This document shows positions 1 to 64,000 of a stretch of 64,000 bases of DNA, one piece after another. The stretch is from Bacteroidia bacterium. GTDB taxonomy: Bacteria; Bacteroidota; Bacteroidia; CAIKAF01. The notes under the pieces were generated by a model. It ran no database searches, was not told the origin of the DNA, and saw only the letters and a list, made by a program, of their open reading frames with translations. Each line of letters begins with the position of its first letter. Position 1 is the first letter of the stretch. The stretch is from positions 62,001 to 126,000 of the forward strand of contig JAUHWY010000004.1 of NCBI GenBank assembly GCA_030427255.1. Direction: 5' to 3'. The translations under genes and the position numbers were made by a program.

Positions 1-101
1 ACAAAACCTGAAACATCTTCCTCTGTGTTTTGAGCTTGTACCAAAGCAGGCATGCTTAGCGCAAAGCCAACAGCACAAACCTTACATGAAATCTTTAACA
101 T
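1..101 (-). CDS. porV: PorV-like T9SS outer-membrane protein, N-terminus only
   Basis: Only the first 33 codons are present; the gene runs off the left edge. The visible part is a signal peptide (MLKISCKV..., hydrophobic core, then ALVQAQ) followed by NTEEDVSGF. This is too little for a family call from sequence. The name rests on position: in Flavobacterium johnsoniae porV (lptO) lies directly after porU, and here the start is 65 nt after the porU stop on the same strand. PorV is an outer-membrane barrel that delivers type IX cargo to the PorU sortase. Seen: export signal and location. Inferred: identity. Confidence 0.6.
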   Translation of the reverse strand, partial: MLKISCKVCAVGFALSMPALVQAQNTEEDVSGF

Positions 102-124
102 AATGCTATTCTAAACCGGATTGG

Positions 125-132
125 CAAATATA
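125..132 (-). promoter_or_regulatory. candidate minus-7 box upstream of porV
   Basis: Read on the minus strand this is TATATTTG, a full match to the Bacteroidota minus-7 consensus TAnnTTTG, 23 nt before the porV start. A TTTC lies 19 nt further upstream, one base off the usual minus-33 TTTG. It suggests that porV can be transcribed independently of porU. Confidence 0.45.
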
Positions 133-166
133 CAACAGCCACCCCTTTAACAGAAACCTAAGCGGA

Positions 167-3100
167 TTATTGTGTTCTTCCTGAGAAAATGATTTTTCCA
201 TGACCAAAAACTTCTTCTCCGGTTTCATCCCGCAGCATTACCCGCACAGCATACAAACCGGCCGATACAGGTTCTCCTGAAGTGGAGGTTCCATCCCAGA
301 TCAATTGAATGCCTTGGAAGCCCGTGGGACTGCCCTCCCATGAGAAACTACGTACTTGCCTTCCGGACAAGTCTGAAATCACAACTTCTGCCTCTAAGTC
401 TCTGCCTTCCAAGTTATGTTGGAAGGTAATTTGGGTGTTTTCATGAAATGGATTTGGCCAGGCTTCTACCCGAATCAATCGCGGATCCTCGCCCACAACG
501 GTAAAACTTAACTCCTTTCGGCTAACGTTATTGCAACCATCCCAAACCTGCAACTCCACCGTGTAAAATCCTGGGGCTAAGTCTTCCAATGGGAAACGCA
601 AGCTACCGCCGGTATAGCTGTTCAAGTTGGATTCGTAATAGTTGTTTAGGTTGTAGCTACGTGTTTCATCGCCTAAAATTGTTAGCCGTATCTCATGACC
701 AATACCGCCACCGGCTGTGTTTATGCCGCTAGGATCGTTTAACCGGGCAAAAATTTCAGGATTGCCGTGCGTAATTCCCATATCCTGAAACAAGCTATCG
801 TTTATAAACAACTCAATTTCCGGACCGTCCATATCGCCCAAACAATTGCCGCTCGATCCTCCAATCAAAAAGTCTCTAAAGTAGCCGTGGGCATCAACCA
901 CGCCATTCTCTGCATAATAGCTTACTTTCCCACTGTCTACCAAATAATTAATATCCAATGGAACCTTAAAGGCTACGCTCCATAAACCTTCGTTTACCGT
1001 AACTTTTCCTCTAAATACCACCGAATTTTGCAATTCAAACTCGAAGTTTTGTCCCCCTGCATCGTTCCGTAAAGTATTCAACTGCTGTGGTTTGTCAAAT
1101 ACAGTTATGTAAAGGGATCCGTTGAAACTCGAAATCAATTGGCTGTCGCGTGTGGCCACTCTTCCGCTTAAACGAACCACATCAGAGGCCTTCAAGGTAT
1201 CGTTAAAGCCACCCTGTGCCAAGGCATTTCCATTTACAGAGTCGGTAAGCACCAAATACCTGGGGTAGGCCAAACGCATGGCCGGATCTCCAAACAATAA
1301 AATGTTGTTTTCCCCACCGTCGCAAACAGGGTTGCACTTGCGCGATTCATATAAGATGTCTCCCAATCGGGTATCGCTGGCATCAAAGTCGCCAAAGGTT
1401 ACTCTGGTAAGCTTTCTAAGGTAATTTGGAACAATGGGAATGGCTCTTACCGTGCTTATTAGGGCAATTCCTCCTTTGTCTTCGCGCAAAAACACCCGCT
1501 CTCCGGCCGACAAAAAGGTAGGGTCGTCAAAACGTGTAAACGTACAAGTAGCCGTAGAAAACAGCGGTAAGGCATGCTTGTTTTCCCAGCCTTCAATATC
1601 GTCTATTTGCATCACCCGTTCTGCCGTTAAGCCGGCTTCTCCACCATGACCAATGTAGTTTAAAAACAAAGTGCCTCGATTGATGCGCCGGTTCAAATAA
1701 GATTTTGCTTCCGGATAACGCTGCCCCGCATCGTTGTTCTGAACAAATGCGTCAATGTATACCTTATCCACGTTCCAAACCGGATAGTTGTCGCGAAGAA
1801 AACGATACATCTCTTCGTTATCGTTCACAAAACTTGCTTCCCAACCTTCCTCCATGTCGTCGGCAAATAGGGTAATGCTGTTTCTCCAGTCCCCCAAACA
1901 GGCCGGATCGTCCATATAACGTTGGATTTTTCGATTGTAAGACTCTCCCTCTTGCGGGGTGGTTACCAATATACGTCCAACACCCAGCCAAATAGGAGCC
2001 GTGCTGGGAACAACGCCGTCGCTTATGGAATTGGGGCTCAAGGCCACATAAAAGTAATCCGAAGAATGCGAACCTCCGCTGCGGCTTTTAGAATCCCACG
2101 TTTGATATGCCGGCACCAAATTATGGTCGGGTGCTTCAATTCTATCCTTATACGGCATGTACTCAAAGCTGCCGTCGCCATACAACATCAAAAACCGTGG
2201 GCCGTTTTCTTCGCCATGTACCTCAAAGTAGGCACGAACATAATCTCGGATGGCACTTACGTCCAGGCCACCTGAACTAAATTCATTAAATATTTCATAG
2301 GTAGTGACCACATGCACCAACATGCCATCCTCCATGCGGTGTAGGTCAGCAAGAGCCTCTGCCTGTGTTTTGAGGCTGGGATGTGTAACCACCAGCATGT
2401 CCGGTGCTGGCTGGTTGTAGATTAGACCGTGCAAGTCTTGATTTTGTACTTTCCCAAAGGGTACAGGCTCAGGAAAGGTCGTGTTTTGAAATACAACAAA
2501 GGTTTTATCTTCGGCATTTTCTACCCGGAAAAAACCATAACCTGCGCCGGATTCCAAGGGAATTCGTTTAATCTCGCTACGGTCCGTAATATCCCAAACC
2601 TGAGTAGCACTGCTGCCTCCGGCAATCCGAAATTCTGCAAGCCCCGAAGCTTGAGCATCTCTGATTTGGTAAGGCAAATCGGCCAAATTTAGCTGCCTTC
2701 GGTAGTGCACAGAAATAAAGTCCAACCACGCCCTTTGATCTTCTGAACCGGAAATAGGACTTAGCCTTTCTACTTGAATGGTTAAGCTTCCGCTGCTAAG
2801 CGTGTACCCATAACCCGCTGTAGTTTCTGCCGTGTAATTACCGGCATAATTGCTCGAAACTTGAGCAATATTTACCGTACCCAACTCCTCCCCATTGGCC
2901 AGATAGCGCATAACGGTATTGCAACCAACACAGCGCGCTGCTGCAGCTATACGTACCGTCGCTTCGCTGCCCACCACCGGCTGCTTTAATTGCATGTTGT
3001 AACTGTAGCTGTTGGTAAAGTTGAATGATTCTCCCATCCATTTTCGGCCGGTGCGAATCAAATTCCGCGTTTCTTCCTCAACCAGTGAAAAGGCATCGCA

Positions 3101-4009
3101 GGAACTGCTAATGTAGTCCGGATTACCGCTTTCGGACGCAGCGGTGGCTACCCTTAGCCCATTTCCCGGTCGACGGGTTACAAAATAGTAAGCAGTATCG
3201 GTATACACATTTCGATTGTGTAAATAGGTCTGAGCTTCTTTTTCCCAACGCATGGTGCCTTGCGCATAAAACGAAAGGAAATCGCCGGGTCCAAAGGTGC
3301 CGTCGCCACCATCGTTCATCCGAACAGCATTTTCTAAAAGATCGTCGGGACGGGTTTCCTGTACTTTTTCAGGCAAACGTCCGCCTCCGTTTCCATACAG
3401 CCTTAGCTCATTGCTGGGCACCGGACCGGATATCAAGCCATGCGTTTGCAAAAACTCATAGCTCAAACGGTACATTCCATCTTGGAACACACCAACTTTA
3501 AGCCAGTCGCCGGAAGCCAACACGGAGGAGCTAGCGAGCGTTTTGTTCGGGCTTTTGGCTGCTTTGGGTGCCTCATGTAAAACATAGCTTAAGGCAATCC
3601 GTTTGGGGATTTGCCACTCATTATTATTCTTCTGAAGCGCCGGACCACTCAAAAACCCACGCACTTGGCCACGCACACGCCAAAAATCGTAGGAAAAGGC
3701 CGATTCTACCTCGCCGGATTTGAGTTTCATGCCACTTTTGGTCATGAATTGAGGAGGAAGGGGCATCCATTCCAAAACCTTAAGCGAAACATCATCCGCA
3801 CGGGTGTTTTCCGGTAAATGCACGTAAAGTTTAGGCCCGCTTTCCGGATCTGTATACCCAAAATCAGAAGACAACTGCAATAGCCCTTCTTCACCTTGAA
3901 TTTTCCAATTTAATTCCAACGTATCCTGAACCACGCCTTGGCCAAAAAGCAAAGAACCGGAAAGAACAAAAACAGCAGAAAGTGCTAAATGACGTATGAT
4001 TTGACGCAT
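167..4009 (-). CDS. porU: PorU-type T9SS C-terminal signal peptidase (gingipain-like sortase)
   Basis: A 1280-residue exported protein. The frame is open further upstream, but the ATG at 4009 gives a classic signal peptide (MRQIIRHLALSAVF...LLFGQ), so I chose it. The central part is a peptidase C25 (gingipain) domain: LFLNYIGHGGEAG supplies the catalytic His and FSTATCTFTRFDDP the catalytic Cys. The C-terminus resembles a T9SS sorting domain (EAWPNPF, SDLSGRQVRSF, SAGLYAVRV). PorU is the outer-membrane sortase that cleaves the C-terminal signal of type IX cargo and attaches the mature protein to lipid A-linked sugar or releases it. The length matches the family (about 1150-1300). It lies before porV, as in Flavobacterium, and is divergent from the PorP/SprF-like gene. 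Confidence 0.93.
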   Translation of the reverse strand: MRQIIRHLALSAVFVLSGSLLFGQGVVQDTLELNWKIQGEEGLLQLSSDFGYTDPESGPKLYVHLPENTRADDVSLKVLEWMPLPPQFMTKSGMKLKSGEVESAFSYDFWRVRGQVRGFLSGPALQKNNNEWQIPKRIALSYVLHEAPKAAKSPNKTLASSSVLASGDWLKVGVFQDGMYRLSYEFLQTHGLISGPVPSNELRLYGNGGGRLPEKVQETRPDDLLENAVRMNDGGDGTFGPGDFLSFYAQGTMRWEKEAQTYLHNRNVYTDTAYYFVTRRPGNGLRVATAASESGNPDYISSSCDAFSLVEEETRNLIRTGRKWMGESFNFTNSYSYNMQLKQPVVGSEATVRIAAAARCVGCNTVMRYLANGEELGTVNIAQVSSNYAGNYTAETTAGYGYTLSSGSLTIQVERLSPISGSEDQRAWLDFISVHYRRQLNLADLPYQIRDAQASGLAEFRIAGGSSATQVWDITDRSEIKRIPLESGAGYGFFRVENAEDKTFVVFQNTTFPEPVPFGKVQNQDLHGLIYNQPAPDMLVVTHPSLKTQAEALADLHRMEDGMLVHVVTTYEIFNEFSSGGLDVSAIRDYVRAYFEVHGEENGPRFLMLYGDGSFEYMPYKDRIEAPDHNLVPAYQTWDSKSRSGGSHSSDYFYVALSPNSISDGVVPSTAPIWLGVGRILVTTPQEGESYNRKIQRYMDDPACLGDWRNSITLFADDMEEGWEASFVNDNEEMYRFLRDNYPVWNVDKVYIDAFVQNNDAGQRYPEAKSYLNRRINRGTLFLNYIGHGGEAGLTAERVMQIDDIEGWENKHALPLFSTATCTFTRFDDPTFLSAGERVFLREDKGGIALISTVRAIPIVPNYLRKLTRVTFGDFDASDTRLGDILYESRKCNPVCDGGENNILLFGDPAMRLAYPRYLVLTDSVNGNALAQGGFNDTLKASDVVRLSGRVATRDSQLISSFNGSLYITVFDKPQQLNTLRNDAGGQNFEFELQNSVVFRGKVTVNEGLWSVAFKVPLDINYLVDSGKVSYYAENGVVDAHGYFRDFLIGGSSGNCLGDMDGPEIELFINDSLFQDMGITHGNPEIFARLNDPSGINTAGGGIGHEIRLTILGDETRSYNLNNYYESNLNSYTGGSLRFPLEDLAPGFYTVELQVWDGCNNVSRKELSFTVVGEDPRLIRVEAWPNPFHENTQITFQHNLEGRDLEAEVVISDLSGRQVRSFSWEGSPTGFQGIQLIWDGTSTSGEPVSAGLYAVRVMLRDETGEEVFGHGKIIFSGRTQ

Positions 4010-4128
4010 GTATGCGGATTTAAGCTTCAATATAACGATAAAAAAGCAGTTATGGTATGGGGCTTTTCTCAAAAAGAAGAATAGAAATTTAAAGGTAAAC
4101 ATTTTTGAAGGGAAATAAGTTGGGCGGC

Positions 4129-4266
4129 CCATGGGGCTCTCACCCTCCGGCCCGCTTCGTTTGGGCTGCAAAGCCACGGCCTGTGGGGGTTCCGCAAAGC
4201 TCCACCTCCTCGGCTCGGGCTTTGCTAGCCCTCACTTGCAGGCGCTCCCGGGTTCCATCCCCGGCC
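4129..4266. repeat. GC-rich intergenic hairpin element, copy A
   Basis: A sharply bounded GC-rich block in an otherwise AT-rich gap of about 350 bp between porU and the PorP-like gene. Its minus strand holds GTGGAGCTTTGCGGAACC (4188-4205), the same core as in the blocks near 14.1 kb and 46.9 kb. The core is enclosed by a stem GCAAAGCC (4168-4175) with GGCTTTGC (4218-4225). It encodes no convincing protein. Confidence 0.75.
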
Positions 4267-4327
4267 GAAAAATTCAAGAAATGATGCCGCTTTTTTCATA
4301 TTTCGTGTGTCTTTCATACGGATTTCG

Positions 4328-4335
4328 TATTTTTG
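4328..4335 (+). promoter_or_regulatory. candidate minus-7 box for the PorP/SprF-like gene
   Basis: TATTTTTG is an exact TAnnTTTG match 26 nt before the start codon at 4361. No good minus-33 TTTG is seen at the usual distance, so support is partial. Confidence 0.4.
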
Positions 4336-4360
4336 AACGTTTGACAGACAAAATACCCTC

Positions 4361-5329
4361 ATGGTAAAACAATACCTTCTCACTGTGGTTGCTGCCTGCA
4401 TGGCTTGGTCTCTGACCACTACAGCACATGCCCAGGATCCCCAGTTTAGTCAGTTCTACGCCAACCAAATTTATTTGAACCCGGCGTTTGCAGGATCGGT
4501 GCGCTGCCCTAGAGTTTCGCTCAATTACCGTAACCAATGGACAGCCATTTCCGGTAATTACCAAACCATGGCCGCCTCTTACGACCAGCATTTCGATGCC
4601 CTCCAAGGAGGAATTGGAATTCGCTTGATGCGCGACCAGGCAGGTACCAGCACCATTACCTCGCATAATGTGGCAGTTTCCTATTCCTACCTTATTAAGC
4701 TGAACCGAAAAGTGAATTTGAGGTTGGCTGCTGAAGTAGGCTTCTTGCAGCGTAGCCTCAATACCGACAACCTAACCTTTGGCGACCAAATCGATGACCG
4801 TTACGGTTTTATTTATGCTACTCAAGAGGTATTCGATAACGACGAAAAGCTGTTTGCCGATTTTGCAGCAGGTGCTTTGTTGTACAACCAGATTTTTTAC
4901 GGCGGCTTTGCCTTCCATCACATCACCGAACCTAACGAAGGTTTCCTAGGAAGCTCTGCCTTGCCCTTTAAATTTACTACCCACTTTGGAGCCATGATTC
5001 CTTTGGGAAAAAAGCGCAAGTACGCCGGCGATTTGTTTATCTCTCCCAATATTTTGTTCCAATTGCAACAATCCTTCTACCAACTTAATGTTGGCTTGTA
5101 TGCAGGTAAAGGGCCCATCGTCGGAGGTATTTGGTACCGCAACAACGACTCGTTCATCGCTTTGGTAGGTTTGCAACGCGATACTTGGAGAATTGGCTAC
5201 TCATATGATGTTACCATTTCTCGGTTGACCAACCGCACCGCCGGTTCTCATGAATTATCGCTGGGCTTCAAAATCCCTTGCAAACCCGCACGCCGCAGAT
5301 TCCGTACCGTGCGTTGCCCATCGTTCTGA
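4361..5329 (+). CDS. PorP/SprF family type IX secretion membrane protein
   Basis: 322 residues with signal peptide MVKQYLLTVVAACMAWSLTT...HAQ. The mature start DPQFSQFYANQIYLNPAFAG is the hallmark of the PorP/SprF family (PF11751): outer-membrane beta-barrels that work with the T9SS, in SprF's case for a specific gliding adhesin. Alternating hydrophobic/aromatic strands run to the end, fitting a barrel. The family has many paralogs per genome, so the symbol is left empty. It is followed by gldJ after 58 nt on the same strand, suggesting cotranscription. Confidence 0.92.
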   Translation: MVKQYLLTVVAACMAWSLTTTAHAQDPQFSQFYANQIYLNPAFAGSVRCPRVSLNYRNQWTAISGNYQTMAASYDQHFDALQGGIGIRLMRDQAGTSTITSHNVAVSYSYLIKLNRKVNLRLAAEVGFLQRSLNTDNLTFGDQIDDRYGFIYATQEVFDNDEKLFADFAAGALLYNQIFYGGFAFHHITEPNEGFLGSSALPFKFTTHFGAMIPLGKKRKYAGDLFISPNILFQLQQSFYQLNVGLYAGKGPIVGGIWYRNNDSFIALVGLQRDTWRIGYSYDVTISRLTNRTAGSHELSLGFKIPCKPARRRFRTVRCPSF

Positions 5330-5387
5330 TTTGTTTTCAACAATTTTTCATAATTTCCCACGTTCTAAAGACAGAAATTCGCCAAAA

Positions 5388-6950
5388 ATGAATATCCAAC
5401 AATCTTTCTTACTCGCTGCCGGAGCCGGTCTCCTCTTTGCCTCTTGCGGTGGAAATAAAGGAGGGGTATCTGCTACCACAGGCTGGGCTTACAACGACTA
5501 CAAAAACGGTGGTTTCGAAGTAATGCCCTACATCGAACAGGAAACAGGTCCCGGTCTTGTGCTTATCGAAGGCGGTACCTTCGTTATGGGCCAAGTAGAA
5601 CAAGATGTCCTTTACGAATACGACAACATGCCCCGTAGGGTAACCGTTTCCTCCTTTTATATGGACGAAGCAGAAGTCTCCAACGTTTCTTACCTAGAAT
5701 ACTTGCACTGGGTGAAGCGTGTTTTTGGAGAAGATTATCCTGAGGTTCTGAAAAAGGCCTTACCGGATACCCTGGTATGGCGCTCCAAACTTGGCTTCAA
5801 TGAACCTTATGTAGAAAACTACCTAAGGCACCCCGCATACCAATTCTATCCTGTTGTGGGAGTCAACTGGGTTCAAGCTACCGATTACTGTGCATGGAGG
5901 ACCGATAGGGTGAATGAGCAAATCCTCATTCGTGAGCGCATTATGGTGCACCACCCCTTGGAGCAAATTGCCGAAGAAAACTTCAATACCGAATCTTACC
6001 TTGCCGGTCAATATGAACTGGGTCTTAACGACAAACAACGTTATCAGCCCATCAACTTGGTTACCGGTGAAACCCGTAAAGTAAAATGGGAAGACGGAAT
6101 TTTGCTTCCAAAATATCGTCTCCCAACAGAAGCCGAATGGGAATATGCAGCACTTGCTTTGGTGGGCAACACCGATCCAAGTACAGACCGTGAAATCATC
6201 AAGGAAAAGCGTTTGTATCCTTGGAGCGGTCACATTGCACGTAACCCCAACGATAAGTTTAAAGGTGATTTCTTGGCCAACTTCCGTCGCGGTCGTGGAG
6301 ACTATATGGGTAGTGCCGGTCGTTTGAACGATATGGCCGATATCACAGCACCTGTTTATTATTACTGGCCCAACGACTTTGGCCTTTACCATATGGCCGG
6401 AAACGTTTCCGAATGGGTAATGGATGTTTACCGTCCCTTGTCCATGATGGATATGGACGAATTCCGCCCGGTACGTGGCAATATCTTTAAAAAGAAACTG
6501 ATCGACGACGAAGGTTTCTTGGCAGAGAAAGACAGCTTGGGACGCCTTCAATACGTAAATGTTACTGAGGACGACGCTGCCGATCGCCGCAATTACACCC
6601 GCGCCAATTATCTGGATTACCAAGACGGCGACTACAACTCCTCTATTTATTACAACGACGAAACCTTCCAAGATCCTGAGCGTAGCAATGACTTGATGTA
6701 TGAGTTTGGAACTACCACACTCATCAACAACAAAGCCCGCGTGGTAAAGGGGGGCTCTTGGAAAGATCCCGCCTATTGGATGGTTCCCGGTACCCGCCGT
6801 TTCATGGATGAGGAAACCGCCATGGATTGGATTGGATTCCGTTGCGCCATGGATAGAATCGGTAGCCCCATGGGTATTGGTAAAAATACCCGTTACAAGC
6901 ACCGGGGAGGCGAACAATACGGAAAAGATCCCGGAAAAATTCGTAGATAA
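5388..6950 (+). CDS. gldJ: gliding motility lipoprotein GldJ
   Basis: 520 residues from the ATG at 5388. The frame is open upstream, but this start gives a lipoprotein signal with lipobox LLFASC (Cys20), as expected for GldJ. The rest is an FGE-sulfatase/SUMF1-like domain (PF03781): LVLIEGGTFVMG, YRLPTEAEWEYAA, GLYHMAGNVSEWVMD, RVVKGGSWKDPAYWM, IGFRCAMD. GldJ and GldK share this fold; GldJ is preferred because the gene is next to porU-porV, as in Flavobacterium johnsoniae, and no gldL follows. GldJ is needed for gliding and for the stability of other motor/T9SS parts (known of the family). A strong terminator follows at 6971. Confidence 0.9.
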   Translation: MNIQQSFLLAAGAGLLFASCGGNKGGVSATTGWAYNDYKNGGFEVMPYIEQETGPGLVLIEGGTFVMGQVEQDVLYEYDNMPRRVTVSSFYMDEAEVSNVSYLEYLHWVKRVFGEDYPEVLKKALPDTLVWRSKLGFNEPYVENYLRHPAYQFYPVVGVNWVQATDYCAWRTDRVNEQILIRERIMVHHPLEQIAEENFNTESYLAGQYELGLNDKQRYQPINLVTGETRKVKWEDGILLPKYRLPTEAEWEYAALALVGNTDPSTDREIIKEKRLYPWSGHIARNPNDKFKGDFLANFRRGRGDYMGSAGRLNDMADITAPVYYYWPNDFGLYHMAGNVSEWVMDVYRPLSMMDMDEFRPVRGNIFKKKLIDDEGFLAEKDSLGRLQYVNVTEDDAADRRNYTRANYLDYQDGDYNSSIYYNDETFQDPERSNDLMYEFGTTTLINNKARVVKGGSWKDPAYWMVPGTRRFMDEETAMDWIGFRCAMDRIGSPMGIGKNTRYKHRGGEQYGKDPGKIRR

Positions 6951-6970
6951 GCCCTTAAACTTTCGAATAC

Positions 6971-7007
6971 ATCAGGTACGGTCTAAGCACTGTACCTGAT
7001 TTTTTTT
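6971..7007 (+). terminator. intrinsic terminator of gldJ
   Basis: Stem ATCAGGTAC with GTACCTGAT, 12-nt loop, then a run of T, starting 20 nt after the gldJ stop. Confidence 0.9.
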
Positions 7008-7102
7008 GTCCTGTTTTTTTGAACCTATCCCATTTCCTGGGAAAAGCCGGGAGCTGTTAAGGCTGTGATGGACGGAATCATTCAAAGGAGCTTGTTTAAG
7101 CT

Positions 7103-7380
7103 GAGACCAGGGATGCGCTGTTATTCCGGCGGCGATCCTGTTCATAACGCTTCGTGCTGATGCTGAGATCAGCATCATGGAGTCTGCATTATTGAGCCAG
7201 GGTTTGCGTTGCGTCCAAATCTCAAGTTTTTTATCCTGACCGAAGTGTCAGGGATCCTCATTTACAATTAGTAAACTCCGGCCTGTCCTGACCGCAGCGT
7301 CAGGTGCCTTTCGATTTGTACGCGCCTTTATTCGCCTTGAAAACACAACGCACCAACAGTCTCAAGGCGTAAACGGTCTC
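7103..7380 (-). mobile_element. MITE-like palindromic element, larger copy with nested hairpins
   Basis: Read on the minus strand, this is clearly homologous to the element at 33335-33477: both contain GCGTTGTGTTTTCAAGGCG, then CAAAT.GAAAG, then TTTACT.ATTGTAAATGAGG, then CTTGAGATTTGG in the same order. The outer ends are GAGACC (7103) and GGTCTC (7380). Relative to the other copy there are two insertions of about 25 bp, each carrying an 18-nt hairpin (7235-7252 and 7287-7304, CCTGACCG.AG.GTCAGG type). The half at 7103-7200 aligns poorly and holds another hairpin, TGATGCTGA/TCAGCATCA at 7158-7177. The homologous core is secure; the outer limits are not. Confidence 0.6.
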
Positions 7381-7417
7381 ACATTGTGGCAGGGATGGAG
7401 CCGATAGCCCACAGCCA

Positions 7418-7500
7418 CTAAGGCTGGACCTGCGTGGAGCGTGGTGGCTTGCCCCGATTTTTCGGGGAAGCCCACCTAAGCCCCGCAGGAACTGCCTTAG
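7418..7500. repeat. 83-bp palindrome with CCCCGA/TCGGGG tip
   Basis: Outer arms CTAAGGC....CCTGCG (7418-7434) and CGCAGG....GCCTTAG (7484-7500) pair, and the tip is GCCCCGATTTTTCGGGGA with flanking GTGGCTT/AAGCCCAC. The design matches the 86-bp palindrome at 33673-33758. It lies between the gldJ terminator region and the end of lpxB; no coding sense is visible. Confidence 0.7.
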
Positions 7501-7547
7501 GGGCGAGGACTAAAGGCGAGAGCCCGTAAGCCACCCAAAAAAGCTTT

Positions 7548-8642
7548 TTAGCCCTTTCCAACAATGTAGTGCGCTGCTTTTTCGGAGCAACCGGCATTAC
7601 CTAGTAACTTTCTAAGATTCCGGTAATGTTCCAACTGTTTGTCTCGGCCGGAGGCATGCATGAGTTTTTGAGTTTCCAAGCATAGGCGTTCCGGATTAAG
7701 GTCTTGCTGTATCAATTCGGGAATGGCGGTTTGTTGTAAGAGCAAATTCACCAAGGAAATCCAAGGGACTTGGATCAAGCGACGTGCAATAGCAACGGAA
7801 ACAGCACCTGCGCGGTAGCAAACTACTTGGGGAATACCCATTAGTGCCGTTTCTAAAGTGGCTGTGCCTGAGGTAACCCAAGCGATATCGGCTTGTCGGA
7901 GAAGCGCATTGGTTTGGTCTTTGCGTAGCTTCACTTTGAGGTTGGGATGTTGGCTAAGGTGTTTTAGGTACAAGCTTTCATCTAAATGGCTCATGCCGGC
8001 TATTTCGGCGTGAAGAACAGGGAGTTGTTCCATGCTTTGGAGCATGATGGGGAGCACCTTTTCCACCTCTTTGGCGCGGCTTCCCGGTAGCATCACGAGC
8101 CTAAGCGGGTCCTTGATTTGTGCATCAGGCCTATGGTTAAGCTCCGGTCGGTCGAGCAAGGGGTTGCCTACATAGTGTACATCGACCTTATACTTTGTAT
8201 AGAAATCTACCTCAAAGGGGAAAATAACCAAAACTTGGTGGCAATACTTACGTAAACTATGCACACGGCTGCTGTGCCAAGCCCAAACTTGGGGAGGAAT
8301 AAAGTAGTCCACCCGAAATCCTTGCTTTGCAGCCCATTTCATGACCCTAAAATTGAATCCGGGGTAATCTACAGGAATAACGACGTCGGGTTGGAAGCGC
8401 TTAATGTCTTTACATACATCCTTTATTTGGCGTAATATTCTGGGCAAATGCTTAATGATTTCAGCAAATCCCATGAAGTTTTGCTCTCTTAGGTGCAAAA
8501 AGAGCTCCATGCCTTCTTTTTGGCAAGCATCTCCGCCCATGCCCCTGAAGGAAGCTTGAGGGTCAAGTTTTTGGATGGCTCGAATAAGTCCGGCCGCATG
8601 TTGGTCGCCGGAAGTTTCTCCGGCAAGCAGATAATACTTCAT
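7548..8642 (-). CDS. lpxB: lipid-A-disaccharide synthase
   Basis: 364 residues. LpxB (GT19) joins UDP-2,3-diacylglucosamine and lipid X to form the lipid A disaccharide at the inner face of the cytoplasmic membrane. Diagnostic parts: N-terminal LLAGETSGDQHAAGLIRAI, FRGMGGDACQKEGME, VIPVDYPGFNFRVMKWA, YFIPPQVWAWHSSR, VHYVGNPLLD, LPGSRAKEV and SGTATLETALMGIPQVVCYR. Length is close to the usual 370-390. It is the last gene of a tight minus-strand operon: surE, a small membrane protein, lpxB, with 3-nt gaps. Confidence 0.97.
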   Translation of the reverse strand: MKYYLLAGETSGDQHAAGLIRAIQKLDPQASFRGMGGDACQKEGMELFLHLREQNFMGFAEIIKHLPRILRQIKDVCKDIKRFQPDVVIPVDYPGFNFRVMKWAAKQGFRVDYFIPPQVWAWHSSRVHSLRKYCHQVLVIFPFEVDFYTKYKVDVHYVGNPLLDRPELNHRPDAQIKDPLRLVMLPGSRAKEVEKVLPIMLQSMEQLPVLHAEIAGMSHLDESLYLKHLSQHPNLKVKLRKDQTNALLRQADIAWVTSGTATLETALMGIPQVVCYRAGAVSVAIARRLIQVPWISLVNLLLQQTAIPELIQQDLNPERLCLETQKLMHASGRDKQLEHYRNLRKLLGNAGCSEKAAHYIVGKG

Positions 8643-8645
8643 GGG

Positions 8646-8960
8646 TTAAAACCAGCCTTCTTCGGCGCCAAGCACCAGCACCACATTAATGAAGGCAAAA
8701 ATAAAGGTAATGAGCAAGACACCTTTTCCGGTTTGTTCGTAGCGCTTGTTGACCATGTACCAGCGGAAAGGAAGCAAGTTGGCAGCAACGGCAATGAAAC
8801 CGAGGACATCGGTAGATACGGGAATGCGCACTTTTAGAAAGTCCATAAGAAAAATGGAAAGCCCAATGATGAGGGCAAAGGCTAGGGCGGGAATGGCAAT
8901 TCCCAAGACAGCACCAAAAACCAACTGGTCTTTATCGAAGAAACGTTTAATGCTATTCAT
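8646..8960 (-). CDS. small membrane protein between surE and lpxB, function unknown
   Basis: 104 residues with about three hydrophobic segments (residues 15-40, 48-65, 80-98). It is separated from both surE and lpxB by only 3 nt, so it is surely cotranscribed and probably translationally coupled. A membrane protein in this slot is common in Bacteroidota; I know of no assigned function. Involvement in envelope lipid metabolism would be a guess from context. Confidence 0.85.
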   Translation of the reverse strand: MNSIKRFFDKDQLVFGAVLGIAIPALAFALIIGLSIFLMDFLKVRIPVSTDVLGFIAVAANLLPFRWYMVNKRYEQTGKGVLLITFIFAFINVVLVLGAEEGWF

Positions 8961-8963
8961 CGT

Positions 8964-9740
8964 TTAAGGCTGTAGGTTCCACTGGCTTATTTCCGGAATG
9001 GCTTCATAAGCAGTAATATCTATTTGAACCGGAACGACGGAGATGTATCCATTGGCCAATGCATGTTCGTCGGTATCTTTTCCTTGGTCCATATTTTTGA
9101 AAACGCCGGTAAGCCAAAAGTATTTTCCGCCTCTTGGGTCTACACGCTCGTCGAGTTCTTCTACCCATTGAGCTCTAGCTTGGCGACAAACTTCAACCCC
9201 TTTAATTGGCCCTTTGTCGGGGCCGGGGATATTTACATTGAGGCAAACCCCTTTAGGAAGGCCATTCTGTAGCACTTGTTTGGTCAAATGCTGTACGTAG
9301 GGAATAGCCGGTTGAAAGTCTGCATCGTAACTATAATCGCACAGAGAAAAACCAATGGAAGGAATGCCCTCAATACAGCCCTCAACAGCGGCGGACATGG
9401 TGCCTGAATAGATGACGTTGATGGAGGAGTTGCTTCCATGGTTAATGCCGGAAACAATCAAATCTATGGGCCGCTGAGCGAGATGGCTCACGGCTACCTT
9501 TATGCAGTCGACCGGAGTGCCTGTGCATGAATATTTGGGAAAATCCAGTTCGTGCTTGATTTGGTTTACGCGCAAGGTGGCATTGATGGTAATGGCATGG
9601 CCCATACCGGATTGTGGACTGTCGGGAGCAACCACCAAAATATCACCAAGAGGCAGTACGGCATCTATAAGGGCTTGAATGCCGGGAGCAAAAATGCCAT
9701 CGTCGTTACATACCAGAATGAGAGGTCGTTTTTTAGCCAT
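8964..9740 (-). CDS. surE: 5'/3'-nucleotidase SurE
   Basis: 258 residues starting MAKKRPLILVCNDDGIFAPG, the metal-binding NDDG motif of SurE at its usual place. Further motifs: VVAPDSPQSGMGHAIT, YSCTGTPVDCIKVAV and DLIVSGINHGSN. SurE is a metal-dependent nucleoside monophosphatase with some exopolyphosphatase activity. First gene of the surE / small membrane protein / lpxB operon. A TACCTTTG sequence (minus strand, 9745-9752) lies only 4 nt before the ATG; if it is the minus-7 box, the message would be nearly leaderless. Confidence 0.97.
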   Translation of the reverse strand: MAKKRPLILVCNDDGIFAPGIQALIDAVLPLGDILVVAPDSPQSGMGHAITINATLRVNQIKHELDFPKYSCTGTPVDCIKVAVSHLAQRPIDLIVSGINHGSNSSINVIYSGTMSAAVEGCIEGIPSIGFSLCDYSYDADFQPAIPYVQHLTKQVLQNGLPKGVCLNVNIPGPDKGPIKGVEVCRQARAQWVEELDERVDPRGGKYFWLTGVFKNMDQGKDTDEHALANGYISVVPVQIDITAYEAIPEISQWNLQP

Positions 9741-9953
9741 GGCACAAAGGTAGCATAAAGCAAAGCTTTGACCGCTACAGGGCAGAGTATGGCTCAGGCC
9801 AAAAGCTAAACTATACCAAATGATGCGTCCGAAGCAGCCGACTAAGCCCCTGAATGCCTTGTGTTTTGGGATTTTTAACGTGTGAAATAGAAACTATAGG
9901 ATGGTGGTTTGCGTAAAAAAGACCAATTTTACATTCTTAAATTTGAACAATCG

Positions 9954-10640
9954 ATGGTATTTGTCATCATTATAGGATTCATGCTTTTGAGCATGTTGGT
10001 GGGTATGGCACTCAAGAACCGGTTTAATGCCTACACCAAAATTCCATTGAGGAGTGGACTGAGCGGCAGAGAAATTGCTGAGAAAATGCTCCGTGACAGC
10101 GGCATCAACGATGTACAGGTTACTTGCGTGCAAGGAAAACTCACAGACCACTACAATCCTGCCAATAAAACGGTGAACCTAAGCCCTGAGGTATACGAAG
10201 GACGTTCGGTTTCTGCAGCGGCGGTTGCTGCACATGAAGTAGGGCATGCGGTGCAACATGCAACCGCTTATCCGTTTTTGCAGTTTAGGTCAGCCTTGGT
10301 TCCCTTGGTTGCCTTTTCTCAGCAAACCATACAATTTGTTTTTATAGCCTCCATTTTTGGGGCCTTTATGTTTAAGGGTTTTGGAGATACGGCTCTGCTT
10401 ATTGTGATTATTGCTCAAGGTGCCATAACCTTGTTTAGCTTAATTACCTTGCCGGTGGAGTTTGATGCCACGCGAAGAGGTTTGGCTTGGTTGAATGGTA
10501 CCGGGCTTACTTATGGAGAAGAGCATACCAAGGCCACCAAAGCTTTGGGCTTAGCAGCTATGACTTACGTAATCGCTGCTTTGTCTTCTTTGACTCTGCT
10601 GCTTTATTACGTTATGATATTTATGGGAAGGAGGGACTAA
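9954..10640 (+). CDS. YugP-type neutral zinc metallopeptidase, membrane-anchored
   Basis: 228 residues from the ATG at 9954; a TTG further upstream (9909) would add a charged stretch ahead of the first membrane segment and is less likely. Order: TM at residues 2-20, soluble part with zinc motif AAHEVGHAVQH (HEVGH at 94-98), then hydrophobic segments near 113-150, 155-175 and the C-terminus. FDATRRGL is a conserved family stretch that may carry the third ligand. This is the PF04298 (zinc peptidase 2) family, whose substrates are largely unknown. The end overlaps the end of the convergent GlcD-like gene by 4 nt. Confidence 0.9.
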   Translation: MVFVIIIGFMLLSMLVGMALKNRFNAYTKIPLRSGLSGREIAEKMLRDSGINDVQVTCVQGKLTDHYNPANKTVNLSPEVYEGRSVSAAAVAAHEVGHAVQHATAYPFLQFRSALVPLVAFSQQTIQFVFIASIFGAFMFKGFGDTALLIVIIAQGAITLFSLITLPVEFDATRRGLAWLNGTGLTYGEEHTKATKALGLAAMTYVIAALSSLTLLLYYVMIFMGRRD

Positions 10641-12064
10641 ACATCCTCGTCGGGAAATATTTTTCCCGGATTTAAAATCCCTGTAGGGTCAAAGAGCTTT
10701 TTGATGCCACGCATTAGGTTTAATGCTGCCGGAGATAGCGCAATATCCATATAGTTTTTTTGCACCCACCCGATGCCATGTTCTCCGGAAAGCGTGCCAC
10801 CAAGAGATTTTACATAAGCGAACAACTCTCGGATGGCTTTTGGGAGTTCGTTTTCCCAAGCTTCTTGGCTAAGGTTTCCTCGAATGATATTGACATGAAG
10901 GTTTCCGTCTCCGGCGTGGCCATAACAAACGGACTCGAAACCGTAAGTTTTTCCGAGTTCCTTTACTTTTTGGAGCAATGCGGGAAGTTGAAAGCGGGGC
11001 ACAACGGTGTCTTCTTCTTTGTAAATGGAGTGGCTTTTAACAGCTTCGCCAATGGCTCTTCTGACCTTCCATAAGGCTTCTTTTTCTGAGGCTGAAGTCG
11101 CCATCCAAACATCGGAGGGGGCAAAGGAGTCTAAGACCCGGGTGATGCCCTCGCATTGGTTCATAAGCTCCTCTTCCGAGTTTCCGTCTACCTCGATGAG
11201 TAGCATGGCTTTGGCTTCGTCGGGAAGCGGAAAGCTTAAGTCGCTCCGGTATTTTAAAGTAAACTCAATGCCTTCTCTTTCCATGAATTCTAGGGCAGAG
11301 GGACACAATCCGGCTCGAAAAACGGCACTAACTGCCTCGCAGGCTTTTTCGGGAGATACAAAGGGAACCAACATAAGCCAATTCATTTTTGGCAAAGGGA
11401 TGAGCCTAAGGTCAATTCGGGTGATGATGCCCAAGGTTCCTTCAGAGCCAACCATTAGTTGGGTAAGGTTGTAGCCAGTGGCGTTTTTCAACACCTTGGC
11501 ACCTGTTTCCATGATGGTGCCGTTGGGCAAAACAACTTCTAGGTTTAGCACATAGTCTTTGGACACTCCATATTTCACGGCTCTTGGTCCACCGGAGGAT
11601 TCTGCCAGATTGCCGCCAATAAAGGAGGAGCCGCGGCTTGAGGGGTCAGGTGGGTAAAAAAGCCCTTTGCTTTCAACCAGCTCTTGCAATTGTTGGGTAA
11701 TAATGCCCGGCTGCACCGAAACTTGGAGGTTGTTTTCGTCCAAATGCAGCACCTTGTTCATTTTGGCCATGGCAAGGACCACTCCGCCGTATACGGGTAA
11801 TGCACCACCGCTAAGGCCGGTTCCGGCTCCTCTGGGGGTAACCGGCAGGTTTCTTTGGAAACAGTGCTTCATTATGGAAGCTACTTCGCGGGTTTGCCTT
11901 GGGAAAAGCACAATAGCCGGTAAGAAGCTGAAATCTTCCGTATAATCTTTGGCAGCGGCTTCAAGGCTGTCTTTGTCTGTTTTTATGCATTCCGGAGGTA
12001 AAATGCTGTGAAAAAATTCTATGTCTGTTGAGTTCAGAAGATTATAAGTAGAGTGATTTCTCAT
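10637..12064 (-). CDS. FAD-linked oxidase, GlcD/D-lactate dehydrogenase type
   Basis: 475 residues. The N-terminal FAD-binding type 4 (PCMH) domain shows VTPRGAGTGLSGGALP, VQPGIITQQLQELVE, PPDPSSRGSSFIGGNLAESSGGP and VGSEGTLGIITRI. The C-terminal FAD-oxidase domain has the metal-binding YGHAGDGNLHVN and GTLSGEHGIG. The family oxidizes 2-hydroxyacids such as glycolate or D-lactate; which one cannot be told here. No GlcE or GlcF subunit is adjacent, so it may be a single-subunit D-lactate dehydrogenase. Monocistronic in appearance. Confidence 0.9.
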   Translation of the reverse strand: MRNHSTYNLLNSTDIEFFHSILPPECIKTDKDSLEAAAKDYTEDFSFLPAIVLFPRQTREVASIMKHCFQRNLPVTPRGAGTGLSGGALPVYGGVVLAMAKMNKVLHLDENNLQVSVQPGIITQQLQELVESKGLFYPPDPSSRGSSFIGGNLAESSGGPRAVKYGVSKDYVLNLEVVLPNGTIMETGAKVLKNATGYNLTQLMVGSEGTLGIITRIDLRLIPLPKMNWLMLVPFVSPEKACEAVSAVFRAGLCPSALEFMEREGIEFTLKYRSDLSFPLPDEAKAMLLIEVDGNSEEELMNQCEGITRVLDSFAPSDVWMATSASEKEALWKVRRAIGEAVKSHSIYKEEDTVVPRFQLPALLQKVKELGKTYGFESVCYGHAGDGNLHVNIIRGNLSQEAWENELPKAIRELFAYVKSLGGTLSGEHGIGWVQKNYMDIALSPAALNLMRGIKKLFDPTGILNPGKIFPDEDV

Positions 12065-12233
12065 TTGCCGGTGTTAAATATGGTTAATGCAACCCTTGTG
12101 CAAAAGGGCTACTATTCAATATATGCTTGTGTTTCAGCAACTTTTACTGGCTTGGGAAACGCTGCATGCTGTAAATTAAGAAAACAAAGGGCACTGCGGT
12201 ATGTTTCCATATTCAAATAGCAAATCCAAACTT

Positions 12234-13979
12234 ATGAAAAGGAATGTACTTTTATCTGCACTAGCGTTTGGAGCGAGCTTAACCGCTGCCGCTCAGAATG
12301 CCAATGTGCAAATTATTCACAACTGCCCAACGCCTGCGGCAGATTCTGTAGACATTTATGTAAATCCAGGTACGGGATGGCTTCCTGCTGCTGCGGTTTC
12401 CAATTTAAAATTTAGAGAGGCTACCGGTTTCATTCAGTTGCCTGCCGGTATTCCCGGGGTGCGAGTGGCTGTAGCTCCAAACGATGCTACGCCGGCCATT
12501 AGCGACACCTTAGCTTCTTTTGCTGTTCCTAATTTAATGTCAGGAAATGATTATGTGGCCATTGCAGGAGGTGAATTAGGAAGCCAAACAGTTCCATTCA
12601 ATATTTTCTTTGGAGCTGCTGCCCAAACCGGAAGTAGCGGAGCCAATAATTTTGATTTGAACATTTTTCACGGTGGAACAGACGCCCCCGGTGTAGCTGC
12701 CTTTACCGATGATGATGCATTAACTCCTGCAGTAGCCAGTTTGACCTTTGGAAACTTTACAGGAATTACCAACTTGCCTGCGGACGACCAATTGTTGCTT
12801 TTGACTTTGGACGCCAACTTTAACGATATGGTGGATGGGTTCTCTGTTCCATTAGCTACCCTGAATGCAGGTGGTGGTGCAGGTATAGTATTTGCTTCCG
12901 GCAAATTGAACCCTGGTCCCAACGAAGCATCCTTTGGCATGTTTGTAGCGCTTCCTGACGGAACCGTGCTTGAACTTACCCAAACCGATGTGAGCCGTGT
13001 ACAAATTATTCACAATGCCCCGGATCCTGCTGCAGCATCTGTAGATATTTACATTGTAGATCCAAATGGCAATGTTGAACAAGTAGAAGACGACTTCAAC
13101 TATTTGGAGGCTAACGAATATGGCATTATTCCTTCCGGAAACTACCGTATTTTGATTGCACCCAGCACTAGCACCGATACCACCACTGCTGTTTTTGCTG
13201 CCAATGCTACTTTGATGGGCAATACCAGCTATCAGATTTTTGCTCGCGGATTGGTAGACTTGAGCGGTACCAACTTTGCAAATGCCGTAAGCGTGAATGG
13301 CAACAATGTAGCCTTTAACCTAGGAATCTGGAGCGATGCTCATCCATTCTCTGATACCCCTAATTTAGTGGATGTAGCTGTGGCTCACCAAAGCCCGGAC
13401 GCTCCGGAAGTAGATGTAGTGGGAAGCACCGGAGTATTGGTAGACGATATTGCATTTGATGAGTTCCAAGGTTATTTGGCTTTGCCTACCATTGCCGATT
13501 CTCAGGTAGAAATTACCCCTTCTAACGACAATAACACCATTCTTAAGACCTATGGAGTGCCCCTTACACAGTTGAGCAACTTGGGCTTAACCATTTTCGC
13601 TTCCGGATTCTTTACTCCTGACGATGAGAATGTAACCGGCCTTCAAGCCTTTGGTTTGTGGGTTGTATTCCCTGATGGAACTGTGGTACCCTTGACTGAG
13701 GTAATGTCTATTGAGGAGAACTCAGTGGTAAGCGGCATGGAGTTGTTCCCGAATCCGGTAGTAGATCAAACCACCTTGCGTTTGAACTCTGAGGTTGCGG
13801 AAAACGCATCTGTTCGCGTAATTGACATTACAGGGAAAGTAGTAATGGAGCTTGGCGAACAAAGCATTGAGCAGGGCGCCAATACCATTAGCCTTGATAT
13901 GAGTGAATTGTCTTCCGGCACCTACTATTTAACGGTACAAGGCAGCCTAATTAAGGCAGCGAAAGCCTTTATTAAATAA
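12234..13979 (+). CDS. secreted DUF4397-repeat protein with T9SS type A sorting domain
   Basis: 581 residues from the ATG at 12234, giving signal peptide MKRNVLLSALAFGASLTAAAQ; an in-frame ATG at 12201 only adds a polar leader. It has four related modules: NANVQIIHNCPTPAADSVDIY, FDLNIFHGGTDAPGVA, SRVQIIHNAPDPAAASVDIY and VAVAHQSPDAPEVDV; the first and third are clear DUF4397 (PF14344), an Ig/transthyretin-like fold. The end is a type A T9SS sorting domain: MELFPNPVVDQTTLRL, VIDITGKVV, LSSGTYYLTVQ. It is thus cargo for the system encoded at the left of the window. Followed by a strong terminator. Confidence 0.92.
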   Translation: MKRNVLLSALAFGASLTAAAQNANVQIIHNCPTPAADSVDIYVNPGTGWLPAAAVSNLKFREATGFIQLPAGIPGVRVAVAPNDATPAISDTLASFAVPNLMSGNDYVAIAGGELGSQTVPFNIFFGAAAQTGSSGANNFDLNIFHGGTDAPGVAAFTDDDALTPAVASLTFGNFTGITNLPADDQLLLLTLDANFNDMVDGFSVPLATLNAGGGAGIVFASGKLNPGPNEASFGMFVALPDGTVLELTQTDVSRVQIIHNAPDPAAASVDIYIVDPNGNVEQVEDDFNYLEANEYGIIPSGNYRILIAPSTSTDTTTAVFAANATLMGNTSYQIFARGLVDLSGTNFANAVSVNGNNVAFNLGIWSDAHPFSDTPNLVDVAVAHQSPDAPEVDVVGSTGVLVDDIAFDEFQGYLALPTIADSQVEITPSNDNNTILKTYGVPLTQLSNLGLTIFASGFFTPDDENVTGLQAFGLWVVFPDGTVVPLTEVMSIEENSVVSGMELFPNPVVDQTTLRLNSEVAENASVRVIDITGKVVMELGEQSIEQGANTISLDMSELSSGTYYLTVQGSLIKAAKAFIK

Positions 13980-14000
13980 AACCAGCGATGGTCAAGCAAA

Positions 14001-14034
14001 AAGCCGCCCTCCTTGTGGGGGCGGCTTTTTTTTT
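14001..14034 (+). terminator. intrinsic terminator of the DUF4397 gene
   Basis: AAGCCGCCC, 8-nt loop, GGGGCGGCTT and nine T, beginning 22 nt after the stop. Confidence 0.95.
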
Positions 14035-14099
14035 GGCAGTAGGTTTGGGCTTATGGCTGGAAGAGGGCTGGTTTACATGGGCGAGGATTAGCAAAGAAT

Positions 14100-14234
14100 G
14101 GGCCCCCGGCCAGGCAGAGGCCCGCCAGAAGCCTATGCGGTTGGCGGCACGAGGCCGAGGAGGTGTAGCTTTGCGGAACCACCGGAGGCCCGTGTTGCCC
14201 CGCATGGGCGAAGGAGGCCGGCGCAAAGGCCGGA
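14100..14234. repeat. GC-rich intergenic hairpin element, copy B
   Basis: Holds the core GTGTAGCTTTGCGGAACC (14163-14180) at the tip of a long stem: 14132-14156 pairs with 14187-14208 (CCTATGCGG.../...CCGCATGGG). It starts GGCCCCCGGCC and ends GGCCGG. The stem is unrelated to those of copies A and C. It lies between the terminators of two convergent genes. Confidence 0.75.
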
Positions 14235-14288
14235 TAGAATTAGGGATTTACCCATGGGCGAGGCCCCGCTTCTAGCCTACCGTAGTGC

Positions 14289-14320
14289 AAAAAAAAACCA
14301 CTCCATTAGGAGCGGTTTTT
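14289..14320 (-). terminator. intrinsic terminator of the lipocalin-like gene
   Basis: On the minus strand ACCGCTCC, loop TAAT, GGAGTGGT with one G-U pair, followed by a long T run. It lies 18 nt after the stop of the gene at 14338. Confidence 0.85.
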
Positions 14321-14337
14321 GTTGAGAAGTTGAAAAA

Positions 14338-14721
14338 TCACCTCTCGTATATGAGTCTTTGTTTGTTTTTGAGGTCAATGAGTTGCAGCTCTTTTTTGTC
14401 GATGCGGTAGAGCACAAACTCGTGGTATCGTTTGCTTTTGGAGAAATTCATGGTAAGGATGCGGGTGACATCGTCGAAGAGCCAGTTGGCGGTTTCTGTG
14501 TTGCCGCTTTCGTAAACCACCACGGTATTGTCTGGATTGAAGAGCCAATAATCGTTTTTGGCAGATTTTGAGACCTTATTTTCGCCTTCGGAGGAGAGGA
14601 TTTTTTCGGGTATCCATTTTTCGCCGCAAAGCGTTTCTCTGATATCGTCTCCGGCGGGTTTGAAGGCCATAAGGCTGGCTGCTAAAAGGCTGCCGGTAAG
14701 TAAAAATCCAAATAGTTTCAT
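14338..14721 (-). CDS. small exported lipocalin-like protein
   Basis: 127 residues. The signal peptide MKLFGFLLTGSLLAASLMAF is followed by about 105 residues in which alternating strands such as YWLFNPDNTVVVYESG, NWLFDDVTRILTMNF and QLIDLKNKQRLIYER resemble the small lipocalin-like/DUF domain proteins (GKWxxxx...FxxDGT...W.l) common in Bacteroidota. No lipobox Cys at the expected place. Function unknown. Has its own terminator and lies 65 nt beyond the 3' end of the oxidoreductase gene. Confidence 0.75.
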   Translation of the reverse strand: MKLFGFLLTGSLLAASLMAFKPAGDDIRETLCGEKWIPEKILSSEGENKVSKSAKNDYWLFNPDNTVVVYESGNTETANWLFDDVTRILTMNFSKSKRYHEFVLYRIDKKELQLIDLKNKQRLIYER

Positions 14722-14786
14722 AAGTGTAGCTTTTATGGTTGAAAAAATACGGAATTTGGAGCAAATGAAGGCTAAGGATAGGGCTT

Positions 14787-16244
14787 TTATGTTTTTAGAA
14801 ATTTTTGAGTCAAGTGGGCTGCAATTTGTCCGCTAAGCGCGGCGCCCGGAATTCCTTGCCCCGGGTAGACCGTGTCACCGGCAAGAAACAAGCCGGGCAG
14901 GCGTGTTTTTCCGGAGTTCATTTGCCAAGGTTTTATGCGTTGCAGTTGAGGGTACCCGCCCACAGCACCAGCGAATCTTCCGGTCCATTTTTCCCAGGCT
15001 CCTTTTCCGGAGCTGTGTAAATACACCGGAGTTTGAGGCATGAACCCAAACTGTTTTAGGTGTCGAATTACGGCTTCTTCGATTTGGGCTTTCATTTCAT
15101 GTTTCCAATTGAGGAGGTTTCCCAGGTGGGTGCTAACGGAAATTACTTGGTGTCCGGGTTTGCACCTTTGGGTGTCCCAAGGAGCTGAAAGACTAACGAA
15201 CAAGCTTTTGCTTTGGGTGCCGGGCAGGGGTTCGGGCAAATGAATTTGGTGGTGTAAGGCTTTGTGGGGCAGTTGTGTTGGCAATTCATAGCTGAGTTGA
15301 AATGCGGACCATAGTTGGTCTTCGGTTCGGAGGTCGGAAATGCCGGCAAGGGAAGGTTTTTCTAGCCAAGAGAGCGTTTGGTTTACCGGTACGGCACTAA
15401 CTACCGCATCGCATTCCCAGCTGTTGCTTGCGGATTGAACCAGCCACCGGCCTTTGGAAATTTGCTGAAGGCCCACGACTTTTTGTCTCAGTTCTATTGG
15501 GTTGGATTGAGCTTGAATGTATTGTGCCAGTTTTTCGGCGACATTTCCGATTCCCCCCTTTAGGTAATAATTGGGTACTAAAGGGTAGGCTAGGGCCGTT
15601 GCGCCAAAAAGGGCATTGGTTTCTTGGCTCGAATTTTGGGAAGTGATAAGCAGTTGGGCTTCAACAAAGCGCATAAAATCTTGGTGCTTATGAAGTCTAT
15701 GGGAAGCAATCCATTGATGCGTACTTCTAAAAGCTTTGCTGAGCAGCTGAATGTCTTTCCACTTAAATTGAGGGAGCAGGCGAGCAAAATCGCGCCAATT
15801 TTGAGGAGGGAAGTCTAAATATCGGCCACTGGCATCCCAAACCCCAAGAGCCATTTGGAGACTTTCTTTCCAAAAATCGGCTTGGTTTATCCCAAAAAAT
15901 TGTTCGGCCTCTTGAATCCAAGGGATTAGATCCTTGTGGCGTGTTAGCACTCGACCGTCAGGGAATTGAATTTGCATGGGTACTTCTAAGGGAGTAGCTT
16001 CCCAATCTAGACTTAAGTCCCTTGCCAAGGTACCTAAGGGCATATTGGGTTCCAGTCCCACCAAGGTTGTTGCACCGGTTTCGTAGCGTGCGTGTTTTCT
16101 AGGGTAGGTGCCTGCGCATCCTCCTACCATCCAGTTTTGGTCGAGCAAGCAGAGCTCATAGCCCCGTTTGCTGAGCAAGGCTGCTGCACTAAGGCCTGCG
16201 ATGCCTGCTCCGATAACTACAACTTGTACCCGAGTATTATTCAT
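14787..16244 (-). CDS. phytoene-desaturase-like FAD-dependent oxidoreductase
   Basis: 485 residues. The N-terminal dinucleotide fold VVVIGAGIAGLSAAALLSKRG and MVGGCAGTY, and the C-terminal FAD signature GLFLAGDTVYPGQGIPGAALSG place it with carotenoid desaturase/isomerase and retinol-saturase relatives (COG1233). The sequence does not say whether it is a true carotenoid enzyme such as CrtI or CrtD; no other crt gene is in the window. Its start is 51 nt from the start of the divergent SDR gene, so the two probably share a regulatory region with the photolyase cluster. Light/photoprotection is an inference from that context. Confidence 0.85.
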   Translation of the reverse strand: MNNTRVQVVVIGAGIAGLSAAALLSKRGYELCLLDQNWMVGGCAGTYPRKHARYETGATTLVGLEPNMPLGTLARDLSLDWEATPLEVPMQIQFPDGRVLTRHKDLIPWIQEAEQFFGINQADFWKESLQMALGVWDASGRYLDFPPQNWRDFARLLPQFKWKDIQLLSKAFRSTHQWIASHRLHKHQDFMRFVEAQLLITSQNSSQETNALFGATALAYPLVPNYYLKGGIGNVAEKLAQYIQAQSNPIELRQKVVGLQQISKGRWLVQSASNSWECDAVVSAVPVNQTLSWLEKPSLAGISDLRTEDQLWSAFQLSYELPTQLPHKALHHQIHLPEPLPGTQSKSLFVSLSAPWDTQRCKPGHQVISVSTHLGNLLNWKHEMKAQIEEAVIRHLKQFGFMPQTPVYLHSSGKGAWEKWTGRFAGAVGGYPQLQRIKPWQMNSGKTRLPGLFLAGDTVYPGQGIPGAALSGQIAAHLTQKFLKT

Positions 16245-16295
16245 TTACCAGAGAAACAAATTGGGGCGCAAGGTGTTGCTCTATTAAACGAATTT

Positions 16296-16997
16296 ATGGC
16301 AGAAAAACATCTAATTATAGGAGGCAGCACGGGCATCACTGCTGCCTTGGCCCAACAATTGTTAGAAGAGGGCCATGCGGTGTATTTAAGGAGTCGGAAT
16401 CGTCCGGAGTGGGAGGGTGCCGAAAAGGCCCAATGGATGTCTTGGGATGCTGCTTCAGGCGAAGAAATTCCGGAACTGCCGGAAGATATTAACGGGTTGG
16501 TGTATGGCCCGGGCACTATAAATCTAAAGCCATTTAGAGGGCTTAAGCCCGTGGATTGGGAAAACGATTGGAAAGTGAATGTGATGGGCGCGGTGCAGGC
16601 TTTGCAGCAGTGCGAAAAAGCGCTCAAGTCGGCGGCTCAGGCTTCTGTAGTGCTGTACAGCACGGTTGCGGTGCAAACCGGTATGCCTTTTCATGCATCG
16701 GTAGCAGCAGCCAAAGGGGCATTAGAGGGCCTAACCCGTAGCCTTGCTGCGGAATGGGCTCCTAAAGTCAGAGTAAACGCCATTGCGCCTTCCCTTACAG
16801 ACACACCTATGGCTTCTCGTTTGCTTAGTTCGGAGGATAAAGTGGAGGCCTCAAAGCAGCGCCATCCCTTAAAGCGCATTGCAAGTGCCACCGAGATAGC
16901 TGCATTGACTCGGTTTTTACTTCAACCGGGGCAGGCCAGTATTTCGGGACAGGTTTGGTTTGCCGATAATGGCATGCATAGCTTAAAACCTTTGTAA
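16296..16997 (+). CDS. short-chain dehydrogenase/reductase
   Basis: 233 residues from the ATG at 16296, which puts the Rossmann motif at the N-terminus (MAEKHLIIGGSTGITAALAQ; a GGSTGI variant of TGxxxGIG). The frame is open upstream, but that part overlaps the divergent gene. Catalytic region: VVLYSTVAVQTGMPFHASVAAAKGALEGLTRSLAAEWAP. The S...Y...K triad is not standard: the position usually held by Tyr reads HASVAAAK, so the catalytic Tyr appears replaced. C-terminal APSLTDTPMASRLL and SGQVWFADNGM are typical of the family. First gene of the plus-strand cluster, 1 nt before the flavin-reductase-like gene. Substrate unknown. Confidence 0.88.
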   Translation: MAEKHLIIGGSTGITAALAQQLLEEGHAVYLRSRNRPEWEGAEKAQWMSWDAASGEEIPELPEDINGLVYGPGTINLKPFRGLKPVDWENDWKVNVMGAVQALQQCEKALKSAAQASVVLYSTVAVQTGMPFHASVAAAKGALEGLTRSLAAEWAPKVRVNAIAPSLTDTPMASRLLSSEDKVEASKQRHPLKRIASATEIAALTRFLLQPGQASISGQVWFADNGMHSLKPL

Positions 16998-16998
16998 G

Positions 16999-17652
16999 AT
17001 GGCTTTTGAAGTATACACCTCTGCCGATTGGGATGTTTGGGATAAGCAATTCAGGCGGTATTTTATGAATGCCCTTAGTGGTCCCAAACCCTTGTTTTTG
17101 ATGGGAACCAAACACAGCTCGGGAGCAGGTAACTTAGGCTTGTTTTCCAATATTATGCATGTGGGTGCGCATCCTCCTACGGTGGGCATTCTCTTTAGAC
17201 CTCTTAGTGTGCCAAGGCACAGTTACCAAAATTTAATGGAGCAAAAGCAAGCCACCTTAAATTTGGTTTCGGAGCCTATGCTGCATAAGGCTCATTTATG
17301 TGCCGCTTCTTTTCCCGAGGGAGTTTCTGAGTTTAAAGAAGCAGGTTTTTCTGAGGAGTATATAGATGTTTGGCAAGCGCCAGCCGTTCAAGAATCCCCT
17401 GTACAGTTGGGTGTTCGGCCTGTGGAGGAGCATCGCTTGGAAGTAAACCAAACTGTGTTGGTTGTGCTTCAGGTGGATTGGGTAAAGCTCCAAGGTGCTA
17501 GTCCGGAGAAAGACGGCTTTTTGGACTTGCAAAAGCTGGAAGCGGTTTCGGCCAACGGATTAGATGCCTATGCCGGAATGAAACCGGTTAGCAAATTTCT
17601 GTATGCTAAGCCGGGGCGACCGGTTGAGGCAGTGGATTCCTTTATTCCATGA
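16999..17652 (+). CDS. flavin reductase-like (FMN-binding split-barrel) protein
   Basis: 217 residues. The layout, with N-terminal core, NIMHVGAHPPTVGILFRP, a TLNLVSEPMLHKAHLCAASF segment and C-terminal LYAKPGRP, fits the flavin reductase/FMN-binding split-barrel family common in Bacteroidota (DIM6/NTAB type). It would bind FMN in the cytoplasm. It begins 1 nt after the SDR stop and overlaps the photolyase start by 4 nt, so expression is coupled. Such a reductase could supply reduced flavin, but a link to the photolyase is inference from the operon. Confidence 0.87.
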   Translation: MAFEVYTSADWDVWDKQFRRYFMNALSGPKPLFLMGTKHSSGAGNLGLFSNIMHVGAHPPTVGILFRPLSVPRHSYQNLMEQKQATLNLVSEPMLHKAHLCAASFPEGVSEFKEAGFSEEYIDVWQAPAVQESPVQLGVRPVEEHRLEVNQTVLVVLQVDWVKLQGASPEKDGFLDLQKLEAVSANGLDAYAGMKPVSKFLYAKPGRPVEAVDSFIP

Positions 17653-19121
17653 AACCGGTTCAGGTTGTTTGGTTTAAGCGAGACTTGCGCTTGCATGACC
17701 ATGCACCACTGAGGCGTGCCTTGGAATCGCCGGAACTTCCTTTGCTTTTGTTGTTCATAGAAGAGCCTTTTTATGAGGAGGATCCGCATTATCACTTAAG
17801 GCATCGTTGGTTTATTCGAGAGAGCCTGGAGGATATGAATAGGCAGCTCAGCGCATTTGGAGGAAAAGTGCACATTTTTAGAGGATCAGCCGCCGAAGTA
17901 TTTGACTATTTGAGTGGCCAATGGGAAGTACGGAGGGTGATTAGTTATGAAGAAACGGGAATGGAAGTGACCTATGCCCGCGACCGTTTGATGCAAGCCT
18001 GGTTTAAGCACCGTGGTATTTCTTGGATAGAATTGCCTCAACCCGGGGTTGTTAGGGGCTTACAGCAAAGAGAGGAATGGCATAACAGTTGGCAAAGGGA
18101 AATGGATGCCCCTCTTTGTCAAGTAGATTTTGCCAAAGCAAGGTGGCCAAAGGTTTTGGTTCCGGATTGCCGGCGGCCTGCTGAATTGGCAAGCTACGAA
18201 GGGCAACATCTGCACCAAACCGGAGGTAGTACCGAAGCTAAGGCGTGGCTCCACAGTTTTTGTGCACAGCGAAGCAAGCGCTATCGATTTAGCATATCTA
18301 AGCCCGGCCATGCGGTATTGGGCTGTTCGCGTTTGTCGCCCTATTTGGCTTGGGGGAATTTGTCCTTGCGTGAGGTGGTACAAGAGGCAAAAGCCCAAAA
18401 GCTGGAGCGGGCGTTTCGCTCCCGATTGCATTGGAACCGACATTTTGTGCAGAAGCTGGAAACCCAACCGGATATAGAGTTTAGGAACATGAATCCCGCA
18501 GTGGATGGTTTGAGAACGGATTGTCCGGACAGTCTTTTGGAGGCTTGGAAATATGGAAAGACCGGCTACCCTATGGTGGATGCTTGCATGCGACAGCTGC
18601 GGCAAACCGGGTATTTGAATTTTAGAATGCGTGCCATGGTAGTTAGTTTTGCCACGCATCACCTTTGGTTGCCTTGGCAGTCTATCTCGCCTTGGTTGGC
18701 TTCGTGTTTTTTGGATTTTGAACCCGGAATACACTTTCCCCAATTGCAAATGCAGGCGGGCTGTACGGGTATCCATACCTTAAGGATTTATAATCCGGTG
18801 AAGCAGGGTATGGACCAAGATCCGGAAGGGAAATATATCCGTTACTGGATACCTGAGCTTCGCGTTTACCCTCCGGAGACGGTGCACCAGCCGTGGAAGA
18901 TTTCTCCTTTAGAACGGCTGCTTCTTAAAGAGGGAGAAGGCGTTTATCCCAAGCCCATTGTGGATATTGAAACCACCGGTCGAAATGCCCGCAAGCTGTT
19001 ATGGGAAGCAATACATAGTCCCGAAGCGCAACAACATGCGCGCATCCTTTTAAAACGGCATGTAAAAAGTAGGCTGCGAAAGTTTAATGAAGCAAACAAA
19101 AGTAATGGCTCAAAAACCTAA
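17649..19121 (+). CDS. cryptochrome/deoxyribodipyrimidine photolyase family protein
   Basis: 490 residues. N-terminal antenna domain: VVWFKRDLRLHDHAPLRRAL. C-terminal FAD domain: GCSRLSPYLAWGNLSLREV, then TGYPMVDACMRQLRQTGYLNFRMRAMVVSF split around the flavin-binding helices, and GIHTLRIYNPVKQGMDQDPEGKYIRYWIPEL. The second half of this is classic for class I photolyases and cryptochromes. Whether it repairs CPD lesions or signals cannot be decided. The gene is coupled to the flavin-reductase-like gene (ATGA overlap) and overlaps the DUF2256 gene that follows. Confidence 0.93.
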   Translation: MKPVQVVWFKRDLRLHDHAPLRRALESPELPLLLLFIEEPFYEEDPHYHLRHRWFIRESLEDMNRQLSAFGGKVHIFRGSAAEVFDYLSGQWEVRRVISYEETGMEVTYARDRLMQAWFKHRGISWIELPQPGVVRGLQQREEWHNSWQREMDAPLCQVDFAKARWPKVLVPDCRRPAELASYEGQHLHQTGGSTEAKAWLHSFCAQRSKRYRFSISKPGHAVLGCSRLSPYLAWGNLSLREVVQEAKAQKLERAFRSRLHWNRHFVQKLETQPDIEFRNMNPAVDGLRTDCPDSLLEAWKYGKTGYPMVDACMRQLRQTGYLNFRMRAMVVSFATHHLWLPWQSISPWLASCFLDFEPGIHFPQLQMQAGCTGIHTLRIYNPVKQGMDQDPEGKYIRYWIPELRVYPPETVHQPWKISPLERLLLKEGEGVYPKPIVDIETTGRNARKLLWEAIHSPEAQQHARILLKRHVKSRLRKFNEANKSNGSKT

Positions 19122-19257
19122 AGAAGAAAAGCTTTGCTTAAGCTGCGGCAGGCCTTTTAGCTGGCGCAAAAAATGGAAAAACTGTTGGGATGAAGTTAAG
19201 TATTGCAGTAAGCGTTGCCGAAACGAAAAAAAGCAAACAAAAGCCAAAGTGCTTTGA
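19105..19257 (+). CDS. DUF2256 small zinc-ribbon-like protein
   Basis: 50 residues (56 if the in-frame ATG at 19087 is used). The sequence KLCLSCGRPFSWRKKWKNCW then DEVKYCSKRCR is an unmistakable DUF2256 (PF10013) protein: four Cys as CxxC...CxxxC, a likely zinc site, in a very basic context. The function is unknown; the family is often found beside photolyase/cryptochrome genes. Here the start lies inside the photolyase 3' end (17 or 35 nt overlap), which argues for translational coupling and a shared job. Easily missed because of its size. Confidence 0.9.
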   Translation: MAQKPKEEKLCLSCGRPFSWRKKWKNCWDEVKYCSKRCRNEKKQTKAKVL

Positions 19258-19333
19258 CAAAAAATTGACCGTCGCCTTATTTTTTTGATCATGCAAACCG
19301 TTCCTTTTCCGTATTTTTAAAAAAAATGGCGTT

Positions 19334-21097
19334 ATGAAGGTGTCAAGAAACTTTGATTTAGTAGATTTTAGATTAGAGCAAAATCCTGAAAGTTTGGTTG
19401 TTTCGGGAAAGCGCGGAGGAAAGTGGTACCATTTCAATGCAAAAGAATATAAAGAAGCCATAGACCGGCTGAGTTATGGCTTACTCCAGTTGGGATTCGA
19501 AAAGGGCGATAAGGCCGCCATTATTTCCTTTAACAGGCCCGAATGGAATTTGGCAGACTTTGCCGTTAGCCAATTGGGAGGAGTTACCGTGCCTATGTAT
19601 CCCACCGCTTCCAAAGAAGACTTTGCTTACATTCTCCAAGACGCCGAAGTAAAGGTGGTGTTTGTGGAATCCCATGAATTCGCAGAAAAATTAATGGCCG
19701 TTAAGTCGGAGGTGCCATCGCTCAGTCACTTTTTTTCATTTGAAAGCACGGAGGGTTGCCGCCCTCTTTCCGAACTTATGGACTTGGGCGAGCGTAATCC
19801 TGCCCCCGGAATAGTTCAAGGAAGAAAAGATTCAGTAAAGCCGGAGGATTTATTGACCTTAATTTATACTTCAGGAACTACCGGAAGGCCCAAAGGGGTC
19901 ATGCTTTCGCACAACAACATTTTGAGTAATGTGAATTCCAGTGCCGAAGTGTTTCCCATGTTTAGAAATAAAACGGTGCTTTCCTTTTTGCCGCTCTGCC
20001 ACATTTTTGAACGTATGGTAGGCTATTTGTACCACCGTTTGGAGGCATCCATTTATTATGCCGAAAGCATGGATACCATTGCCGACAACCTCAAAGAAGT
20101 GCAGCCTTATGCATTTACCACAGTTCCCAGGCTTTTGGAAAAAGTATACGATAAGATTGTGGCCAAGGGCAACGACCTTACCGGCATCAAAAAGAAGCTG
20201 TTCTTTTGGGCACTCGAATTGGGGCATAAATATGAGTTTGAGGGCGCCAATGGCTGGTGGTATGAGAAAAAGTTGGCCCTTGCCGACAAGCTAATCTTTA
20301 GCAAATGGCGCGAAGCCTTAGGCGGTAAAGTGGAAGTTATTGTTTCGGGTGCTGCGGCCTTGCAACCTAGGCTTGCCCGAGTCTTTACTTCCGCGGGAAT
20401 TGCAGTGCTCGAAGGTTATGGACTAACGGAAACATCGCCTGTGATTGCAGTCAATCGCTTTGAGGAAAGCAACCGCATGTTTGGTTCGGTGGGGCCCATT
20501 TTAGATGGCGTAGAGGTGAAAATTGCCGACGATGGAGAAATCTTATGCAAAGGGCCCAATGTAATGATGGGGTATTTTAAAAATCCCGAAGCTACCCGAG
20601 AAGTATTGGACGAAGAAGGTTGGCTGCACACCGGGGACGTAGGCGAAATTCGCAAAGAAAGATTCTTGTGCATTACCGACCGTAAAAAAGAAATGTTCAA
20701 AACAAGCGGGGGCAAATATATTGCACCTCAAACCATGGAGAACAAGTTCAAAGAGTCCATTTTTATTGAACAGGTTATGGTGTTGGGAGAGGGACGTAAA
20801 CATCCTGCGGCATTGATTGTTCCATCTTGGGAGTCGCTCCAAAAGTGGCTTGCAGACCATGAGCTTAAGGCTCAAAGTTTGGCCGACGCGGTTGCTCTGC
20901 CCGAGGTAAATAAGCTCTTGGAAGAGGAAGTACAGCGGTTAAACCAAAGCTTTGGTCAGTGGGAACAAGTCAAAAAGTTTAAGCTGCTTCCACAAGAATT
21001 GACTATTGACGGGGGAGAGCTAACACCAACCCTCAAGCTCAAGCGTAAACCTATTCAAGCACGCTACCAAAGCGAAATTGAATCCCTCTACGCCTAA
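19334..21097 (+). CDS. long-chain fatty-acid--CoA ligase (AMP-forming)
   Basis: 587 residues of the ANL superfamily. P-loop LTLIYTSGTTGRPKGVMLSH, then FLPLCHIFERM, GYGLTETSPV, GWLHTGDVGEI and the hinge/lysine region RKKEMFKTSGGKYIAPQTMENK. It activates fatty acids to acyl-CoA through an acyl-AMP. The FadD15-like form with the long CHIFERMVGYLYHRL segment is common in Bacteroidota and actinobacteria. It is preceded by 76 AT-rich bp and followed after 42 nt by a DUF2141 gene on the same strand. Confidence 0.95.
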   Translation: MKVSRNFDLVDFRLEQNPESLVVSGKRGGKWYHFNAKEYKEAIDRLSYGLLQLGFEKGDKAAIISFNRPEWNLADFAVSQLGGVTVPMYPTASKEDFAYILQDAEVKVVFVESHEFAEKLMAVKSEVPSLSHFFSFESTEGCRPLSELMDLGERNPAPGIVQGRKDSVKPEDLLTLIYTSGTTGRPKGVMLSHNNILSNVNSSAEVFPMFRNKTVLSFLPLCHIFERMVGYLYHRLEASIYYAESMDTIADNLKEVQPYAFTTVPRLLEKVYDKIVAKGNDLTGIKKKLFFWALELGHKYEFEGANGWWYEKKLALADKLIFSKWREALGGKVEVIVSGAAALQPRLARVFTSAGIAVLEGYGLTETSPVIAVNRFEESNRMFGSVGPILDGVEVKIADDGEILCKGPNVMMGYFKNPEATREVLDEEGWLHTGDVGEIRKERFLCITDRKKEMFKTSGGKYIAPQTMENKFKESIFIEQVMVLGEGRKHPAALIVPSWESLQKWLADHELKAQSLADAVALPEVNKLLEEEVQRLNQSFGQWEQVKKFKLLPQELTIDGGELTPTLKLKRKPIQARYQSEIESLYA

Positions 21098-21139
21098 CTT
21101 TGAGTTTGGAAAGCGCTCCACCGTCCTAAAGGATGTTGT

Positions 21140-21568
21140 ATGCGCTTATTAAGTTTGATTGTAGCTAGCTTTTGGATATTTATGAGTTTTTCGGTTTCGC
21201 CTTCGGAAGAACCCATTACGCTAACCATTCTTATTCAAGGAGTACCCAATAGCGATGGAAATATCCGTGTGGGTGTGTACGACTCTCCCGCAAAATTCCG
21301 ATCCAGTACGGGAGTTGCCTACCAGCATATACAAGCGGCTCAAAAAGGAAATATGACCTTAAAATTAAGTCTTCAGCCCGGCTCTTATGCCGTAGCTGTA
21401 TTCCACGATGCCAATGGCAATGGGAAATTAGACACCAATTTTTTGGGAATACCTACCGAAGCCTACGGCTTTTCTAACGATGCCCGAGGCAGCTTTGGAC
21501 CTCCTGACTTTAAAGACTGCCTAATTACCATAACGGGGCCAACCACCATATCCATTCGTTTGAATTAA
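21140..21568 (+). CDS. exported DUF2141 protein
   Basis: 142 residues. A hydrophobic N-terminus (MRLLSLIVASFWIFMSFSVS) precedes ITLTILIQGVPNSDGNIRVGVYDSPAKF, and the family centre reads GSYAVAVFHDANGNGKLDTNFLGIPTEAYGFS in full, given here as the DUF2141 (PF09912) signature region near residues 82-112. It is a periplasmic or surface beta-rich domain; the DANGNGKLD part looks like a calcium loop. Function unknown. Same strand as the acyl-CoA ligase, 42 nt behind it. Confidence 0.88.
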   Translation: MRLLSLIVASFWIFMSFSVSPSEEPITLTILIQGVPNSDGNIRVGVYDSPAKFRSSTGVAYQHIQAAQKGNMTLKLSLQPGSYAVAVFHDANGNGKLDTNFLGIPTEAYGFSNDARGSFGPPDFKDCLITITGPTTISIRLN

Positions 21569-21734
21569 ACTTCCGGCATTTTATGGCCAAGGCTTGGTTT
21601 TGGTTCTGTTCCAAAAACCTTTATGCCAAAAAGTCCCTGAGGGCAAGTCCTTTACTTGCTCTTAAAAAGTCTTTATACCAAAGGCAAACCAACTAGATTC
21701 GCCAAATTTCACGTATCATTGTCCAAACACCGGC

Positions 21735-22670
21735 ATGGAATACCCGTTTTTTTCCACCTATATGCTGCCCATAAGTCTAGGGCTCATCATGTTTGGGATG
21801 GGTTTGGCCCTTCGTTGGCAAGATTTCAAAGATATTTTACTTCACCCTCGCGAAGTGCTCACCGGATTGGTCGCTCAAATGGTGCTGCTTCCATTGTTTG
21901 CCTTGCTCATTACTTGGCCGGTTCCTTTACCTCCACCAATTAAAGTGGGCATTGTTTTGGTGGCAATTTGTCCGGGAGGCTCAACCTCCAATTTGCTGAA
22001 TTATTTGCTTAAAGGCCATTTGGCGCTTTGTGTGTCCCTAACCAGTCTAAATGCCTTACTTACCCAACTTACCATACCCTTATTGCTGCAATTTTTTCTT
22101 TGGTTTTACATGAACACCAGCACCAGCGTGGCACTGCCTTTTGGGGAAGTGGTGGTTAAAATCTTTTTGGTCACTCTTTTTCCTGTAGTGGCCGGCTTAA
22201 TGGTCCATCATAAGTTTCCGGCTTTCGCCGAGAAAGCACGCTACCCACTTAAGTTTTTGATGCCCATACTCCTAGGTGTAGCTATGTTGGGTGCTGCCCT
22301 GTGGGAGGAGAAAAGCGGACCTTCCATAACCTATGTAGACTTGGCCTACATCTTACCGGTTTTGTTGGTGTTAAATGTGGGAAGTACCCTCTTGGGCTAC
22401 TATTTTGGTCTCAAAACCGGCTTGTCCAAACGCTCTGCCATGACCATTGCCATCGAAGTGGGCTTACAAAATACCGGATTGGCGCTTTGGATCGCTACCT
22501 ATCAATTAAAAGGAGATCCTCGAATTGCTGTTCCTGCCGCCGTTTATGCCCTGTTTTCTTTCTTTACAACCGCAGCTTTAGGACTTTGGTTGTCCGACCA
22601 AAAATACCGATTTCAGCACCTTGGAGGGCATATTAAAGCCATTTTCGGAAGGGTTTCAAAGCCTCGATGA
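21735..22670 (+). CDS. bile acid:sodium symporter family transporter
   Basis: 311 residues with nine to ten hydrophobic segments. The family motif is in IVLVAICPGGSTSNLLNYLLKGHLALCVSLT (pieces CPGGSTSN and LTSLNALL) and AIEVGLQNTGLA, both characteristic of the SBF/NTCP fold where Na+ is bound. Bacterial members move organic anions rather than bile acids; the substrate is unknown here. A 166-bp gap before it holds no gene; accB follows after 78 bp. Confidence 0.92.
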   Translation: MEYPFFSTYMLPISLGLIMFGMGLALRWQDFKDILLHPREVLTGLVAQMVLLPLFALLITWPVPLPPPIKVGIVLVAICPGGSTSNLLNYLLKGHLALCVSLTSLNALLTQLTIPLLLQFFLWFYMNTSTSVALPFGEVVVKIFLVTLFPVVAGLMVHHKFPAFAEKARYPLKFLMPILLGVAMLGAALWEEKSGPSITYVDLAYILPVLLVLNVGSTLLGYYFGLKTGLSKRSAMTIAIEVGLQNTGLALWIATYQLKGDPRIAVPAAVYALFSFFTTAALGLWLSDQKYRFQHLGGHIKAIFGRVSKPR

Positions 22671-22714
22671 TAAAAAAGCCTTAAAAAAAAAGACAACAGC
22701 CCATAATTTCTGGT

Positions 22715-22722
22715 TAATTTTG
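22715..22722 (+). promoter_or_regulatory. candidate minus-7 box for accBC
   Basis: TAATTTTG matches TAnnTTTG exactly, 26 nt before the accB start. No clear minus-33 TTTG. Confidence 0.4.
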
Positions 22723-22748
22723 ACCTTCTGTTAATCGACCAAATTCGT

Positions 22749-23234
22749 ATGGAATTAAAAGAAATTCAGGATCTCATCAAGTTTGTTGCCAAGAGCGGTG
22801 TCTCTGAAGTGGAACTTGAAATGGATGGCACGAAAATCGTGATCAAAACCCAGCCTAAAGAAAAAGAGGTTCAGGTAATTACAGCTCAAGTGCCTCAAGC
22901 ACCCTCCGCTGCTCCGGCCCCTGCTGCCGCTCCTGCCCCTGCACCTCAAGCTGCTCCTCCGGTTGCCGAAAAACCCGCCGAAGACGACAGCAAATACATT
23001 ACTATTAAAGCGCCGATGATTGGAACCTTCTATCGGAGACCCTCTCCGGATAAGGACCTGTTTGTAAACGTAGGCGATGAAATTAAACCGGGCTCTGTTA
23101 TTTGCATCATCGAAGCTATGAAACTCTTTAACGAAATCGAAGCCGAAGTTACCGGACGTATCGTTAAAGTTTTGGTAGATGATGCATCGCCCGTTGAATA
23201 CGACCAGCCTTTGTTCTTGGTTGATCCCTCATAA
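22749..23234 (+). CDS. accB: biotin carboxyl carrier protein of acetyl-CoA carboxylase
   Basis: 161 residues. N-terminal segment, then an Ala/Pro-rich linker (residues about 47-72), then the biotinyl domain with [13 protein letters not shown]; Lys125 is the biotin site. The insertion [12 protein letters not shown] is the thumb typical of AccB. It carries carboxybiotin between AccC and the carboxyltransferase in the first step of fatty-acid synthesis. accC follows after 32 nt. Confidence 0.97.
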
Positions 23235-23266
23235 ACGGGGAATTCGTAGGACTTAAACCTATTGCT

Positions 23267-24607
23267 TTGTTTAAAAAGATTCTAATTGCCAATCGCGGAG
23301 AAATCGCCTTGCGCGTAATCCGCACCTGCCGAGAAATGGGCATCAAAACGGTGGCCGTTTATTCTACTGCCGACCGCGAAAGTCTGCATGTGCGCTTTGC
23401 CGACGAAGCGGTGTGCATCGGGCCTCCATCCAGTAAGCAATCGTATTTGGATATGGCCAGCATTATTGCCGCTGCCGAAATTACCAACTCCGATGCCATT
23501 CACCCGGGCTACGGCTTTTTGTCCGAAAACTCTAAGTTTTCTAAAATTTGCCAAGAACATGGCATTAAATTTATCGGCCCCAGCCCCGAAATGATCGACG
23601 CCATGGGCGATAAGGCCACCGCAAAGGCTACCATGATCAAAGCAGGGGTACCTACCGTACCCGGAAGCGAGGGCATCATCGACACCCTCGAAGATGCCCT
23701 TAAAGCAGCAAAGGATACCGGTTACCCCGTCATGATTAAAGCCACTGCCGGTGGTGGAGGAAAAGGAATGCGTATCATCCGTTCCGACGAAGACCTTAAA
23801 GTCAACTGGGACAAGGCCAAGAATGAAGCCGGTGCCGCCTTCGGAAACGACGGCATGTACATGGAAAAGTTCATCGAAGAACCCAGGCATATCGAAATCC
23901 AAATCGCAGGTGACCAACATGGTAAAGCTTGCCACCTCTCCGAAAGGGATTGCTCCATACAACGCCGCCACCAAAAATTGGTGGAAGAGGTACCTTCCCC
24001 ATTTATGGACGATAAGCTCCGCGAAAAAATGGGTAAAGCCGCCATTAAAGCAGCACTCGCCATTAATTACGAAGGCGTAGGTACCGTTGAGTTCCTTGTC
24101 GATAAAGACAAGAACTTTTACTTCATGGAGATGAATACCAGGATTCAGGTAGAGCATCCCATTACCGAAGAAGTAATCAATTTTGACCTCATCAAAGAGC
24201 AAATCAAAATTGCCGCCGGTGAGCCCATCTCAGGCAAGAATTACTACCCTCAGCGCCACGCCATTGAGTGCCGTATCAATGCCGAAGACCCTTTCAACGA
24301 TTACAGACCTTCCCCGGGGAAAATTACCAACTTCCACGCGCCGGGTGGACATGGCGTTCGCGTAGATACTCATGTATATGCAGGGTATACCATTCCACCC
24401 TACTACGACTCTATGATTGCCAAGCTAATTGTGATGCACCAAACCCGTGAAGAGGCCATCAATAAAATGCTTCGCGCATTGCAGGAGTTTGTTATCGAGG
24501 GCGTGCATACCACCATCCCTTTCCATATTCAATTAATGAACAACGAGGACTTCAGAAAAGGGGTGTACACCACTAAATTCCTGGAGACCTTCGAGCTCAA
24601 AAAGTAG
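23267..24607 (+). CDS. accC: biotin carboxylase subunit of acetyl-CoA carboxylase
   Basis: 446 residues. It appears to start with TTG at 23267, because the conserved N-terminus [19 protein letters not shown] begins exactly there and no ATG is near. ATP-grasp features: [42 protein letters not shown] and [15 protein letters not shown]. The enzyme carboxylates biotin on AccB using ATP and bicarbonate. Length matches the family (about 445-450). Operon with accB. Confidence 0.97.
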
Positions 24608-24621
24608 CATTTGGGAATTCT

Positions 24622-25377
24622 ATGCCAAAGGAATCCTTTCTTAAACGTTTGCCCTGGTATCCCTACGAAGCCTGGGCAGGCCTGTGGTTTGTCCTACTTA
24701 TGCTGCTCTCCGCACTTTGGGCACTTCCTATCTACCTTATTTTTGGAGGCAAAGCCCATAGGCTGTATTTCGTTGTCTATAAGGTTTGGGCACGGCTTTG
24801 GTTTTTACTGGCCTTTATAGATTTTCGCCGAAAAGGCATGAGCCATCGCAACCCTGCCTTACCGGCAGTAATCGCAGCCAACCATAGCTGCCATTTAGAT
24901 CTACTCAATGGCGCCGCCGTTTCGCCCATCCGGGTTAAGGCACTTGCGAAAGTAGAGCTCCGCAAAATTCCCGTTCTCGGCTTAATGTTTCAGACCGCCA
25001 GCGTATTTGTGGATCGCTCTTCTCCCAAAAGCCGCGAAGCATCCTTCCAAGCACTGCAACGTACCCTGGCCCAAGGCTATAGCTTATTTATGTTTCCGGA
25101 AGGCAGCCGCAACCGCAGCCAAGAGCTGCTGCGCCCCTTTTACGACGGCGCATTCCGACTGGCTGTGGTGGCCAATCGCCCCATTCTCCCTTTGGTGTTC
25201 ACAGGCACAACGCAAGTAATGCCTATGCAGGGCATTAAACTCCGTCCCGGCCGCATCACCGCCCATTTTTTAGCCCCGGAGTGGCCCAACCCACAAGCTC
25301 AAAACCCGGTAGAAGAATTACGAAATAGGGTGTTTCAACAGATGGAGAATACCTTAAAAAGCGAGGCTAAGGGCTGA
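24622..25377 (+). CDS. 1-acyl-sn-glycerol-3-phosphate acyltransferase-like protein (PlsC family)
   Basis: 251 residues. Two N-terminal hydrophobic segments (about 20-50), then acyltransferase blocks: NHSCHLDLL (NHxxxxD catalytic motif), the FVDRSS block, and FPEGSRNRS (glycerophosphate binding). It probably makes phosphatidic acid from lysophosphatidate at the inner membrane; other lysolipid or ornithine-lipid substrates are possible. It starts 14 nt after accC, so it probably belongs to that operon. Confidence 0.9.
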   Translation: MPKESFLKRLPWYPYEAWAGLWFVLLMLLSALWALPIYLIFGGKAHRLYFVVYKVWARLWFLLAFIDFRRKGMSHRNPALPAVIAANHSCHLDLLNGAAVSPIRVKALAKVELRKIPVLGLMFQTASVFVDRSSPKSREASFQALQRTLAQGYSLFMFPEGSRNRSQELLRPFYDGAFRLAVVANRPILPLVFTGTTQVMPMQGIKLRPGRITAHFLAPEWPNPQAQNPVEELRNRVFQQMENTLKSEAKG

Positions 25378-25384
25378 TTTTTTT

Positions 25385-25530
25385 GCGCCTTTTCCGGCCC
25401 TTTTTTCTAGCCGACCCTTTGCAGCTTGTGCCCTTCGGTAGGCAAGGGAGCTCTCTGGCGTTCCGCTCCTTGCCTCCACGTAGGGCATCAAGCTCCAAAG
25501 CGCCGGGCTATTCATGCGGTCCGGGGCGGA
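25385..25530. repeat. GC-rich intergenic hairpin element, copy E
   Basis: Nested stems: GCTTG.GCCCT pairs with AGGGC..CAAGC, and inside them GGCAAGGGAGC pairs with GCTCCTTGCC. The loop, read on the minus strand, contains GCGGAACGCC, close to the TGCGGAACC of copies A-C. It fills the gap between the PlsC-like gene and the glycine-rich protein gene, followed at once by the twin 11-mer element. Confidence 0.6.
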
Positions 25531-25542
25531 GATTCCGAAAAG

Positions 25543-25608
25543 AATCTCTACATAAAAATTATTAAATACTTAATAATCAATACTTTAATATTTTTAAAAT
25601 CTCTACAT
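25543..25608 (-). repeat. twin 11-mer element, copy 1
   Basis: Two direct copies of AATCTCTACAT (25543-25553 and 25598-25608; ATGTAGAGATT on the minus strand) start exactly 55 bp apart, separated by very AT-rich DNA. The same arrangement, with the same 55-bp offset, is found at 41442-41507 in the other orientation. The right copy ends 6 bp before the stop of the glycine-rich protein gene. Confidence 0.75.
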
Positions 25609-25613
25609 CGTGC

Positions 25614-27239
25614 CTACCACGAAATTTGGATCTCCCCGTCACCGCTTCGAACGCCGGCCTGTGCCGAAGGATTGGTTCCGGCATTAAAGGAACCACCCCC
25701 GCCACCTCCGGAACAGCAAGAGGAGCCTTGACCGCCTCCGCCGCCTGAGTAACCGCCACCGCCGCCACAACCGCAATAGGCTCCACCACCGCCACCAAAA
25801 CCACCATGCGCCGAACCACCCGAGGCCGCATTTCCTCCTGTAAAGGTATACTTGGTGCTTCCTCCTGTGGTGCCATTTCCTCCTGAAGAGTTTCCTCCAC
25901 TGCTTAGCCAACCGGCACCTCCACCTCCTGCACCGCTTGGGGCATTTCCTGAACCTCCGTTACCATTGGTTCCGGCGGGAGCACCTATATTCCCTTGCGT
26001 TCCATTTTGTCCCGTTTGACCGTCCAAACCTGATCCGCAACCGCTATATACAGTATTTCCCCCGCCACCGCCGCCGGCAATGAGCATAGGCTGGCTGGGA
26101 TTCGTCGAACTCCACACAAAAGATCCGCCGCCGCCGCCGCCGCTACTCCAATTCGAACTTAGGTTTTGTCCGCGTTGGCCCACTACCAAATGAAGCACTT
26201 CTCCCGGACTTACTGAAAATGTTCCTTTTACATAGGCGCCTTGTCCACCTTGAGCGTTGCCACCCTGTGCGCCCCAAGCTTCCACCGTTACCGAACAAAT
26301 TCCGGCGGGCACGGTCCATTCTTGAATCCCTCCGTTTACGGTTACTACCCCCGGGCCATAGCTATTGTTGCACTGGCTTTGGCTAGGTCCTTGTCGACCG
26401 GTGTTTCCGCAAGGCGTAAAGGTTTGGCTCCCTCCCGTAAGACAAGAAGATATTTGTACGGTTTGTGTGTCTGAGTTGCTGCAGCCCTGCTGGTCCACAA
26501 TACTTAAAATTACCGTGTAATTTCCTTGGTTTGACCAACTCACCGAAGGATTGGAGGCATTGGAACTGGCAGGAGTGCCCGATTGAAATTGCCATTGGTA
26601 GCTCAAGCCTGAAACGGAGGGGCTAAAGCTAACCGGTGCTGTGGTACTCCCTGCTAAAGGACTAAAGGCCGCCGAAGCTGGTTGAGCACTTATTGGTGTG
26701 CTAATTGGTGCGCTCTGTCCACAAGAATTTTGGGCGGATACTCCAATGCTTCCGGAAAGACCCGTTGGAAAAAAGACCTGGATGGAATCGCCTGTGCTTG
26801 GGCCTACAAACTGGGCACCTGAGGGGAGAATCCATTGGTAGGCTGATGCTCCGGGAACCGGCTGTACAGCGTACCAAACCGTATCGCCCGGACAGGGGCC
26901 GGACGCCGGTTGTTGAATCAAGGAAGGGCTTGCAGGAGCTTGAGTGCAATTGCATTGGGTAGGCTTCCATCCGGTAGGGAAGTACACTTCTACACATTCT
27001 GAAGTTACATTGTAAATTTCAAGGCCAATTGCCGGTCCATTTATATTGTTGCGTTGACTTGTAGTTAACCGAGGCAATAGAAAGCCTCTTTGATTGCTTC
27101 GTATTTCAAAGGCTGCGGAGGAGTGAGGGGCCTGTGCTGTATCCCCTACCAAAACTCCCTGTGCACCTGCACCTAAGGCACAGCAAAGGCAAAACAAAGA
27201 GAAGATAAAGAGCCGTGGAATAAAGGTGTTCGTTTTCAT
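25614..27239 (-). CDS. secreted Ig/PKD and glycine-rich-domain protein
   Basis: 541 residues. Signal peptide MKTNTFIPRLFIFSLFCLCC...GAGAQ. Residues about 30-95 hold a Bacteroidota surface-protein opening (PHSSAAFEIRSNQRGFLLPRL). Ig/PKD-like modules follow (PASGPCPGDTVWYAV..., FSPSVSGLSYQWQFQSGTP...NYTVILSIVD). From about residue 300 comes a glycine-rich domain: EAWGAQGGNAQGGQGAYVKG, VGQRGQ, SGGGGGGSFV, MLIAGGGGG and Cys-containing Gly runs to the end. This pattern matches the glycine-rich ligand-binding domain of ALK/LTK (PF12810). No T9SS sorting domain is seen at the C-terminus. Function unknown, probably surface or matrix. Confidence 0.85.
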   Translation of the reverse strand: MKTNTFIPRLFIFSLFCLCCALGAGAQGVLVGDTAQAPHSSAAFEIRSNQRGFLLPRLTTSQRNNINGPAIGLEIYNVTSECVEVYFPTGWKPTQCNCTQAPASPSLIQQPASGPCPGDTVWYAVQPVPGASAYQWILPSGAQFVGPSTGDSIQVFFPTGLSGSIGVSAQNSCGQSAPISTPISAQPASAAFSPLAGSTTAPVSFSPSVSGLSYQWQFQSGTPASSNASNPSVSWSNQGNYTVILSIVDQQGCSNSDTQTVQISSCLTGGSQTFTPCGNTGRQGPSQSQCNNSYGPGVVTVNGGIQEWTVPAGICSVTVEAWGAQGGNAQGGQGAYVKGTFSVSPGEVLHLVVGQRGQNLSSNWSSGGGGGGSFVWSSTNPSQPMLIAGGGGGGNTVYSGCGSGLDGQTGQNGTQGNIGAPAGTNGNGGSGNAPSGAGGGGAGWLSSGGNSSGGNGTTGGSTKYTFTGGNAASGGSAHGGFGGGGGAYCGCGGGGGYSGGGGGQGSSCCSGGGGGGSFNAGTNPSAQAGVRSGDGEIQISW

Positions 27240-27439
27240 ACGCTTAAAAACCTTGTATAAATTAAAGAGTTAAGATAAGTTCAAATTCCCTTCCATGTGT
27301 TTTGCTCCCAGGGCTTTTGGCCCCTCGCTGTTTAAGCCAAAATAAACAAGCGAGGAGTAAAGATAACACTGGAAAGATGCTTTGCCTTTTAACGGAAAGG
27401 TGTTTAGTATTTTCATTTAAACCACAGAAATATAGCATT

Positions 27440-29278
27440 TTATATTTCCTCATGCAAGCCATACAATATGGGGTTTCCCGGCCAACACTCCATATACAGC
27501 CGTTCTGCCTTAAGCATCACCTGGGAGGGATTCCAAACCAATATCCTCCACAAATCCTCCTGACTTTTCCATACATCTGCCAAAGGAAGGGTCAAATAAC
27601 AAACCCAAACCTGCTGCCTAAGTTTTTCGGCTTTGGCACTTTTCCAATGCACCCGATCATTCTCCGAATACCATTCACTTACAAGCTCCACATTATCAGC
27701 TTTTTCGTTGCTCCTAAAGTAAAAGGCAGCAAACAGTACATCGTTTTTCCCTAAGTCATGCCTTTTTGCCATTAGCTCCAAGCTTTTGGAATACTCCAAC
27801 CGCTGCGCATGCGGCGTGTTGAAAAAGGAATGCGTACCATTATCAAAAGCATATCGCCATCTGGGAGCAATGCTTTTTTCTTTGGGATGCTTCGTCCATA
27901 GCCAGCGGGTGCCTCCCAATAAATCCAAGCGATGGCTAAGGTAGGGGTGGCTCCTTCGCGCCCTAAACAATACATCGTGGTTGCTCGATGGAAACACTCC
28001 AACCGAGAGCCGAGGATAATTAACGCTTGCGCCCAACTCCGAAATTTCCGGACTTAGATGCACCCGGTCGAACGATTCTCCTCCGAAAAAGTCCCACCTT
28101 TTTTCCGGAATGTCCAACGCTACATAAGTATCCGGGTTCAAGCTTTGCTTTTGAGCATCAAGAGATAAGCCCTTAAACGGTTCTTTGCCCATTAGTTCGT
28201 GGTGTTTCCTAAATCCTTGGGCCCAAACTACCGAAAAGGTCAACCAAATGCCCGTAAAAGCATATCCCCAGGATTTCGGGAAGCTGGAAAGTCCCTTAGA
28301 TAAAAACAACAGCAAAAAAGGACAAGCAAACAACAGTGCTGCCGGCTGCAAAACAGGATTTACCCAAACCGAGTATCCGTAGCCAACGGCTTGAGGAAAA
28401 ATAAAGGCCAACAGCAACCAAAAGCTTGACTTTGGAAGGTGCATGGCTTTTTCTGAATGCATATACAAAGCACAAAGAGCCAAAAATCCTGCGCTGCCCC
28501 AAAGCAAAGGGCTGAATGCAAACAAATAGCTTAGGAAATCCCATACGAACCTTGGCTCAGGGGTTCCCAACCAACCATCCGGCCCACCAATGCCGCCCAT
28601 ACTTAATTGATGCAAAAAGTAGGGTAAGTAGGGGGCAAAGCCGGCCAGCATTACGGCTCCGCTGACTCCCCAAGCTAGTCGCCTTTGGGCAGGCCACCAA
28701 AACCCTGCCGATAACCATAAAAAGGCCGCCTGCAACGCTGCAAAGTAGTGGCTGTAGGCGCAAATCCATGCGGCTAAAACCCATTGAACCCAATGTCCGC
28801 GCTTAACCTGTTCTTTTTTCGAAAGGAAAAACCACATTTGCGCCATCCATAAGGTGCCGTTTAGACCGGGACCGTAGGGGCGGGCAACTTGTCCATAATA
28901 AATAAAGAAGGGCAAAACCGCCATAGCTCCTGCTGCCCAAAAGGCCGCAGACTTTCCAAACCATTGTTTTGTAAGCCAATACATTTGGTGTACTGCCAAA
29001 ACGGAAATAAGTACAAAGGGTAGCTTGATTAAAAATACCGAACCACCGCAAATTGGTACATAGTAATAAAGAAAGATTTGAACCAAAGGCGGGTGACCGT
29101 CTACAGCCACACCATGCTCCATTAAATGGCTAAAGGTGGGCGAATCCAAACGCAACAGCGCACTAATCTCATCGCTGGTGAGTGGAATACCTCCCGGAAC
29201 CCACCACCTCAAAAAGGCAGCACTAAGCAGCAAGGCAATATAAGCCCAATGGTCGCTTTGTTTGGTGGTAAGATACAC
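27440..29278 (-). CDS. GT39/ArnT-like polytopic glycosyltransferase
   Basis: 612 residues with about ten membrane segments in the first two thirds and a soluble C-terminal part (from about residue 430). The first loop carries TSDEISALL (acidic DE pair that would bind the lipid-phosphate donor) and VDGHPPLVQIFLYYY, typical of GT39/GT-C enzymes that transfer a sugar from a polyprenyl-phosphate donor outside the cytoplasmic membrane. Acceptor unknown. Isolated on the minus strand; the ends are flanked by 200-280 bp gaps without genes. Confidence 0.85.
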   Translation of the reverse strand: MYLTTKQSDHWAYIALLLSAAFLRWWVPGGIPLTSDEISALLRLDSPTFSHLMEHGVAVDGHPPLVQIFLYYYVPICGGSVFLIKLPFVLISVLAVHQMYWLTKQWFGKSAAFWAAGAMAVLPFFIYYGQVARPYGPGLNGTLWMAQMWFFLSKKEQVKRGHWVQWVLAAWICAYSHYFAALQAAFLWLSAGFWWPAQRRLAWGVSGAVMLAGFAPYLPYFLHQLSMGGIGGPDGWLGTPEPRFVWDFLSYLFAFSPLLWGSAGFLALCALYMHSEKAMHLPKSSFWLLLAFIFPQAVGYGYSVWVNPVLQPAALLFACPFLLLFLSKGLSSFPKSWGYAFTGIWLTFSVVWAQGFRKHHELMGKEPFKGLSLDAQKQSLNPDTYVALDIPEKRWDFFGGESFDRVHLSPEISELGASVNYPRLSVGVFPSSNHDVLFRARRSHPYLSHRLDLLGGTRWLWTKHPKEKSIAPRWRYAFDNGTHSFFNTPHAQRLEYSKSLELMAKRHDLGKNDVLFAAFYFRSNEKADNVELVSEWYSENDRVHWKSAKAEKLRQQVWVCYLTLPLADVWKSQEDLWRILVWNPSQVMLKAERLYMECWPGNPILYGLHEEI

Positions 29279-29558
29279 GCCATAAATGTACGCAGTTTGT
29301 CGAAAGACTGCGATTTTAAGGATTCTGAAAGCGTTTGATAATTAGCTAGTTACGATTATGGGCTGATTTTTTTCAACAAACCATAGGACCAACTTTGTTG
29401 CTTTGCATGGCAAAACGGCTTTAAATGCTGCTGAAATTCAATTGCTTACGCTTTTGACTTATAATATAGAAGCTTTGCCCGAACCACCAAACTGACTTTT
29501 CCACCACAGGCTAATAACTTGACTTTAGTGTCCCAAAGAATGGCTTTAATTTTACGCT

Positions 29559-31109
29559 ATGGAAGAGCAAGGTAGGAGCACGGCACGCCAAAATAAATCT
29601 AAAGTTCGCAATATTAGTCCCATAAGCAACGAAATGGGGCGCATTCCTCCCCAAGCAGTTGACCTGGAGGAGGCCGTTTTAGGAGCCTTAATGCTGGAAA
29701 AGGATGCCTTAACCGCAGTGATAGATATTTTGCGTCCCGAAGCATTTTATAAGCCTGCACATCAAATGATTTATCAGGCCATCCAAAACCTGTTCCAAAA
29801 GTCGGAGCCGGTAGATATGCTTACCGTTACCCAGCAATTAAGCTCCGAGGGCAACTTGGAAGTGGTGGGTGGACCCTACTACATTACCCAACTTACCAGC
29901 AGAGTTGGCTCCTCTGCCAATGTGGAGTTCCACGCCCGTATTGTGGTCGAAAAATTTATTAAGCGAGAGCTCATCCGGATTTCTAACGAAGTAATGCACG
30001 ATGCCTTCGAAGAAACCAGCGATGTGTTTGACTTGCTCGATCGCGCCGAGAAAAACCTGTTCGACGTAGCTCAAGGCAATATTCGCCGTACCAGCGAATC
30101 TATGGGAGAGTTAATCAACCAAGCCCTGAAGCAAATTGAGGCAGCTAAGAGCGATTCCGGAGCTCTCACAGGTGTACCTACCAGTTTTACGGATTTGGAT
30201 GAAATTACTGCAGGTTGGCAGCCCTCCGATTTAATTATCGTAGCCGCACGTCCTGCCATGGGTAAAACGGCTTTTTCTCTAAGCATGGCTCGAAATGCGG
30301 CCGTCGACCATAAAATCCCCGTAGCTGTTTTTAGTTTGGAAATGGGGGCTGTTCAATTGGTCAATCGCCTTATTTCTTCAGAAACCGGAATTTCTTCCGA
30401 AAAACTCCGTCGGGGAAACCTTACCGAAACCGACTGGGAGCGGCTCAATACCAAGCTTTCAAATCTGGCAGAAGCCAAAATCTTTATCAACGACACCCCA
30501 GGCCTTTCCATTTTCGAGTTTAGAGCCATAGCACGAAGACTCAAACAACATTCCGATATAGGAATGATTATTATTGACTACCTCCAACTCATGACCGCAG
30601 GTAGCGAACTAAAAGGCATGCGTGAACAAGAAATTTCTACCATTTCTCGCTCGCTTAAAGCCATAGCCAAAGAACTTAAAGTGCCCATTATTGCACTTTC
30701 TCAGCTCTCTCGGGCTGTGGAAAACAGACCCGGAGAAAAGAAGCCCCAGTTGTCGGATTTAAGGGAGTCCGGTGCTATTGAGCAAGACGCCGATGTAGTG
30801 TGCTTCCTATATCGTCCCGAATATTACGGCGTAATGGAGGATGCGGAAGGTCGGCCCACTCAGGGTTTGGCTCAAATAATTATTGCCAAACACCGAAACG
30901 GCAAAACCGACGAGGTCTACCTCCGCTTCGTAAATGAGTTGGTGCGTTTTGAAAACCCCGACAGTGAATTCACTAAATCCGGAGCTGAGGGCGGCGGTTT
31001 TGGAAGAAACCTTCCCGATCCCAGCAGTTTGGGCGGTCAGCGCACCGTTACCTTGCAAAGCAGAATGAACGACGATTTGGCCTCTTTTGACGACGATGCA
31101 CCTTTCTAA
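29559..31109 (+). CDS. dnaB: replicative DNA helicase DnaB
   Basis: 516 residues. N-terminal primase-interacting domain (PPQAVDLEEAVLGALMLEKDAL), linker, then RecA-like helicase domain with Walker A PAMGKTAFS, Walker B MIIIDYLQLM, LSQLSRAVENRPGEKKPQLSDLRESG (split across motif H3/H4) and arginine finger region IAKHRNGKTDEVYL. No intein. The C-terminus is extended by about 60 residues beyond the core, polar and Gly/Ser rich, as in other Bacteroidota. It unwinds DNA at the fork. Gap of 280 bp upstream holds no gene. Confidence 0.98.
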   Translation: MEEQGRSTARQNKSKVRNISPISNEMGRIPPQAVDLEEAVLGALMLEKDALTAVIDILRPEAFYKPAHQMIYQAIQNLFQKSEPVDMLTVTQQLSSEGNLEVVGGPYYITQLTSRVGSSANVEFHARIVVEKFIKRELIRISNEVMHDAFEETSDVFDLLDRAEKNLFDVAQGNIRRTSESMGELINQALKQIEAAKSDSGALTGVPTSFTDLDEITAGWQPSDLIIVAARPAMGKTAFSLSMARNAAVDHKIPVAVFSLEMGAVQLVNRLISSETGISSEKLRRGNLTETDWERLNTKLSNLAEAKIFINDTPGLSIFEFRAIARRLKQHSDIGMIIIDYLQLMTAGSELKGMREQEISTISRSLKAIAKELKVPIIALSQLSRAVENRPGEKKPQLSDLRESGAIEQDADVVCFLYRPEYYGVMEDAEGRPTQGLAQIIIAKHRNGKTDEVYLRFVNELVRFENPDSEFTKSGAEGGGFGRNLPDPSSLGGQRTVTLQSRMNDDLASFDDDAPF

Positions 31110-31155
31110 GCCATAAGGAATGAAACTTCTAAGCATGGACATCGTTACTATTATT

Positions 31156-31163
31156 TAAATTTG
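31156..31163 (+). promoter_or_regulatory. candidate minus-7 box upstream of the gene at 31172
   Basis: TAAATTTG, an exact TAnnTTTG match, only 8 nt before the start codon, so the message would have almost no leader. No minus-33 element recognized. The gene may instead be read from dnaB, 62 nt upstream. Confidence 0.3.
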
Positions 31164-31171
31164 GTAGGATA

Positions 31172-32434
31172 ATGTGTAGAAGTCTTTGCTTGGCGCTTTT
31201 GTTTGTTTTAGGTTTTGGCTCCCAAGCCAAAGCAGGGTATTTGTTGGTGCCAATGGATCAAAATCAGTCCAACCACCTCAAAGCCTATGGCTTGGCTTAT
31301 TGGGTGCTGGGTTTTGAAACCGATATCTATTGGTTGCTAAACTATAGGGGCGGTGCGTTCATGTTTAAAGCCCACCCCGATTTTGAGGCAGAATGCCGCA
31401 TCCGTGGTATTTCTTTTGAAAGCATTGCCGATGCTAAGTCCACTCAAATTTTGGCCGAGCTTTCGGCGCCGGACGTCAATATGGATGCAGTAAAGCTGGA
31501 GAAGCAGCCAAGAATTGCAGTGTATTCCCCCCCCGGAAAACAACCTTGGGACGATGCAGTAACCCTAGTACTTACTTATGCCGAAATTCCCTACGATGTA
31601 ATTTACGACGAAGAGGTCATTGGGGGGGAATTGCCTACCTACGATTGGCTTCACTTGCACCACGAAGATTTTACCGGCCAATACGGCAGGTTTTGGGCAG
31701 GGTATCGTAACATGCCTTGGTACCAAGAACAGGTCCGTAGTTCCGAGGCTCTTGCCCGCAAATTGGGATTTGAAAAGGTGTCGCAATTGAAGCTGGGCGT
31801 CGCCAAAAAAATCCGCGATTTCACCGCCGGAGGTGGATATTTATTTGCCATGTGCTCCGCTACCGATTCCTATGATATTGCTCTAGCTGCCGAAGGAGTA
31901 GACATTTGCGAAAGTATGTTTGATGGAGATCCTATGGATCCTAAGGCGCAACAAAAATTAGATTACTCCAAAACGTTTGCTTTTAAAGATTTTCGCCTCT
32001 CCCTAAATCCTATGGAATACGAGTATTCCAACATTGACAATACCAACTTTAGAAGGGTGCAAAAAAATCTGGACTTTTTTACCCTTTTTGAGTTTTCTGC
32101 CAAATGGGACCCTGTGCCTACCATGCTTACTCAAAATCATCAACGAGTAGTATATGGCTTCATGGGACAAACCACTGCTTTTAATAAGGCAACCCTCAAA
32201 AGCAATGTGCTCATCATGGGCGAGCAAAAAGAAGCCAACGAAGCGCGTTATATCCATGGTGAATTTGGAAAGGGGTTTTGGACTTTTTATGGTGGACATG
32301 ACCCGGAAGATTATCAACATTTTGTGGGCGACCCACCTACCGATTTGGCTTTACATCCCAATAGTCCGGGCTACCGGTTAATTTTAAATAATGTGTTGTT
32401 TCCGGCGGCAAAGAAAAAGAAGCAGAAGACCTGA
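31172..32434 (+). CDS. exported protein of the Bacteroidota 'asparagine synthetase B' group
   Basis: 420 residues. Signal peptide MCRSLCLALLFVLGFGSQAKA precedes GYLLVPMDQNQSNHLKAYGLAYW. Homologs directly after dnaB are widespread in Bacteroidota, usually annotated as asparagine synthetase B; no glutaminase Cys at residue 2 of the mature protein and no PP-loop ATP motif are visible, so I doubt that name. The middle (RIAVYSPPGKQPWDDAVTLVL, DYDWLHLHHEDFTG-like, GGYLFAMCSATDSYD) suggests a class I glutamine-amidotransferase/ThuA-type fold. The C-terminus is Lys-rich. Role unknown. Stop codon is followed within 5 nt by a heptamer repeat and hairpin array. Confidence 0.8.
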   Translation: MCRSLCLALLFVLGFGSQAKAGYLLVPMDQNQSNHLKAYGLAYWVLGFETDIYWLLNYRGGAFMFKAHPDFEAECRIRGISFESIADAKSTQILAELSAPDVNMDAVKLEKQPRIAVYSPPGKQPWDDAVTLVLTYAEIPYDVIYDEEVIGGELPTYDWLHLHHEDFTGQYGRFWAGYRNMPWYQEQVRSSEALARKLGFEKVSQLKLGVAKKIRDFTAGGGYLFAMCSATDSYDIALAAEGVDICESMFDGDPMDPKAQQKLDYSKTFAFKDFRLSLNPMEYEYSNIDNTNFRRVQKNLDFFTLFEFSAKWDPVPTMLTQNHQRVVYGFMGQTTAFNKATLKSNVLIMGEQKEANEARYIHGEFGKGFWTFYGGHDPEDYQHFVGDPPTDLALHPNSPGYRLILNNVLFPAAKKKKQKT

Positions 32435-32438
32435 GGAG

Positions 32439-32590
32439 GAATGGTGAATGGTGAATGGTGAGGTAAAGACGGGATGCCTCCCGTCTCTTATGACGCAGTA
32501 AAGACGGAATGCCTCCCGTCTCTTATGACGCAGTAAAGACGGAATGCCTTCCGTCTCCTAATGATAAGTGAAGACGCAACATCTTGCGTC
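32439..32590 (+). repeat. short heptamer array plus four hairpins at 35-bp spacing
   Basis: Three GAATGGT units (32439-32459) run into GAGGTAAA and then four 18-nt hairpins starting at 32468, 32503, 32538 and 32573, exactly 35 bp apart. Stems: GACGGGA/TCCCGTC, GACGGAA/TCCCGTC (one G-U), GACGGAA/TTCCGTC and GACGCAA/TTGCGTC, each with a 4-nt loop. The first three share the 17-bp spacer TCTTATGACGCAGTAAA. The last is followed by eight T and can serve as an intrinsic terminator for the upstream gene. Confidence 0.9.
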
Positions 32591-32601
32591 TCATTTTTTT
32601 T

Positions 32602-32752
32602 GGCCGCCTTATCCTGCTGTCTGCGGTAGTGCCACGTCTCCGGCCCACGGTCTGCGGCCGCTCCGGGGTCTTCGTTCCTCAGCCTCCTCGCTTGGCCGCA
32701 TACCGGGGCCAGAGCCGCGTCAGCTACCTGCTTCCATCAGGGGCGGAAGAGT
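32602..32752. repeat. GC-rich intergenic hairpin element, copy F
   Basis: GC-rich block between two heptamer arrays. It opens GGCCGCCTTATCC, like GGCGCCATATCC in the block at 60671, and contains a stem TGCGGCC with GGCCGCA. No coding sense seen. Confidence 0.6.
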
Positions 32753-32772
32753 ACCGAATCAAAAAAGAAAGG

Positions 32773-32975
32773 TTAAATGATGAGGTAAAGACGGGATGCC
32801 TCCGGTCTATCAATGATCAATGATGAATGGTGAATGATCAATGATGAATGGTGAATGATAAATGATGAATGATGAATGATGAATGGTGAATGGTGAATGG
32901 TGAATGATGAATGATAAATGATGAATGATAAATGGTGATGTAGATACGTGATGCCTCCCGTCTCCCTGGTGCCCC
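32773..32975 (+). repeat. heptamer array with flanking hairpin remnants
   Basis: Eighteen 7-bp units of the form (G/A/C)AATGRT at 32811-32936. Before it lies AAATGAT-GAGGTAAA and a copy of the hairpin (GACGGGA....TCCGGTC, one mismatch); after it a decayed copy (GATGCCTCCCGTCTC, near 32949-32964). Same joint rule as in the arrays at 32439 and 49163. Confidence 0.85.
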
Positions 32976-33056
32976 TCGTCTCTGAATGGTATCTTTATTT
33001 TGGCTTTTTTGTAGGCTCATTGGTTAAGCGTTTTTCATTACATAAATCAAACAGCT

Positions 33057-33606
33057 ATGATTAAGGTGTTTCTCTTTTGGTTTTGCTTGTTGGGGAGGCT
33101 TTTTGGGCAGTTGGATTCCGTGCCCGGTCAAAATGGCAGTTCAATAGTAATTTTAGAGTCTTCCTCTCGTGCCGGGGCGGCGCCAAGGGTATTTGAAAAA
33201 CCCGAGAATGCCGCTGGCTTTTTGAGGCGTGGAGGTCAAAGGATAACTCTGGGCTTAGGATTGGGATTGGCCGGCCCCACATTAGCCTTAACTCCGCTTG
33301 CTTTCTCCTCGAATTCGGAAACTACCCTACCTTTAGAGACCGTTGACGCGTTGTGTTTTCAAGGCGAATTAAGGCACGGCCAAATTGAAAGTCCGCAGTT
33401 TACTGATTGTAAATGAGGAACTTGAGATTTGGCCGTAACGAAAAGTCGCCGCCAGAATAGCAGCGCATCAACGGTCTCCTTTTGCTGTTGCCGGAGGACT
33501 GATTGGCCTTATTGGCTATGGTTTTTTGTTTGCCGGAGCAAACGATGTTCGGAAGGCCGGAATTTGTTTGAGCAGTGAGGGTGTGGGTTTGGGTGTCCGG
33601 TTTTAA
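33057..33606 (+). pseudogene. small exported glycine-rich membrane protein gene split by a MITE-like insertion
   Basis: The 5' part (33057-33334) encodes a signal peptide (MIKVFLFWFCLLGRLFGQ) and a protein reaching GGQRITLGLGLGLAGP...TTLP. The element at 33335-33477 then intervenes; read through, translation stops at 33416. Removing the element plus one 5-bp copy of CCTTT joins the frame without a gap as TTLP-FAVAGGLIGLIGYG...GLGVRF and a stop at 33604-33606, a protein of about 133 residues with two hydrophobic segments. The agreement in frame, hydrophobicity and glycine richness makes the reconstruction convincing. Family and function not recognized. Confidence 0.8.
33335..33477 (+). mobile_element. 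143-bp palindromic MITE-like element
   Basis: The ends are inverted repeats: GAGACCGTTGACGCG at the left against CGCATCAACGGTCTC at the right. Inside, ACGGCCAAAT pairs with ATTTGGCCGT and the centre is TTTAC-TGATT-GTAAA, so the whole element can form one cruciform. CCTTT occurs at 33330-33334 and again at 33478-33482, fitting a 5-bp target duplication (exact end assignment is uncertain by 1-2 bp). A homologous copy is at 7103-7380. No ORF inside; it must depend on a transposase elsewhere. Confidence 0.8.
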
Positions 33607-33672
33607 GCTTGGTGAGAAAACGCCCAAAGAATTCAAGATTTTTTCCGGCCCGGATGCTGTGAAAAGCCCGGA

Positions 33673-33758
33673 AAACAAAGCCTTAGGGCGGTGTGGGCAG
33701 TGGAGGCCCCCGATGTTTCGGGGGACCCCGCAAGCCCCACCGCCCTTAGGCTTTGTTT
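33673..33758. repeat. 86-bp palindrome with CCCCCGA/TCGGGGG tip
   Basis: The two 21-nt arms, beginning AAACAAAGCCTTAGGGC and ending GCCCTTAGGCTTTGTTT, pair with one mismatch. The tip is GGCCCCCGATGTTTCGGGGGACC. Related in plan to the palindrome at 7418-7500 and perhaps to a decayed CCCCGAAACTTTGGG at about 36781. It lies in the gap between the broken gene and the response-regulator gene. Confidence 0.8.
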
Positions 33759-33835
33759 GAGGACTTGCAGCAAGCAGCCGGAAATGCCGGCCAAATAAAA
33801 AATCCCATGCATTTAGCATCCCTCATCATGCCTAC

Positions 33836-34201
33836 TCAGGCTTCCTTTTGCAAGCGCTCAAAAATGACATCGAATTGCGCCGGTTTGGTCCAACACTCCA
33901 AAATTAGTCCCTCGTTCTTGGCATGTTGAAGTGCTTCGTCTATCATGTAACCCGTTAGAATATAATATCTTAGTTTGCTAAACTGTTTTTTGGCCAGCTG
34001 TATAAATTCCAATCCCGTCATTTGGGGCATTTTCATATCGCTTATAACGTGTGTTATTTGTGGGTTTTCTTTTAAAAAGGATAAAGCTTCTTGTCCGTTT
34101 TCAGCGGTAATTACAGCACATTTTTTACCCATTAATTTTTCAAAAATGAGGCGGTTGATTTGTTCGTCGTCCACGTACAATACATGCATGGTTTCATTCA
34201 T
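33836..34201 (-). CDS. single-domain response regulator (CheY-like)
   Basis: 121 residues, a receiver domain alone: VLYVDDEQINR (acidic pair), HVISDMKMPQMTGLEF (phospho-acceptor Asp), ILTGY (conserved Thr) and CWTKPAQ (conserved Lys). No output domain. Its start overlaps the stop of the PAS kinase gene by 8 nt, so the two are translationally coupled and probably act as a pair. Output may be protein-protein, or phosphotransfer. Confidence 0.95.
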   Translation of the reverse strand: MNETMHVLYVDDEQINRLIFEKLMGKKCAVITAENGQEALSFLKENPQITHVISDMKMPQMTGLEFIQLAKKQFSKLRYYILTGYMIDEALQHAKNEGLILECWTKPAQFDVIFERLQKEA

Positions 34202-36623
34202 TGGTAGACGGTTTAGGAAGTGTTAAAAGGCAGATAGTTCCTTGGTTTTCATTGCTTTGAAAGTGCAGTTCTCCTTGATGTTCCTCCACAATGGACTTGG
34301 TAATGGACAGTCCGAGTCCGGTGCCTTTGCCCGGTGGTTTTGTAGTGAAAAACGGATCCATAATTTTTTCCAAGTCCTTGGCTTTTATACCATGGCCGGA
34401 ATCTTCGATGCGAATGCTGATTTTGGAGCCCAAATCCTGTGTTTCAAGGTCTATTGTCCCGGTTTTTTCAATAGCATCTACCGCATTGGAAATTAAATTA
34501 AGCACGGCTTGTCTTAACCTACCGTTGTTTCCTTTTACCAAAAGTGGTGTTTCGGTCAACCTTTTGTTGATCTGAATGCGGTTTTTGTAGCTGTGTTTCA
34601 TTACCAAAAGGCAATCTTCTACAACTTCGTTTATATCGCAGCTTTCGTGTTGATCGGAGTTGGTGCGGGTGAAGAGGCTCAGGCTTTTTACGATTTCTGA
34701 AGCCCGTTGGGTGCCTTGCTGAATCCAATCCAAGTAGGGTTCGATGGTTTCTTTGGGCACGGAGTCTTGGCCTTCAAAGGCGTCGTTTATGGACAAATGA
34801 CCGCCCCAGATATAATTCAAGGGATTGTTTATTTCATGGGCAATTCCTGCGGTAAGCAAACCCAAGCTTGCCATTTTTTCGGATTGAATCAATTGAGATT
34901 GGGTGTCTTTTAAATGGTTTAGGGCGTCTTCATACTTTTTGGCCAGTTGCATTTCGTGGGTTACGTCCCAGTTGGTTCCATAAATGGCCAGCGCCTTTCC
35001 GTTTTTGTCTCTTTGAACTTTTCCCTTGGCTTTAATAAACAAGGGCTTTTTATGGCCCGGTGGCATAATCCGAAACACGGTGTTAAACTCCTTGTTTCCT
35101 GCTAAAGCCTCCTTTAATTCTTTAATGGCACGTTCTTTGTCTTCAGGGTGCAGGCTAGACTCCCAGGCGTCGAAGGCTCCGGAAAAGGCAGCTTCTTTAA
35201 TTTTGTACAAATCGTACATGATGTGGTCCCACCAAAGTTCGTCTTTAAGGCAGTCGAAGTACCAAACGCCTGATTCTGCATGCTCTGCTGCTAAGCGATA
35301 AAGCTCTAAGCTTTTGGAGACCTCAAGAATTTCTTGGGTTCGTTCTTCTACCCGCTTTTCTAGGTGGTTGTTGAGCTCTTCCAGTGCTTCTTTTGCCTGC
35401 TTTAGCTCGGTTATATCGATGCCAATGGAATCCCAAACCGTGCTTCCGTCAGGAAGCCTTGATGGTGTGCCACTCATAAACAGCCATTTTATTCGGCCAT
35501 CGGGCATAACTAATCGATGTTCGTAACTCCAAGGAATAAGCTTTTGCTCCGAATCCAGAATAGACTGTTGGTAGCTGGCCAGGTCTTCCGGATGTACTCT
35601 TTCCCAAAGCAGGGAGTTGTTGGCCATGGCTTGTTTTTGTTCGACTTCAAAAACCTTATTTACGCCTTGGCTTATGTACAGAAGTTTGTCTGTACCATCC
35701 GGTTTCTTTAGGTATTGCAATACAATTCCGGGTAGATTTTCTGCGATGTTTTTGTATTTCTTTTCGCTTTCTTCCAAGGCTTTGGCTGACTCAATCTCCG
35801 TAGTGATGTCTTTTCCTACGCCCACCATCCAAAGGGGTGTGCCGTTTTCCGAGAAATAGACTTTTCCTTTGGCCCGAACCCAGCGAACTTCCTTTGTTTC
35901 TTGATTAATAACTCGGTGGTCTATTTCGTAAGAGCCTTTGCCCATGAGGGAGAGCTCTATGGCGTTTTCAATGGCCGGCTTATCCTCAGGAAAGGCAATT
36001 TCCATGAGCTTCTCCTTGGTAATTTCGGGGTCAAAGCAGCCATGGATTTTTCTCCAGTTGTTAGAGAACTGCCAGGTATCTTTCTGGATGTTCCATTTAA
36101 ACGAACCTTGGTTTGAAACTTCCTCGGCTTTTTGAAGCAATTCCTGATTTTCTCTAAGCAAGTTTTGGGCTTCGGTTTCTTGGCTAATGTCCCTACCTGT
36201 GGAAATAAAATATTCGCCCAAGGGAATACTTGTCATGGCCAAAAACTGTTGGGTAGGCTCAAAGGCTTGTACCCAGTGGATGGGTTTTCCCTCAGCGAAC
36301 ATACGTTCTACAATAGGGAGAAACTCCTTTGTGGCTTGGGTATTGAAAATTTCGTCGGCTGTTTTGCCTATAATGTCTTCTTTGTTTTTTGACCAAGCCT
36401 TAATTGCGGAAGGGTTTGCATCCACAAGTTTCCAAGTTAGGATGGAGCCGTTTTTAGCGCGCACAATTTCCCACATATGCACTTCTTCGCCCAAGTTATC
36501 AAAGAGCTGTTTGTATTTAAGCTCGGCCAAATGGAGTTTGGTCTCCAAGGATTTGATGGTATCCTTTGCAGTTTGGAGTTCTTCCTCCTCAGATGTGGTG
36601 CTTTTTGCAGGCATGGCACGCAT
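34194..36623 (-). CDS. soluble multi-PAS sensor histidine kinase
   Basis: 809 residues (805 if the ATG at 36611 is used). A short coiled coil (about 10-40) is followed by four PAS/PAC units ending near ISTGRDISQE, MVGVGKDITTE, WDSIGIDITEL and YGTNWDVTHE. Then comes the phosphoacceptor helix MASLGLLTAGIAHEINNPLNY and the ATPase domain (N box LNLISNAVDAIE, GHGIK, DPFFTTKPPGKGTGLGLS). No membrane segment, so it senses an internal signal; no heme, flavin or other cofactor site is obvious. Coupled to the CheY-like gene. The gap upstream (36624-36980) holds no gene. Confidence 0.95.
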   Translation of the reverse strand: MRAMPAKSTTSEEEELQTAKDTIKSLETKLHLAELKYKQLFDNLGEEVHMWEIVRAKNGSILTWKLVDANPSAIKAWSKNKEDIIGKTADEIFNTQATKEFLPIVERMFAEGKPIHWVQAFEPTQQFLAMTSIPLGEYFISTGRDISQETEAQNLLRENQELLQKAEEVSNQGSFKWNIQKDTWQFSNNWRKIHGCFDPEITKEKLMEIAFPEDKPAIENAIELSLMGKGSYEIDHRVINQETKEVRWVRAKGKVYFSENGTPLWMVGVGKDITTEIESAKALEESEKKYKNIAENLPGIVLQYLKKPDGTDKLLYISQGVNKVFEVEQKQAMANNSLLWERVHPEDLASYQQSILDSEQKLIPWSYEHRLVMPDGRIKWLFMSGTPSRLPDGSTVWDSIGIDITELKQAKEALEELNNHLEKRVEERTQEILEVSKSLELYRLAAEHAESGVWYFDCLKDELWWDHIMYDLYKIKEAAFSGAFDAWESSLHPEDKERAIKELKEALAGNKEFNTVFRIMPPGHKKPLFIKAKGKVQRDKNGKALAIYGTNWDVTHEMQLAKKYEDALNHLKDTQSQLIQSEKMASLGLLTAGIAHEINNPLNYIWGGHLSINDAFEGQDSVPKETIEPYLDWIQQGTQRASEIVKSLSLFTRTNSDQHESCDINEVVEDCLLVMKHSYKNRIQINKRLTETPLLVKGNNGRLRQAVLNLISNAVDAIEKTGTIDLETQDLGSKISIRIEDSGHGIKAKDLEKIMDPFFTTKPPGKGTGLGLSITKSIVEEHQGELHFQSNENQGTICLLTLPKPSTNE

Positions 36624-36980
36624 GGTTGTGGGAATAAGGACTTGAATGTAAGCACAAAATTAGGGTTTCGATGCGTGTTTTAAGTCGTTTTGGGATTGGT
36701 TTATGTGCTGCAAAGCCGTATTTGATTGCAGGTGTTCGTTTGGGTGCTAAGGGCAGGCGGGGTATTAGGGAGCTCAGAGTCCCCGAAACTTTGGGATCGC
36801 CGGGAGCATCTTCTCAAGCTGTTTGCTATCCCAGAATTCAAATTTGAGGACTGACTTGACCCAGAGGTTAATACCTTTGATTTTATGGGACAATTTGGCT
36901 TTTTTACCTTGTGCAATGCCCTAGAAGGCGCACTCAGCCTTATTTTTAACCGGCCTTAATACCTTACATCCCGTTTAAAT
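36624..36980. other. intergenic region without a gene
   Basis: About 357 bp between the kinase gene start and the end of the AT-rich membrane protein gene. I see no credible ORF or RNA gene. A degraded CCCCGAAACTTTGGG stretch (about 36781) resembles the tip of the palindromes at 7.4 and 33.7 kb. Confidence 0.6.
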
Positions 36981-39350
36981 TTATTGGGTTGTGGTTATTC
37001 CCCTTATTTTTACCCTTAGGTAATCAACATACAACGGATTTTCTCCTAAATTCCAAAGGTATGTTCTTAATATACCTTTACCGTGTTTGTTTCGATTCAG
37101 TAGAATTACATGCAAGGAATTGCTCCAAGAGTTTTGGGTGTTTTGAAGTTTCGCTTCTTTCCAAAAGTCATTGGTTGATTTGGAAAAGGAAACCACATGG
37201 ATACCCTTCGTACTTGAGCTCATGTATTTTACATCTGTTTCTAACATTAGGAATTCCGTTTCAGCTGTTACTTTAGACCATAGAGTGTCTAGGGAAACTT
37301 CGTAAGAATATGAGATCTCGCCACCCATTAAATGTTGCACGGAGTCGGCGTGGTTATGGAAGCTATTTTTATAGTTTTGGAGGAGGGGCAATGGTTGTTT
37401 GTTCTTGTGAAAATAGCTGTTGAAATTTTTAGTTTTATTTGCCTCTTGGTATTTAAAAATTTCCAATTGATATTCTAAATCGTTTTTGTTTAATTCCGGA
37501 TAGGTGCATCTAAATCTAATTGCCGAAGGGGTTTCCTCTGAAAATTCAAAGTTCGGGAACCGAAGAAAGGGATTTACCCAAATACCATTTTTTGCAATGC
37601 TTGGAATGCATCTAAAGGTAAAGCCCCTTCCATCTTCCATTAAATAGTCTACGTAGTAAGGCTCTGTTTTATAAAGGAATCCCCTTATTTTACCCCATAG
37701 CTTAAGCTCTGATTTTACGAGGATCCGTAGAATGGATAAATCCAGACCATCTTTAAGGTATATCCATTGTCCCCATTGTGTTAACTGTGGTTTAGTTTTT
37801 ATTATTGGTGTAAAATTGTTGCTTTGGTTCTTTTTCAGCAGCAAGAAATTTTCTGCTTTTAGGCGAATGGAGTAATTGTTGAATATTTCAAAAATGGTGT
37901 AAGGGCAATCGTTGAGCAAGTATTTTTGGTCTACAGAACCCAATGAGCCTGCCCAAGCATCGGATGAATAATGAAAAATGAGGAATTCCGGTCCATTTGT
38001 TCTATTAAAGCTTTCTGCATTTAAGATATCCAACCAAGTAGCGTAGCTGCCACTTTGCAAGGTTTTCCTTGGTTTCCAGTTCAAAGAGGGGTTGGCCGAG
38101 AAGTAAGACAACTCCCAAGGGAAGGAGTCCACTGTTTTACTACCAATTATGGATATGACCTCTTGGCTTAATTGGTTTCTTTGAACGTTTTTGCTCGACT
38201 TTTCCTTATACTTTCTTTTGAATTCGTTAAAGTGGAGAACGGTTTTTTCAAAATTGATTATCCCGTTAAATTCTACAAGTTTGGGTCGAAAGTCATTGAC
38301 ATTCTGAAAGTTTAAGTAATAAAATGAGATGCTAATTGTACTCAAATATGCCAGTTTTCTTAGGCTAAGTTTTGAGGTAGCCATGAACAAGCCCCAATAG
38401 AGGAATAAGAATCCCAAGAACTCTGAACCATGGAGGTAATCTTGTCGGGAAATGGAGTGTTTCCACGCAGCAAACAACGAAGGAAGGAGGATGAGCAAAA
38501 TAGTAGTGTTGTACCTCTCTTTTTTTAAGGTTAGGGGTAATAATGTAGTAATTAGAACTATTGCTAAAAGAAACCAATTGTTTGAAGGAAATATAGCAAG
38601 TGCTGATGAATAACCGAAAATGAATCTTAAACAATTGGAAATGTATTTGATGAATAATTCAAGATTATGAAACACCAGCAGACCTGCCCCAAGCGCAGCG
38701 GTAAGCGTGGGGATTATTAATGGTAGAATGGATTTGTAATTTTTGTCTTTATATAATTGAAGTAGTATGGCCATGAATACAACAGAAAGTGAGGAGAACC
38801 CAATGGAGGTTTTTATACAAAGACCTATAATGGCAATAAAGGTGGATGTTGCTAGGTAGGAACTCTTTCCATGCTTAAGAAAATGGAAGCAAAGAATACT
38901 AGTTACCCCTAGAATCAAATAATCAATAGCTAGGAATAAGAGCATTATTACTACAACGATATAAGAAATGCTCCTTCTGCCGGAAAAGTGTGCGGAAAGG
39001 GTTATGAACAGATAGGTAAACCAGATCTTAATAATGGAAAAGAACACTAGAAATAGTTCAACATTCAAGCCTATGGGCGACGGTCCTTTTAGAAATCCCA
39101 AAGGGCCTAAGGGGAATACTATTTGCCGTAAAGTCGAATAGTCTTTGGCAAAAAGATGGTTTAAAGCCCAAAAGTAGGAAGAGTCCAGTCCAACACTGAA
39201 ATCAATTTCAATGGCTGGGAAAGTAAGCACATAAATTAGTAATGAAGCTAGAAGGTTTTGAAGGTTTGTTTTTGAGTATAGAACAACCTGCGCATTTCCT
39301 TTTATTTTAAAGCTGCGAAACCAAGTTGCAATTGAACCATATAGCTTCAT
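36981..39350 (-). CDS. AT-rich polytopic membrane protein, unknown family
   Basis: 789 residues. Residues about 30-380 have ten or more hydrophobic segments; the C-terminal half is soluble and probably periplasmic, with repeated aromatic/Lys/Asn-rich strands. The layout resembles GT-C glycosyltransferases or O-antigen/teichoic-type membrane enzymes: an acidic residue pair occurs in the first loop (EIDFSVGLDSSYFWALNHL). I do not recognize the family. The base composition is clearly more AT-rich than the genes on both sides, with Ile, Lys and Asn in excess, which suggests acquisition from elsewhere. It stands alone, 357 bp from the kinase gene and 246 bp from the next gene. Confidence 0.75.
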   Translation of the reverse strand: MKLYGSIATWFRSFKIKGNAQVVLYSKTNLQNLLASLLIYVLTFPAIEIDFSVGLDSSYFWALNHLFAKDYSTLRQIVFPLGPLGFLKGPSPIGLNVELFLVFFSIIKIWFTYLFITLSAHFSGRRSISYIVVVIMLLFLAIDYLILGVTSILCFHFLKHGKSSYLATSTFIAIIGLCIKTSIGFSSLSVVFMAILLQLYKDKNYKSILPLIIPTLTAALGAGLLVFHNLELFIKYISNCLRFIFGYSSALAIFPSNNWFLLAIVLITTLLPLTLKKERYNTTILLILLPSLFAAWKHSISRQDYLHGSEFLGFLFLYWGLFMATSKLSLRKLAYLSTISISFYYLNFQNVNDFRPKLVEFNGIINFEKTVLHFNEFKRKYKEKSSKNVQRNQLSQEVISIIGSKTVDSFPWELSYFSANPSLNWKPRKTLQSGSYATWLDILNAESFNRTNGPEFLIFHYSSDAWAGSLGSVDQKYLLNDCPYTIFEIFNNYSIRLKAENFLLLKKNQSNNFTPIIKTKPQLTQWGQWIYLKDGLDLSILRILVKSELKLWGKIRGFLYKTEPYYVDYLMEDGRGFTFRCIPSIAKNGIWVNPFLRFPNFEFSEETPSAIRFRCTYPELNKNDLEYQLEIFKYQEANKTKNFNSYFHKNKQPLPLLQNYKNSFHNHADSVQHLMGGEISYSYEVSLDTLWSKVTAETEFLMLETDVKYMSSSTKGIHVVSFSKSTNDFWKEAKLQNTQNSWSNSLHVILLNRNKHGKGILRTYLWNLGENPLYVDYLRVKIRGITTTQ

Positions 39351-39596
39351 AAATGGAGGTTGGGTTATTTACTCGATTCTAAACGAAGTAGGACTTGCTA
39401 GCGATGGGTTTTGTGTGGCTTAAGGGTGAAAATAGCTGAGATTCATACAAAAACAAGCCAATGCTCTTTCAAAAGTATAAAAACACTTCAAATGGAGCGC
39501 CTGAACTGTAAATATTTTTCTTTTTCCAGTGCTTTCGTCTCCTTTGAAGATATTGTGGTCAAGCAAAGCCCTGAAAATAGCGGCAGGCCCTTAGGT

Positions 39597-41273
39597 CTAC
39601 CAGCTTCTATAAATTTTGGCGTTCAGGTGGCTGTTATAAGCCCGCATGGACATGTTGGAAGTAGAACTGCGCACCGATTGGTTGTAGCGGGCCGTTGTTT
39701 GGGAAGTGTAGGTAAATCCTTCCCATTTGCTCCCAATGGAAATGGGTGCACGTGGCACAGGAGGAGGTTGATTGCGCAACCAAACTTGATGCAATGAGTC
39801 TTGTCGAGCCGCTCGTATTCTTCTCCATTTATCCGCTTCCGCTTTTATTCGTGCTTTATTTGCGGCAATTTTTACCCCTGCCAAGCTGTCCCAACGCAAA
39901 ACTAAATCCTCTGTGGAGGCAATGGCTCTTGCAGGATCAGGGTCAGGCGTTCCAATAGGTCTGGGGAAATAGGGTGTTTTGCTATGCTGGTCCGAAGAAC
40001 TCCCATACCGTGCGGGTAAAAAGCCCTGCCACTTACCATCCACTCCTTGGGCAACAATTATATCGCTGTGGTAATTGCTGTGTTGCACTTGTTTGCTCAA
40101 GAGCTCACTTTCCTGGATAAACCAGCTCTTCCAAACAGCTTGGCTGGGAGACCCATGGCTTGGTTTCCCGTCCGGACCGGCAATCCCAAAATGCAAACTG
40201 TCCTCAGCGCCGGGGTAGGGGACTACAAAAAAATGCGCCAGCAAATAACTGGAATCCTTGGTGTTAGCTACTTTTTCGGTGGTGAGGATGGGGGCTAAAC
40301 CCAGACTCCCATCCGGAATTTCAACTTTTCCGTCGGAACTTAGCACACCATAAAGTCCTTCGAAGGATTGACTGGGCACCAAAATCAGCCGCGAAAACAG
40401 CTCGTCCGGACGGTGCATAATGCCTTTTCGATACCGAGAAATCATGTCATTGCCCAGCAAGTTGCCCATTTTGTAAGGAACATGGGCATAGCTTTGAAAC
40501 ACAACCAAGGAGGGAAAATAGTTATTGATGTTTTGTAGGCTTTGGTCAAATACCATGCTGCGGCAGAGGTAGCCTCCCTTTTTTTGTCCTATGACCATAA
40601 AAGCATCGCGGTAATTTATGAAGCGTTTTATGGATATAGGTGTGGAAAATTGAAGCAGTTTGGGGACTCCCATGATTTCCATGCCATTCCATTGTTCTGC
40701 CTTTTTATTTCCAACATAAAAGAAGCCATCGGCAAGGTCTCCCGGCTTTCTTAAATCTTCGGTGGCTTGCTTTTTAATATACAAGACCCGCTCTGCCAAA
40801 ACGTAATCGTAGGGTTTGTATACCACAATTTCATCTAGCGGACACTCTTCGAATTGACCGCTGGCAAGGTCTATTCTCCATTTTACATTGCCGTATCGGG
40901 TAAGTCCTTGGGAGGAGTCGGTTGCCGTGTGTTCCAAAGCATAGCCCAAGAGGCCCCAATCGGGCAATAATACCAAGCCGTCTGCTTTTACGCCCTTATT
41001 GGGAATAAGCCAGGTTCCATTAAATACCAGGTCCCTCCATTTGGGTAGTTTGATATCGCCTTGGACTTCTTTGCCCTTCATGCGAATTGTATAGCTGCGT
41101 TTACCATGTTCCAAGTGAACGCTGTAAATATAGCTTGCATCGTTTCCGGAACAACGCACTTCCACCTGTGTTTCACCTATTTGGTGTTGACGTTTTATTA
41201 TGGACTGAGCCTGTAAGAATGGGGCTGTGGTAAAGGCAACTCCCAAAAGAGACAAACCAAAAATGCTCCGCAT
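39597..41273 (-). CDS. exported protein of unknown family
   Basis: 558 residues with signal peptide MRSIFGLSLLGVAFTTAPFLQAQ. The body is a long run of short beta-type segments with many Trp, Tyr and Gly (WRDLVFNGTWLIPNKG, WGLLGYALEHT, YLCRSMVFDQSLQNINNYF), such as in a propeller or similar fold, then a charged, Arg-rich stretch near residues 460-510. Not recognized. No T9SS sorting domain is visible at the C-terminus (NSHLNAKIYRSW). Monocistronic in appearance. Confidence 0.7.
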   Translation of the reverse strand: MRSIFGLSLLGVAFTTAPFLQAQSIIKRQHQIGETQVEVRCSGNDASYIYSVHLEHGKRSYTIRMKGKEVQGDIKLPKWRDLVFNGTWLIPNKGVKADGLVLLPDWGLLGYALEHTATDSSQGLTRYGNVKWRIDLASGQFEECPLDEIVVYKPYDYVLAERVLYIKKQATEDLRKPGDLADGFFYVGNKKAEQWNGMEIMGVPKLLQFSTPISIKRFINYRDAFMVIGQKKGGYLCRSMVFDQSLQNINNYFPSLVVFQSYAHVPYKMGNLLGNDMISRYRKGIMHRPDELFSRLILVPSQSFEGLYGVLSSDGKVEIPDGSLGLAPILTTEKVANTKDSSYLLAHFFVVPYPGAEDSLHFGIAGPDGKPSHGSPSQAVWKSWFIQESELLSKQVQHSNYHSDIIVAQGVDGKWQGFLPARYGSSSDQHSKTPYFPRPIGTPDPDPARAIASTEDLVLRWDSLAGVKIAANKARIKAEADKWRRIRAARQDSLHQVWLRNQPPPVPRAPISIGSKWEGFTYTSQTTARYNQSVRSSTSNMSMRAYNSHLNAKIYRSW

Positions 41274-41441
41274 AGGTGTAGATTCTTGTACCTAAAAATA
41301 GCAATTGGCGCTTGTCTTTTCTAATGCATCCTATGTTTTGGTCTTTTTCCTTGCTCCGCTTTGCCCAGTTTTTATTTCCGTTTTCGACAGGGCATTTGGC
41401 TTTAAGCAGCTCACAAGGCCGGCTCTTTGTCTAAAGAAATG

Positions 41442-41507
41442 ATGTAGAGATTTTCACTTTTAATAGTATCTGATAATCAATATTTTACATGTTTTTATGT
41501 AGAGATT
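41442..41507 (+). repeat. twin 11-mer element, copy 2
   Basis: ATGTAGAGATT at 41442-41452 and again at 41497-41507, 55 bp apart, as in the copy at 25543-25608 (opposite orientation). The interval is AT-rich and partly alike in both (GATAATCAATATT against GATTATTAAGTATT), and TTTTTCGGA-type sequence follows the second 11-mer in both. It is in a 469-bp gap between the exported-protein gene and cysQ; the rest of the gap (to 41742) shows a stretch loosely like the outer part of the element at 7103, including GAGACC and CAGCATC. Confidence 0.75.
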
Positions 41508-41742
41508 TTTTCGGATAGAAAGAACAAATGGGGAAGGCAAATAGGCCGCAAAATCGGGAGACTTGAGACCATTGATTTATACCTGTTCGGGCGGCAAACC
41601 TGTTCTGGTGCTGCGTGCAGCATCTTCAAGTCAGCATCTCTAAGTCAGGATTTAAAACCTTAAAACAAGACGTGCCATGGGTATAAACCAAAGCCACCAA
41701 TTGCCGCTAGGGCTCTGGTTTAATCGATTTGCAGCCAAAGTT

Positions 41743-42540
41743 TTAGGGATGAACTCCCGGGGCATAAGCCACAAAGGAGGGCATTTGTACTTTGGGTAAA
41801 TCATAGCTCAACGGAACTCCCGGGTCCCATTCTTCTACTTTTCCTCCGGCGGCCAATACCAGGGCATGCCCGGCGGCTAAATCCCAAGCCGAAAGGTGTT
41901 GAGCCCTTGGATACCATTCGGCTAGGCCGGCGGCAATCCAAGCAAATTTTAGAGAACTTCCCACCCGTTGGGTTGGGCCTTCTTGGGCTTTGGCCCCAAA
42001 GTGCTTTTGCATGGCTTTTCCGGAATCCCGGAAATCGCTGCGGCTTGCCAACATGCCTCGTTTTGGCGGAAGGTTTGGCTGCTGCATGTAAGCTTCTTTC
42101 AATTCCCAAATATGGTCCATGGGCCAATGCCACAGTCCATGATCTGTCCAGCCCAACCAAGCCCCACCCGGAAAGGTGCTGAGGGCCGGTGCAATCAACA
42201 AGCCAAGAACAGGCTTGCCTTCCATTACCAAGGCAATATTTACCGTGAACTCGTTTGTGCGGTTTACAAAATCTCTGGTGCCGTCAATAGGGTCAACTAC
42301 CCAATACATAGAAGAGGGCTTGCCCGGCTTAAATTGGGCAAAGCTTTCTTCCGTAATCATGGGGATGCCTGTAGGGGTTAATAGGTTGCGAATGATTTTG
42401 TCTGCCTCCATATCTGCCTTGGTTACCGGACTGTCGTCGGCTTTGTAATTCACCTCAAAACCCTTTTGGTAAATTTCCATAATGCGCTCTGACGCACTTC
42501 TTCCGGCCTGCAATATCAAAGGAATCCAAGACTCAATCAT
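41743..42540 (-). CDS. cysQ: 3'(2'),5'-bisphosphate nucleotidase CysQ-like
   Basis: 265 residues of the inositol monophosphatase superfamily: ITEESF (acidic metal ligands), WVVDPIDGTRDFVNR (the DPIDGT metal/phosphate motif) and AWDLAAGHALVLAAGGKV (second Asp). It would remove the 3'-phosphate from PAP in the cytoplasm; inositol phosphatase activity cannot be excluded. It overlaps the upstream amidohydrolase-like gene by 8 nt, so it is part of the same minus-strand run although the functions look unrelated. Confidence 0.85.
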   Translation of the reverse strand: MIESWIPLILQAGRSASERIMEIYQKGFEVNYKADDSPVTKADMEADKIIRNLLTPTGIPMITEESFAQFKPGKPSSMYWVVDPIDGTRDFVNRTNEFTVNIALVMEGKPVLGLLIAPALSTFPGGAWLGWTDHGLWHWPMDHIWELKEAYMQQPNLPPKRGMLASRSDFRDSGKAMQKHFGAKAQEGPTQRVGSSLKFAWIAAGLAEWYPRAQHLSAWDLAAGHALVLAAGGKVEEWDPGVPLSYDLPKVQMPSFVAYAPGVHP

Positions 42541-43780
42541 AAGCCTCTTTTAATCGTTCCTGAGGTCCATTTAAGTTAATGGACTTCCCTTGAATCCAGG
42601 CCCCTTTCATATCAAAGCTTTTGGGTTCAAAGGGACTTCCATTGCAAAGGAAGAAACTGGCTTCTTTGCCTACTTCAATGCTGCCTATTTGAGCATCCAA
42701 TCCAAGCACTTTGGCGGGGTGAATGGTAAGCAGAGGAAGAATTTGGGCTTCGGTGAGTCCATAGCGCATTAAACTACCTGCCATGAATCCAAGGTTTCGG
42801 CCGCCCATGGCCTCCATATCGCCTTCGTAGTCCAGAATTACAGTAATTCCTTCTTGAATTAGACGGAGGGCGTCTTTCCAGCGGTGCATGGGGTCGGCAT
42901 CCGAAGCATAAGGCAATTCCCAAATGCGCGATAGCACCACCGGAATGTTTCGGGCTTTTAATTCAGGCAATAAGGGCATAGGGTCAAAGCAATCGACCAA
43001 AGCCCAACGGATGTTGGGTCTAGTATCGAGCCATGCCATGGCTTCCAAAGCTTCTCGGGCTCCCGAAGCATGCAGCATGAGCAGCTGTTCTCCTGAAATA
43101 ACCTTGCGCCAAACATCGTAAGCTTGCCCTAAACGCCCTGCTTGGGCATCGGCCAAGGTTTCTTCTAATTGCTGCAAGCGTTCTTTACGGATTTGGCTGC
43201 GTTTGCTCCAGGCTTTATTGGCTTTTGGGTCTCCTTCGATGTGTTCGGGACTAAAATCTGGCCAAAATACATGCAAGGCGGCCTCCTGAGACAGTGCGGC
43301 TTGGGTCCAGGGCTTTCCATTTAAGCGCAAAACGGAGGATTGGCCACTAACCACACCTCCTTTGGGCGTGGATTCTACAAATAAGACTCCATTTTGCACC
43401 AAGGTGGGTAGAATCCGCGAAGCTGCATTAAAGGCAATACCTGCCCGAACTTCCGGGGTGAAAGGGCCCGTTTCATCGTAGTCCAATGTGGCACGGACCG
43501 CATCGGTCTCGGTAAGTCCGGCAATGTTGTTCACCAACAAAAAGCCGGGGTATAGGTGAAGTCCATCCCCTTCCACTACCGTAGTATATTCAGCACGAGT
43601 GGTTTGGGGCTTTCCAAGATCAATGATGTCAGCAATTTTGCCATTTTCTACCAGCAAAATGCCTTTTTCAATGGTTTGACCATTGCCCAGATGCAAGGTG
43701 GCTCCTTCCACCGCAAAGCTTTGAGCAAGCAGGGGAGTTGTGCAGGCAAGTAGAATAAATAGCTTAATGTAAGTCTTCAC
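42533..43780 (-). CDS. secreted amidohydrolase-family protein, likely non-catalytic
   Basis: 415 residues with signal peptide MKTYIKLFILLACTTPLLAQ. The N-terminal composite beta part (EGATLHLGNGQTIEKGILLVENGKI) and the C-terminal LLTIHPAKVLGLDAQIGSIEVGKEASFFL are typical of imidazolonepropionase-like amidohydrolases. But where the metal-binding HxH should follow the PGF segment the text is LYPGFLLVNNIAGL, so both His are missing, and no later His pair is obvious. It is paired with the 988-residue relative, whose start overlaps with a 17-nt overlap. Probably a pseudoenzyme partner; the partner idea is inference. Confidence 0.85.
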   Translation of the reverse strand: MKTYIKLFILLACTTPLLAQSFAVEGATLHLGNGQTIEKGILLVENGKIADIIDLGKPQTTRAEYTTVVEGDGLHLYPGFLLVNNIAGLTETDAVRATLDYDETGPFTPEVRAGIAFNAASRILPTLVQNGVLFVESTPKGGVVSGQSSVLRLNGKPWTQAALSQEAALHVFWPDFSPEHIEGDPKANKAWSKRSQIRKERLQQLEETLADAQAGRLGQAYDVWRKVISGEQLLMLHASGAREALEAMAWLDTRPNIRWALVDCFDPMPLLPELKARNIPVVLSRIWELPYASDADPMHRWKDALRLIQEGITVILDYEGDMEAMGGRNLGFMAGSLMRYGLTEAQILPLLTIHPAKVLGLDAQIGSIEVGKEASFFLCNGSPFEPKSFDMKGAWIQGKSINLNGPQERLKEAYD

Positions 43781-46730
43781 AATGGTAAGGTATTACAAGT
43801 TTTGGTCGTACAGGCCGTGTTTTTTCGCCCTTTTCTGCTGCTTTGAGCATTTTGCGCTCGAGCAAACTTCGGTTGGTTTGGCTTCTTTCCAGAAGTGCTT
43901 CGTGCCTTTTTTGGTTAAACAGCGGCCTACCGTCTACCCAAGTGGTATGGGGTCTGGCTGCCACCGACATAGGGTGTGCATCCCACCAGACCAAATCGGC
44001 GTCCATACCCGGCTCAATTTTTCCAAGCCGATGATCCAAACCCAGCATTTTGGCCGGGTTTAGCGTTACCATTTTCCAGGCGTCTTCTTCGCTGAGCTTG
44101 CTGTAGCGCACCATTTTAGCGGCTTCTAAATTGAGTCGGGTGCCCATGGCCGCATCGTCGGAATTGAGGGCGGTAAGCACGCCTGCCTCAAGCATTAAAC
44201 CGGCATTGTAGGGAATGGCGTCTCGTACTTCTTCTTTGTAGGCCCACCAATCGGAGAAGGTGGAGCCGGCAGCCCCATGTTCTGCCATTTCTTTGGCCAC
44301 CTTATAGCCTTCCAACACATGGGTAAAGGTTCGGATGCGGAAACCAAAAGACTCAGCCAAGCGCATGAGCATTAAAATTTCACTGGCCACATAGGAGTGG
44401 CAGGTGATGAAACGTTTCCCGGCTACAATTTCGCGAAAGGCTTCTTCTTGGAAGGAAAATGGTTTTTCCGGATCGTTTTTGAGGGCTTGAATAAACTGTT
44501 CCCGCATATAGGTTTCCACTCCCATGCGGGTTTGTGGGTAACGGATCACAAACTTTTCGCCCCAATTGGATTGTTTTACGTTTTCGCCTAAAGCAAATTT
44601 GATGAAGGCAGGTGCGTCTTGAATGAGCATTTCTTCTGCCGTGCTGCCCCAGCGCATTTTTACGATGGCGGATTGCCCTCCTATGGGGTTTGCAGATCCA
44701 TGCAACAACTGTGCAGCGGTTACTCCTCCGGCCAATTGTCGGTAAATGTTGGGATCTTCGGGATTGAGTCCATCGTGCATGCGCACTTCGGCACTAATGG
44801 CATGGCCCGATTCGTTTACTCCATGCCTTAGGGCAATGTGGGAATGTTCGTCGATGATGCCGGTGGTGAGGTGTTGGCCTTGCAGGTCAATTTCTTCTAC
44901 CCCCGGGGCCTTGAGGTCTTGGCCCACCGCTTTGATTTTTCCATTGGAAATCCACACATCGCAGTTGGTTTGTATGCCTGCTTCTGTGTTGGTCCAAACG
45001 GTAGCATTGCGCAGCACTAAGTCTTGAGCCGAAGGGATGGAGTCTTGAACAAAACCGAAGGCATGAAATGGATAATATATGGGGCCGGTGAGCAGTTCCG
45101 GCAAATACAGCATGCGTTCGTCGGGTAGAGTATCCGGTTCCGGACGATCGTAGGGCTTGGGGAATCCTTTACGTTCTAGTCTAATGTTGTGCATTTTGCC
45201 GCCGGGCAGCCGTATTATTCCGGACCAAAGGCTATCGTTCTTTTGTTGAAGACTCCATTGCACATAGCCTTGAAGTGCCAGCGACTCCATGGTTCCTGAA
45301 AGCAAACCGGACTGCCAATTTAAGTTGACCGAAACGCCTTGGGCAGGGTTTGGAAAAAATTCTCCCGCCGGAGCATAAGGGTTTCCTTTGATATCGAAGC
45401 GTTTTTGATGGGCAAAATCAAAATCCGGGGCCATAATGGTGTACTGGCCACCAACGATATGGGGGAGCATTTCTTTTTCATAAAATAAGGTGCCGCGCAC
45501 CACATGCAAAACTACCTCTGCTTTTGGGTCGGTAAAAATATCCCCTGTACTTAAAAAGAAGCTTGCCTGCTTGCCGGGTTCCAAGCTTCCCATTTGGCGA
45601 TCTAAGCCGAGCCACTGGGCGGGAACCAAGGTTAAGGCCTTGAGCAAATACGCTTTACTTGCCCCGGCAGCGTGCAATTTCCGCAAATGAGCAAACAGTT
45701 CGCTGCGGCGTTCGCCGGGATACAGGGCAATTTCTTTTCCGAGCCGCTCAAACATGGCAGCTGCCGTGGGGGCCATTTCCCAATGTTTCATGTAGGAAAA
45801 GTCACCGCGGTTTGCCAAAAGTGGCTCTTGCAAGTTTAATGGATAGGGCAAGGAGGCCGGAAGGGCGAGCCTGTAAGCATCGCTTAAAAACAGGTCGGGC
45901 CGTTGGTAAGCATCTCCGGCGTCCAAATAAATGATTTTATGGTCTTTGCCCAGCAATTTATTCCACAATACTAGATCCCACTTGCTCCGGGCTTGCACTA
46001 AGGAGCTTTTGTTTTTGGCTTTTCTGTAGGCTTGGAACACCAAGGCGTGTTTGTTTTTTTCCGGATGCTGTGCATACCAGGCTTCGTCCACCAAAAATTG
46101 ACGGATAAGGGCATTGGCTCCGGGCAAAGAGCTGGGGTAATCTTGGGTGGAGCTGCCTTTGTCAAAAGACCAAGGCAAAAATGCTTCGGAATCCATGACG
46201 ACCGAAGCTTCCTTTGGAGCTCCTGAAGAAACCAGGGCACCCAGGCCTCCTAAAATGCCGTCGTGGGCATGTACCATTAGGTAGCCAATGCCCAGCTTTC
46301 GGGTTTCCTGCCAATCGCTTTCTTGCGCTTTAATTTGGTCTGCAGCCCGTTGATCAGGCCGAATGGCATCGTTGGTGTAATACAGGTTGGGATCGCGCTT
46401 GGGTTCCGGTTGTGGGCCATCTTTGTGTGCCTTGGCAGCTTCGGGTAAACCTAAATTGCTGTTGAGGTCCATAAAGCTGGGGTACAAGTGAAGCCCGGGG
46501 GCGCGAATGATTCGAACCCCTTCCGGAAGAGGAGCATTACTTATACGAATGAGTTGTTCGCCTTGAAAAATTAGGGTGGCGCCGCTCAACTCTTGGCCAT
46601 TGGGTTGGTGGATGCAGGCACCAACAATAGCAATTGGAACTTCGCTATGGGCTTTGATTGCCGGTTGTTGGGCTTTGGCCGAGAAAATACAGCAAAGGCC
46701 AATAAGCCCCATTAAAAAACGTGGATACAT
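43764..46730 (-). CDS. secreted tandem amidohydrolase, degenerate plus catalytic half
   Basis: 988 residues, signal peptide MYPRFLMGLIGLCCIFSAKA. It holds two amidohydrolase modules. The first (about 25-430) resembles the 415-residue neighbor and lacks HxH: its site reads LYPSFMDLNSNLGL. The second (about 560-970) has the full set: TGIIDEHSHIAL (HxH), TCHSY and FTHVLEG (later His), and LNSDDAAM (metal Asp), with LGKIEPGMDADLVWWD at the end. It is thus twice the usual length of 400-450. Two-gene arrays like this are known in Bacteroidota; substrates are not established, but peptides or cyclic amides in the periplasm are plausible. Confidence 0.9.
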   Translation of the reverse strand: MYPRFLMGLIGLCCIFSAKAQQPAIKAHSEVPIAIVGACIHQPNGQELSGATLIFQGEQLIRISNAPLPEGVRIIRAPGLHLYPSFMDLNSNLGLPEAAKAHKDGPQPEPKRDPNLYYTNDAIRPDQRAADQIKAQESDWQETRKLGIGYLMVHAHDGILGGLGALVSSGAPKEASVVMDSEAFLPWSFDKGSSTQDYPSSLPGANALIRQFLVDEAWYAQHPEKNKHALVFQAYRKAKNKSSLVQARSKWDLVLWNKLLGKDHKIIYLDAGDAYQRPDLFLSDAYRLALPASLPYPLNLQEPLLANRGDFSYMKHWEMAPTAAAMFERLGKEIALYPGERRSELFAHLRKLHAAGASKAYLLKALTLVPAQWLGLDRQMGSLEPGKQASFFLSTGDIFTDPKAEVVLHVVRGTLFYEKEMLPHIVGGQYTIMAPDFDFAHQKRFDIKGNPYAPAGEFFPNPAQGVSVNLNWQSGLLSGTMESLALQGYVQWSLQQKNDSLWSGIIRLPGGKMHNIRLERKGFPKPYDRPEPDTLPDERMLYLPELLTGPIYYPFHAFGFVQDSIPSAQDLVLRNATVWTNTEAGIQTNCDVWISNGKIKAVGQDLKAPGVEEIDLQGQHLTTGIIDEHSHIALRHGVNESGHAISAEVRMHDGLNPEDPNIYRQLAGGVTAAQLLHGSANPIGGQSAIVKMRWGSTAEEMLIQDAPAFIKFALGENVKQSNWGEKFVIRYPQTRMGVETYMREQFIQALKNDPEKPFSFQEEAFREIVAGKRFITCHSYVASEILMLMRLAESFGFRIRTFTHVLEGYKVAKEMAEHGAAGSTFSDWWAYKEEVRDAIPYNAGLMLEAGVLTALNSDDAAMGTRLNLEAAKMVRYSKLSEEDAWKMVTLNPAKMLGLDHRLGKIEPGMDADLVWWDAHPMSVAARPHTTWVDGRPLFNQKRHEALLERSQTNRSLLERKMLKAAEKGEKTRPVRPKLVIPYHCEDLH

Positions 46731-46800
46731 GTGGCCAAATTACAAGATTCCCTTAGGATGGGAGCTTTGGATGCGCTAAAAATCCTAAAACTTCTAGATT

Positions 46801-46971
46801 GGCCCCCCGGCCGGGCGGAAGACCCCGCTGCGGCAAAGCCGTGGCTTGTGCGCTGAGGACGGGTGTAGCTTTGCGGAACCCGAGCCGAAGCGTTCACAAG
46901 CCCGGTTTTGACGCAGTGAGGCTGGAGCCGGGGCCGGATTGGAAGGGGAAATTTCCTTTGGAACCGGGGCC
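46801..46971. repeat. GC-rich intergenic hairpin element, copy C
   Basis: Core GTGTAGCTTTGCGGAACC at 46863-46880, inside a stem GGCTTGTG (46843-46850) with CACAAGCC (46895-46902). The outer ends GGCCCCCCGG and CCGGGGCC (46964-46971) are inverted. It lies between two divergent gene starts, about 70 bp after the amidohydrolase start and 45 bp before the peptidase start, so it could affect the expression of either. Confidence 0.8.
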
Positions 46972-47015
46972 CAAACCTTTGGTATGAATATGTATTTTTA
47001 CTCAAAATTCAATGT

Positions 47016-49178
47016 ATGCGTTTTCTTTTTCTTGCTTTGATTTTGACGGCGTCGGCGGTGGCTCAGCGGCCATTTACCTTGGAGGATATTTGGGTGAACT
47101 ATTGGTTTTTTCCGCGCGGGGCGGAGGGCTTTAATGCCACGGCAGACGGCAAGCACTATTTGGCAGAGGACGATGGCGGTTTGGCCAAATATCGATTCGA
47201 CGCAGAGGCGCCGGTGGCCGGCTACCGTTTTTCTTTTGAGGGTCGACCTTTAGATGGCTTTGACAGCTACCGTCTTTCGTCGGATGAGCAAAAGGTTTTG
47301 TTGGCTACGGAAACGGAGTCGATTTATCGGTATTCGTCGCGGTCGCTGTATTTGGTGGGGAATCTGGCGGATGGAGAGTTGCGGCCATTGACCGAGGGGC
47401 AAAAGGTGCGCTATGCGGATTTTTCGCCTGATGGGAAGCATGTGAGTTATGTAAGTGGCAATAATTTATATATTAAGAGTTTAGAAGATAATACTTTACG
47501 TAAAATTACGGAAGATGGAAAAGTCAATTCCATTATTAACGGGGCTTCGGATTGGGTGTATGAGGAGGAGTTTGAATTGGTGCAGGCCTATGACTGGTCG
47601 CCCTCTTCTGCCTATTTGGCCTATTTAAAGTTTGACGAGTCCGAAGTTCCGGAGTTTACCATGCCAATGTTTGGCGGTGGTTTGTATCCGGAAAACTATG
47701 TGTTTAAATACCCCAAAGTGGGCGAAAAGAATGCCGAAGTGAGCGCTTGGGTCCATCACGTGGCTTCGGGGAAAGCGGTACAGGTGTCGCTTCCTTCCGG
47801 TGTAGAGTATTTGCCGCGGCTTTGGTGGACGCCGGACGACCGCCTGGTGCTCTTGGTGATGAACCGGCTGCAAAACCACATGCGTTTGCTTTTGGCTGAT
47901 CCGGAAAGCGGTAGTACGCGAGTTATTTGGGAGGAGCGCAGCGATACGTATTTGGAGCTGCCCGAGGACCCGGTGTTTTTGGCCGGCAGCAGCCGCTATT
48001 TGCTCACCAGCGAAAAGAGCGGTTTCAAGCATTTGTATGTGAACGATTTTGAGAAACAAAGCTCAGAGGCTCTAACAGAAGGTGCTTGGGAGATTCGCGA
48101 CTTTTTGGGTTTTCATGAAGGAAGGAAGGAGGCGCTGTATACCTCCACCGAAACCGGTTCCATGGAAACGCAGTTGTTTGCAGTAAATTTGAAGGGCAAG
48201 AAACGGCAAATTACCAAGGCACCGGGTACCCATGACATTTCTTGGAGTGGCGATTATTTTGTGGACAACTACAGCCGTGCGCATGCGCCTTACCGAGCTG
48301 GGCTCTATGATTTGGACGGAAACGAGTTGAGGGTGCTCAACCAGGAAGCATACGATATATACCAAAAGTTGTATAATGAGCAGCTGCAGTTGAAACCTCC
48401 GGTTTTTTTCTCAGCCCCCGCTGCGGATGGCAGTTCATTGAATGCCTTTGCGATTTATCCGCCCAATTTTGATTCCAGCAAGACCTATCCGGTACTCATG
48501 TATGTGTACGGTGGTCCCGGAAGTCAGGAGGTTACGGATGGTTGGATGGGTCCCAACTACGGATGGTTTCAATACCTGAGCACACGTGGCGTGGTGGTGG
48601 TTTGCGCCGACAACCGTGGCACGGGAGGTCGAGGCAAGGCCTTTCGCGACATAACTTACGGTCGTTTGGGCGAAATAGAGACCCGCGATCAATTGAGCGT
48701 GGCGCGCTGGCTGCAAGCTAAGTCTTGGGTCAAAGACGATGCCATAGCCATGTTTGGCTGGAGTTATGGCGGTTATATGACGGCCTTGTGTACCTTTCAG
48801 GGGAGCGATGTGTTGAGCGCCGGAATCAGCGTGGCGCCGGTTACCAATTGGAGGTTTTACGACAATATTTATACCGAGCGCTATATGGGGACCATGCAAA
48901 CCAATCCCAAAGGCTTTGATAAGCAAGCTCCCATTCGATTTGCAGATAAACTTGAGGGAGACTTTTTGTTGATTCACGGTAGCGCCGACGACAATGTGCA
49001 TTGGCAAAACACGGCAGAGTTGAGCATGGCCTTGATTCAGGCGAACAAGGACTTTGAGCAATTCATTTATCCGGACAAGAATCATGGCATTTATGGCGGG
49101 AATACGCGCCTGCATTTGTACCGAATGATGACCCGGTTTTTGGAGGAGAAAGTGGGGGGGATGAATGGGGAATGGTGA
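47016..49178 (+). CDS. DPP-IV-type S9 serine peptidase, exported
   Basis: 720 residues. Signal peptide MRFLFLALILTASAVAQ. An N-terminal beta-propeller (about 20-470) has DWVYEEEF, the double-Glu motif that in DPP-IV anchors the substrate N-terminus. The C-terminal hydrolase domain has GWSYGGYMT (nucleophile Ser), GSADDNVH (Asp) and DKNHGIYG (His). It removes X-Pro dipeptides, or X-X-Pro tripeptides, in the periplasm. Two POT peptide transporters lie downstream and fit uptake of its products. The last codons (GMNGEW) coincide with the start of a heptamer array. Confidence 0.95.
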   Translation: MRFLFLALILTASAVAQRPFTLEDIWVNYWFFPRGAEGFNATADGKHYLAEDDGGLAKYRFDAEAPVAGYRFSFEGRPLDGFDSYRLSSDEQKVLLATETESIYRYSSRSLYLVGNLADGELRPLTEGQKVRYADFSPDGKHVSYVSGNNLYIKSLEDNTLRKITEDGKVNSIINGASDWVYEEEFELVQAYDWSPSSAYLAYLKFDESEVPEFTMPMFGGGLYPENYVFKYPKVGEKNAEVSAWVHHVASGKAVQVSLPSGVEYLPRLWWTPDDRLVLLVMNRLQNHMRLLLADPESGSTRVIWEERSDTYLELPEDPVFLAGSSRYLLTSEKSGFKHLYVNDFEKQSSEALTEGAWEIRDFLGFHEGRKEALYTSTETGSMETQLFAVNLKGKKRQITKAPGTHDISWSGDYFVDNYSRAHAPYRAGLYDLDGNELRVLNQEAYDIYQKLYNEQLQLKPPVFFSAPAADGSSLNAFAIYPPNFDSSKTYPVLMYVYGGPGSQEVTDGWMGPNYGWFQYLSTRGVVVVCADNRGTGGRGKAFRDITYGRLGEIETRDQLSVARWLQAKSWVKDDAIAMFGWSYGGYMTALCTFQGSDVLSAGISVAPVTNWRFYDNIYTERYMGTMQTNPKGFDKQAPIRFADKLEGDFLLIHGSADDNVHWQNTAELSMALIQANKDFEQFIYPDKNHGIYGGNTRLHLYRMMTRFLEEKVGGMNGEW

Positions 49179-49414
49179 ATGGTGAATGATGGATGGTGAA
49201 TGATGGATGGTGAATGATGGATGGTGAATGATGGATGGTGAATGATGAATGGTGAATGATGAATGGTGAATGATGAATGGTGAATGATGAATGGTGAATG
49301 GTGAATGGTGAATGATGAATGGTGAATGGTGAATGATGGATGGTGAATGATGGATGGTGAATGATGGATGGTGAATGATGGATGGTGAATGATGAATGGT
49401 GAATGATGAATGAT
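49163..49414 (+). repeat. heptamer tandem array, about 36 units
   Basis: Thirty-six 7-bp units, strictly in phase, of forms GAATGGT, GAATGAT and GGATGGT, often in the 14-bp order GAATGAT-GRATGGT. It starts inside the final codons of the peptidase gene and ends at GAGGTAG, directly before an 18-nt hairpin (49423-49440). Length variation by slippage is likely; the two strands also carry long spurious frames rich in His and Ser. Confidence 0.95.
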
Positions 49415-49422
49415 GAGGTAGT

Positions 49423-49440
49423 GATGGGCTGTCCCCCATC
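49423..49440 (+). repeat. 18-nt hairpin joined to the heptamer array
   Basis: GATGGG pairs with CCCATC around a short loop. Compared with the hairpin GACGGG/CCCGTC at 32468 this is a paired C-G to T-A change at the same position, and the flanks GAGGTA and TCT are the same. So it is the same element with a compensated stem. Confidence 0.75.
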
Positions 49441-49443
49441 TCT

Positions 49444-49533
49444 GAAGCTTTTTCTGTATCGCATCATAGTTTGGATGTGGTGCACCGGTATATCCAGAAC
49501 CAAAAGATTCGGCATAGGGAAGGGAAGGGATGA
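49444..49533 (+). pseudogene. fragment of a Y1 (IS200/RAYT-type) transposase, C-terminal
   Basis: The frame reads EAFSVSHHSLDVVHRYIQNQ then KIRHREGKG and a stop. The pattern FSVSxxxxxxVxxYIxNQxxHH is that of the last conserved block of Bacteroidota IS200-like/REP-associated tyrosine transposases (Y1_Tnp, PF01797). No upstream coding part, with its HUH motif and catalytic Tyr, remains: the fragment begins 4 bp after the hairpin. A frame shift near 49529 may extend it slightly. It is short, so the similarity is suggestive rather than proven. Confidence 0.6.
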
Positions 49534-49711
49534 GTCATTCCGTCGATTTAGAACCCACGATTAAAACCTTGGGGTTCTGGGATGCAATTCCAGATGTTTG
49601 ATGCTCGGCACCTCCGGTTGCTCCAATCCCGGGAAAAGCCCCTGTTTGAAACCGCAGGCTTTGTAAATCCCGAAGGTAAACTTACTTTTAAGGGATTTTT
49701 AACAGAGGGCT

Positions 49712-51595
49712 ATGGCAGACAGTGAATCGAGGCCGCAGGTTTCAACCATTCTAGGGCACCCTACGGGGCTTTTTGTTTTGTTTTTCACCGAAATGTGGGA
49801 GCGGTTCAGCTACTACGGCATGCGGGCTATTTTGGTCTTGTATATGAGTGCCAGTGCCACCGCCAAGAATGCCGGCATGGGATGGACCGAAGACAATGCC
49901 TTGGCCTTGTATGGTTGGTATACCATGTTGGTTTACGTGATGTCCATTCCGGGTGGCATTATTGCCGATAAATTCATAGGACAAAAGAAGGCAGTATTGT
50001 ATGGTGGACTGCTGCTGGTAGCCGGCCATTCCGTTTTGGCGATTGAGCAAAATTGGGCCTTTTTTACCGGCTTGGCCTTGATTGTATTGGGGGTTGGTGG
50101 ATTAAAACCCAACATCAGTACCATGGTGGGTGGTTTATACCCTGAGGGAGACATTCGCCGCGACAAAGGCTTTACCATTTTTTACATAGGCATTAATATT
50201 GGAGCGGCTTTTGCCTCCATTTTGGTGGGTTGGATTGGAGAGACCTTTGGTTGGCATTACGGCTTTGGATTGGCGGGTATTGGCATGCTGTTGGGTCAAT
50301 TGGTATTTATGTTGGGCGGTTCCCACTTAAAGGGAATTGGCGAAAAACCCATCAAAGAACCGGAGGGGAAAGATTCTTTAGGTCATTTGTTCAAAAAGCT
50401 ATTTAGTTCTGGCTTTCCCAGGTTGGGTTTTGGTTTGGTTTTTAGTTTGGGTCTGGTATTGGTGGCCTTGGGTTTGAGCAAAGACGATGGAGGTTATTTA
50501 GGTTACGGCTTGCTTCTGTTGTTTTTGAGTTTTGTGGTTGGTTTGTTGATGGTGATTTACCAAGAGCTCACGAAAGTAGAAAAGGACAAGTATGTGGTTT
50601 TGCTGCTCTCCTTTTTGATTGTAATTGTTTTTTGGGGTGCCTTTGAGCAAGCCGGAGGCTTAATGAACTTGTATACCAAAGCCAAGGTGGATCGGACGGT
50701 ATTGGGTTACGAGATTCCTGCCTCCACTTTTCAGGCGGTGAATGCCATATTTATCATATTGTTTGGGACATTGGTGGCCGGTTTCTGGGCTTGGCGTAAG
50801 CGGAAAAAGAAAGAGTCCTCTTCCTTGTTTAAAATGGCCATAGGAACCATTATTATGGGTTCGGGCTTTTTGTTTATGGCCAAAGCCAGTTTGGAGGTAT
50901 TGTCTACCGGTCAAGCCGCCTTGGTTTGGATTTTATTGGCGTATCTTTTCCACACCTTGGGAGAGTTGTCGGCATCTCCGGTGGCATTGTCGTTCATTAC
51001 CAAATTGGCGCCGGCTAAGTATGGCTCCATAATGATGGGGGTTTATTTCGCGGCCACAGGCTTGGGCAATAAAGTGGCCGGAGCCATTGGAGAAATGTCA
51101 CGAACTCCACAGGCCGAACTTAAGGTAGCGGAGGCTCCGGTTCATTTGGGCCAATTGGTAGCAGATTCTACGGTGGCCAAAGCACAGAATTTTGAAGTTC
51201 GAGGACGGATTTACCTGAATGCGGCGCAAGAACCTGTTATAGAAGATTTAGAGGGTCGGTCCTTATTGGTGCAGGATGTGTTGGCGGATTCTACTGCGGA
51301 TGCGTTATTGAAAAAGACCTTGGCCTCGGAAGACCATAGTCCGGAGGCGCCCCTGCGCGTGGATTTAAGCTTTGAGAATAAAAAGGACCAGTTGGCCTTG
51401 CAAGAAGATACGAACCATGTAGGTCAGTTAAAGAACTATAGTGCCAAAGCGGCCGTATTTGAGGTGGAAAATAAGAAAGAGCTGCAAACCTTTATTGGCA
51501 TTACGGGTTTTACGCTACTTTTCGGACTTCTGCTTATTTTGTTCTTGAAAAAACTCAAAAGCCTCACGCATGGGGTAGAGGAACGCGAATCTTGA
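49712..51595 (+). CDS. POT-family peptide transporter 1
   Basis: 627 residues with about 13 hydrophobic segments. FVLFFTEMWERFSYYGMRAIL carries the ExxERFxYYG proton-coupling motif of di/tripeptide permeases, and GAFEQAGG the second conserved Glu. The family is normally 450-520 residues; here a soluble insert of about 130 residues (approximately 475-590, starting TPQAELKVAEAPVHLG) sits before the last membrane segment. It follows the DPP-IV gene by 533 bp of repeats and precedes a second POT gene by 23 nt. Likely imports peptides with protons. Confidence 0.93.
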   Translation: MADSESRPQVSTILGHPTGLFVLFFTEMWERFSYYGMRAILVLYMSASATAKNAGMGWTEDNALALYGWYTMLVYVMSIPGGIIADKFIGQKKAVLYGGLLLVAGHSVLAIEQNWAFFTGLALIVLGVGGLKPNISTMVGGLYPEGDIRRDKGFTIFYIGINIGAAFASILVGWIGETFGWHYGFGLAGIGMLLGQLVFMLGGSHLKGIGEKPIKEPEGKDSLGHLFKKLFSSGFPRLGFGLVFSLGLVLVALGLSKDDGGYLGYGLLLLFLSFVVGLLMVIYQELTKVEKDKYVVLLLSFLIVIVFWGAFEQAGGLMNLYTKAKVDRTVLGYEIPASTFQAVNAIFIILFGTLVAGFWAWRKRKKKESSSLFKMAIGTIIMGSGFLFMAKASLEVLSTGQAALVWILLAYLFHTLGELSASPVALSFITKLAPAKYGSIMMGVYFAATGLGNKVAGAIGEMSRTPQAELKVAEAPVHLGQLVADSTVAKAQNFEVRGRIYLNAAQEPVIEDLEGRSLLVQDVLADSTADALLKKTLASEDHSPEAPLRVDLSFENKKDQLALQEDTNHVGQLKNYSAKAAVFEVENKKELQTFIGITGFTLLFGLLLILFLKKLKSLTHGVEERES

Positions 51596-51618
51596 TTAGT
51601 AAATTTTGAACTGAAATT

Positions 51619-53724
51619 ATGGAACAAAGCTCCAATCCCGACTTTTTTAAGAGCAAGGTGCTGGGTCATCCGGCCGGTTTGTTTGTGCTGTTTTTCACCG
51701 AAATGTGGGAACGTTTTTCGTTTTACGGAATGCGGGTGCTGCTGATTAATTTTTTAACCATGGCAGCCATAGGCATAAATCCGGGCTGGGAATGGAGCTC
51801 TGAGAATGCCGGTGCCTTGTTTGGAACCTATGCCGGCCTGTTGTACTTAACTCCTATTTTGGGAGGTTATATTGCCGATAAAATCACGGGTTACCGGTTG
51901 GCGGTGCTTATAGGCGCCATAATTATGACGGCGGGTCATGCCAGTATGGCTTTTGAAACCGAAGCTTCCTTGTACATCGGATTGGCTTTATTGGTGATTG
52001 GAACAGGCTTTTTTAAGCCCAACATGACTTCTATAATTTCGGAGATGTACAAAGACGTTCCGGAGAAAAAAGATGGAGCCTATACCATTTTCTACATGGG
52101 CGTAAATGCCGGTGCCTTTTTTGGAATGATGCTTTGTGGGTATTTAGGCGAGAAAGTGGGTTGGTCTTGGGGCTTTGGTTTGGCCGGTATATTCATGCTT
52201 TTGGGCAGCATACAGTTTTGGCTGGCAAAGCCCTTGTTTGGAAGCATTGGGGATAAACCCAATAAAAATTTGGTGCAAAGCGACGAGGAGCGTTTGGCGG
52301 AGGAGAATAACCCCAACGAGGGCAGGCGGAACCCCTTTACCGGTTTGGATAAGATATTGATTTTTATTTCTGCTGCCGTAGGCTTGTTGTACATTTTTAA
52401 TGATCCAAGCAGTAAAATTGCCAATATCCACCTTTTGCCGGAGGAAATCTTGGGAATGAATGGGCCGGCATTGATTACCGGAGTGGGCTTATTGGTATTT
52501 CTGTTTTTAGTAAGTTCCCGGATTTCCAGATACGATAAAGTCGTTCGAAACCGGATGATTGCGGTGGTGATATTTGCCTTCTTTACGGTGCTTTTTTGGA
52601 TGTCCTTTGAGCAAGGAGCCACCTCTTTAGTTCTGTTTGCGCGCGATTTTACTCAGCGTACCCTGGTTGGGGATTCCGCTACCATATTTAAAATCGTGAA
52701 TACCCTGCTTACGGTGATTCCGTTGGGAATTATTACTTGGGTGCTGTTTCGATTGTTCAAGGAAACCGCAAATCGTATCGCTACTTCCAACATTGTATTG
52801 GCCGGCAGTTTTGTAGTGGTTTGGGGTATTGTTGGCTGGATGCTTTGGACAGATTATAATGCAGTAGCCTATAAGGTGTCTTACCAAGTGGTAGAAACGC
52901 CAAGCTTAAATAAGGAGGGTGAGGTAATAAAAAATGAGGATGGGACGCCTGTTCTGCTTTGGGCACCCGTTGAAGAAAGTCGTGCCTTAGCTGAAGGAGA
53001 CCGGGTTAGGGATACCCAAATGGTTATTTCGAGTCAGGTGCCTTTGGAAGTAAATCAACAGGTTAATATCCATGTGGAGAAAGGGAACTTTGTGCTGCTG
53101 GACGACCCCATGTCTGAACAGATCCGCAGCGATTACCAAGCGGCAAATAGAGCCTCCATGGTAGTACCTGCAACCGTTACGGAGGAAGTGACCAACCAAA
53201 TTGAGGTTACCGCCTCTTGGTTTAGTATTCTGAACTCGTTTTTCATCATTGCTTTTGCTTCCTTCTTTAGCAAATGGTGGGAAAGTAAATACAACCCTCC
53301 GGGAGCCGTTAAGTATGGTTTGGGCTTAGCCATAATGGGGCTTGGCTTTGGGATGTTGGCCATTGGCTCTTCATCCATTCCTCAAGGAGCTGAACCGGGC
53401 ATTGTTCGGGTGAGTATGGTCTGGCTAATTTTGGCCTATTTGTTCCACACCTTGGGCGAACTTTGTTCCTCACCGGTGGGCTTGAGTTATGTGAGCAAAT
53501 TAGTTCCCGGACGCATGATCGCCTTTATGTTTGGCATGTGGTATCTGGCCATTGCCATCGGCAATAAATTGGCGGCTAATTTGGGTGGTGCTGTGGAGCA
53601 GATATCCGAAGAGTATTCCTTGAGTGCTTTCTTTTTGATCTTTACTATCGTACCCATTTCTGCGGGGATTTTGGTTGCCGCATTGAACCCTCTGCTCAAA
53701 CGTTTAATGGGCGGAGTAAAATAA
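51619..53724 (+). CDS. POT-family peptide transporter 2
   Basis: 701 residues. FTEMWERFSFYGMRVLL is again the ExxERFxYYG motif, and MSFEQGATSLVLF the later Glu. An insert of about 120 residues (approximately 420-535, beginning VAYKVSYQVVETP and with ENRALAEGDR-like charged stretches) lies between membrane segments, at a different place from the insert in the neighboring POT gene. It starts 23 nt after that gene and ends 7 nt before the DUF819 gene, so the three are one operon. Peptide specificity may differ between the two. Confidence 0.92.
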   Translation: MEQSSNPDFFKSKVLGHPAGLFVLFFTEMWERFSFYGMRVLLINFLTMAAIGINPGWEWSSENAGALFGTYAGLLYLTPILGGYIADKITGYRLAVLIGAIIMTAGHASMAFETEASLYIGLALLVIGTGFFKPNMTSIISEMYKDVPEKKDGAYTIFYMGVNAGAFFGMMLCGYLGEKVGWSWGFGLAGIFMLLGSIQFWLAKPLFGSIGDKPNKNLVQSDEERLAEENNPNEGRRNPFTGLDKILIFISAAVGLLYIFNDPSSKIANIHLLPEEILGMNGPALITGVGLLVFLFLVSSRISRYDKVVRNRMIAVVIFAFFTVLFWMSFEQGATSLVLFARDFTQRTLVGDSATIFKIVNTLLTVIPLGIITWVLFRLFKETANRIATSNIVLAGSFVVVWGIVGWMLWTDYNAVAYKVSYQVVETPSLNKEGEVIKNEDGTPVLLWAPVEESRALAEGDRVRDTQMVISSQVPLEVNQQVNIHVEKGNFVLLDDPMSEQIRSDYQAANRASMVVPATVTEEVTNQIEVTASWFSILNSFFIIAFASFFSKWWESKYNPPGAVKYGLGLAIMGLGFGMLAIGSSSIPQGAEPGIVRVSMVWLILAYLFHTLGELCSSPVGLSYVSKLVPGRMIAFMFGMWYLAIAIGNKLAANLGGAVEQISEEYSLSAFFLIFTIVPISAGILVAALNPLLKRLMGGVK

Positions 53725-53731
53725 CTGACCT

Positions 53732-54964
53732 ATGTTTCCATTGCAGAACGATGCCGTGGTGCTGGCCTTGCTGGTCGGCACCTTGGCACTTATTTTTGGA
53801 GCAACCAAAACCAAGGCCCTACAACCTTTCTTTAAGTTTGTGCCGGCTTTGCTGCTGTGCTACTTTATTCCTTCACTGTATACCACTTGGGGCCTGGTGG
53901 ATGAGAAAGAGTCCAGCTTGTATTTTGTTGCTTCGAGGTATTTGTTGCCTGCCAGCTTGGTCTTGCTCACCTTGAGCATAAACCTCAAAGAGGTTTTTCG
54001 GCTAGGGTCTAAGGCTTTGATTATGTTCCTTACCGGTACGCTAAGCATTATCATTGGTGGCCCACTTTCCATTTTGTTGGTTTCGCTGGTTTCTCCGGAA
54101 ACCGTGGGTGGTATGGGACCCGAAGCCGTTTGGCGCGGCATGACTACCATTGCAGGAAGTTGGATTGGCGGCGGCGCAAACCAAGCCGCTATGTTTGAAG
54201 TTTTTCAGCCTTCCAATGCCCTGTACAGCGTAATGATTACCGTGGACATCATCGTGGCTCAGGTTTGGATGTTCTTTCTGTTGTTGGGCATAGGACAAAG
54301 TCAGCGGATCGACAAACGCTTAAAGGCAGATACCTCAGCCATTGACCGTTTGCGCGATAAAATGGATGAGTTCAGCAAGAAGAACAGCAGGATTCCGGAC
54401 TTTACTGATTTAATGGTAATCCTAGGCATTGCTTTTGGCGCTACCGGATTGGCGCACTTGTTGGCCGATATTTTGGCCCCATGGATTGCAGAAGATTTTC
54501 CTGCCTTGAAAAAATTCAGCTTGGATTCCGGGTTCTTTTGGCTGATTATTTTGGCCACCACCTTCGGTTTGGCTTTGTCCTTTACCCGCTTTAGGAGCTA
54601 TGAAGGAGCCGGAGCCTCAAAGATTGGTTCGGTGTTTATTTACTTTTTGGTCGCCACCATTGGACTTAAAATGGACATCAATGAGGTATTTAAAAATGCC
54701 GGTCTTTTCGGCGTAGGCTTTGTTTGGATGGCCATTCATGTAGTGCTCATGATATTGGTGGCTTGGCTGATTAAAGCTCCCTTCTTTTTCTTGGCGGTGG
54801 GTTCCAAAGCCAATATTGGAGGAGCGGCTTCTGCTCCTGTAATTGCGGCGGCATTTCACCCGGCTCTAGCTCCTGTGGGCGTATTGTTGGCGGTTTTGGG
54901 CTATGCCCTTGGGACTTATGGCGCCTGGCTTTGCGGTTTGTTGATGCAAGCTGCTGCCCCCTAA
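53732..54964 (+). CDS. DUF819 family membrane protein
   Basis: 410 residues with about eleven hydrophobic segments and a short charged cytoplasmic loop (approximately 190-225: [21 protein letters not shown]). Family features: [30 protein letters not shown] and [18 protein letters not shown], which together mark DUF819 (PF05684), likely transporters of unknown substrate. In several genomes such genes lie by peptide or amino-acid catabolism genes; here it is 7 nt behind the second POT gene. Confidence 0.92.
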
Positions 54965-54987
54965 GGCAAGCCTTGTAAATAAGGTTG

Positions 54988-54995
54988 TATCTTTG
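54988..54995 (+). promoter_or_regulatory. candidate minus-7 box for the biotinyl-carrier/mevalonate genes
   Basis: TATCTTTG, an exact TAnnTTTG match followed by C as in many Bacteroidota promoters, 75 nt before the ATG at 55071. It would give the last three genes of the run their own promoter. No convincing minus-33 element. Confidence 0.4.
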
Positions 54996-55070
54996 CCCCT
55001 AAATGCTGTGTTTACTTGTGTAAAAGGTGGGCAACAGCAAAAATGGAAAGCACCGAAAAAGCAGAGGCAC

Positions 55071-55574
55071 ATGTACATTGTAAAAACCGGACAAAGCACC
55101 TTTGATTTTAATCCCGAAACGGAAGGGACTTGGAGCAGCCCACAGGCCTCCGGCCCTATTCGTATTGAGGGTGATTCCCGTCAGGGCTTTCGGTTGCATA
55201 TCGGTAACGAAAGCTATGCTGCTTTTTTGGTGGAAGCCGACTATCGACAAAAGCGCTTTGTATTTAGCATTCAGAACCGCCGCATAGAGGTCTTTGTAGA
55301 GGACGAAAAAGATCAAGCCATCAAGGCATTGGGTTTGCCGGTGGTTAAGCAGAAAAAGGTCGACGTACTTAAGTCTCCAATGCCTGGAATGGTGCTGGAA
55401 GTACTCACCAAGCCCGGGCAAACCGTTTCCAAAGGCGAACCTTTGTTGATTTTGGAAGCCATGAAAATGGAAAATGTGCTAAGGGCCGCCGGAGAAGGAG
55501 AAGTAAAAGAGGTGTTGGCAGAAGCAGGGACGGCAGTAGACAAGAATCAGGTGCTCATAAAATTTGCAGAATGA
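55071..55574 (+). CDS. biotinyl/lipoyl-attachment carrier protein
   Basis: 167 residues from the ATG at 55071 (the frame is open upstream to 54993, but that part looks non-coding). The C-terminal biotinyl domain (about 98-167) has [10 protein letters not shown] and [10 protein letters not shown] with Lys132 as the biotin site. The N-terminal part resembles the front of the Bacteroidota acyl-CoA carboxylase biotin subunits (for propionyl- or methylcrotonyl-CoA carboxylase). No carboxyltransferase gene is adjacent; instead it overlaps mvaD by 4 nt. Confidence 0.9.
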
Positions 55575-56611
55575 GCGAGGTCCTGCATACGCAATGGAAG
55601 AGCCCATCCAATATTGCCCTCATAAAGTATTGGGGCAAAACAGGACATCAAATTCCATGCAATCCTTCGTTGTCGATTACCTTAGACCAAGCACACACCG
55701 ACACCCGAATAGAAGCGCTGCCCAAACAGGGCGATTTTCCTGAACCGGAATTGTACTTTGAAGGCAAGCGAAACCTGCCTTTTGAAACCAAGATTTTGGG
55801 CTTTTTTCAGCAAATCAGTGACCGTTTGCCGGTGGTAACTTCCCACAAACTGCTGATTCATTCCGAAAACTCTTTTCCACATTCGGCAGGAATTGCCAGT
55901 TCGGCTTCTGCCATGAGTGCCTTGGCTTTAGGACTTTGCGAGTTGCAGCGGCAATTGGACGGCGGAGCCCGCGATGCTGCTTTTTTTGCTTTGGCTTCTG
56001 ATATAGCACGGCTGGGTAGTGGGTCTGCCTCTAGGTCCATATATGGCGGTTTGGTTTCTTGGGGCAAGCATGCCGATTTGCCCGAAAGCAGCAATGAAGT
56101 AGCCGCTCCCTTGCCTTTTGAGGTGCACGAAGTGTTTACCAAGCTCCACGACGATATTTTGATTTTGGATCGTTCGCCTAAAAAGGTTTCTTCCAGAGCC
56201 GGACACGGTTTAATGAAAGGAAACTTATTTTCTGAAGTACGGTTTAAGCAAGCCAATCAACATTTTTCAGAATTATTGGAGGCGCTAAAGACCGGAGATT
56301 GGGATCGATTCATTGCCATAACCGAGTCGGAGGCCTTGAGCTTGCACGCCATGATGCTCACCTCTACTCCTCCGTACCTACTGATACAGCCGGAAACGGT
56401 TAAAATTATTAAAGAACTTCAGGACTTTAGACAACAATCGGGGCTACCTGTCTGTTTTACCCTCGACGCAGGTCCAAACGTGCATTTGATATATCCGGAT
56501 ACTTGCCGGGAAAAAGTACAGGAACTGTTGTTGATGTGGCAAAACGACTCGAGTTTTTCCTTCGAAGTTTTGCCTGATGTTATGGGAAAAGGGCCAATTT
56601 GCTTGAAATAA
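55571..56611 (+). CDS. mvaD: diphosphomevalonate decarboxylase
   Basis: 346 residues. The N-terminus [13 protein letters not shown] is the family signature, followed by [13 protein letters not shown], the GHMP motif [17 protein letters not shown] and [11 protein letters not shown]. It turns mevalonate 5-diphosphate into isopentenyl diphosphate. It overlaps the biotinyl-carrier gene by 4 nt, and its stop overlaps the next ATG in TAATG, so translation is coupled along the row. It supports the mevalonate route of isoprenoid synthesis in this organism. Confidence 0.95.
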
Positions 56612-57570
56612 TGCCTGTTATGAATGACCAACATAAATCTTTCAAATCTAAGATTCTCCTTTTTGGAGAGTATGGGGTGATTCATAATGCCATGGCGCTA
56701 AGCATACCCTTTGAAGCGTTTGAAGGATGCTTAACTTTTTCGCCGGAACGGCTAAAGCCGGGGGAAGCCAAAGCTTCTGCCAAGGCCTTGAAAGCCTATG
56801 CAGTGCACCTCAAGGAGCTGATTGAAAAAGACAAACTTCCTTTTGTTTTTGATATCGAAGCTTTCGAAGAAGACCTATCCAAGGGATTGGTTTTTGATTC
56901 TTCGATTCCACAAGGCTTTGGCGTAGGCAGTTCGGGAGCATTGGTTGCCGCCTTGTACGATCGCTATGCGCTGGAAAAAATTCCAAACAATCAGGTGATT
57001 AGTGGTCCGGAAACGGTTCGATTGAAAGACAGCTTTGCCAAAATGGAAAGCTATTTTCATGGAAAGAGTTCCGGAATGGATCCGCTGATTTGCTATTTAA
57101 GCGCGCCTATGTTGATTCGCAGCAGCGAGGCAATAGACAAGGTGGGTTTGCCGGTTTCTTCGGAAACAGGAAAAGGAGGTATTTTTTTGCTAAACACCGG
57201 AAACCCCGGAAAAACCCAGCCTTTGGTAAACCTGTTTTTGGAGAAGTGTAAGGAAGATGGCTTTTTGCAGGTGGTGAAGGGAGAGATTATTCCTTTTAGC
57301 GACAATTGCATTAAAGCTTTTTTGAAGGGGGAGGCCAGAGAGATGTTCGACAATATGAAAGAATTGTCGCGCTTGTTGTTGAGCTATTTGAGTCCTATGA
57401 TACCGCGCCGGTTCCGTAAGGTTTGGCGCAGGGGCATTGAAACCCAAAGCTACTATTTGAAGCTTTGCGGCAGCGGAGGCGGCGGGTTTTTGCTTGGTTT
57501 TGCTGAGGATTTAGACAAAGCCCAAGAAGAGCTCAAAGAGCATCAGATAGAGGTGATTCACCGGTTCTAA
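56611..57570 (+). CDS. GHMP kinase, probably mevalonate kinase
   Basis: 319 residues from the ATG at 56611, which overlaps the mvaD stop by one base; ATG 56620 is an alternative. Motifs: KILLFGEYGVIHNAMALSIPF (N-terminal substrate region), QGFGVGSSGALVAAL (GHMP ATP loop) and LCGSGGGGFLLGF (C-terminal motif 3). With mvaD it forms part of the mevalonate pathway. Mevalonate kinase fits best, but phosphomevalonate kinase has a related fold and cannot be fully excluded. Last gene of the row. Confidence 0.85.
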   Translation: MPVMNDQHKSFKSKILLFGEYGVIHNAMALSIPFEAFEGCLTFSPERLKPGEAKASAKALKAYAVHLKELIEKDKLPFVFDIEAFEEDLSKGLVFDSSIPQGFGVGSSGALVAALYDRYALEKIPNNQVISGPETVRLKDSFAKMESYFHGKSSGMDPLICYLSAPMLIRSSEAIDKVGLPVSSETGKGGIFLLNTGNPGKTQPLVNLFLEKCKEDGFLQVVKGEIIPFSDNCIKAFLKGEAREMFDNMKELSRLLLSYLSPMIPRRFRKVWRRGIETQSYYLKLCGSGGGGFLLGFAEDLDKAQEELKEHQIEVIHRF

Positions 57571-57573
57571 CCA

Positions 57574-57951
57574 TCAGGGAACCACATCGAATTCAAGAAC
57601 GCTAATACGGTAAACATTGGAGCCTGTGCGCAAGCGGGTTCCGGCGGGTAGCCAGATGGGTAGCGATTGTTCCCAAGCGCCCCAAGTTATGCCGTTGTAG
57701 CCTCCATTGGTGGATCGGGAGCTACGGACCGTGAGGTTGGTTCCATCCACTACAATATTATCGTTTTGGTTGCCTCCTTGTATGTTGGCTACCGGACTGC
57801 TGTATAGGATGCTCACTACTTTCCACACTTTGTTTGCCGGGACAGTATCTTCTATGTTGTCAATGAGTAGGTTTTGGCTGAAGCTTAGGCTTTGCTGTGC
57901 TTGGATGGTGCCAAAAACAAAGAAAATAGAAAGGAGTAGGAAATAACGCAT
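57574..57951 (-). CDS. small secreted protein of unknown family
   Basis: 125 residues. Signal peptide MRYFLLLSIFFVFGTIQAQ, then about 105 residues rich in Ser, Asn, Val and Trp, with the stretch VPANKVWKVVSILYSSPV typical of small Bacteroidota beta-sandwich proteins. No sorting domain. Its end lies 3 nt from the end of the mevalonate kinase gene (convergent). Function unknown. Confidence 0.7.
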   Translation of the reverse strand: MRYFLLLSIFFVFGTIQAQQSLSFSQNLLIDNIEDTVPANKVWKVVSILYSSPVANIQGGNQNDNIVVDGTNLTVRSSRSTNGGYNGITWGAWEQSLPIWLPAGTRLRTGSNVYRISVLEFDVVP

Positions 57952-58002
57952 GACGGAAATTTTTGTAAACCTAGCTTTTTTAGCCTGTTTTCCAAAGAAT
58001 CA

Positions 58003-58154
58003 CGGCCCAGGGACCGGCACGGAAAGCCCCCGGAAGCCAAAACCCATGCCTGTGCTTGGGCGGACGTGGCGCGCAGCAAACGCTCCGGCCAAGCTTACAG
58101 GCATGCGGTTGGGGCAACGGGGCTTGCAGAGAGGGCTCGGTGCTCCGCAGGGCC
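58003..58154. repeat. GC-rich intergenic hairpin element, copy D
   Basis: CATGCCTGTGCTTGG (58045-58059) pairs with CCAAGCTTACAGGCATG (58089-58105). Read on the minus strand the loop holds GGAGCGTTTGCTGCGCGCC, which resembles the core GGAGCTTTGCGGAACC of the other copies. The outer ends are CGGCCC and AGGGCC. It ends about 40 bp before the uvrC start and so lies in the leader or promoter region of uvrC. Confidence 0.6.
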
Positions 58155-58196
58155 AAAAAACAAAGCAATCCAACATGCGTTACCTATTTTTATACC

Positions 58197-59996
58197 GTGG
58201 AATCTGAATCCGACATAAAAGCCAAGTGCCGAAGCTTGCCCGAAGTGCCCGGAGTGTATCAGTTTTTTGATGCGGAAGGCGGCCTTCTCTATGTGGGAAA
58301 GGCCAAAAATTTAAAAAATCGGGTCGGTTCTTATTTTAATAAGCAGCACGACAGCGGACGTTTGCGCCTGATGGTGAAGCTGGTGCGCGATATTCAGGTG
58401 CTGGTGGCCGAAAGCGAATTGGATGCCCTGCTTTTGGAAAATAATCTGATTAAAACGCATCAGCCGAGGTTTAATGTAATGCTTCGGGACGATAAAACCT
58501 ATCCTTGGATTTGCATTAAAAAGGAACCCTTTCCGCGGATTTTTTCGACGCGCAACCGCATTCAGGACGGGTCGGAATATTATGGTCCTTACGCCTCCGT
58601 AAAAATGATGCGTGCCGTGCTCGACTTGGTGCGGCAACTGTATCCTTTGCGTACTTGTAAGCTGCATTTGAAGCAAGAAAGCATTTCGGAGGGGAAATTT
58701 AATGTGTGCCTGGAATACCACATTGGCAACTGTTTGGGGCCATGCGTGGGGAAGCAAAGCGAGGCCGATTACGAGCGCATGATTGAGGAGGCCAGAACCA
58801 TAATCAAGGGAAAAACCGGCTCGGTGGCGCGCCTATTGAGGCAACAAATGGAGGAATATGCGGCCGAGTTTGCTTTTGAACAGGCGCAGGAAGTAAAAGA
58901 ACGCTTGGAACAAATAGAAAAGTTCCGCTCGAAGTCCGTGATTGTGCGGCAAGACATGCGCGATGTGGACGTGGCCAGCCTCCGAAGAGAAGGCAACACC
59001 GTGTATGTGAATTACCTAAAAGTGACCGAAGGGGCGGTGGTGCAGGGCTATACCTTGGAAGTAAAGCCCAAATTGGAAGAAACCGATGCGGAATTGCTGG
59101 TGTTGGCTCTGTTTGAATTACGCAAACGTTTTGGCAGTGAGGCCGAGGAGGTGTTGGTGCCCTTTGATCCGGAAACCGAAATTGTGGGCATGAAGTTTGT
59201 GGTGCCGCAGCGGGGCGAACGGAAAATGTTGCTGGAGCTTTCCGAGCGCAATTTGCGCTTTTATCTCAAAGAAAAATGGGCCAATATGGCCTTGAAAGAC
59301 CCGGAAAAACACAGCCAACGCATTTTAGAAACCCTTAAAAAAGACCTGCGTTTAACCGAGCTGCCGGTGCATATGGAGTGTTTCGACAATTCCAATTTTC
59401 AGGGAGCTTATCCGGTGTCGGCCATGGTGTGTTTTAGGGATGCCAAACCCAGCAAAAAGGACTACCGCCACTTCAATATAAAAACCGTGGAAGGACCGGA
59501 CGATTTTGCGAGCATGAAGGAGGCCGTGTACCGGCGCTACAAGCGGTTGAAAGAAGAAGAAGCTCCTTTGCCTCAGCTCATCGTCATCGATGGGGGCAAA
59601 GGACAGTTGTCGGCGGCCTTGGAGGCCCTGGAAGCCTTGGATTTGCGTGGAAAGATTCCCATCATTGGCATTGCCAAACGCTTGGAAGAAATCTATTTTC
59701 CGGGCGATCCGCTGCCTTTGTATTTGGACAAGCGCTCCGAAAGCTTGAAGGTAATACAGCAGATGCGCAATGAGGCCCACCGCTTTGGCATAAGCCATTA
59801 CCGCAGTCGACACAAAAAGACCTTGAGCAAAAGCAGCTTGGAGGAAATTGAAGGCATTGGCAGCAAAACCGTGACCGAACTGCTCAGGCATTTTAGAACG
59901 GTAAAGCGGGTGAGAGAAGCCAGCGAAGAGGAGTTGACGCAGGTGGTGGGGCAGGCCAAGGCAAAGAAAATAAAGGAATGGGCCTTGGAGTCCTAA
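58197..59996 (+). CDS. uvrC: excinuclease ABC subunit C
   Basis: 599 residues from a GTG at 58197; the open frame upstream is encoded by the GC-rich repeat and is not UvrC-like. Domains: GIY-YIG nuclease (GVYQFFDAEGGLLYVGKAKNLKNRV, split at YVGKA), Cys-bearing middle (CLEYHIGNCLGPCVG), UvrB-binding UVR motif (EQAQEVKERLEQIEKF), RNase H-like 5' nuclease (ECFDNSNFQGAYPVS; VIDGGKGQL), and two helix-hairpin-helix motifs (EEIEGIGSKT). It makes both incisions in nucleotide excision repair. A 10-codon frame MRYLFLYRGI (58175-58207) overlaps its start. Confidence 0.96.
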   Translation: MESESDIKAKCRSLPEVPGVYQFFDAEGGLLYVGKAKNLKNRVGSYFNKQHDSGRLRLMVKLVRDIQVLVAESELDALLLENNLIKTHQPRFNVMLRDDKTYPWICIKKEPFPRIFSTRNRIQDGSEYYGPYASVKMMRAVLDLVRQLYPLRTCKLHLKQESISEGKFNVCLEYHIGNCLGPCVGKQSEADYERMIEEARTIIKGKTGSVARLLRQQMEEYAAEFAFEQAQEVKERLEQIEKFRSKSVIVRQDMRDVDVASLRREGNTVYVNYLKVTEGAVVQGYTLEVKPKLEETDAELLVLALFELRKRFGSEAEEVLVPFDPETEIVGMKFVVPQRGERKMLLELSERNLRFYLKEKWANMALKDPEKHSQRILETLKKDLRLTELPVHMECFDNSNFQGAYPVSAMVCFRDAKPSKKDYRHFNIKTVEGPDDFASMKEAVYRRYKRLKEEEAPLPQLIVIDGGKGQLSAALEALEALDLRGKIPIIGIAKRLEEIYFPGDPLPLYLDKRSESLKVIQQMRNEAHRFGISHYRSRHKKTLSKSSLEEIEGIGSKTVTELLRHFRTVKRVREASEEELTQVVGQAKAKKIKEWALES

Positions 59997-60027
59997 GCAA
60001 TACGCCAAATTATAGTTACTTTGAACC

Positions 60028-60621
60028 ATGTTTAAACCTAGCTTTCGCGGCTTAGCCGCACTTGCCGCTTTGTGGATATTGTTTGGTTTTGGAACCGCCA
60101 TTGAATTGCCCAAAGGTTGGTATCCGGCCGGCAGTCATTGGAAATCCTACGAAATGGGACTGGAAGAAAAATCCGGCAGGCAAAAGGGGGCCGCGGCCAC
60201 CATTCGCTCCATGGAAGACAGCATTCCGGGCTACGGTTCGCTCATGCAGGATTTTTTGCCCGGTAAATTCTTAGGGGAACGGCTCCGATTGAAGGGGTGG
60301 ATGAAAAGCAAGGACGTGAAGGAGTGGGCTGGTTTTTGGGTGCAGGTAAACGCCTCCAACGACGAAAAACCTTTGTCCTTCGACAACATGTCGGACCGCA
60401 TGGTAAAGGGCACCACCGACTGGGCGCCTTACGAAATTGTGGTGGACGTACCCAGGGAGAGTCAAACCATTTTGATGGGCGCCATATTGAACGGCACCGG
60501 TCAAATATGGTTCGACGATTTGACCTTGGAGGTGGTAGATCGCGAAACCGTAGCCACCACAGGCAAGGGCAATGCGCACTTTATGCCGCATGCGGAGCCT
60601 GTGAATTTGGGATTGGAGTAA
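60028..60621 (+). CDS. exported or anchored jelly-roll-like protein, unknown role
   Basis: 197 residues. Hydrophobic N-terminus FRGLAALAALWILFGFG, then a domain with GWYPAGSHWKSYEMGLEEKSGR, LRLKGWMKSKDVKEWAGFWVQV and SFDNMSDRMVKGTTDWAPYEIVVDVP in order, ending GTGQIWFDDLTLEVVD. That domain is found alone and as an accessory domain in transcription regulators, and looks like a carbohydrate-binding-type beta sandwich. Function unknown. It starts 31 nt after uvrC on the same strand. Confidence 0.75.
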   Translation: MFKPSFRGLAALAALWILFGFGTAIELPKGWYPAGSHWKSYEMGLEEKSGRQKGAAATIRSMEDSIPGYGSLMQDFLPGKFLGERLRLKGWMKSKDVKEWAGFWVQVNASNDEKPLSFDNMSDRMVKGTTDWAPYEIVVDVPRESQTILMGAILNGTGQIWFDDLTLEVVDRETVATTGKGNAHFMPHAEPVNLGLE

Positions 60622-60670
60622 GGTTGAGCTTGCTTTAAGCAGGAGGAATAGCAGTCTTTATTTATTTTTT

Positions 60671-60830
60671 GGGCGCCATATCCGTCTCCGGCCATTAGCT
60701 GCCTTATAGAGTAGCTACGCACCCAAGCCCGTCCAAGGAGCTTCCTATGGTCGCTCTTGGCCGGGCGGCTGCTGAGCACTCTATTTCGGCAGGCTAATTG
60801 GCCTGCGCCGGGGCGCAGATCCTCCTCCGA
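60671..60830. repeat. GC-rich intergenic hairpin element, copy G
   Basis: CTGCC-TTATAGAG (60692-60704) can pair with CTCTAT-TTCGGCAG (60779-60792). An inner hairpin CCAAGGAGC/GCTCTTGG recalls the inner stem of the block at 25.4 kb, and a small one, GGCAGGC/GCCTGC, follows. It opens GGGCGCCATATCC. It occupies the first part of the 475-bp gap before the protease pseudogene; the rest of the gap is AT-rich and holds no gene. Confidence 0.6.
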
Positions 60831-61096
60831 ATGTTAAGCAGCATAAGGGAATAAGCTATGGAATTAAAAGGGTGAATTGAATTCATTAGCCCTATTTCCA
60901 GTAGCGAAATCCATTCTCCGTTCCAATTGCTTTGATAATTGAGCCTTAATGGCTATTTTTGACTTTAAATAATCTGTTACGCAACCTCTCGTGTGTGCAA
61001 ACATCTTACAGTAGCGATTGTTTTCGGGAAACATGGTCAGCATTTGGAGAGTTTGTGTTGTTGGCAGCCAATAAAAACACAATATAGATTTAAGGT

Positions 61097-61962
61097 ATGA
61101 AACCAGCACTTGATGATAAAATACACCGACTTTTAAACGAGCGGCTAAAGGCATTAGAAGTGCATTTTGATGCCGACCTATTAACCTACTTCGGTCCATT
61201 CGAAGGGGGTGAGAACTTTTTCTTGAAAATTGTTGAAGACCTCGCAAATGATGAGACTAAGAAAGACAAGATTTATATAGTCCTAACCACCGGAGGCGGA
61301 AGTGCAAATGTAGTTGAGCGATTCGTAAACATTCTGCGCAAGCACTACGTTGAAGTGAATTTCATTGTGCCTACGCCTACAGTGCTGGCACTATCTTTTG
61401 TATGAGTGGCGATAGCATCCATATGGATTATTTCTCTGTCCTTGGGCCTATTGATCCACAAATCCAAAACCGAGAAGGAAAATTAGTTGCGGCTTTGGGA
61501 TACTTGGATAAAATAAACGAATTGTTAACAAAGGCGCAGAAAAACACCCTGACGCAAGCAGAGTTTATTATTCTCAAGGATTTTGACCTAGCAGAATTAC
61601 GTGGATATGAGCAAGCGAAGGACTTGACAATTGCACTCCTAGAGAAGTGGCTCGTTAAGTACAAGTTCAAGAATTGGAGTACACATAGAACCAACCCCGA
61701 CTTATTAAATACCGAAGTAACGGAAGACCAAAAAATCGCTAGAGCCAAAGAAATTGCTGGACATCTTAGCGACAACAATAAATGGAAATCTCATGGAAGA
61801 CCAATAGATATACATGCCCTAAAGGAGTTAAGGTTGGAAATTGACGATTATAGCAACAATCCTGAAAGGCGCACGCTGATTAGGGACTACTACGAATTAG
61901 TCGCAGACTATGTGCAGAGCAAAGGTTTTCGTATTTTCGTCCACACACGCAAATTCATCTGA
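61097..61962 (+). pseudogene. SDH-family ClpP-fold serine protease, frameshifted
   Basis: Two frames together encode one protein of about 288 residues. The first (from ATG 61097) has IVLTTGGGSANVVERFVNIL and stops early at 61403-61405. The second, in the +2 frame from about 61375, continues YAYSAGTIFCMSGDSIHMDYFSVLGP then IDPQ without loss. That is the family order (GGG oxyanion loop, SAG nucleophile, LGPIDPQ) of SppA/ClpP-fold 'serine dehydrogenase proteinases' (PF01972). One base appears missing near 61370-61375. No signal peptide. The gene is AT-richer than its neighbors. It could be dead, a sequencing error, or a programmed shift. A small gene follows 1 nt later. Confidence 0.8.
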
Positions 61963-61963
61963 C

Positions 61964-62167
61964 ATGGAATCCATCGAAAAGCAGTTCCTGGAAAGCGTTG
62001 AGTCCTTAAAAAAAAAGTTTGCAGGAAACGACCAAGTCAAAGCGTTTGAAAAAACCAATGAACAGTTTAAAGAGTTAGTAGAAAAAGGCATAGTTAAAAA
62101 GCGTGGTCATAATCTTCTTTCTCCGGCAGACGCTCATGTGAAAAATAAGGTCTTGTTCAATGTATAA
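61964..62167 (+). CDS. small helical charged protein next to the protease
   Basis: 67 residues, starting 1 nt after the protease stop. It is rich in Lys and Glu and predicted from sequence to be mostly helical (FLESVESLKKKFAGNDQVKAFEKTNEQFKEL split in two helices), ending in LLSPADAHVKNKVLFNV. No family recognized. The tight coupling suggests that it works with the protease, for example as substrate, adaptor or inhibitor; this is inference. Confidence 0.7.
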   Translation: MESIEKQFLESVESLKKKFAGNDQVKAFEKTNEQFKELVEKGIVKKRGHNLLSPADAHVKNKVLFNV

Positions 62168-62291
62168 TGATGTTACGCATACCTACCCCCTAAGCCTCCT
62201 CCCCCCGCAAAACCTAAAATAAAACCGCTGTTCCGCCCATCGGCAGCCTACCGGGCAAAATCCCCTCCATAACAACAACCCTCCAACACCC

Positions 62292-62822
62292 TCAACCCGC
62301 TTCCTCCGAAAAAGGATACACCGACTTACCCATCCGCCAAAGCGTAAGTATGGGCATCACAATCCAAGCCAGATTGGCCGCCACCACATTCCACAGATGC
62401 GGACTTGCATACGGCCCAAAAACCTCCTCATACATAATTATGGTAACGTTGGTGAGCATTACCGAAGCCCACACAATGGCACCCAGGCGAATCCAGTTGC
62501 GGCCTTTCCAAAAAGCGTAAATGGCAAAACCATAAAAGGGCCAAAAGAAAAACATATCGATCCAAATGGTGGCCTGCCACCAAGGCGGACGGGCAATGAG
62601 CGCCGGGTCAAACGTAAAGCCATACCAATGCACCAAATCAATGAGCGCCGCAGGCGGCCATGCCGGATAGCCGTTTTCTTCCATGCGTGTAGGGTCCGAA
62701 ACCGTAAGTTGTTCCATGTCAACTATGGGACAAATGAACAAAAAGTTTAGGGCAAAAAAGGCGATGAACAACCTGTCCCAGGGGCGGTTTTTCAGAGGTA
62801 TGGAAAGTGAATGTTGGGCCAT
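62292..62822 (-). CDS. EXPERA-domain-like (TMEM97/EBP-type) membrane protein
   Basis: 176 residues with four membrane segments. ARPPWWQATIWIDMFFFWPFY, AIYAFWKGRNWIRLGAIVW and TIIMYEE match the pattern of EXPERA proteins (PF05241: sterol isomerase EBP, TMEM97/sigma-2 receptor), where PxWxxxxxWxE...PF, YAFxKGxxWIR and a late acidic residue recur. In eukaryotes these bind sterols; a bacterial role is unknown. Short intergenic regions on both sides show no gene. Confidence 0.7.
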   Translation of the reverse strand: MAQHSLSIPLKNRPWDRLFIAFFALNFLFICPIVDMEQLTVSDPTRMEENGYPAWPPAALIDLVHWYGFTFDPALIARPPWWQATIWIDMFFFWPFYGFAIYAFWKGRNWIRLGAIVWASVMLTNVTIIMYEEVFGPYASPHLWNVVAANLAWIVMPILTLWRMGKSVYPFSEEAG

Positions 62823-62963
62823 ACGGTTTGAGGTTTTTTGGGTAGAGGGCGTGTAATTCGAGTAAATTTATTTGATATACAATAGTTTGAGAACTTTGAA
62901 AGAGGTAAATTGTTACCTAAAAGGTTGCAGCAAATGCAAGGTAAGCAATTATACATCTAAGCT

Positions 62964-64000
62964 ATGGCGGTTCGTTTCTTTTTTTTAGGGGTTTTAGTTT
63001 TGTTTACAGGAACTTTAGCGGCCCAATCTCCTCAAGTACAAACCTTAAATCCAAGTCAGGACAATAGTTTGTTCGAAGACCCCAATGGAGCGCTATCCAA
63101 TGGTCAGGGCATCTATTTGTTTTCCGGAAAAACCAACCAACCCCTTTTACGAAGGGCCATGCTAAAATTTGATATTGCAGGAAACATTCCTTCCAACGCC
63201 ACCATTACCGGGGTGAGTTTGGAGTTGTTTATGGACCTTACTATTGCTGGAAACACCCCCATGAGTTTGCATGCCTTGAACAGCAGTTGGGGAGAAGGGG
63301 CTTCAGATGCTCCCGGCCAGGAAGGAACCGGCACCGCTGCTGCCTCCGGAGACGTAACCTGGTTGCATCGGTTTTTCCCCGGAAGCAACTGGTCGAATCC
63401 CGGTGGCGATTTTCAATCGAGTGCAGATGCCACCGCCAATGTGGCAAGCGTAGGGACCTATACCTGGTCTTCTCCCGCCCTGCTGAGTCGGGTACAGTCT
63501 TGGTTTTCTAATCCATCCCTCAACCATGGGTGGATTTTAATCGGAGATGAAACCACCAATCCCACCGCCAAGCGGTTCTACAGCCGCGAAAACCCCAACA
63601 TGAGCGGTCGCCCCAAACTCATTGTTACCTATACGGTACCTTGCATTGCCCCCGGAATTCCAACCGTGAATTTCAACAGCTCCCCCATTTGTTCAGGAGA
63701 TTCCCTTTCGATGCAGGTGAATGGTGCTTTAAACAGCGCAGGGCATTGGGCCTTATACAGCTCAAGTTGTGGGGGACTTTTAGTCGATACCAACCACCAA
63801 GGCAGCTTTGTGGTAGCTCCTAATCAAACCACTACCTATTTTGTTCTAGGAGAGGGTGGTTGCGTAAGCCCGGGAAGTTGTGCAAATTTCACCGTTCAAG
63901 TAAACCCCACCGATGACCCTACCTTTGCCTTTTCTTCTAATGCTTTTTGCAGCAACGATGCGGATCCCATACCTCAAATTTCAGGTACTTTAGGAGGAAG
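62964..64000 (+). CDS. secreted DNRLRE/Ig-like surface protein, 5' part
   Basis: Open to the right edge: 345 codons are present and no stop occurs. Signal peptide MAVRFFFLGVLVLFTGTLAAQ. Residues about 25-210 form a DNRLRE-type domain: NPSQDNSLFEDPNG, RRAMLKFDIAGNIPSNATITGVSLELF and AKRFYSRENPNMSGRPKLIVTYT in order. Then Bacteroidota Ig/PKD-like modules start (SPICSGDSLSMQVNGALN; FAFSSNAFCSNDADPIP). A T9SS sorting domain would be expected at the missing C-terminus. Probably a large surface adhesin or matrix protein. It lies 141 bp from the divergent EXPERA-like gene start. Confidence 0.88.
   Translation, partial: MAVRFFFLGVLVLFTGTLAAQSPQVQTLNPSQDNSLFEDPNGALSNGQGIYLFSGKTNQPLLRRAMLKFDIAGNIPSNATITGVSLELFMDLTIAGNTPMSLHALNSSWGEGASDAPGQEGTGTAAASGDVTWLHRFFPGSNWSNPGGDFQSSADATANVASVGTYTWSSPALLSRVQSWFSNPSLNHGWILIGDETTNPTAKRFYSRENPNMSGRPKLIVTYTVPCIAPGIPTVNFNSSPICSGDSLSMQVNGALNSAGHWALYSSSCGGLLVDTNHQGSFVVAPNQTTTYFVLGEGGCVSPGSCANFTVQVNPTDDPTFAFSSNAFCSNDADPIPQISGTLGG

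Follow-up and report, generated by a model that had tools for sequence, protein, structure and literature searches.

Repetitive extragenic palindromes (REPs) are among the commonest repeats of bacterial chromosomes, and how they spread and cluster is unsettled. REPs are short palindromes that carry an unpaired GTAG tag and are cognate to RAYT/TnpA-REP enzymes (PMC3733652, PMC6006769). The degeneracy described for the tag affects its second and third positions (Di Nocera et al. 2013, PMC3733652), and a change at position 4 (GTAC) abolished cleavage by a Stenotrophomonas TnpA-REP (PMC8266576). Having REPs inserted in the TnpA-REP gene itself is described as peculiar to subclass 2.4, which is abundant in Cyanobacteria and Bacteroidetes (PMC6006769).

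Here we analyse a hairpin array in the window, a stretch of 64,000 nucleotides from the genome of a Bacteroidia bacterium (G000; 3.22 Mb in 57 contigs), together with five other genomes of the genus (G001 to G005). With high probability, the array consists of a few head-to-tail copies of a repeat that descends from a REP. The cognate enzyme of that REP would be a subclass-2.4-like RAYT/TnpA-REP, an HUH single-strand endonuclease, and the repeat would have spread largely by local tandem duplication. Both the action of such an enzyme on the window units and the mechanism of their duplication are what we infer here. A point against this reading is the presence of other dispersed repeats at the same sites.

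The window array

The intergenic stretch behind the gene at 31172-32434 contains four hairpins, which follow one another at a step of exactly 35 bp. Their 18-nt forms start at 32468, 32503, 32538 and 32573, or at 32467, 32502, 32537 and 32572 if the closing A-T pair is included; starts and step reproduce those of the original prediction. We delimit the REP unit as 25 nt: an unpaired 4-nt tag, an 8-bp stem that encloses a 4-nt loop, and a final C. The tag reads GTAA in units 1 to 3 and GTGA in unit 4. The features of the array and its downstream flank are as follows.

32439..32461, plus strand: short (GAATGGT)n heptamer array, immediately before unit 1
32463..32487, plus strand: REP unit 1, tag GTAA, stem AGACGGGA/TCCCGTCT, loop TGCC
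32498..32522, plus strand: REP unit 2, tag GTAA, stem AGACGGAA/TCCCGTCT, one A·C mismatch, loop TGCC
32533..32557, plus strand: REP unit 3, tag GTAA, stem AGACGGAA/TTCCGTCT, loop TGCC
32568..32592, plus strand: REP unit 4, tag GTGA, stem AGACGCAA/TTGCGTCT, loop CATC
32595..32762, plus strand: 168-bp GC-rich dispersed repeat with T8 at its start (BLAST, 26 genome hits)
32785..32809, plus strand: degenerate REP unit, tag GTAA, 1 mismatch to the pattern
32812..32938, plus strand: heptamer array, 18 AATGATG-like copies
32940..32964, plus strand: degenerate REP unit, tag GTAG, 1 mismatch to the pattern

The stem changes had been described as paired, which is true of three of the four units; unit 2 joins the 5' arm found in unit 3 to the 3' arm found in unit 1, giving GGAA/TCCC and hence the A·C mismatch. 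As single-stranded DNA, units 1, 3 and 4 are predicted to fold into 8-bp stems of -8.5, -7.7 and -8.2 kcal/mol, and unit 2 into a 6-bp stem of -5.0 kcal/mol; the 146-nt stretch has a fold z of -5.5 against shuffles. The 4-nt loop is constant in size but not in sequence (TGCC, TGCC, TGCC, CATC), and the common 17-nt spacer is identical after units 1 and 2 but different after unit 3.

Two further elements lie in the same window. At 49160-49445, downstream of a gene that we take to be peptidase-like, a 257-bp heptamer array precedes a hairpin-like sequence that has a GTAG tag but a different stem. Inside the gene starting at 33057, an element of 143 bp (33336-33478) is bounded by terminal inverted repeats of 18 bp (89% complementary) and looks like a MITE; it is missing from the G004 orthologue of that gene and has near full-length relatives of 87-91% identity at L270 and L077/L078, the latter splitting a copy of the 168-bp repeat.

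Stem pairing and genomic distribution

Does pairing of the stem matter, as had been proposed from four units? We compared the two arms in 143 units of the own genome, drawn from the loci up to contig C22, the RAYT-like locus on C37 and the window; 20 units whose outer 3' stem had two or more mismatches were left out, and the search anchor misses GTGA, so that window unit 4 lies outside these counts. All three inner stem positions are paired in 127 of the 143 units; when the 3' arms were reshuffled 1000 times, the mean was 57 and the highest count 70. The sister genome G004 behaves alike (59/70 stems paired; shuffles 38, maximum 47). From other genomes, a pattern that left two pairs free retrieved 149 units at 104 loci in Bacteroidota, Planctomycetaceae, Parabeggiatoa, Spirochaetaceae and Fusobacteriaceae (174 units if the loci of Flavobacteriales bacterium M30B58 are counted), and 147 of the 149 pair at both free inner positions, in six pairing types; shuffles gave 68, and at most 87. 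Alternative complementary stem residues, a mark of REPs, are therefore present in the own and in other genomes. The covariation, far above that of shuffled arms in 143 own and 149 foreign units, bears out the proposal, and we regard it as well supported that stem pairing matters, although the copies are related and the events not independent. Template-switch correction of palindromes could contribute to the paired stems.

The unit is also abundant. A tagged, non-palindromic pattern at up to one mismatch has 257 matches in the whole of G000 (131 + 126) and none with the reversed-pattern control (0 + 0), and a slightly shorter form has 94 + 91 exact matches, as befits a high-copy, dispersed short palindrome of the REP kind. 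The pattern behind these whole-genome figures differs somewhat from the one that defined the 143 units. The genome search suggested by the original prediction hence reveals the opposite of a unique unit with unsupported stem changes: copies throughout the genome, with covarying stems. Within the genus, the tagged pattern matches 82 + 46 times in G004, 6 + 4 times in G001, 1 + 1 times in G005 and not at all in the other two; outside it, a single match was found in one of 54 genomes. A pattern with the ten inner positions free matches 11 of 31 genomes, the own one among them, and has 2-11 copies in each of those outside the genus. The units are mainly intergenic, 21 of 28 clusters overlapping no ORF of at least 150 aa by crude gene calls.

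In its GTAG-tagged form the hairpin is abundant in Candidatus Parabeggiatoa (L127, L130, L170 and other loci), where 33 of 52 units stand head-to-tail, most often at 59-60 bp. It is likewise abundant in Planctomycetaceae, where 46 of 77 units have an inverted partner. The occurrence in these two groups may reflect either horizontal spread or an old family. We found no published description of this REP family in the literature on Bacteroidetes REPs, head-to-tail REPs, heptamers and small dispersed repeats, which does not prove that none exists.

RAYT genes, tags and array growth

The link to RAYT enzymes comes from hairpins located in their genes. The own RAYT (G000:C15:57861-58505), detected with NF047646 at a score below the cut-off, holds GTAGAGACGCAATGCATTGCGTCTCTAC in frame, a 28-nt double-foot hairpin whose two ends read GTAG and CTAC, and has a counterpart in G004. 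The RAYT of G001 contains four in-frame hairpins at 57-bp steps, made of GTAGAGACGCAATATTTTGCGTCTC-like units, and its 3' end has a second set, spaced at 54-57 bp. Among 115 hairpin-bearing loci from other genomes and viral contigs, three (L141, L153 and L180, from other Bacteroidota) include a RAYT gene as well, and the hairpin lies within that gene or at its end. An association of the REPtron type, in which a RAYT holds or is flanked by its REP, is accordingly seen for the family, rather than for its GTAA form, at six places (own C15, G001, G003, L141, L153, L180). Six RAYTs share an invariant MP.H.H, a WQ and a Tyr near the C-terminus, and their profile matches 4er8 (TnpA-REP) over 34 residues with an E of 9e-6; Pfam and PDB searches with the single RAYT sequence gave no match. 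Around the own RAYT, which has one internal GTAG hairpin, no flanking GTAA arrays were found within about 3 kb, and this enzyme may not act on the GTAA/GTGA units.

The array in the RAYT of G001:C5 (L118:1210-1406 and 1619-1863) has a period of 57, a multiple of 3, and the protein therefore carries the repeat as peptide copies; internal repeats of like kind occur in the RAYTs of L153 and L180. Y1_Tnp genes at C44, C7 and C51 were considered as the relevant transposase and rejected, none being flanked by the hairpin. A second tandem hairpin family (L027:1187-1358, G000:C7), represented by CGACCCCGAAGGGGTCG / CGACCTCGAAGAGGTCG and showing a paired change, directly adjoins an IS200-like Y1 transposase gene.

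Outside RAYT genes, the units of this genus mostly bear a different tag. In the own-genome sample, 132 of 143 units read GTAA, eight GTAG and three something else; elsewhere, GTAG is found in 218 of 222 units at 104 loci of other genomes. The unpaired GT[AG]G 5'-foot tag of REPs is absent from window units 1 to 4 and present in related units elsewhere and in RAYT genes. Because these units carry GTAA or GTGA, and because the Stenotrophomonas enzyme no longer cleaved a REP altered at position 4, we file the window units as a REP-derived variant. By analogy with characterised TnpA-REPs, the ancestral unit would have consisted of GTAG followed by AGACG..palindrome..CGTCT, forming a single-stranded DNA hairpin that was recognised and moved by the RAYT, and most units of the genus would since have lost the final G of the tag (GTAG to GTAA).

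Tag and orientation go together in two sister genomes. At the own-genome loci, 105 of 123 GTAA units are arranged head-to-tail as against two of seven GTAG units, and G004 shows the same (56/60 versus 0/6). A cross-species association (p about 4e-15) was discarded, as it derives almost wholly from loci of Flavobacteriales bacterium M30B58; without these nine of 113 loci only four GTAA units are left, none of them head-to-tail. We keep the association for G000 and G004 only.

How might such arrays grow? The commonest unit steps are 35, 43, 36, 33 and 50 bp, and period and linker are near-constant within most arrays and different between arrays, with mixed steps in some (L017, L271). Linkers measure 11, 12, 19, 26 or 9 nt; the series 12, 19, 26 rises by 7 nt at a time, with extra AATGATG-like heptamers in its longer members. 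A heptamer pair lies within 60 bp of 45 out of 137 units on the same strand and of none on the opposite strand. We envision that linkers lengthen in 7-nt steps, long heptamer arrays probably being REP linkers expanded by slippage, and that the whole unit of hairpin plus linker would then duplicate locally in tandem to yield arrays of fixed period.

Comparison of orthologous sites shows that copy number changes between close relatives. Each of the five other members of the genus has an orthologue of the gene at 31172 (80-97% identity). At the window site, four units in G000 stand against one in G004, where the heptamer array, the 168-bp repeat and the T run are missing, and the 3' flanks of the orthologues in G001, G002 and G003, the other relatives among the four read, hold no unit. 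At C5:167531-168185, G000 has 19 GTAA units and G004 a single GTAG unit that overlaps a stop codon; G002, G003 and G005 have other DNA there. The comparison of units per locus that had been suggested thus brought out differing numbers at two sites (4 versus 1; 19 versus 1), as counted in draft assemblies that may distort them, with several arrays at contig ends.

An alternative is that the units are inert satellites, in which slippage or unequal crossing-over grows the arrays and template switching within the hairpin keeps the stems paired, with neither selection nor RAYT involved. The pairing would then have its basis in the template-switch correction of imperfect palindromes. Such an account fits the fixed period of most arrays and their identical or near-identical linkers, the departure of the GTAA tag from the motif that TnpA-REPs need, and the arms of unit 2, which are those expected from an exchange in the loop. 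It has difficulty with dispersal throughout the genome, which needs more than local slippage, with the same pairing in GTAG-tagged families of distant phyla, and with the location of the hairpin in RAYT genes; we regard it as unlikely, if still a serious contender. A REP-derived repeat that is amplified locally remains our preferred reading. Its boldest extension, which we offer tentatively and with considerable doubt, is that loss of the last G of the tag (GTAG to GTAA) turned a RAYT-dispersed single or inverted-pair repeat into a self-amplifying satellite. Its nested slippage, first in 7-nt linker steps and then in units of 33-50 bp, would have produced arrays of as many as 19 units, and these arrays are not the same in sister species. 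The case for the tag change comes from one lineage, and the change is not required for tandem order, because the GTAG units of Parabeggiatoa are also head-to-tail (33/52).

Rival functions and known repeat systems

The hairpins, and unit 4 above all, might instead be the intrinsic transcription terminator of the gene at 31172, a role that had been proposed for the last of them. Unit 4 starts its hairpin 138 bp past the stop codon on the sense strand, has a predicted RNA fold of -13.7 kcal/mol and, together with T8, matches a terminator scan (one found; 0.7 expected in shuffles). It is the only unit of the window array in which a GC-rich hairpin and a T run come together. This T run (32595-32602), however, is the left edge of the 168-bp dispersed repeat and is separated from the unit 4 stem by CA. 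The repeat has 26 BLAST hits in the genome, ten of them near full length; a GCAACATCTTGC-type hairpin (once GCGACATCTTGC) stands to the left of eight of these ten and is missing from two, and of four diverged copies compared, all but L083 (L079, L081 and L082) possess the T run but no hairpin. In the G004 loci searched, one match to the repeat was found, at 93% (L281). Further against the proposal, a T run of at least four within 10 nt follows only four of 137 units, arrays abutting gene ends are oriented both ways (eight sense, six antisense), and the structure is missing at the orthologues in the four relatives read, G004 having one unit without a T run.

Because T8 belongs to a separate repeat and only four of 137 units have a T run, we reject a general role in termination; termination as the function of the hairpins behind gene 31172 is improbable, and unit 4 with T8 may act as a predicted terminator of some transcripts at the window site. 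A corollary is that what looks like an evolved terminator, a hairpin and T run behind a gene, can consist of two repeats that abut. A structured RNA element was rejected as well: Rfam gave only weak snoRNA-like matches under the gathering scores, mostly on heptamers, and the T-run, orientation and orthologue data are contrary. A CRISPR-like array, suggested by the palindromic repeat and the constant 35-bp repeat-spacer period, can practically be excluded, as the spacers of an array are the same or almost the same, in place of the non-repetitive spacers of CRISPR.

How does the family relate to described repeats? Long, mostly intergenic 7-nt arrays recall the heptamer direct repeats, such as TAACTGA, of Beggiatoaceae, Cyanobacteria and some Bacteroidetes (PMC4679880); the heptamer differs, and the portion of that report available mentions no link to REPs. 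The tandem REP/REPIN arrays of Pseudomonas fluorescens SBW25 share even spacing and compensatory hairpin changes with those described here, but belong to a different REP family with other periods, and no heptamer linker is mentioned in the accessible part of their description (PMC3116915). With GTAG-tagged REPs (PMC3733652), the family has in common a high-copy palindrome of 20-40 bp with an unpaired 4-nt tag at one end, complementary stem sub-types, a mostly intergenic location and clusters in which flanking DNA is reiterated in tandem; it is position 4 of the tag that is changed here (GTAA). The apparent likeness to subclass 2.4 consists of in-frame REP insertions between the HUH and Tyr motifs and a GTAG/CTAC double foot as in the own RAYT. 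Most of the dispersed units here, by contrast with the double-foot REPs described for that subclass (PMC6006769), have a single foot and a GTAA tag.

The REP kind is already known, and so are tandem REP arrays (PMC3116915). Unusual here are the mostly GTAA tag, the head-to-tail order of the units and the linkers that lengthen by 7-nt steps into heptamer arrays. The genus offers one, four or 19 units at the same sites, and GTAG inside the RAYT gene with GTAA outside it; these contrasts make the role of tag and enzyme in dispersal and tandem growth directly testable. The interest of this family lies in the comparison of sister genomes, in the altered tag and in growth that is nested, by 7 nt and by whole units.

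Follow-up and report, generated by a model that had tools for sequence, protein, structure and literature searches.

In the genome of a Bacteroidia bacterium, runs of the heptamer GAATGRT lead into short hairpins, which raises the question of whether array and hairpin constitute one element or two components that happen to meet, and of how such arrays came to be. We address this for a window (that is, the whole stretch of 64,000 nucleotides that was analysed) that is part of contig C13 of a 3.2-Mb Flavobacteriales genome in 57 contigs (G000). At a probability of roughly three in four, we favour the reading that a lineage-specific heptamer satellite has grown from a 7-nt spacer seed beside pre-existing REP-like hairpins.

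Arrays and hairpins in the window

Two sites in the window carry arrays together with hairpins. The features at the 49-kb site are:

47016–49178, + strand: dipeptidyl peptidase IV / S9 peptidase gene, the stop codon of which falls within the heptamer array
49163–49414, + strand: heptamer array (GAATGRT)n, 36 units (27 exact GAATGRT)
49415–49422, + strand: joint GAGGTAGT, the GTAR foot of the hairpin
49423–49440, + strand: REP-like stem-loop GATGGGCTGTCCCCCATC (GATGGG..CCCATC)
49447–49533, + strand: 3′ remnant (AFSVSHHSLDVVHRYIQNQKIRHREGKG-stop) of an IS200-like Y1 transposase gene, intact (128 aa) at the same site in the sister species

Those of the 32-kb region are:

32439–32459, + strand: heptamer array (GAATGGT)3, 3 units, beginning 4 bp past the stop codon of the upstream gene
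32460–32467, + strand: joint GAGGTAAA
32468–32555, + strand: three tandem hairpins GACGGRATGCCTYCCGTC, period 35 bp; the first (GACGGG..CCCGTC) at 32468–32485
32573–32590, + strand: hairpin variant GACGCAACATCTTGCGTC, with a covarying stem
32592–32765, + strand: GC-rich conserved repeat of ~170 bp (TTTTTTTGGCCGCCTTATCC...) that recurs after such hairpin clusters
32782–32807, + strand: GAGGTAAA and a damaged hairpin GACGGGATGCCTCCGGTC
32811–32936, + strand: heptamer array, 18 units
32937–32962, + strand: GATGTA joint and degenerate hairpin (GATACGTGATGCCTCCCGTC)

An earlier note on this DNA had described three arrays, each running directly into GAGGTA and a hairpin. This description holds for the 36 units at 49163–49414, which show a 14-bp higher-order pattern (GAATGAT-GGATGGT / GAATGAT-GAATGGT), and for the three units at 32439–32459, which are followed after the joint by four hairpins in all at 35-bp spacing. 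The third array, placed by the note at 32773–32936, has to be redrawn: GAGGTA (32782–32787) comes after about one unit and precedes the array, the damaged hairpin comes next, and the true 18-unit array (32811–32936) ends in GATGTA and a broken stem.

The ~170-bp GC-rich repeat (TTTTTTTGGCCGCCTTATCCTGCTG...TACCGAATC) follows hairpin clusters at 32592–32765, at further loci of the genome (L099, L100, L104, L117, L118 and L138) and at loci of the sister species (G004), and looser relatives (GGCCGGCTTTTCCGGCTGC...) lie beside hairpin-less arrays (L108 and L113) and next to Y1 genes (L062 and L063); it had no match in Rfam.

Association and polarity across the genome

Arrays and hairpins are abundant in this genome far beyond chance, with, as lower bounds, 284 tandem GAATGRT pairs (204 + 80) against 0 for the reversed pattern and ~225 AAGACG-N-CGTCTC hairpins (116 + 109) against 1; the joint GAGGTARWGAYG occurs 76 times. 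In contigs C1, C11, C13, C19, C40, C51, C52 and C54, an end falls within or close to a cluster of hairpins or heptamers; assembly was probably interrupted by the arrays, hence the lower bounds.

In the complete and unbiased list of arrays of at least three units (contigs C1–C17 and the window, about a third of the genome), ~18 of 24 arrays run into a GTAAA foot and an intact stem-loop, always in the order array then hairpin, one (window 32811) reaches a damaged stem-loop, and five (L105, L106, L108 (twice) and L113) reach none; given these five, the hairpin is not required for arrays. The GTAAA foot is constant across joints and the three bases that precede it vary, GAGGTA being found in ~6 of the 19 hairpin-reaching arrays and GCAGTA, GATGTA, GAAGTA, TATGTA, CAGGTA or bare GTAAA in the rest. 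In this third of the genome, the inspection of flanks, which the earlier note had called for genome-wide, confirms the hairpin at most arrays, and GTAAA takes the place of GAGGTA, which the note had taken for a fixed joint.

Polarity is strong: across 44 clusters, 278 heptamers precede the first hairpin and 28 come after the last, and the 32.8-kb array that ends in the damaged hairpin accounts for 12 of the 28. The commonest distances from hairpin to hairpin are 36, 43 and 50 bp (29 + 7k), and a second set falls one base short of this series (35, 28 and 42 bp), which places hairpins and heptamers in one common 7-bp register. The clusters lie between open reading frames; ~15 of the 44 begin no more than ~25 bp past the stop codon of a co-oriented upstream gene, and upstream genes are co-oriented in 23 cases versus 8.

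Two separable components

Comparison with G004, a sister species (95–97% protein identity in two marker genes; 87–91% DNA identity over most of the window, ~88% at the nucleotide level), gives the order of events. The hairpin is present in both species at 13 of 17 orthologous loci; by the length of its longest heptamer run, G000 exceeds G004 at 15 of the 17 and falls short of it at none (p = 6e-5), a comparison that is biased because the loci were picked for arrays or hairpins; the pairs L103/L214, L114/L222 and L138/L203 give the same picture. Whole-genome counts are unbiased, and heptamer triples number 172 in G000, 7 in G004 and 0 in G001–G003 and G005 of the same genus, which identifies the arrays as derived. 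Given that the sister keeps hairpins at the same sites almost without arrays, the hairpin came first and the arrays arose later in the lineage of the window.

The 49-kb site illustrates this history: in G004, GGATGATGAGGTAAA (~1 heptamer) and the hairpin are followed by the GC-rich repeat and an IS200-like Y1 gene, versus 36 heptamers, a hairpin with a compensated base-pair change and a Y1 gene reduced to its 3′ end in the window. The orthologous hairpin is GACGGGTTGCCCCCGTC, which bears out the compensated C-G to T-A swap proposed earlier for this copy. At another locus (L114 versus L222 in the sister), two hairpin clusters of G000 enclose ~2 kb of additional DNA that includes a long reading frame, whereas a single hairpin stands there in the sister; gene segments of a similar kind are present at further sister clusters (L208, L209 and L230), which suggests exchange between clusters.

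Arrays also occur elsewhere. Of 395 Bacteroidota genomes sampled, 26 contain arrays of (GAATGRT)3, with the reversed pattern present in four of those listed; the GTAR hairpin was absent at the ~25 arrays inspected in other Bacteroidota, several of which begin just past an apparent gene stop codon. Matches to the joint pattern in other phyla (L094 and L096) were chance-like, had no such hairpin and were discarded. At L301 (G500), L298 (G422) and L318 (G248), arrays of the GAATGRT type face an inverted similar copy across a stem-loop or spacer, and the heptamers could there form the outer part of a large hairpin.

Sister hairpins without arrays, together with arrays elsewhere without hairpins, indicate two separable components that meet in this lineage. 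Of the earlier proposal that array and hairpin are one unit with a joint too regular for chance, the non-random joint and the polarity survive, and the single unit does not, given the bare hairpins of the sister, the five hairpin-less arrays of G000 and the arrays of other Bacteroidota. On these sequence comparisons, the arrays appear to be recent, local and lineage-specific expansions and not part of a fixed mobile unit.

A REP-like hairpin that resembles RAYT-linked palindromes

When folded as single-stranded DNA (−8.5 kcal/mol, z −6), the common GTAA form of the hairpin pairs into an 8-bp stem closed by a 4-nt loop and leaves its GTAA foot unpaired, which is the layout of a REP. Stems covary between copies and between species, and an Rfam search gave nothing above the gathering score. 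As in REPs, these are high-copy intergenic palindromes of the 20–40 bp kind (~225 copies, 8-bp stem, clusters between open reading frames), although the abundant foot is GTAA instead of GT[AG]G (GTAG occurs mostly in double-foot copies), and we therefore speak of REP-like or derived REPs and not of canonical ones. Other classes fit less well: REPINs are inverted REP pairs forming one long hairpin, whereas these hairpins stand in direct tandem; in CGTC-tagged REPs the CGTC tag is unpaired, whereas here it pairs with GACG in the stem; and CRISPR spacers are unique, whereas these spacers are repeats of one 7-nt unit. The arrays themselves, as 7-bp repeats that vary in length between close relatives, are heptameric simple sequence repeats (SSRs) or satellites.

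Related GTARAGACG..CGTCTC palindromes, with inner stems that differ and covary, occur in 34 of 149 genomes (G000 included), and in G001–G004, G012, G126, G145 and G000, GTAR palindromes are found on the flanks of RAYT genes or in frame within them. In the genus, subclass-2.4 RAYT genes have double-foot GTAGAGACG..CGTCTCTAC palindromes next to them or within their reading frame, and this includes the RAYT gene of G000:

C15:57865–58505: full-length, intact-looking RAYT gene of G000, subclass 2.4 by motifs

By their motifs (NHFH or DHIH, WQ and YIKNNP), these RAYTs match subclass 2.4, a subclass with published cases of double-foot REPs inserted in the gene (PMC6006769), and two RAYT proteins, that of G000 included, match NCBIfam REP_Tyr_transpos at E ~3e-15, below the curated cut-off. 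A RAYT is present in 25 of the 34 genomes with the hairpin versus 28 of the 115 others (Fisher p = 3e-7, with the 149 genomes treated as independent). In G001 (C5 48464–49129; L180 and L283), a RAYT reading frame contains in-frame tandem 57-bp units that hold the GTAGAGACG palindrome (VVETQ..AS protein repeats). The sole PDB match of the RAYT looks like chance and was disregarded.

The abundant single-foot hairpin (GTAAAGACGGGATGCCTCCCGTCTC) was not found flanking any RAYT, the double-foot form alone being seen there; the single-foot form shares its outer stem with the double-foot GTAGAGACG palindromes of RAYT genes. Judged by this resemblance, the abundant GTAA form is likely to be a subclass-2.4 REP; the single-foot form may have descended from the double-foot form, and a RAYT may have mobilized these particular REPs.

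Other Y1 genes were set aside as partners. The three PF01797 Y1 genes found in G000 (C44, C7 and C51) have flanks that carry other palindromes instead of this hairpin, and the gene beside the 49-kb hairpin of the sister is IS200-like (NF033573) with CCCACGG/CCGTGGG-type palindromes of its own on both sides (G004:C1 ~1472086–1472472). IS200-like Y1 genes amid several gene-specific palindrome copies (GCTCCGTAGGAGC; CGACCCCGAAGGGGTCG; others) were seen in G000 (C44, L061; C7, L062; C51, L063), G004 (L246 and L262) and G022 (L248); by motif (YILNQ/YIKNQ), they resemble subclass 1.2, for which no REP is listed (PMC6006769).

Growth of the arrays

Unit types differ between arrays (mutual information 0.80 versus a permuted maximum of 0.52; 1000 permutations), and the longest arrays have significant 14-, 21- or 42-bp higher-order patterns. 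Array-specific variants and higher-order patterns together point to local duplication by slippage or unequal exchange and not to copying from a master. The earlier note had left slippage and repeated copying from the hairpin end side by side; the within-array variants fit slippage-like local growth, and the second finds no direct support, given that unit variants differ from array to array.

The following course of events can be envisioned. The hairpin, a REP-like palindrome with a 5′ GTAA/GTAR foot, an 8-bp stem and a 4-nt loop, would derive from the Bacteroidota double-foot REP family (GTAGAGACG..CGTCTCTAC) that accompanies subclass-2.4 RAYTs. In the genus, such REPs stand at gene ends, often in direct tandem, and their spacers consist of whole numbers of a degenerate 7-nt unit (CAATGAT, GAGGTAA). 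Once the two sister species had separated, the 7-nt spacer by the 5′ foot was probably amplified in this lineage, locus by locus, into long GAATGRT satellites. Slippage or unequal exchange is the most likely mechanism to judge from the array sequences, and the stem-loop is a plausible site of replication pausing, through which the hairpin may have promoted growth. Simple slippage alone leaves the strong 5′ polarity unaccounted for.

A more ambitious idea, which we regard as unlikely, is that the REP stem-loop (possibly with a RAYT nicking the GTAR foot) itself generates the 7-bp satellite in one direction, adding units 5′ only; bacterial satellites would then have REP palindromes as their seeds. 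In an enzymatic reading that we consider improbable, the transposase would nick at the GTAR foot, where repeated rounds of strand processing or displacement would add 7-nt units 5′. The arrays do lie directly against the 5′ foot, which is where Y1 transposases have their guide tetranucleotide, heptamers number 278 on this side versus 28 on the other, and G000 encodes a full-length subclass-2.4 RAYT; however, other Bacteroidota have arrays of the same heptamer that no such hairpin accompanies, and the sister has comparable RAYTs yet no arrays. Just as improbable is a composite mobile element in which array, joint and hairpins move as one cassette and owe their common joint to one founder copy: although order and orientation are fixed at most sites, loci are more numerous in G000 than in its relatives and a RAYT is present, the sister shows array-free hairpins at the same sites, array variants are locus-specific, joints vary and five arrays have no hairpin. 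Very improbable, finally, is a selected gene-end element, with hairpins as mRNA 3′-end stabilizers or terminators and arrays supplying stops in all frames (TGA at each unit junction), given that, against the placement of clusters past stop codons of co-oriented genes and the covariation of stems, template-switch correction of palindromes can also yield covariation, the sister has no arrays at the same genes (and thus no conserved need for them) and many clusters lie elsewhere.

Relation to known systems and implications

The preferred reading, satellite growth beside older REP-like hairpins, is novel in detail and not in kind, given that REPs and heptameric SSRs are both already known; a literature search found no paper on a heptamer–hairpin composite of Bacteroidota. 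The hairpins share with the double-foot REPs of RAYT subclass 2.4 / group 4 (PMC6006769) the GTAR foot, the palindromic stem-loop, high copy number, intergenic position and double-foot copies that flank and lie in-frame in RAYT genes (in G000 too), but the abundant copies of G000 are single-footed with GTAA instead of GT[AG]G, stand in direct tandem and carry 5′ heptamer satellites. The arrays resemble the heptameric SSRs of Xanthomonas (GGGAATC) and Nostoc (GGGGAYT) (PMC4692102) and cyanobacterial tandem heptanucleotides as 7-bp intergenic repeats at many loci that vary in length and sequence between related species; unlike the Xanthomonas and Nostoc repeats, GAATGRT is not of the G-quadruplex type, and most arrays of G000 abut a REP hairpin with fixed polarity. 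Tandem REP clusters of Pseudomonas SBW25 (PMC3116915) likewise order REP palindromes together with flanking sequence, whereas REPINs are inverted pairs and the hairpins of G000 are direct with spacers quantized in 7 nt. GTAG- and CGTC-tagged REPs (PMC3733652) are also tagged short palindromes found mainly downstream of genes, but the CGTC of G000 lies inside the stem and head-to-tail pairs are rare in the tagged families.

These findings place the hairpins near a known RAYT/REP class and suggest a reason for the contig breaks of such genomes at these sites. With the hairpin alone in one species and, at matching sites of its sister, the hairpin accompanied by heptamers that can number in the tens, the two genomes form a natural series, which allows the effect of a stem-loop on the growth of tandem repeats to be tested in bacteria.
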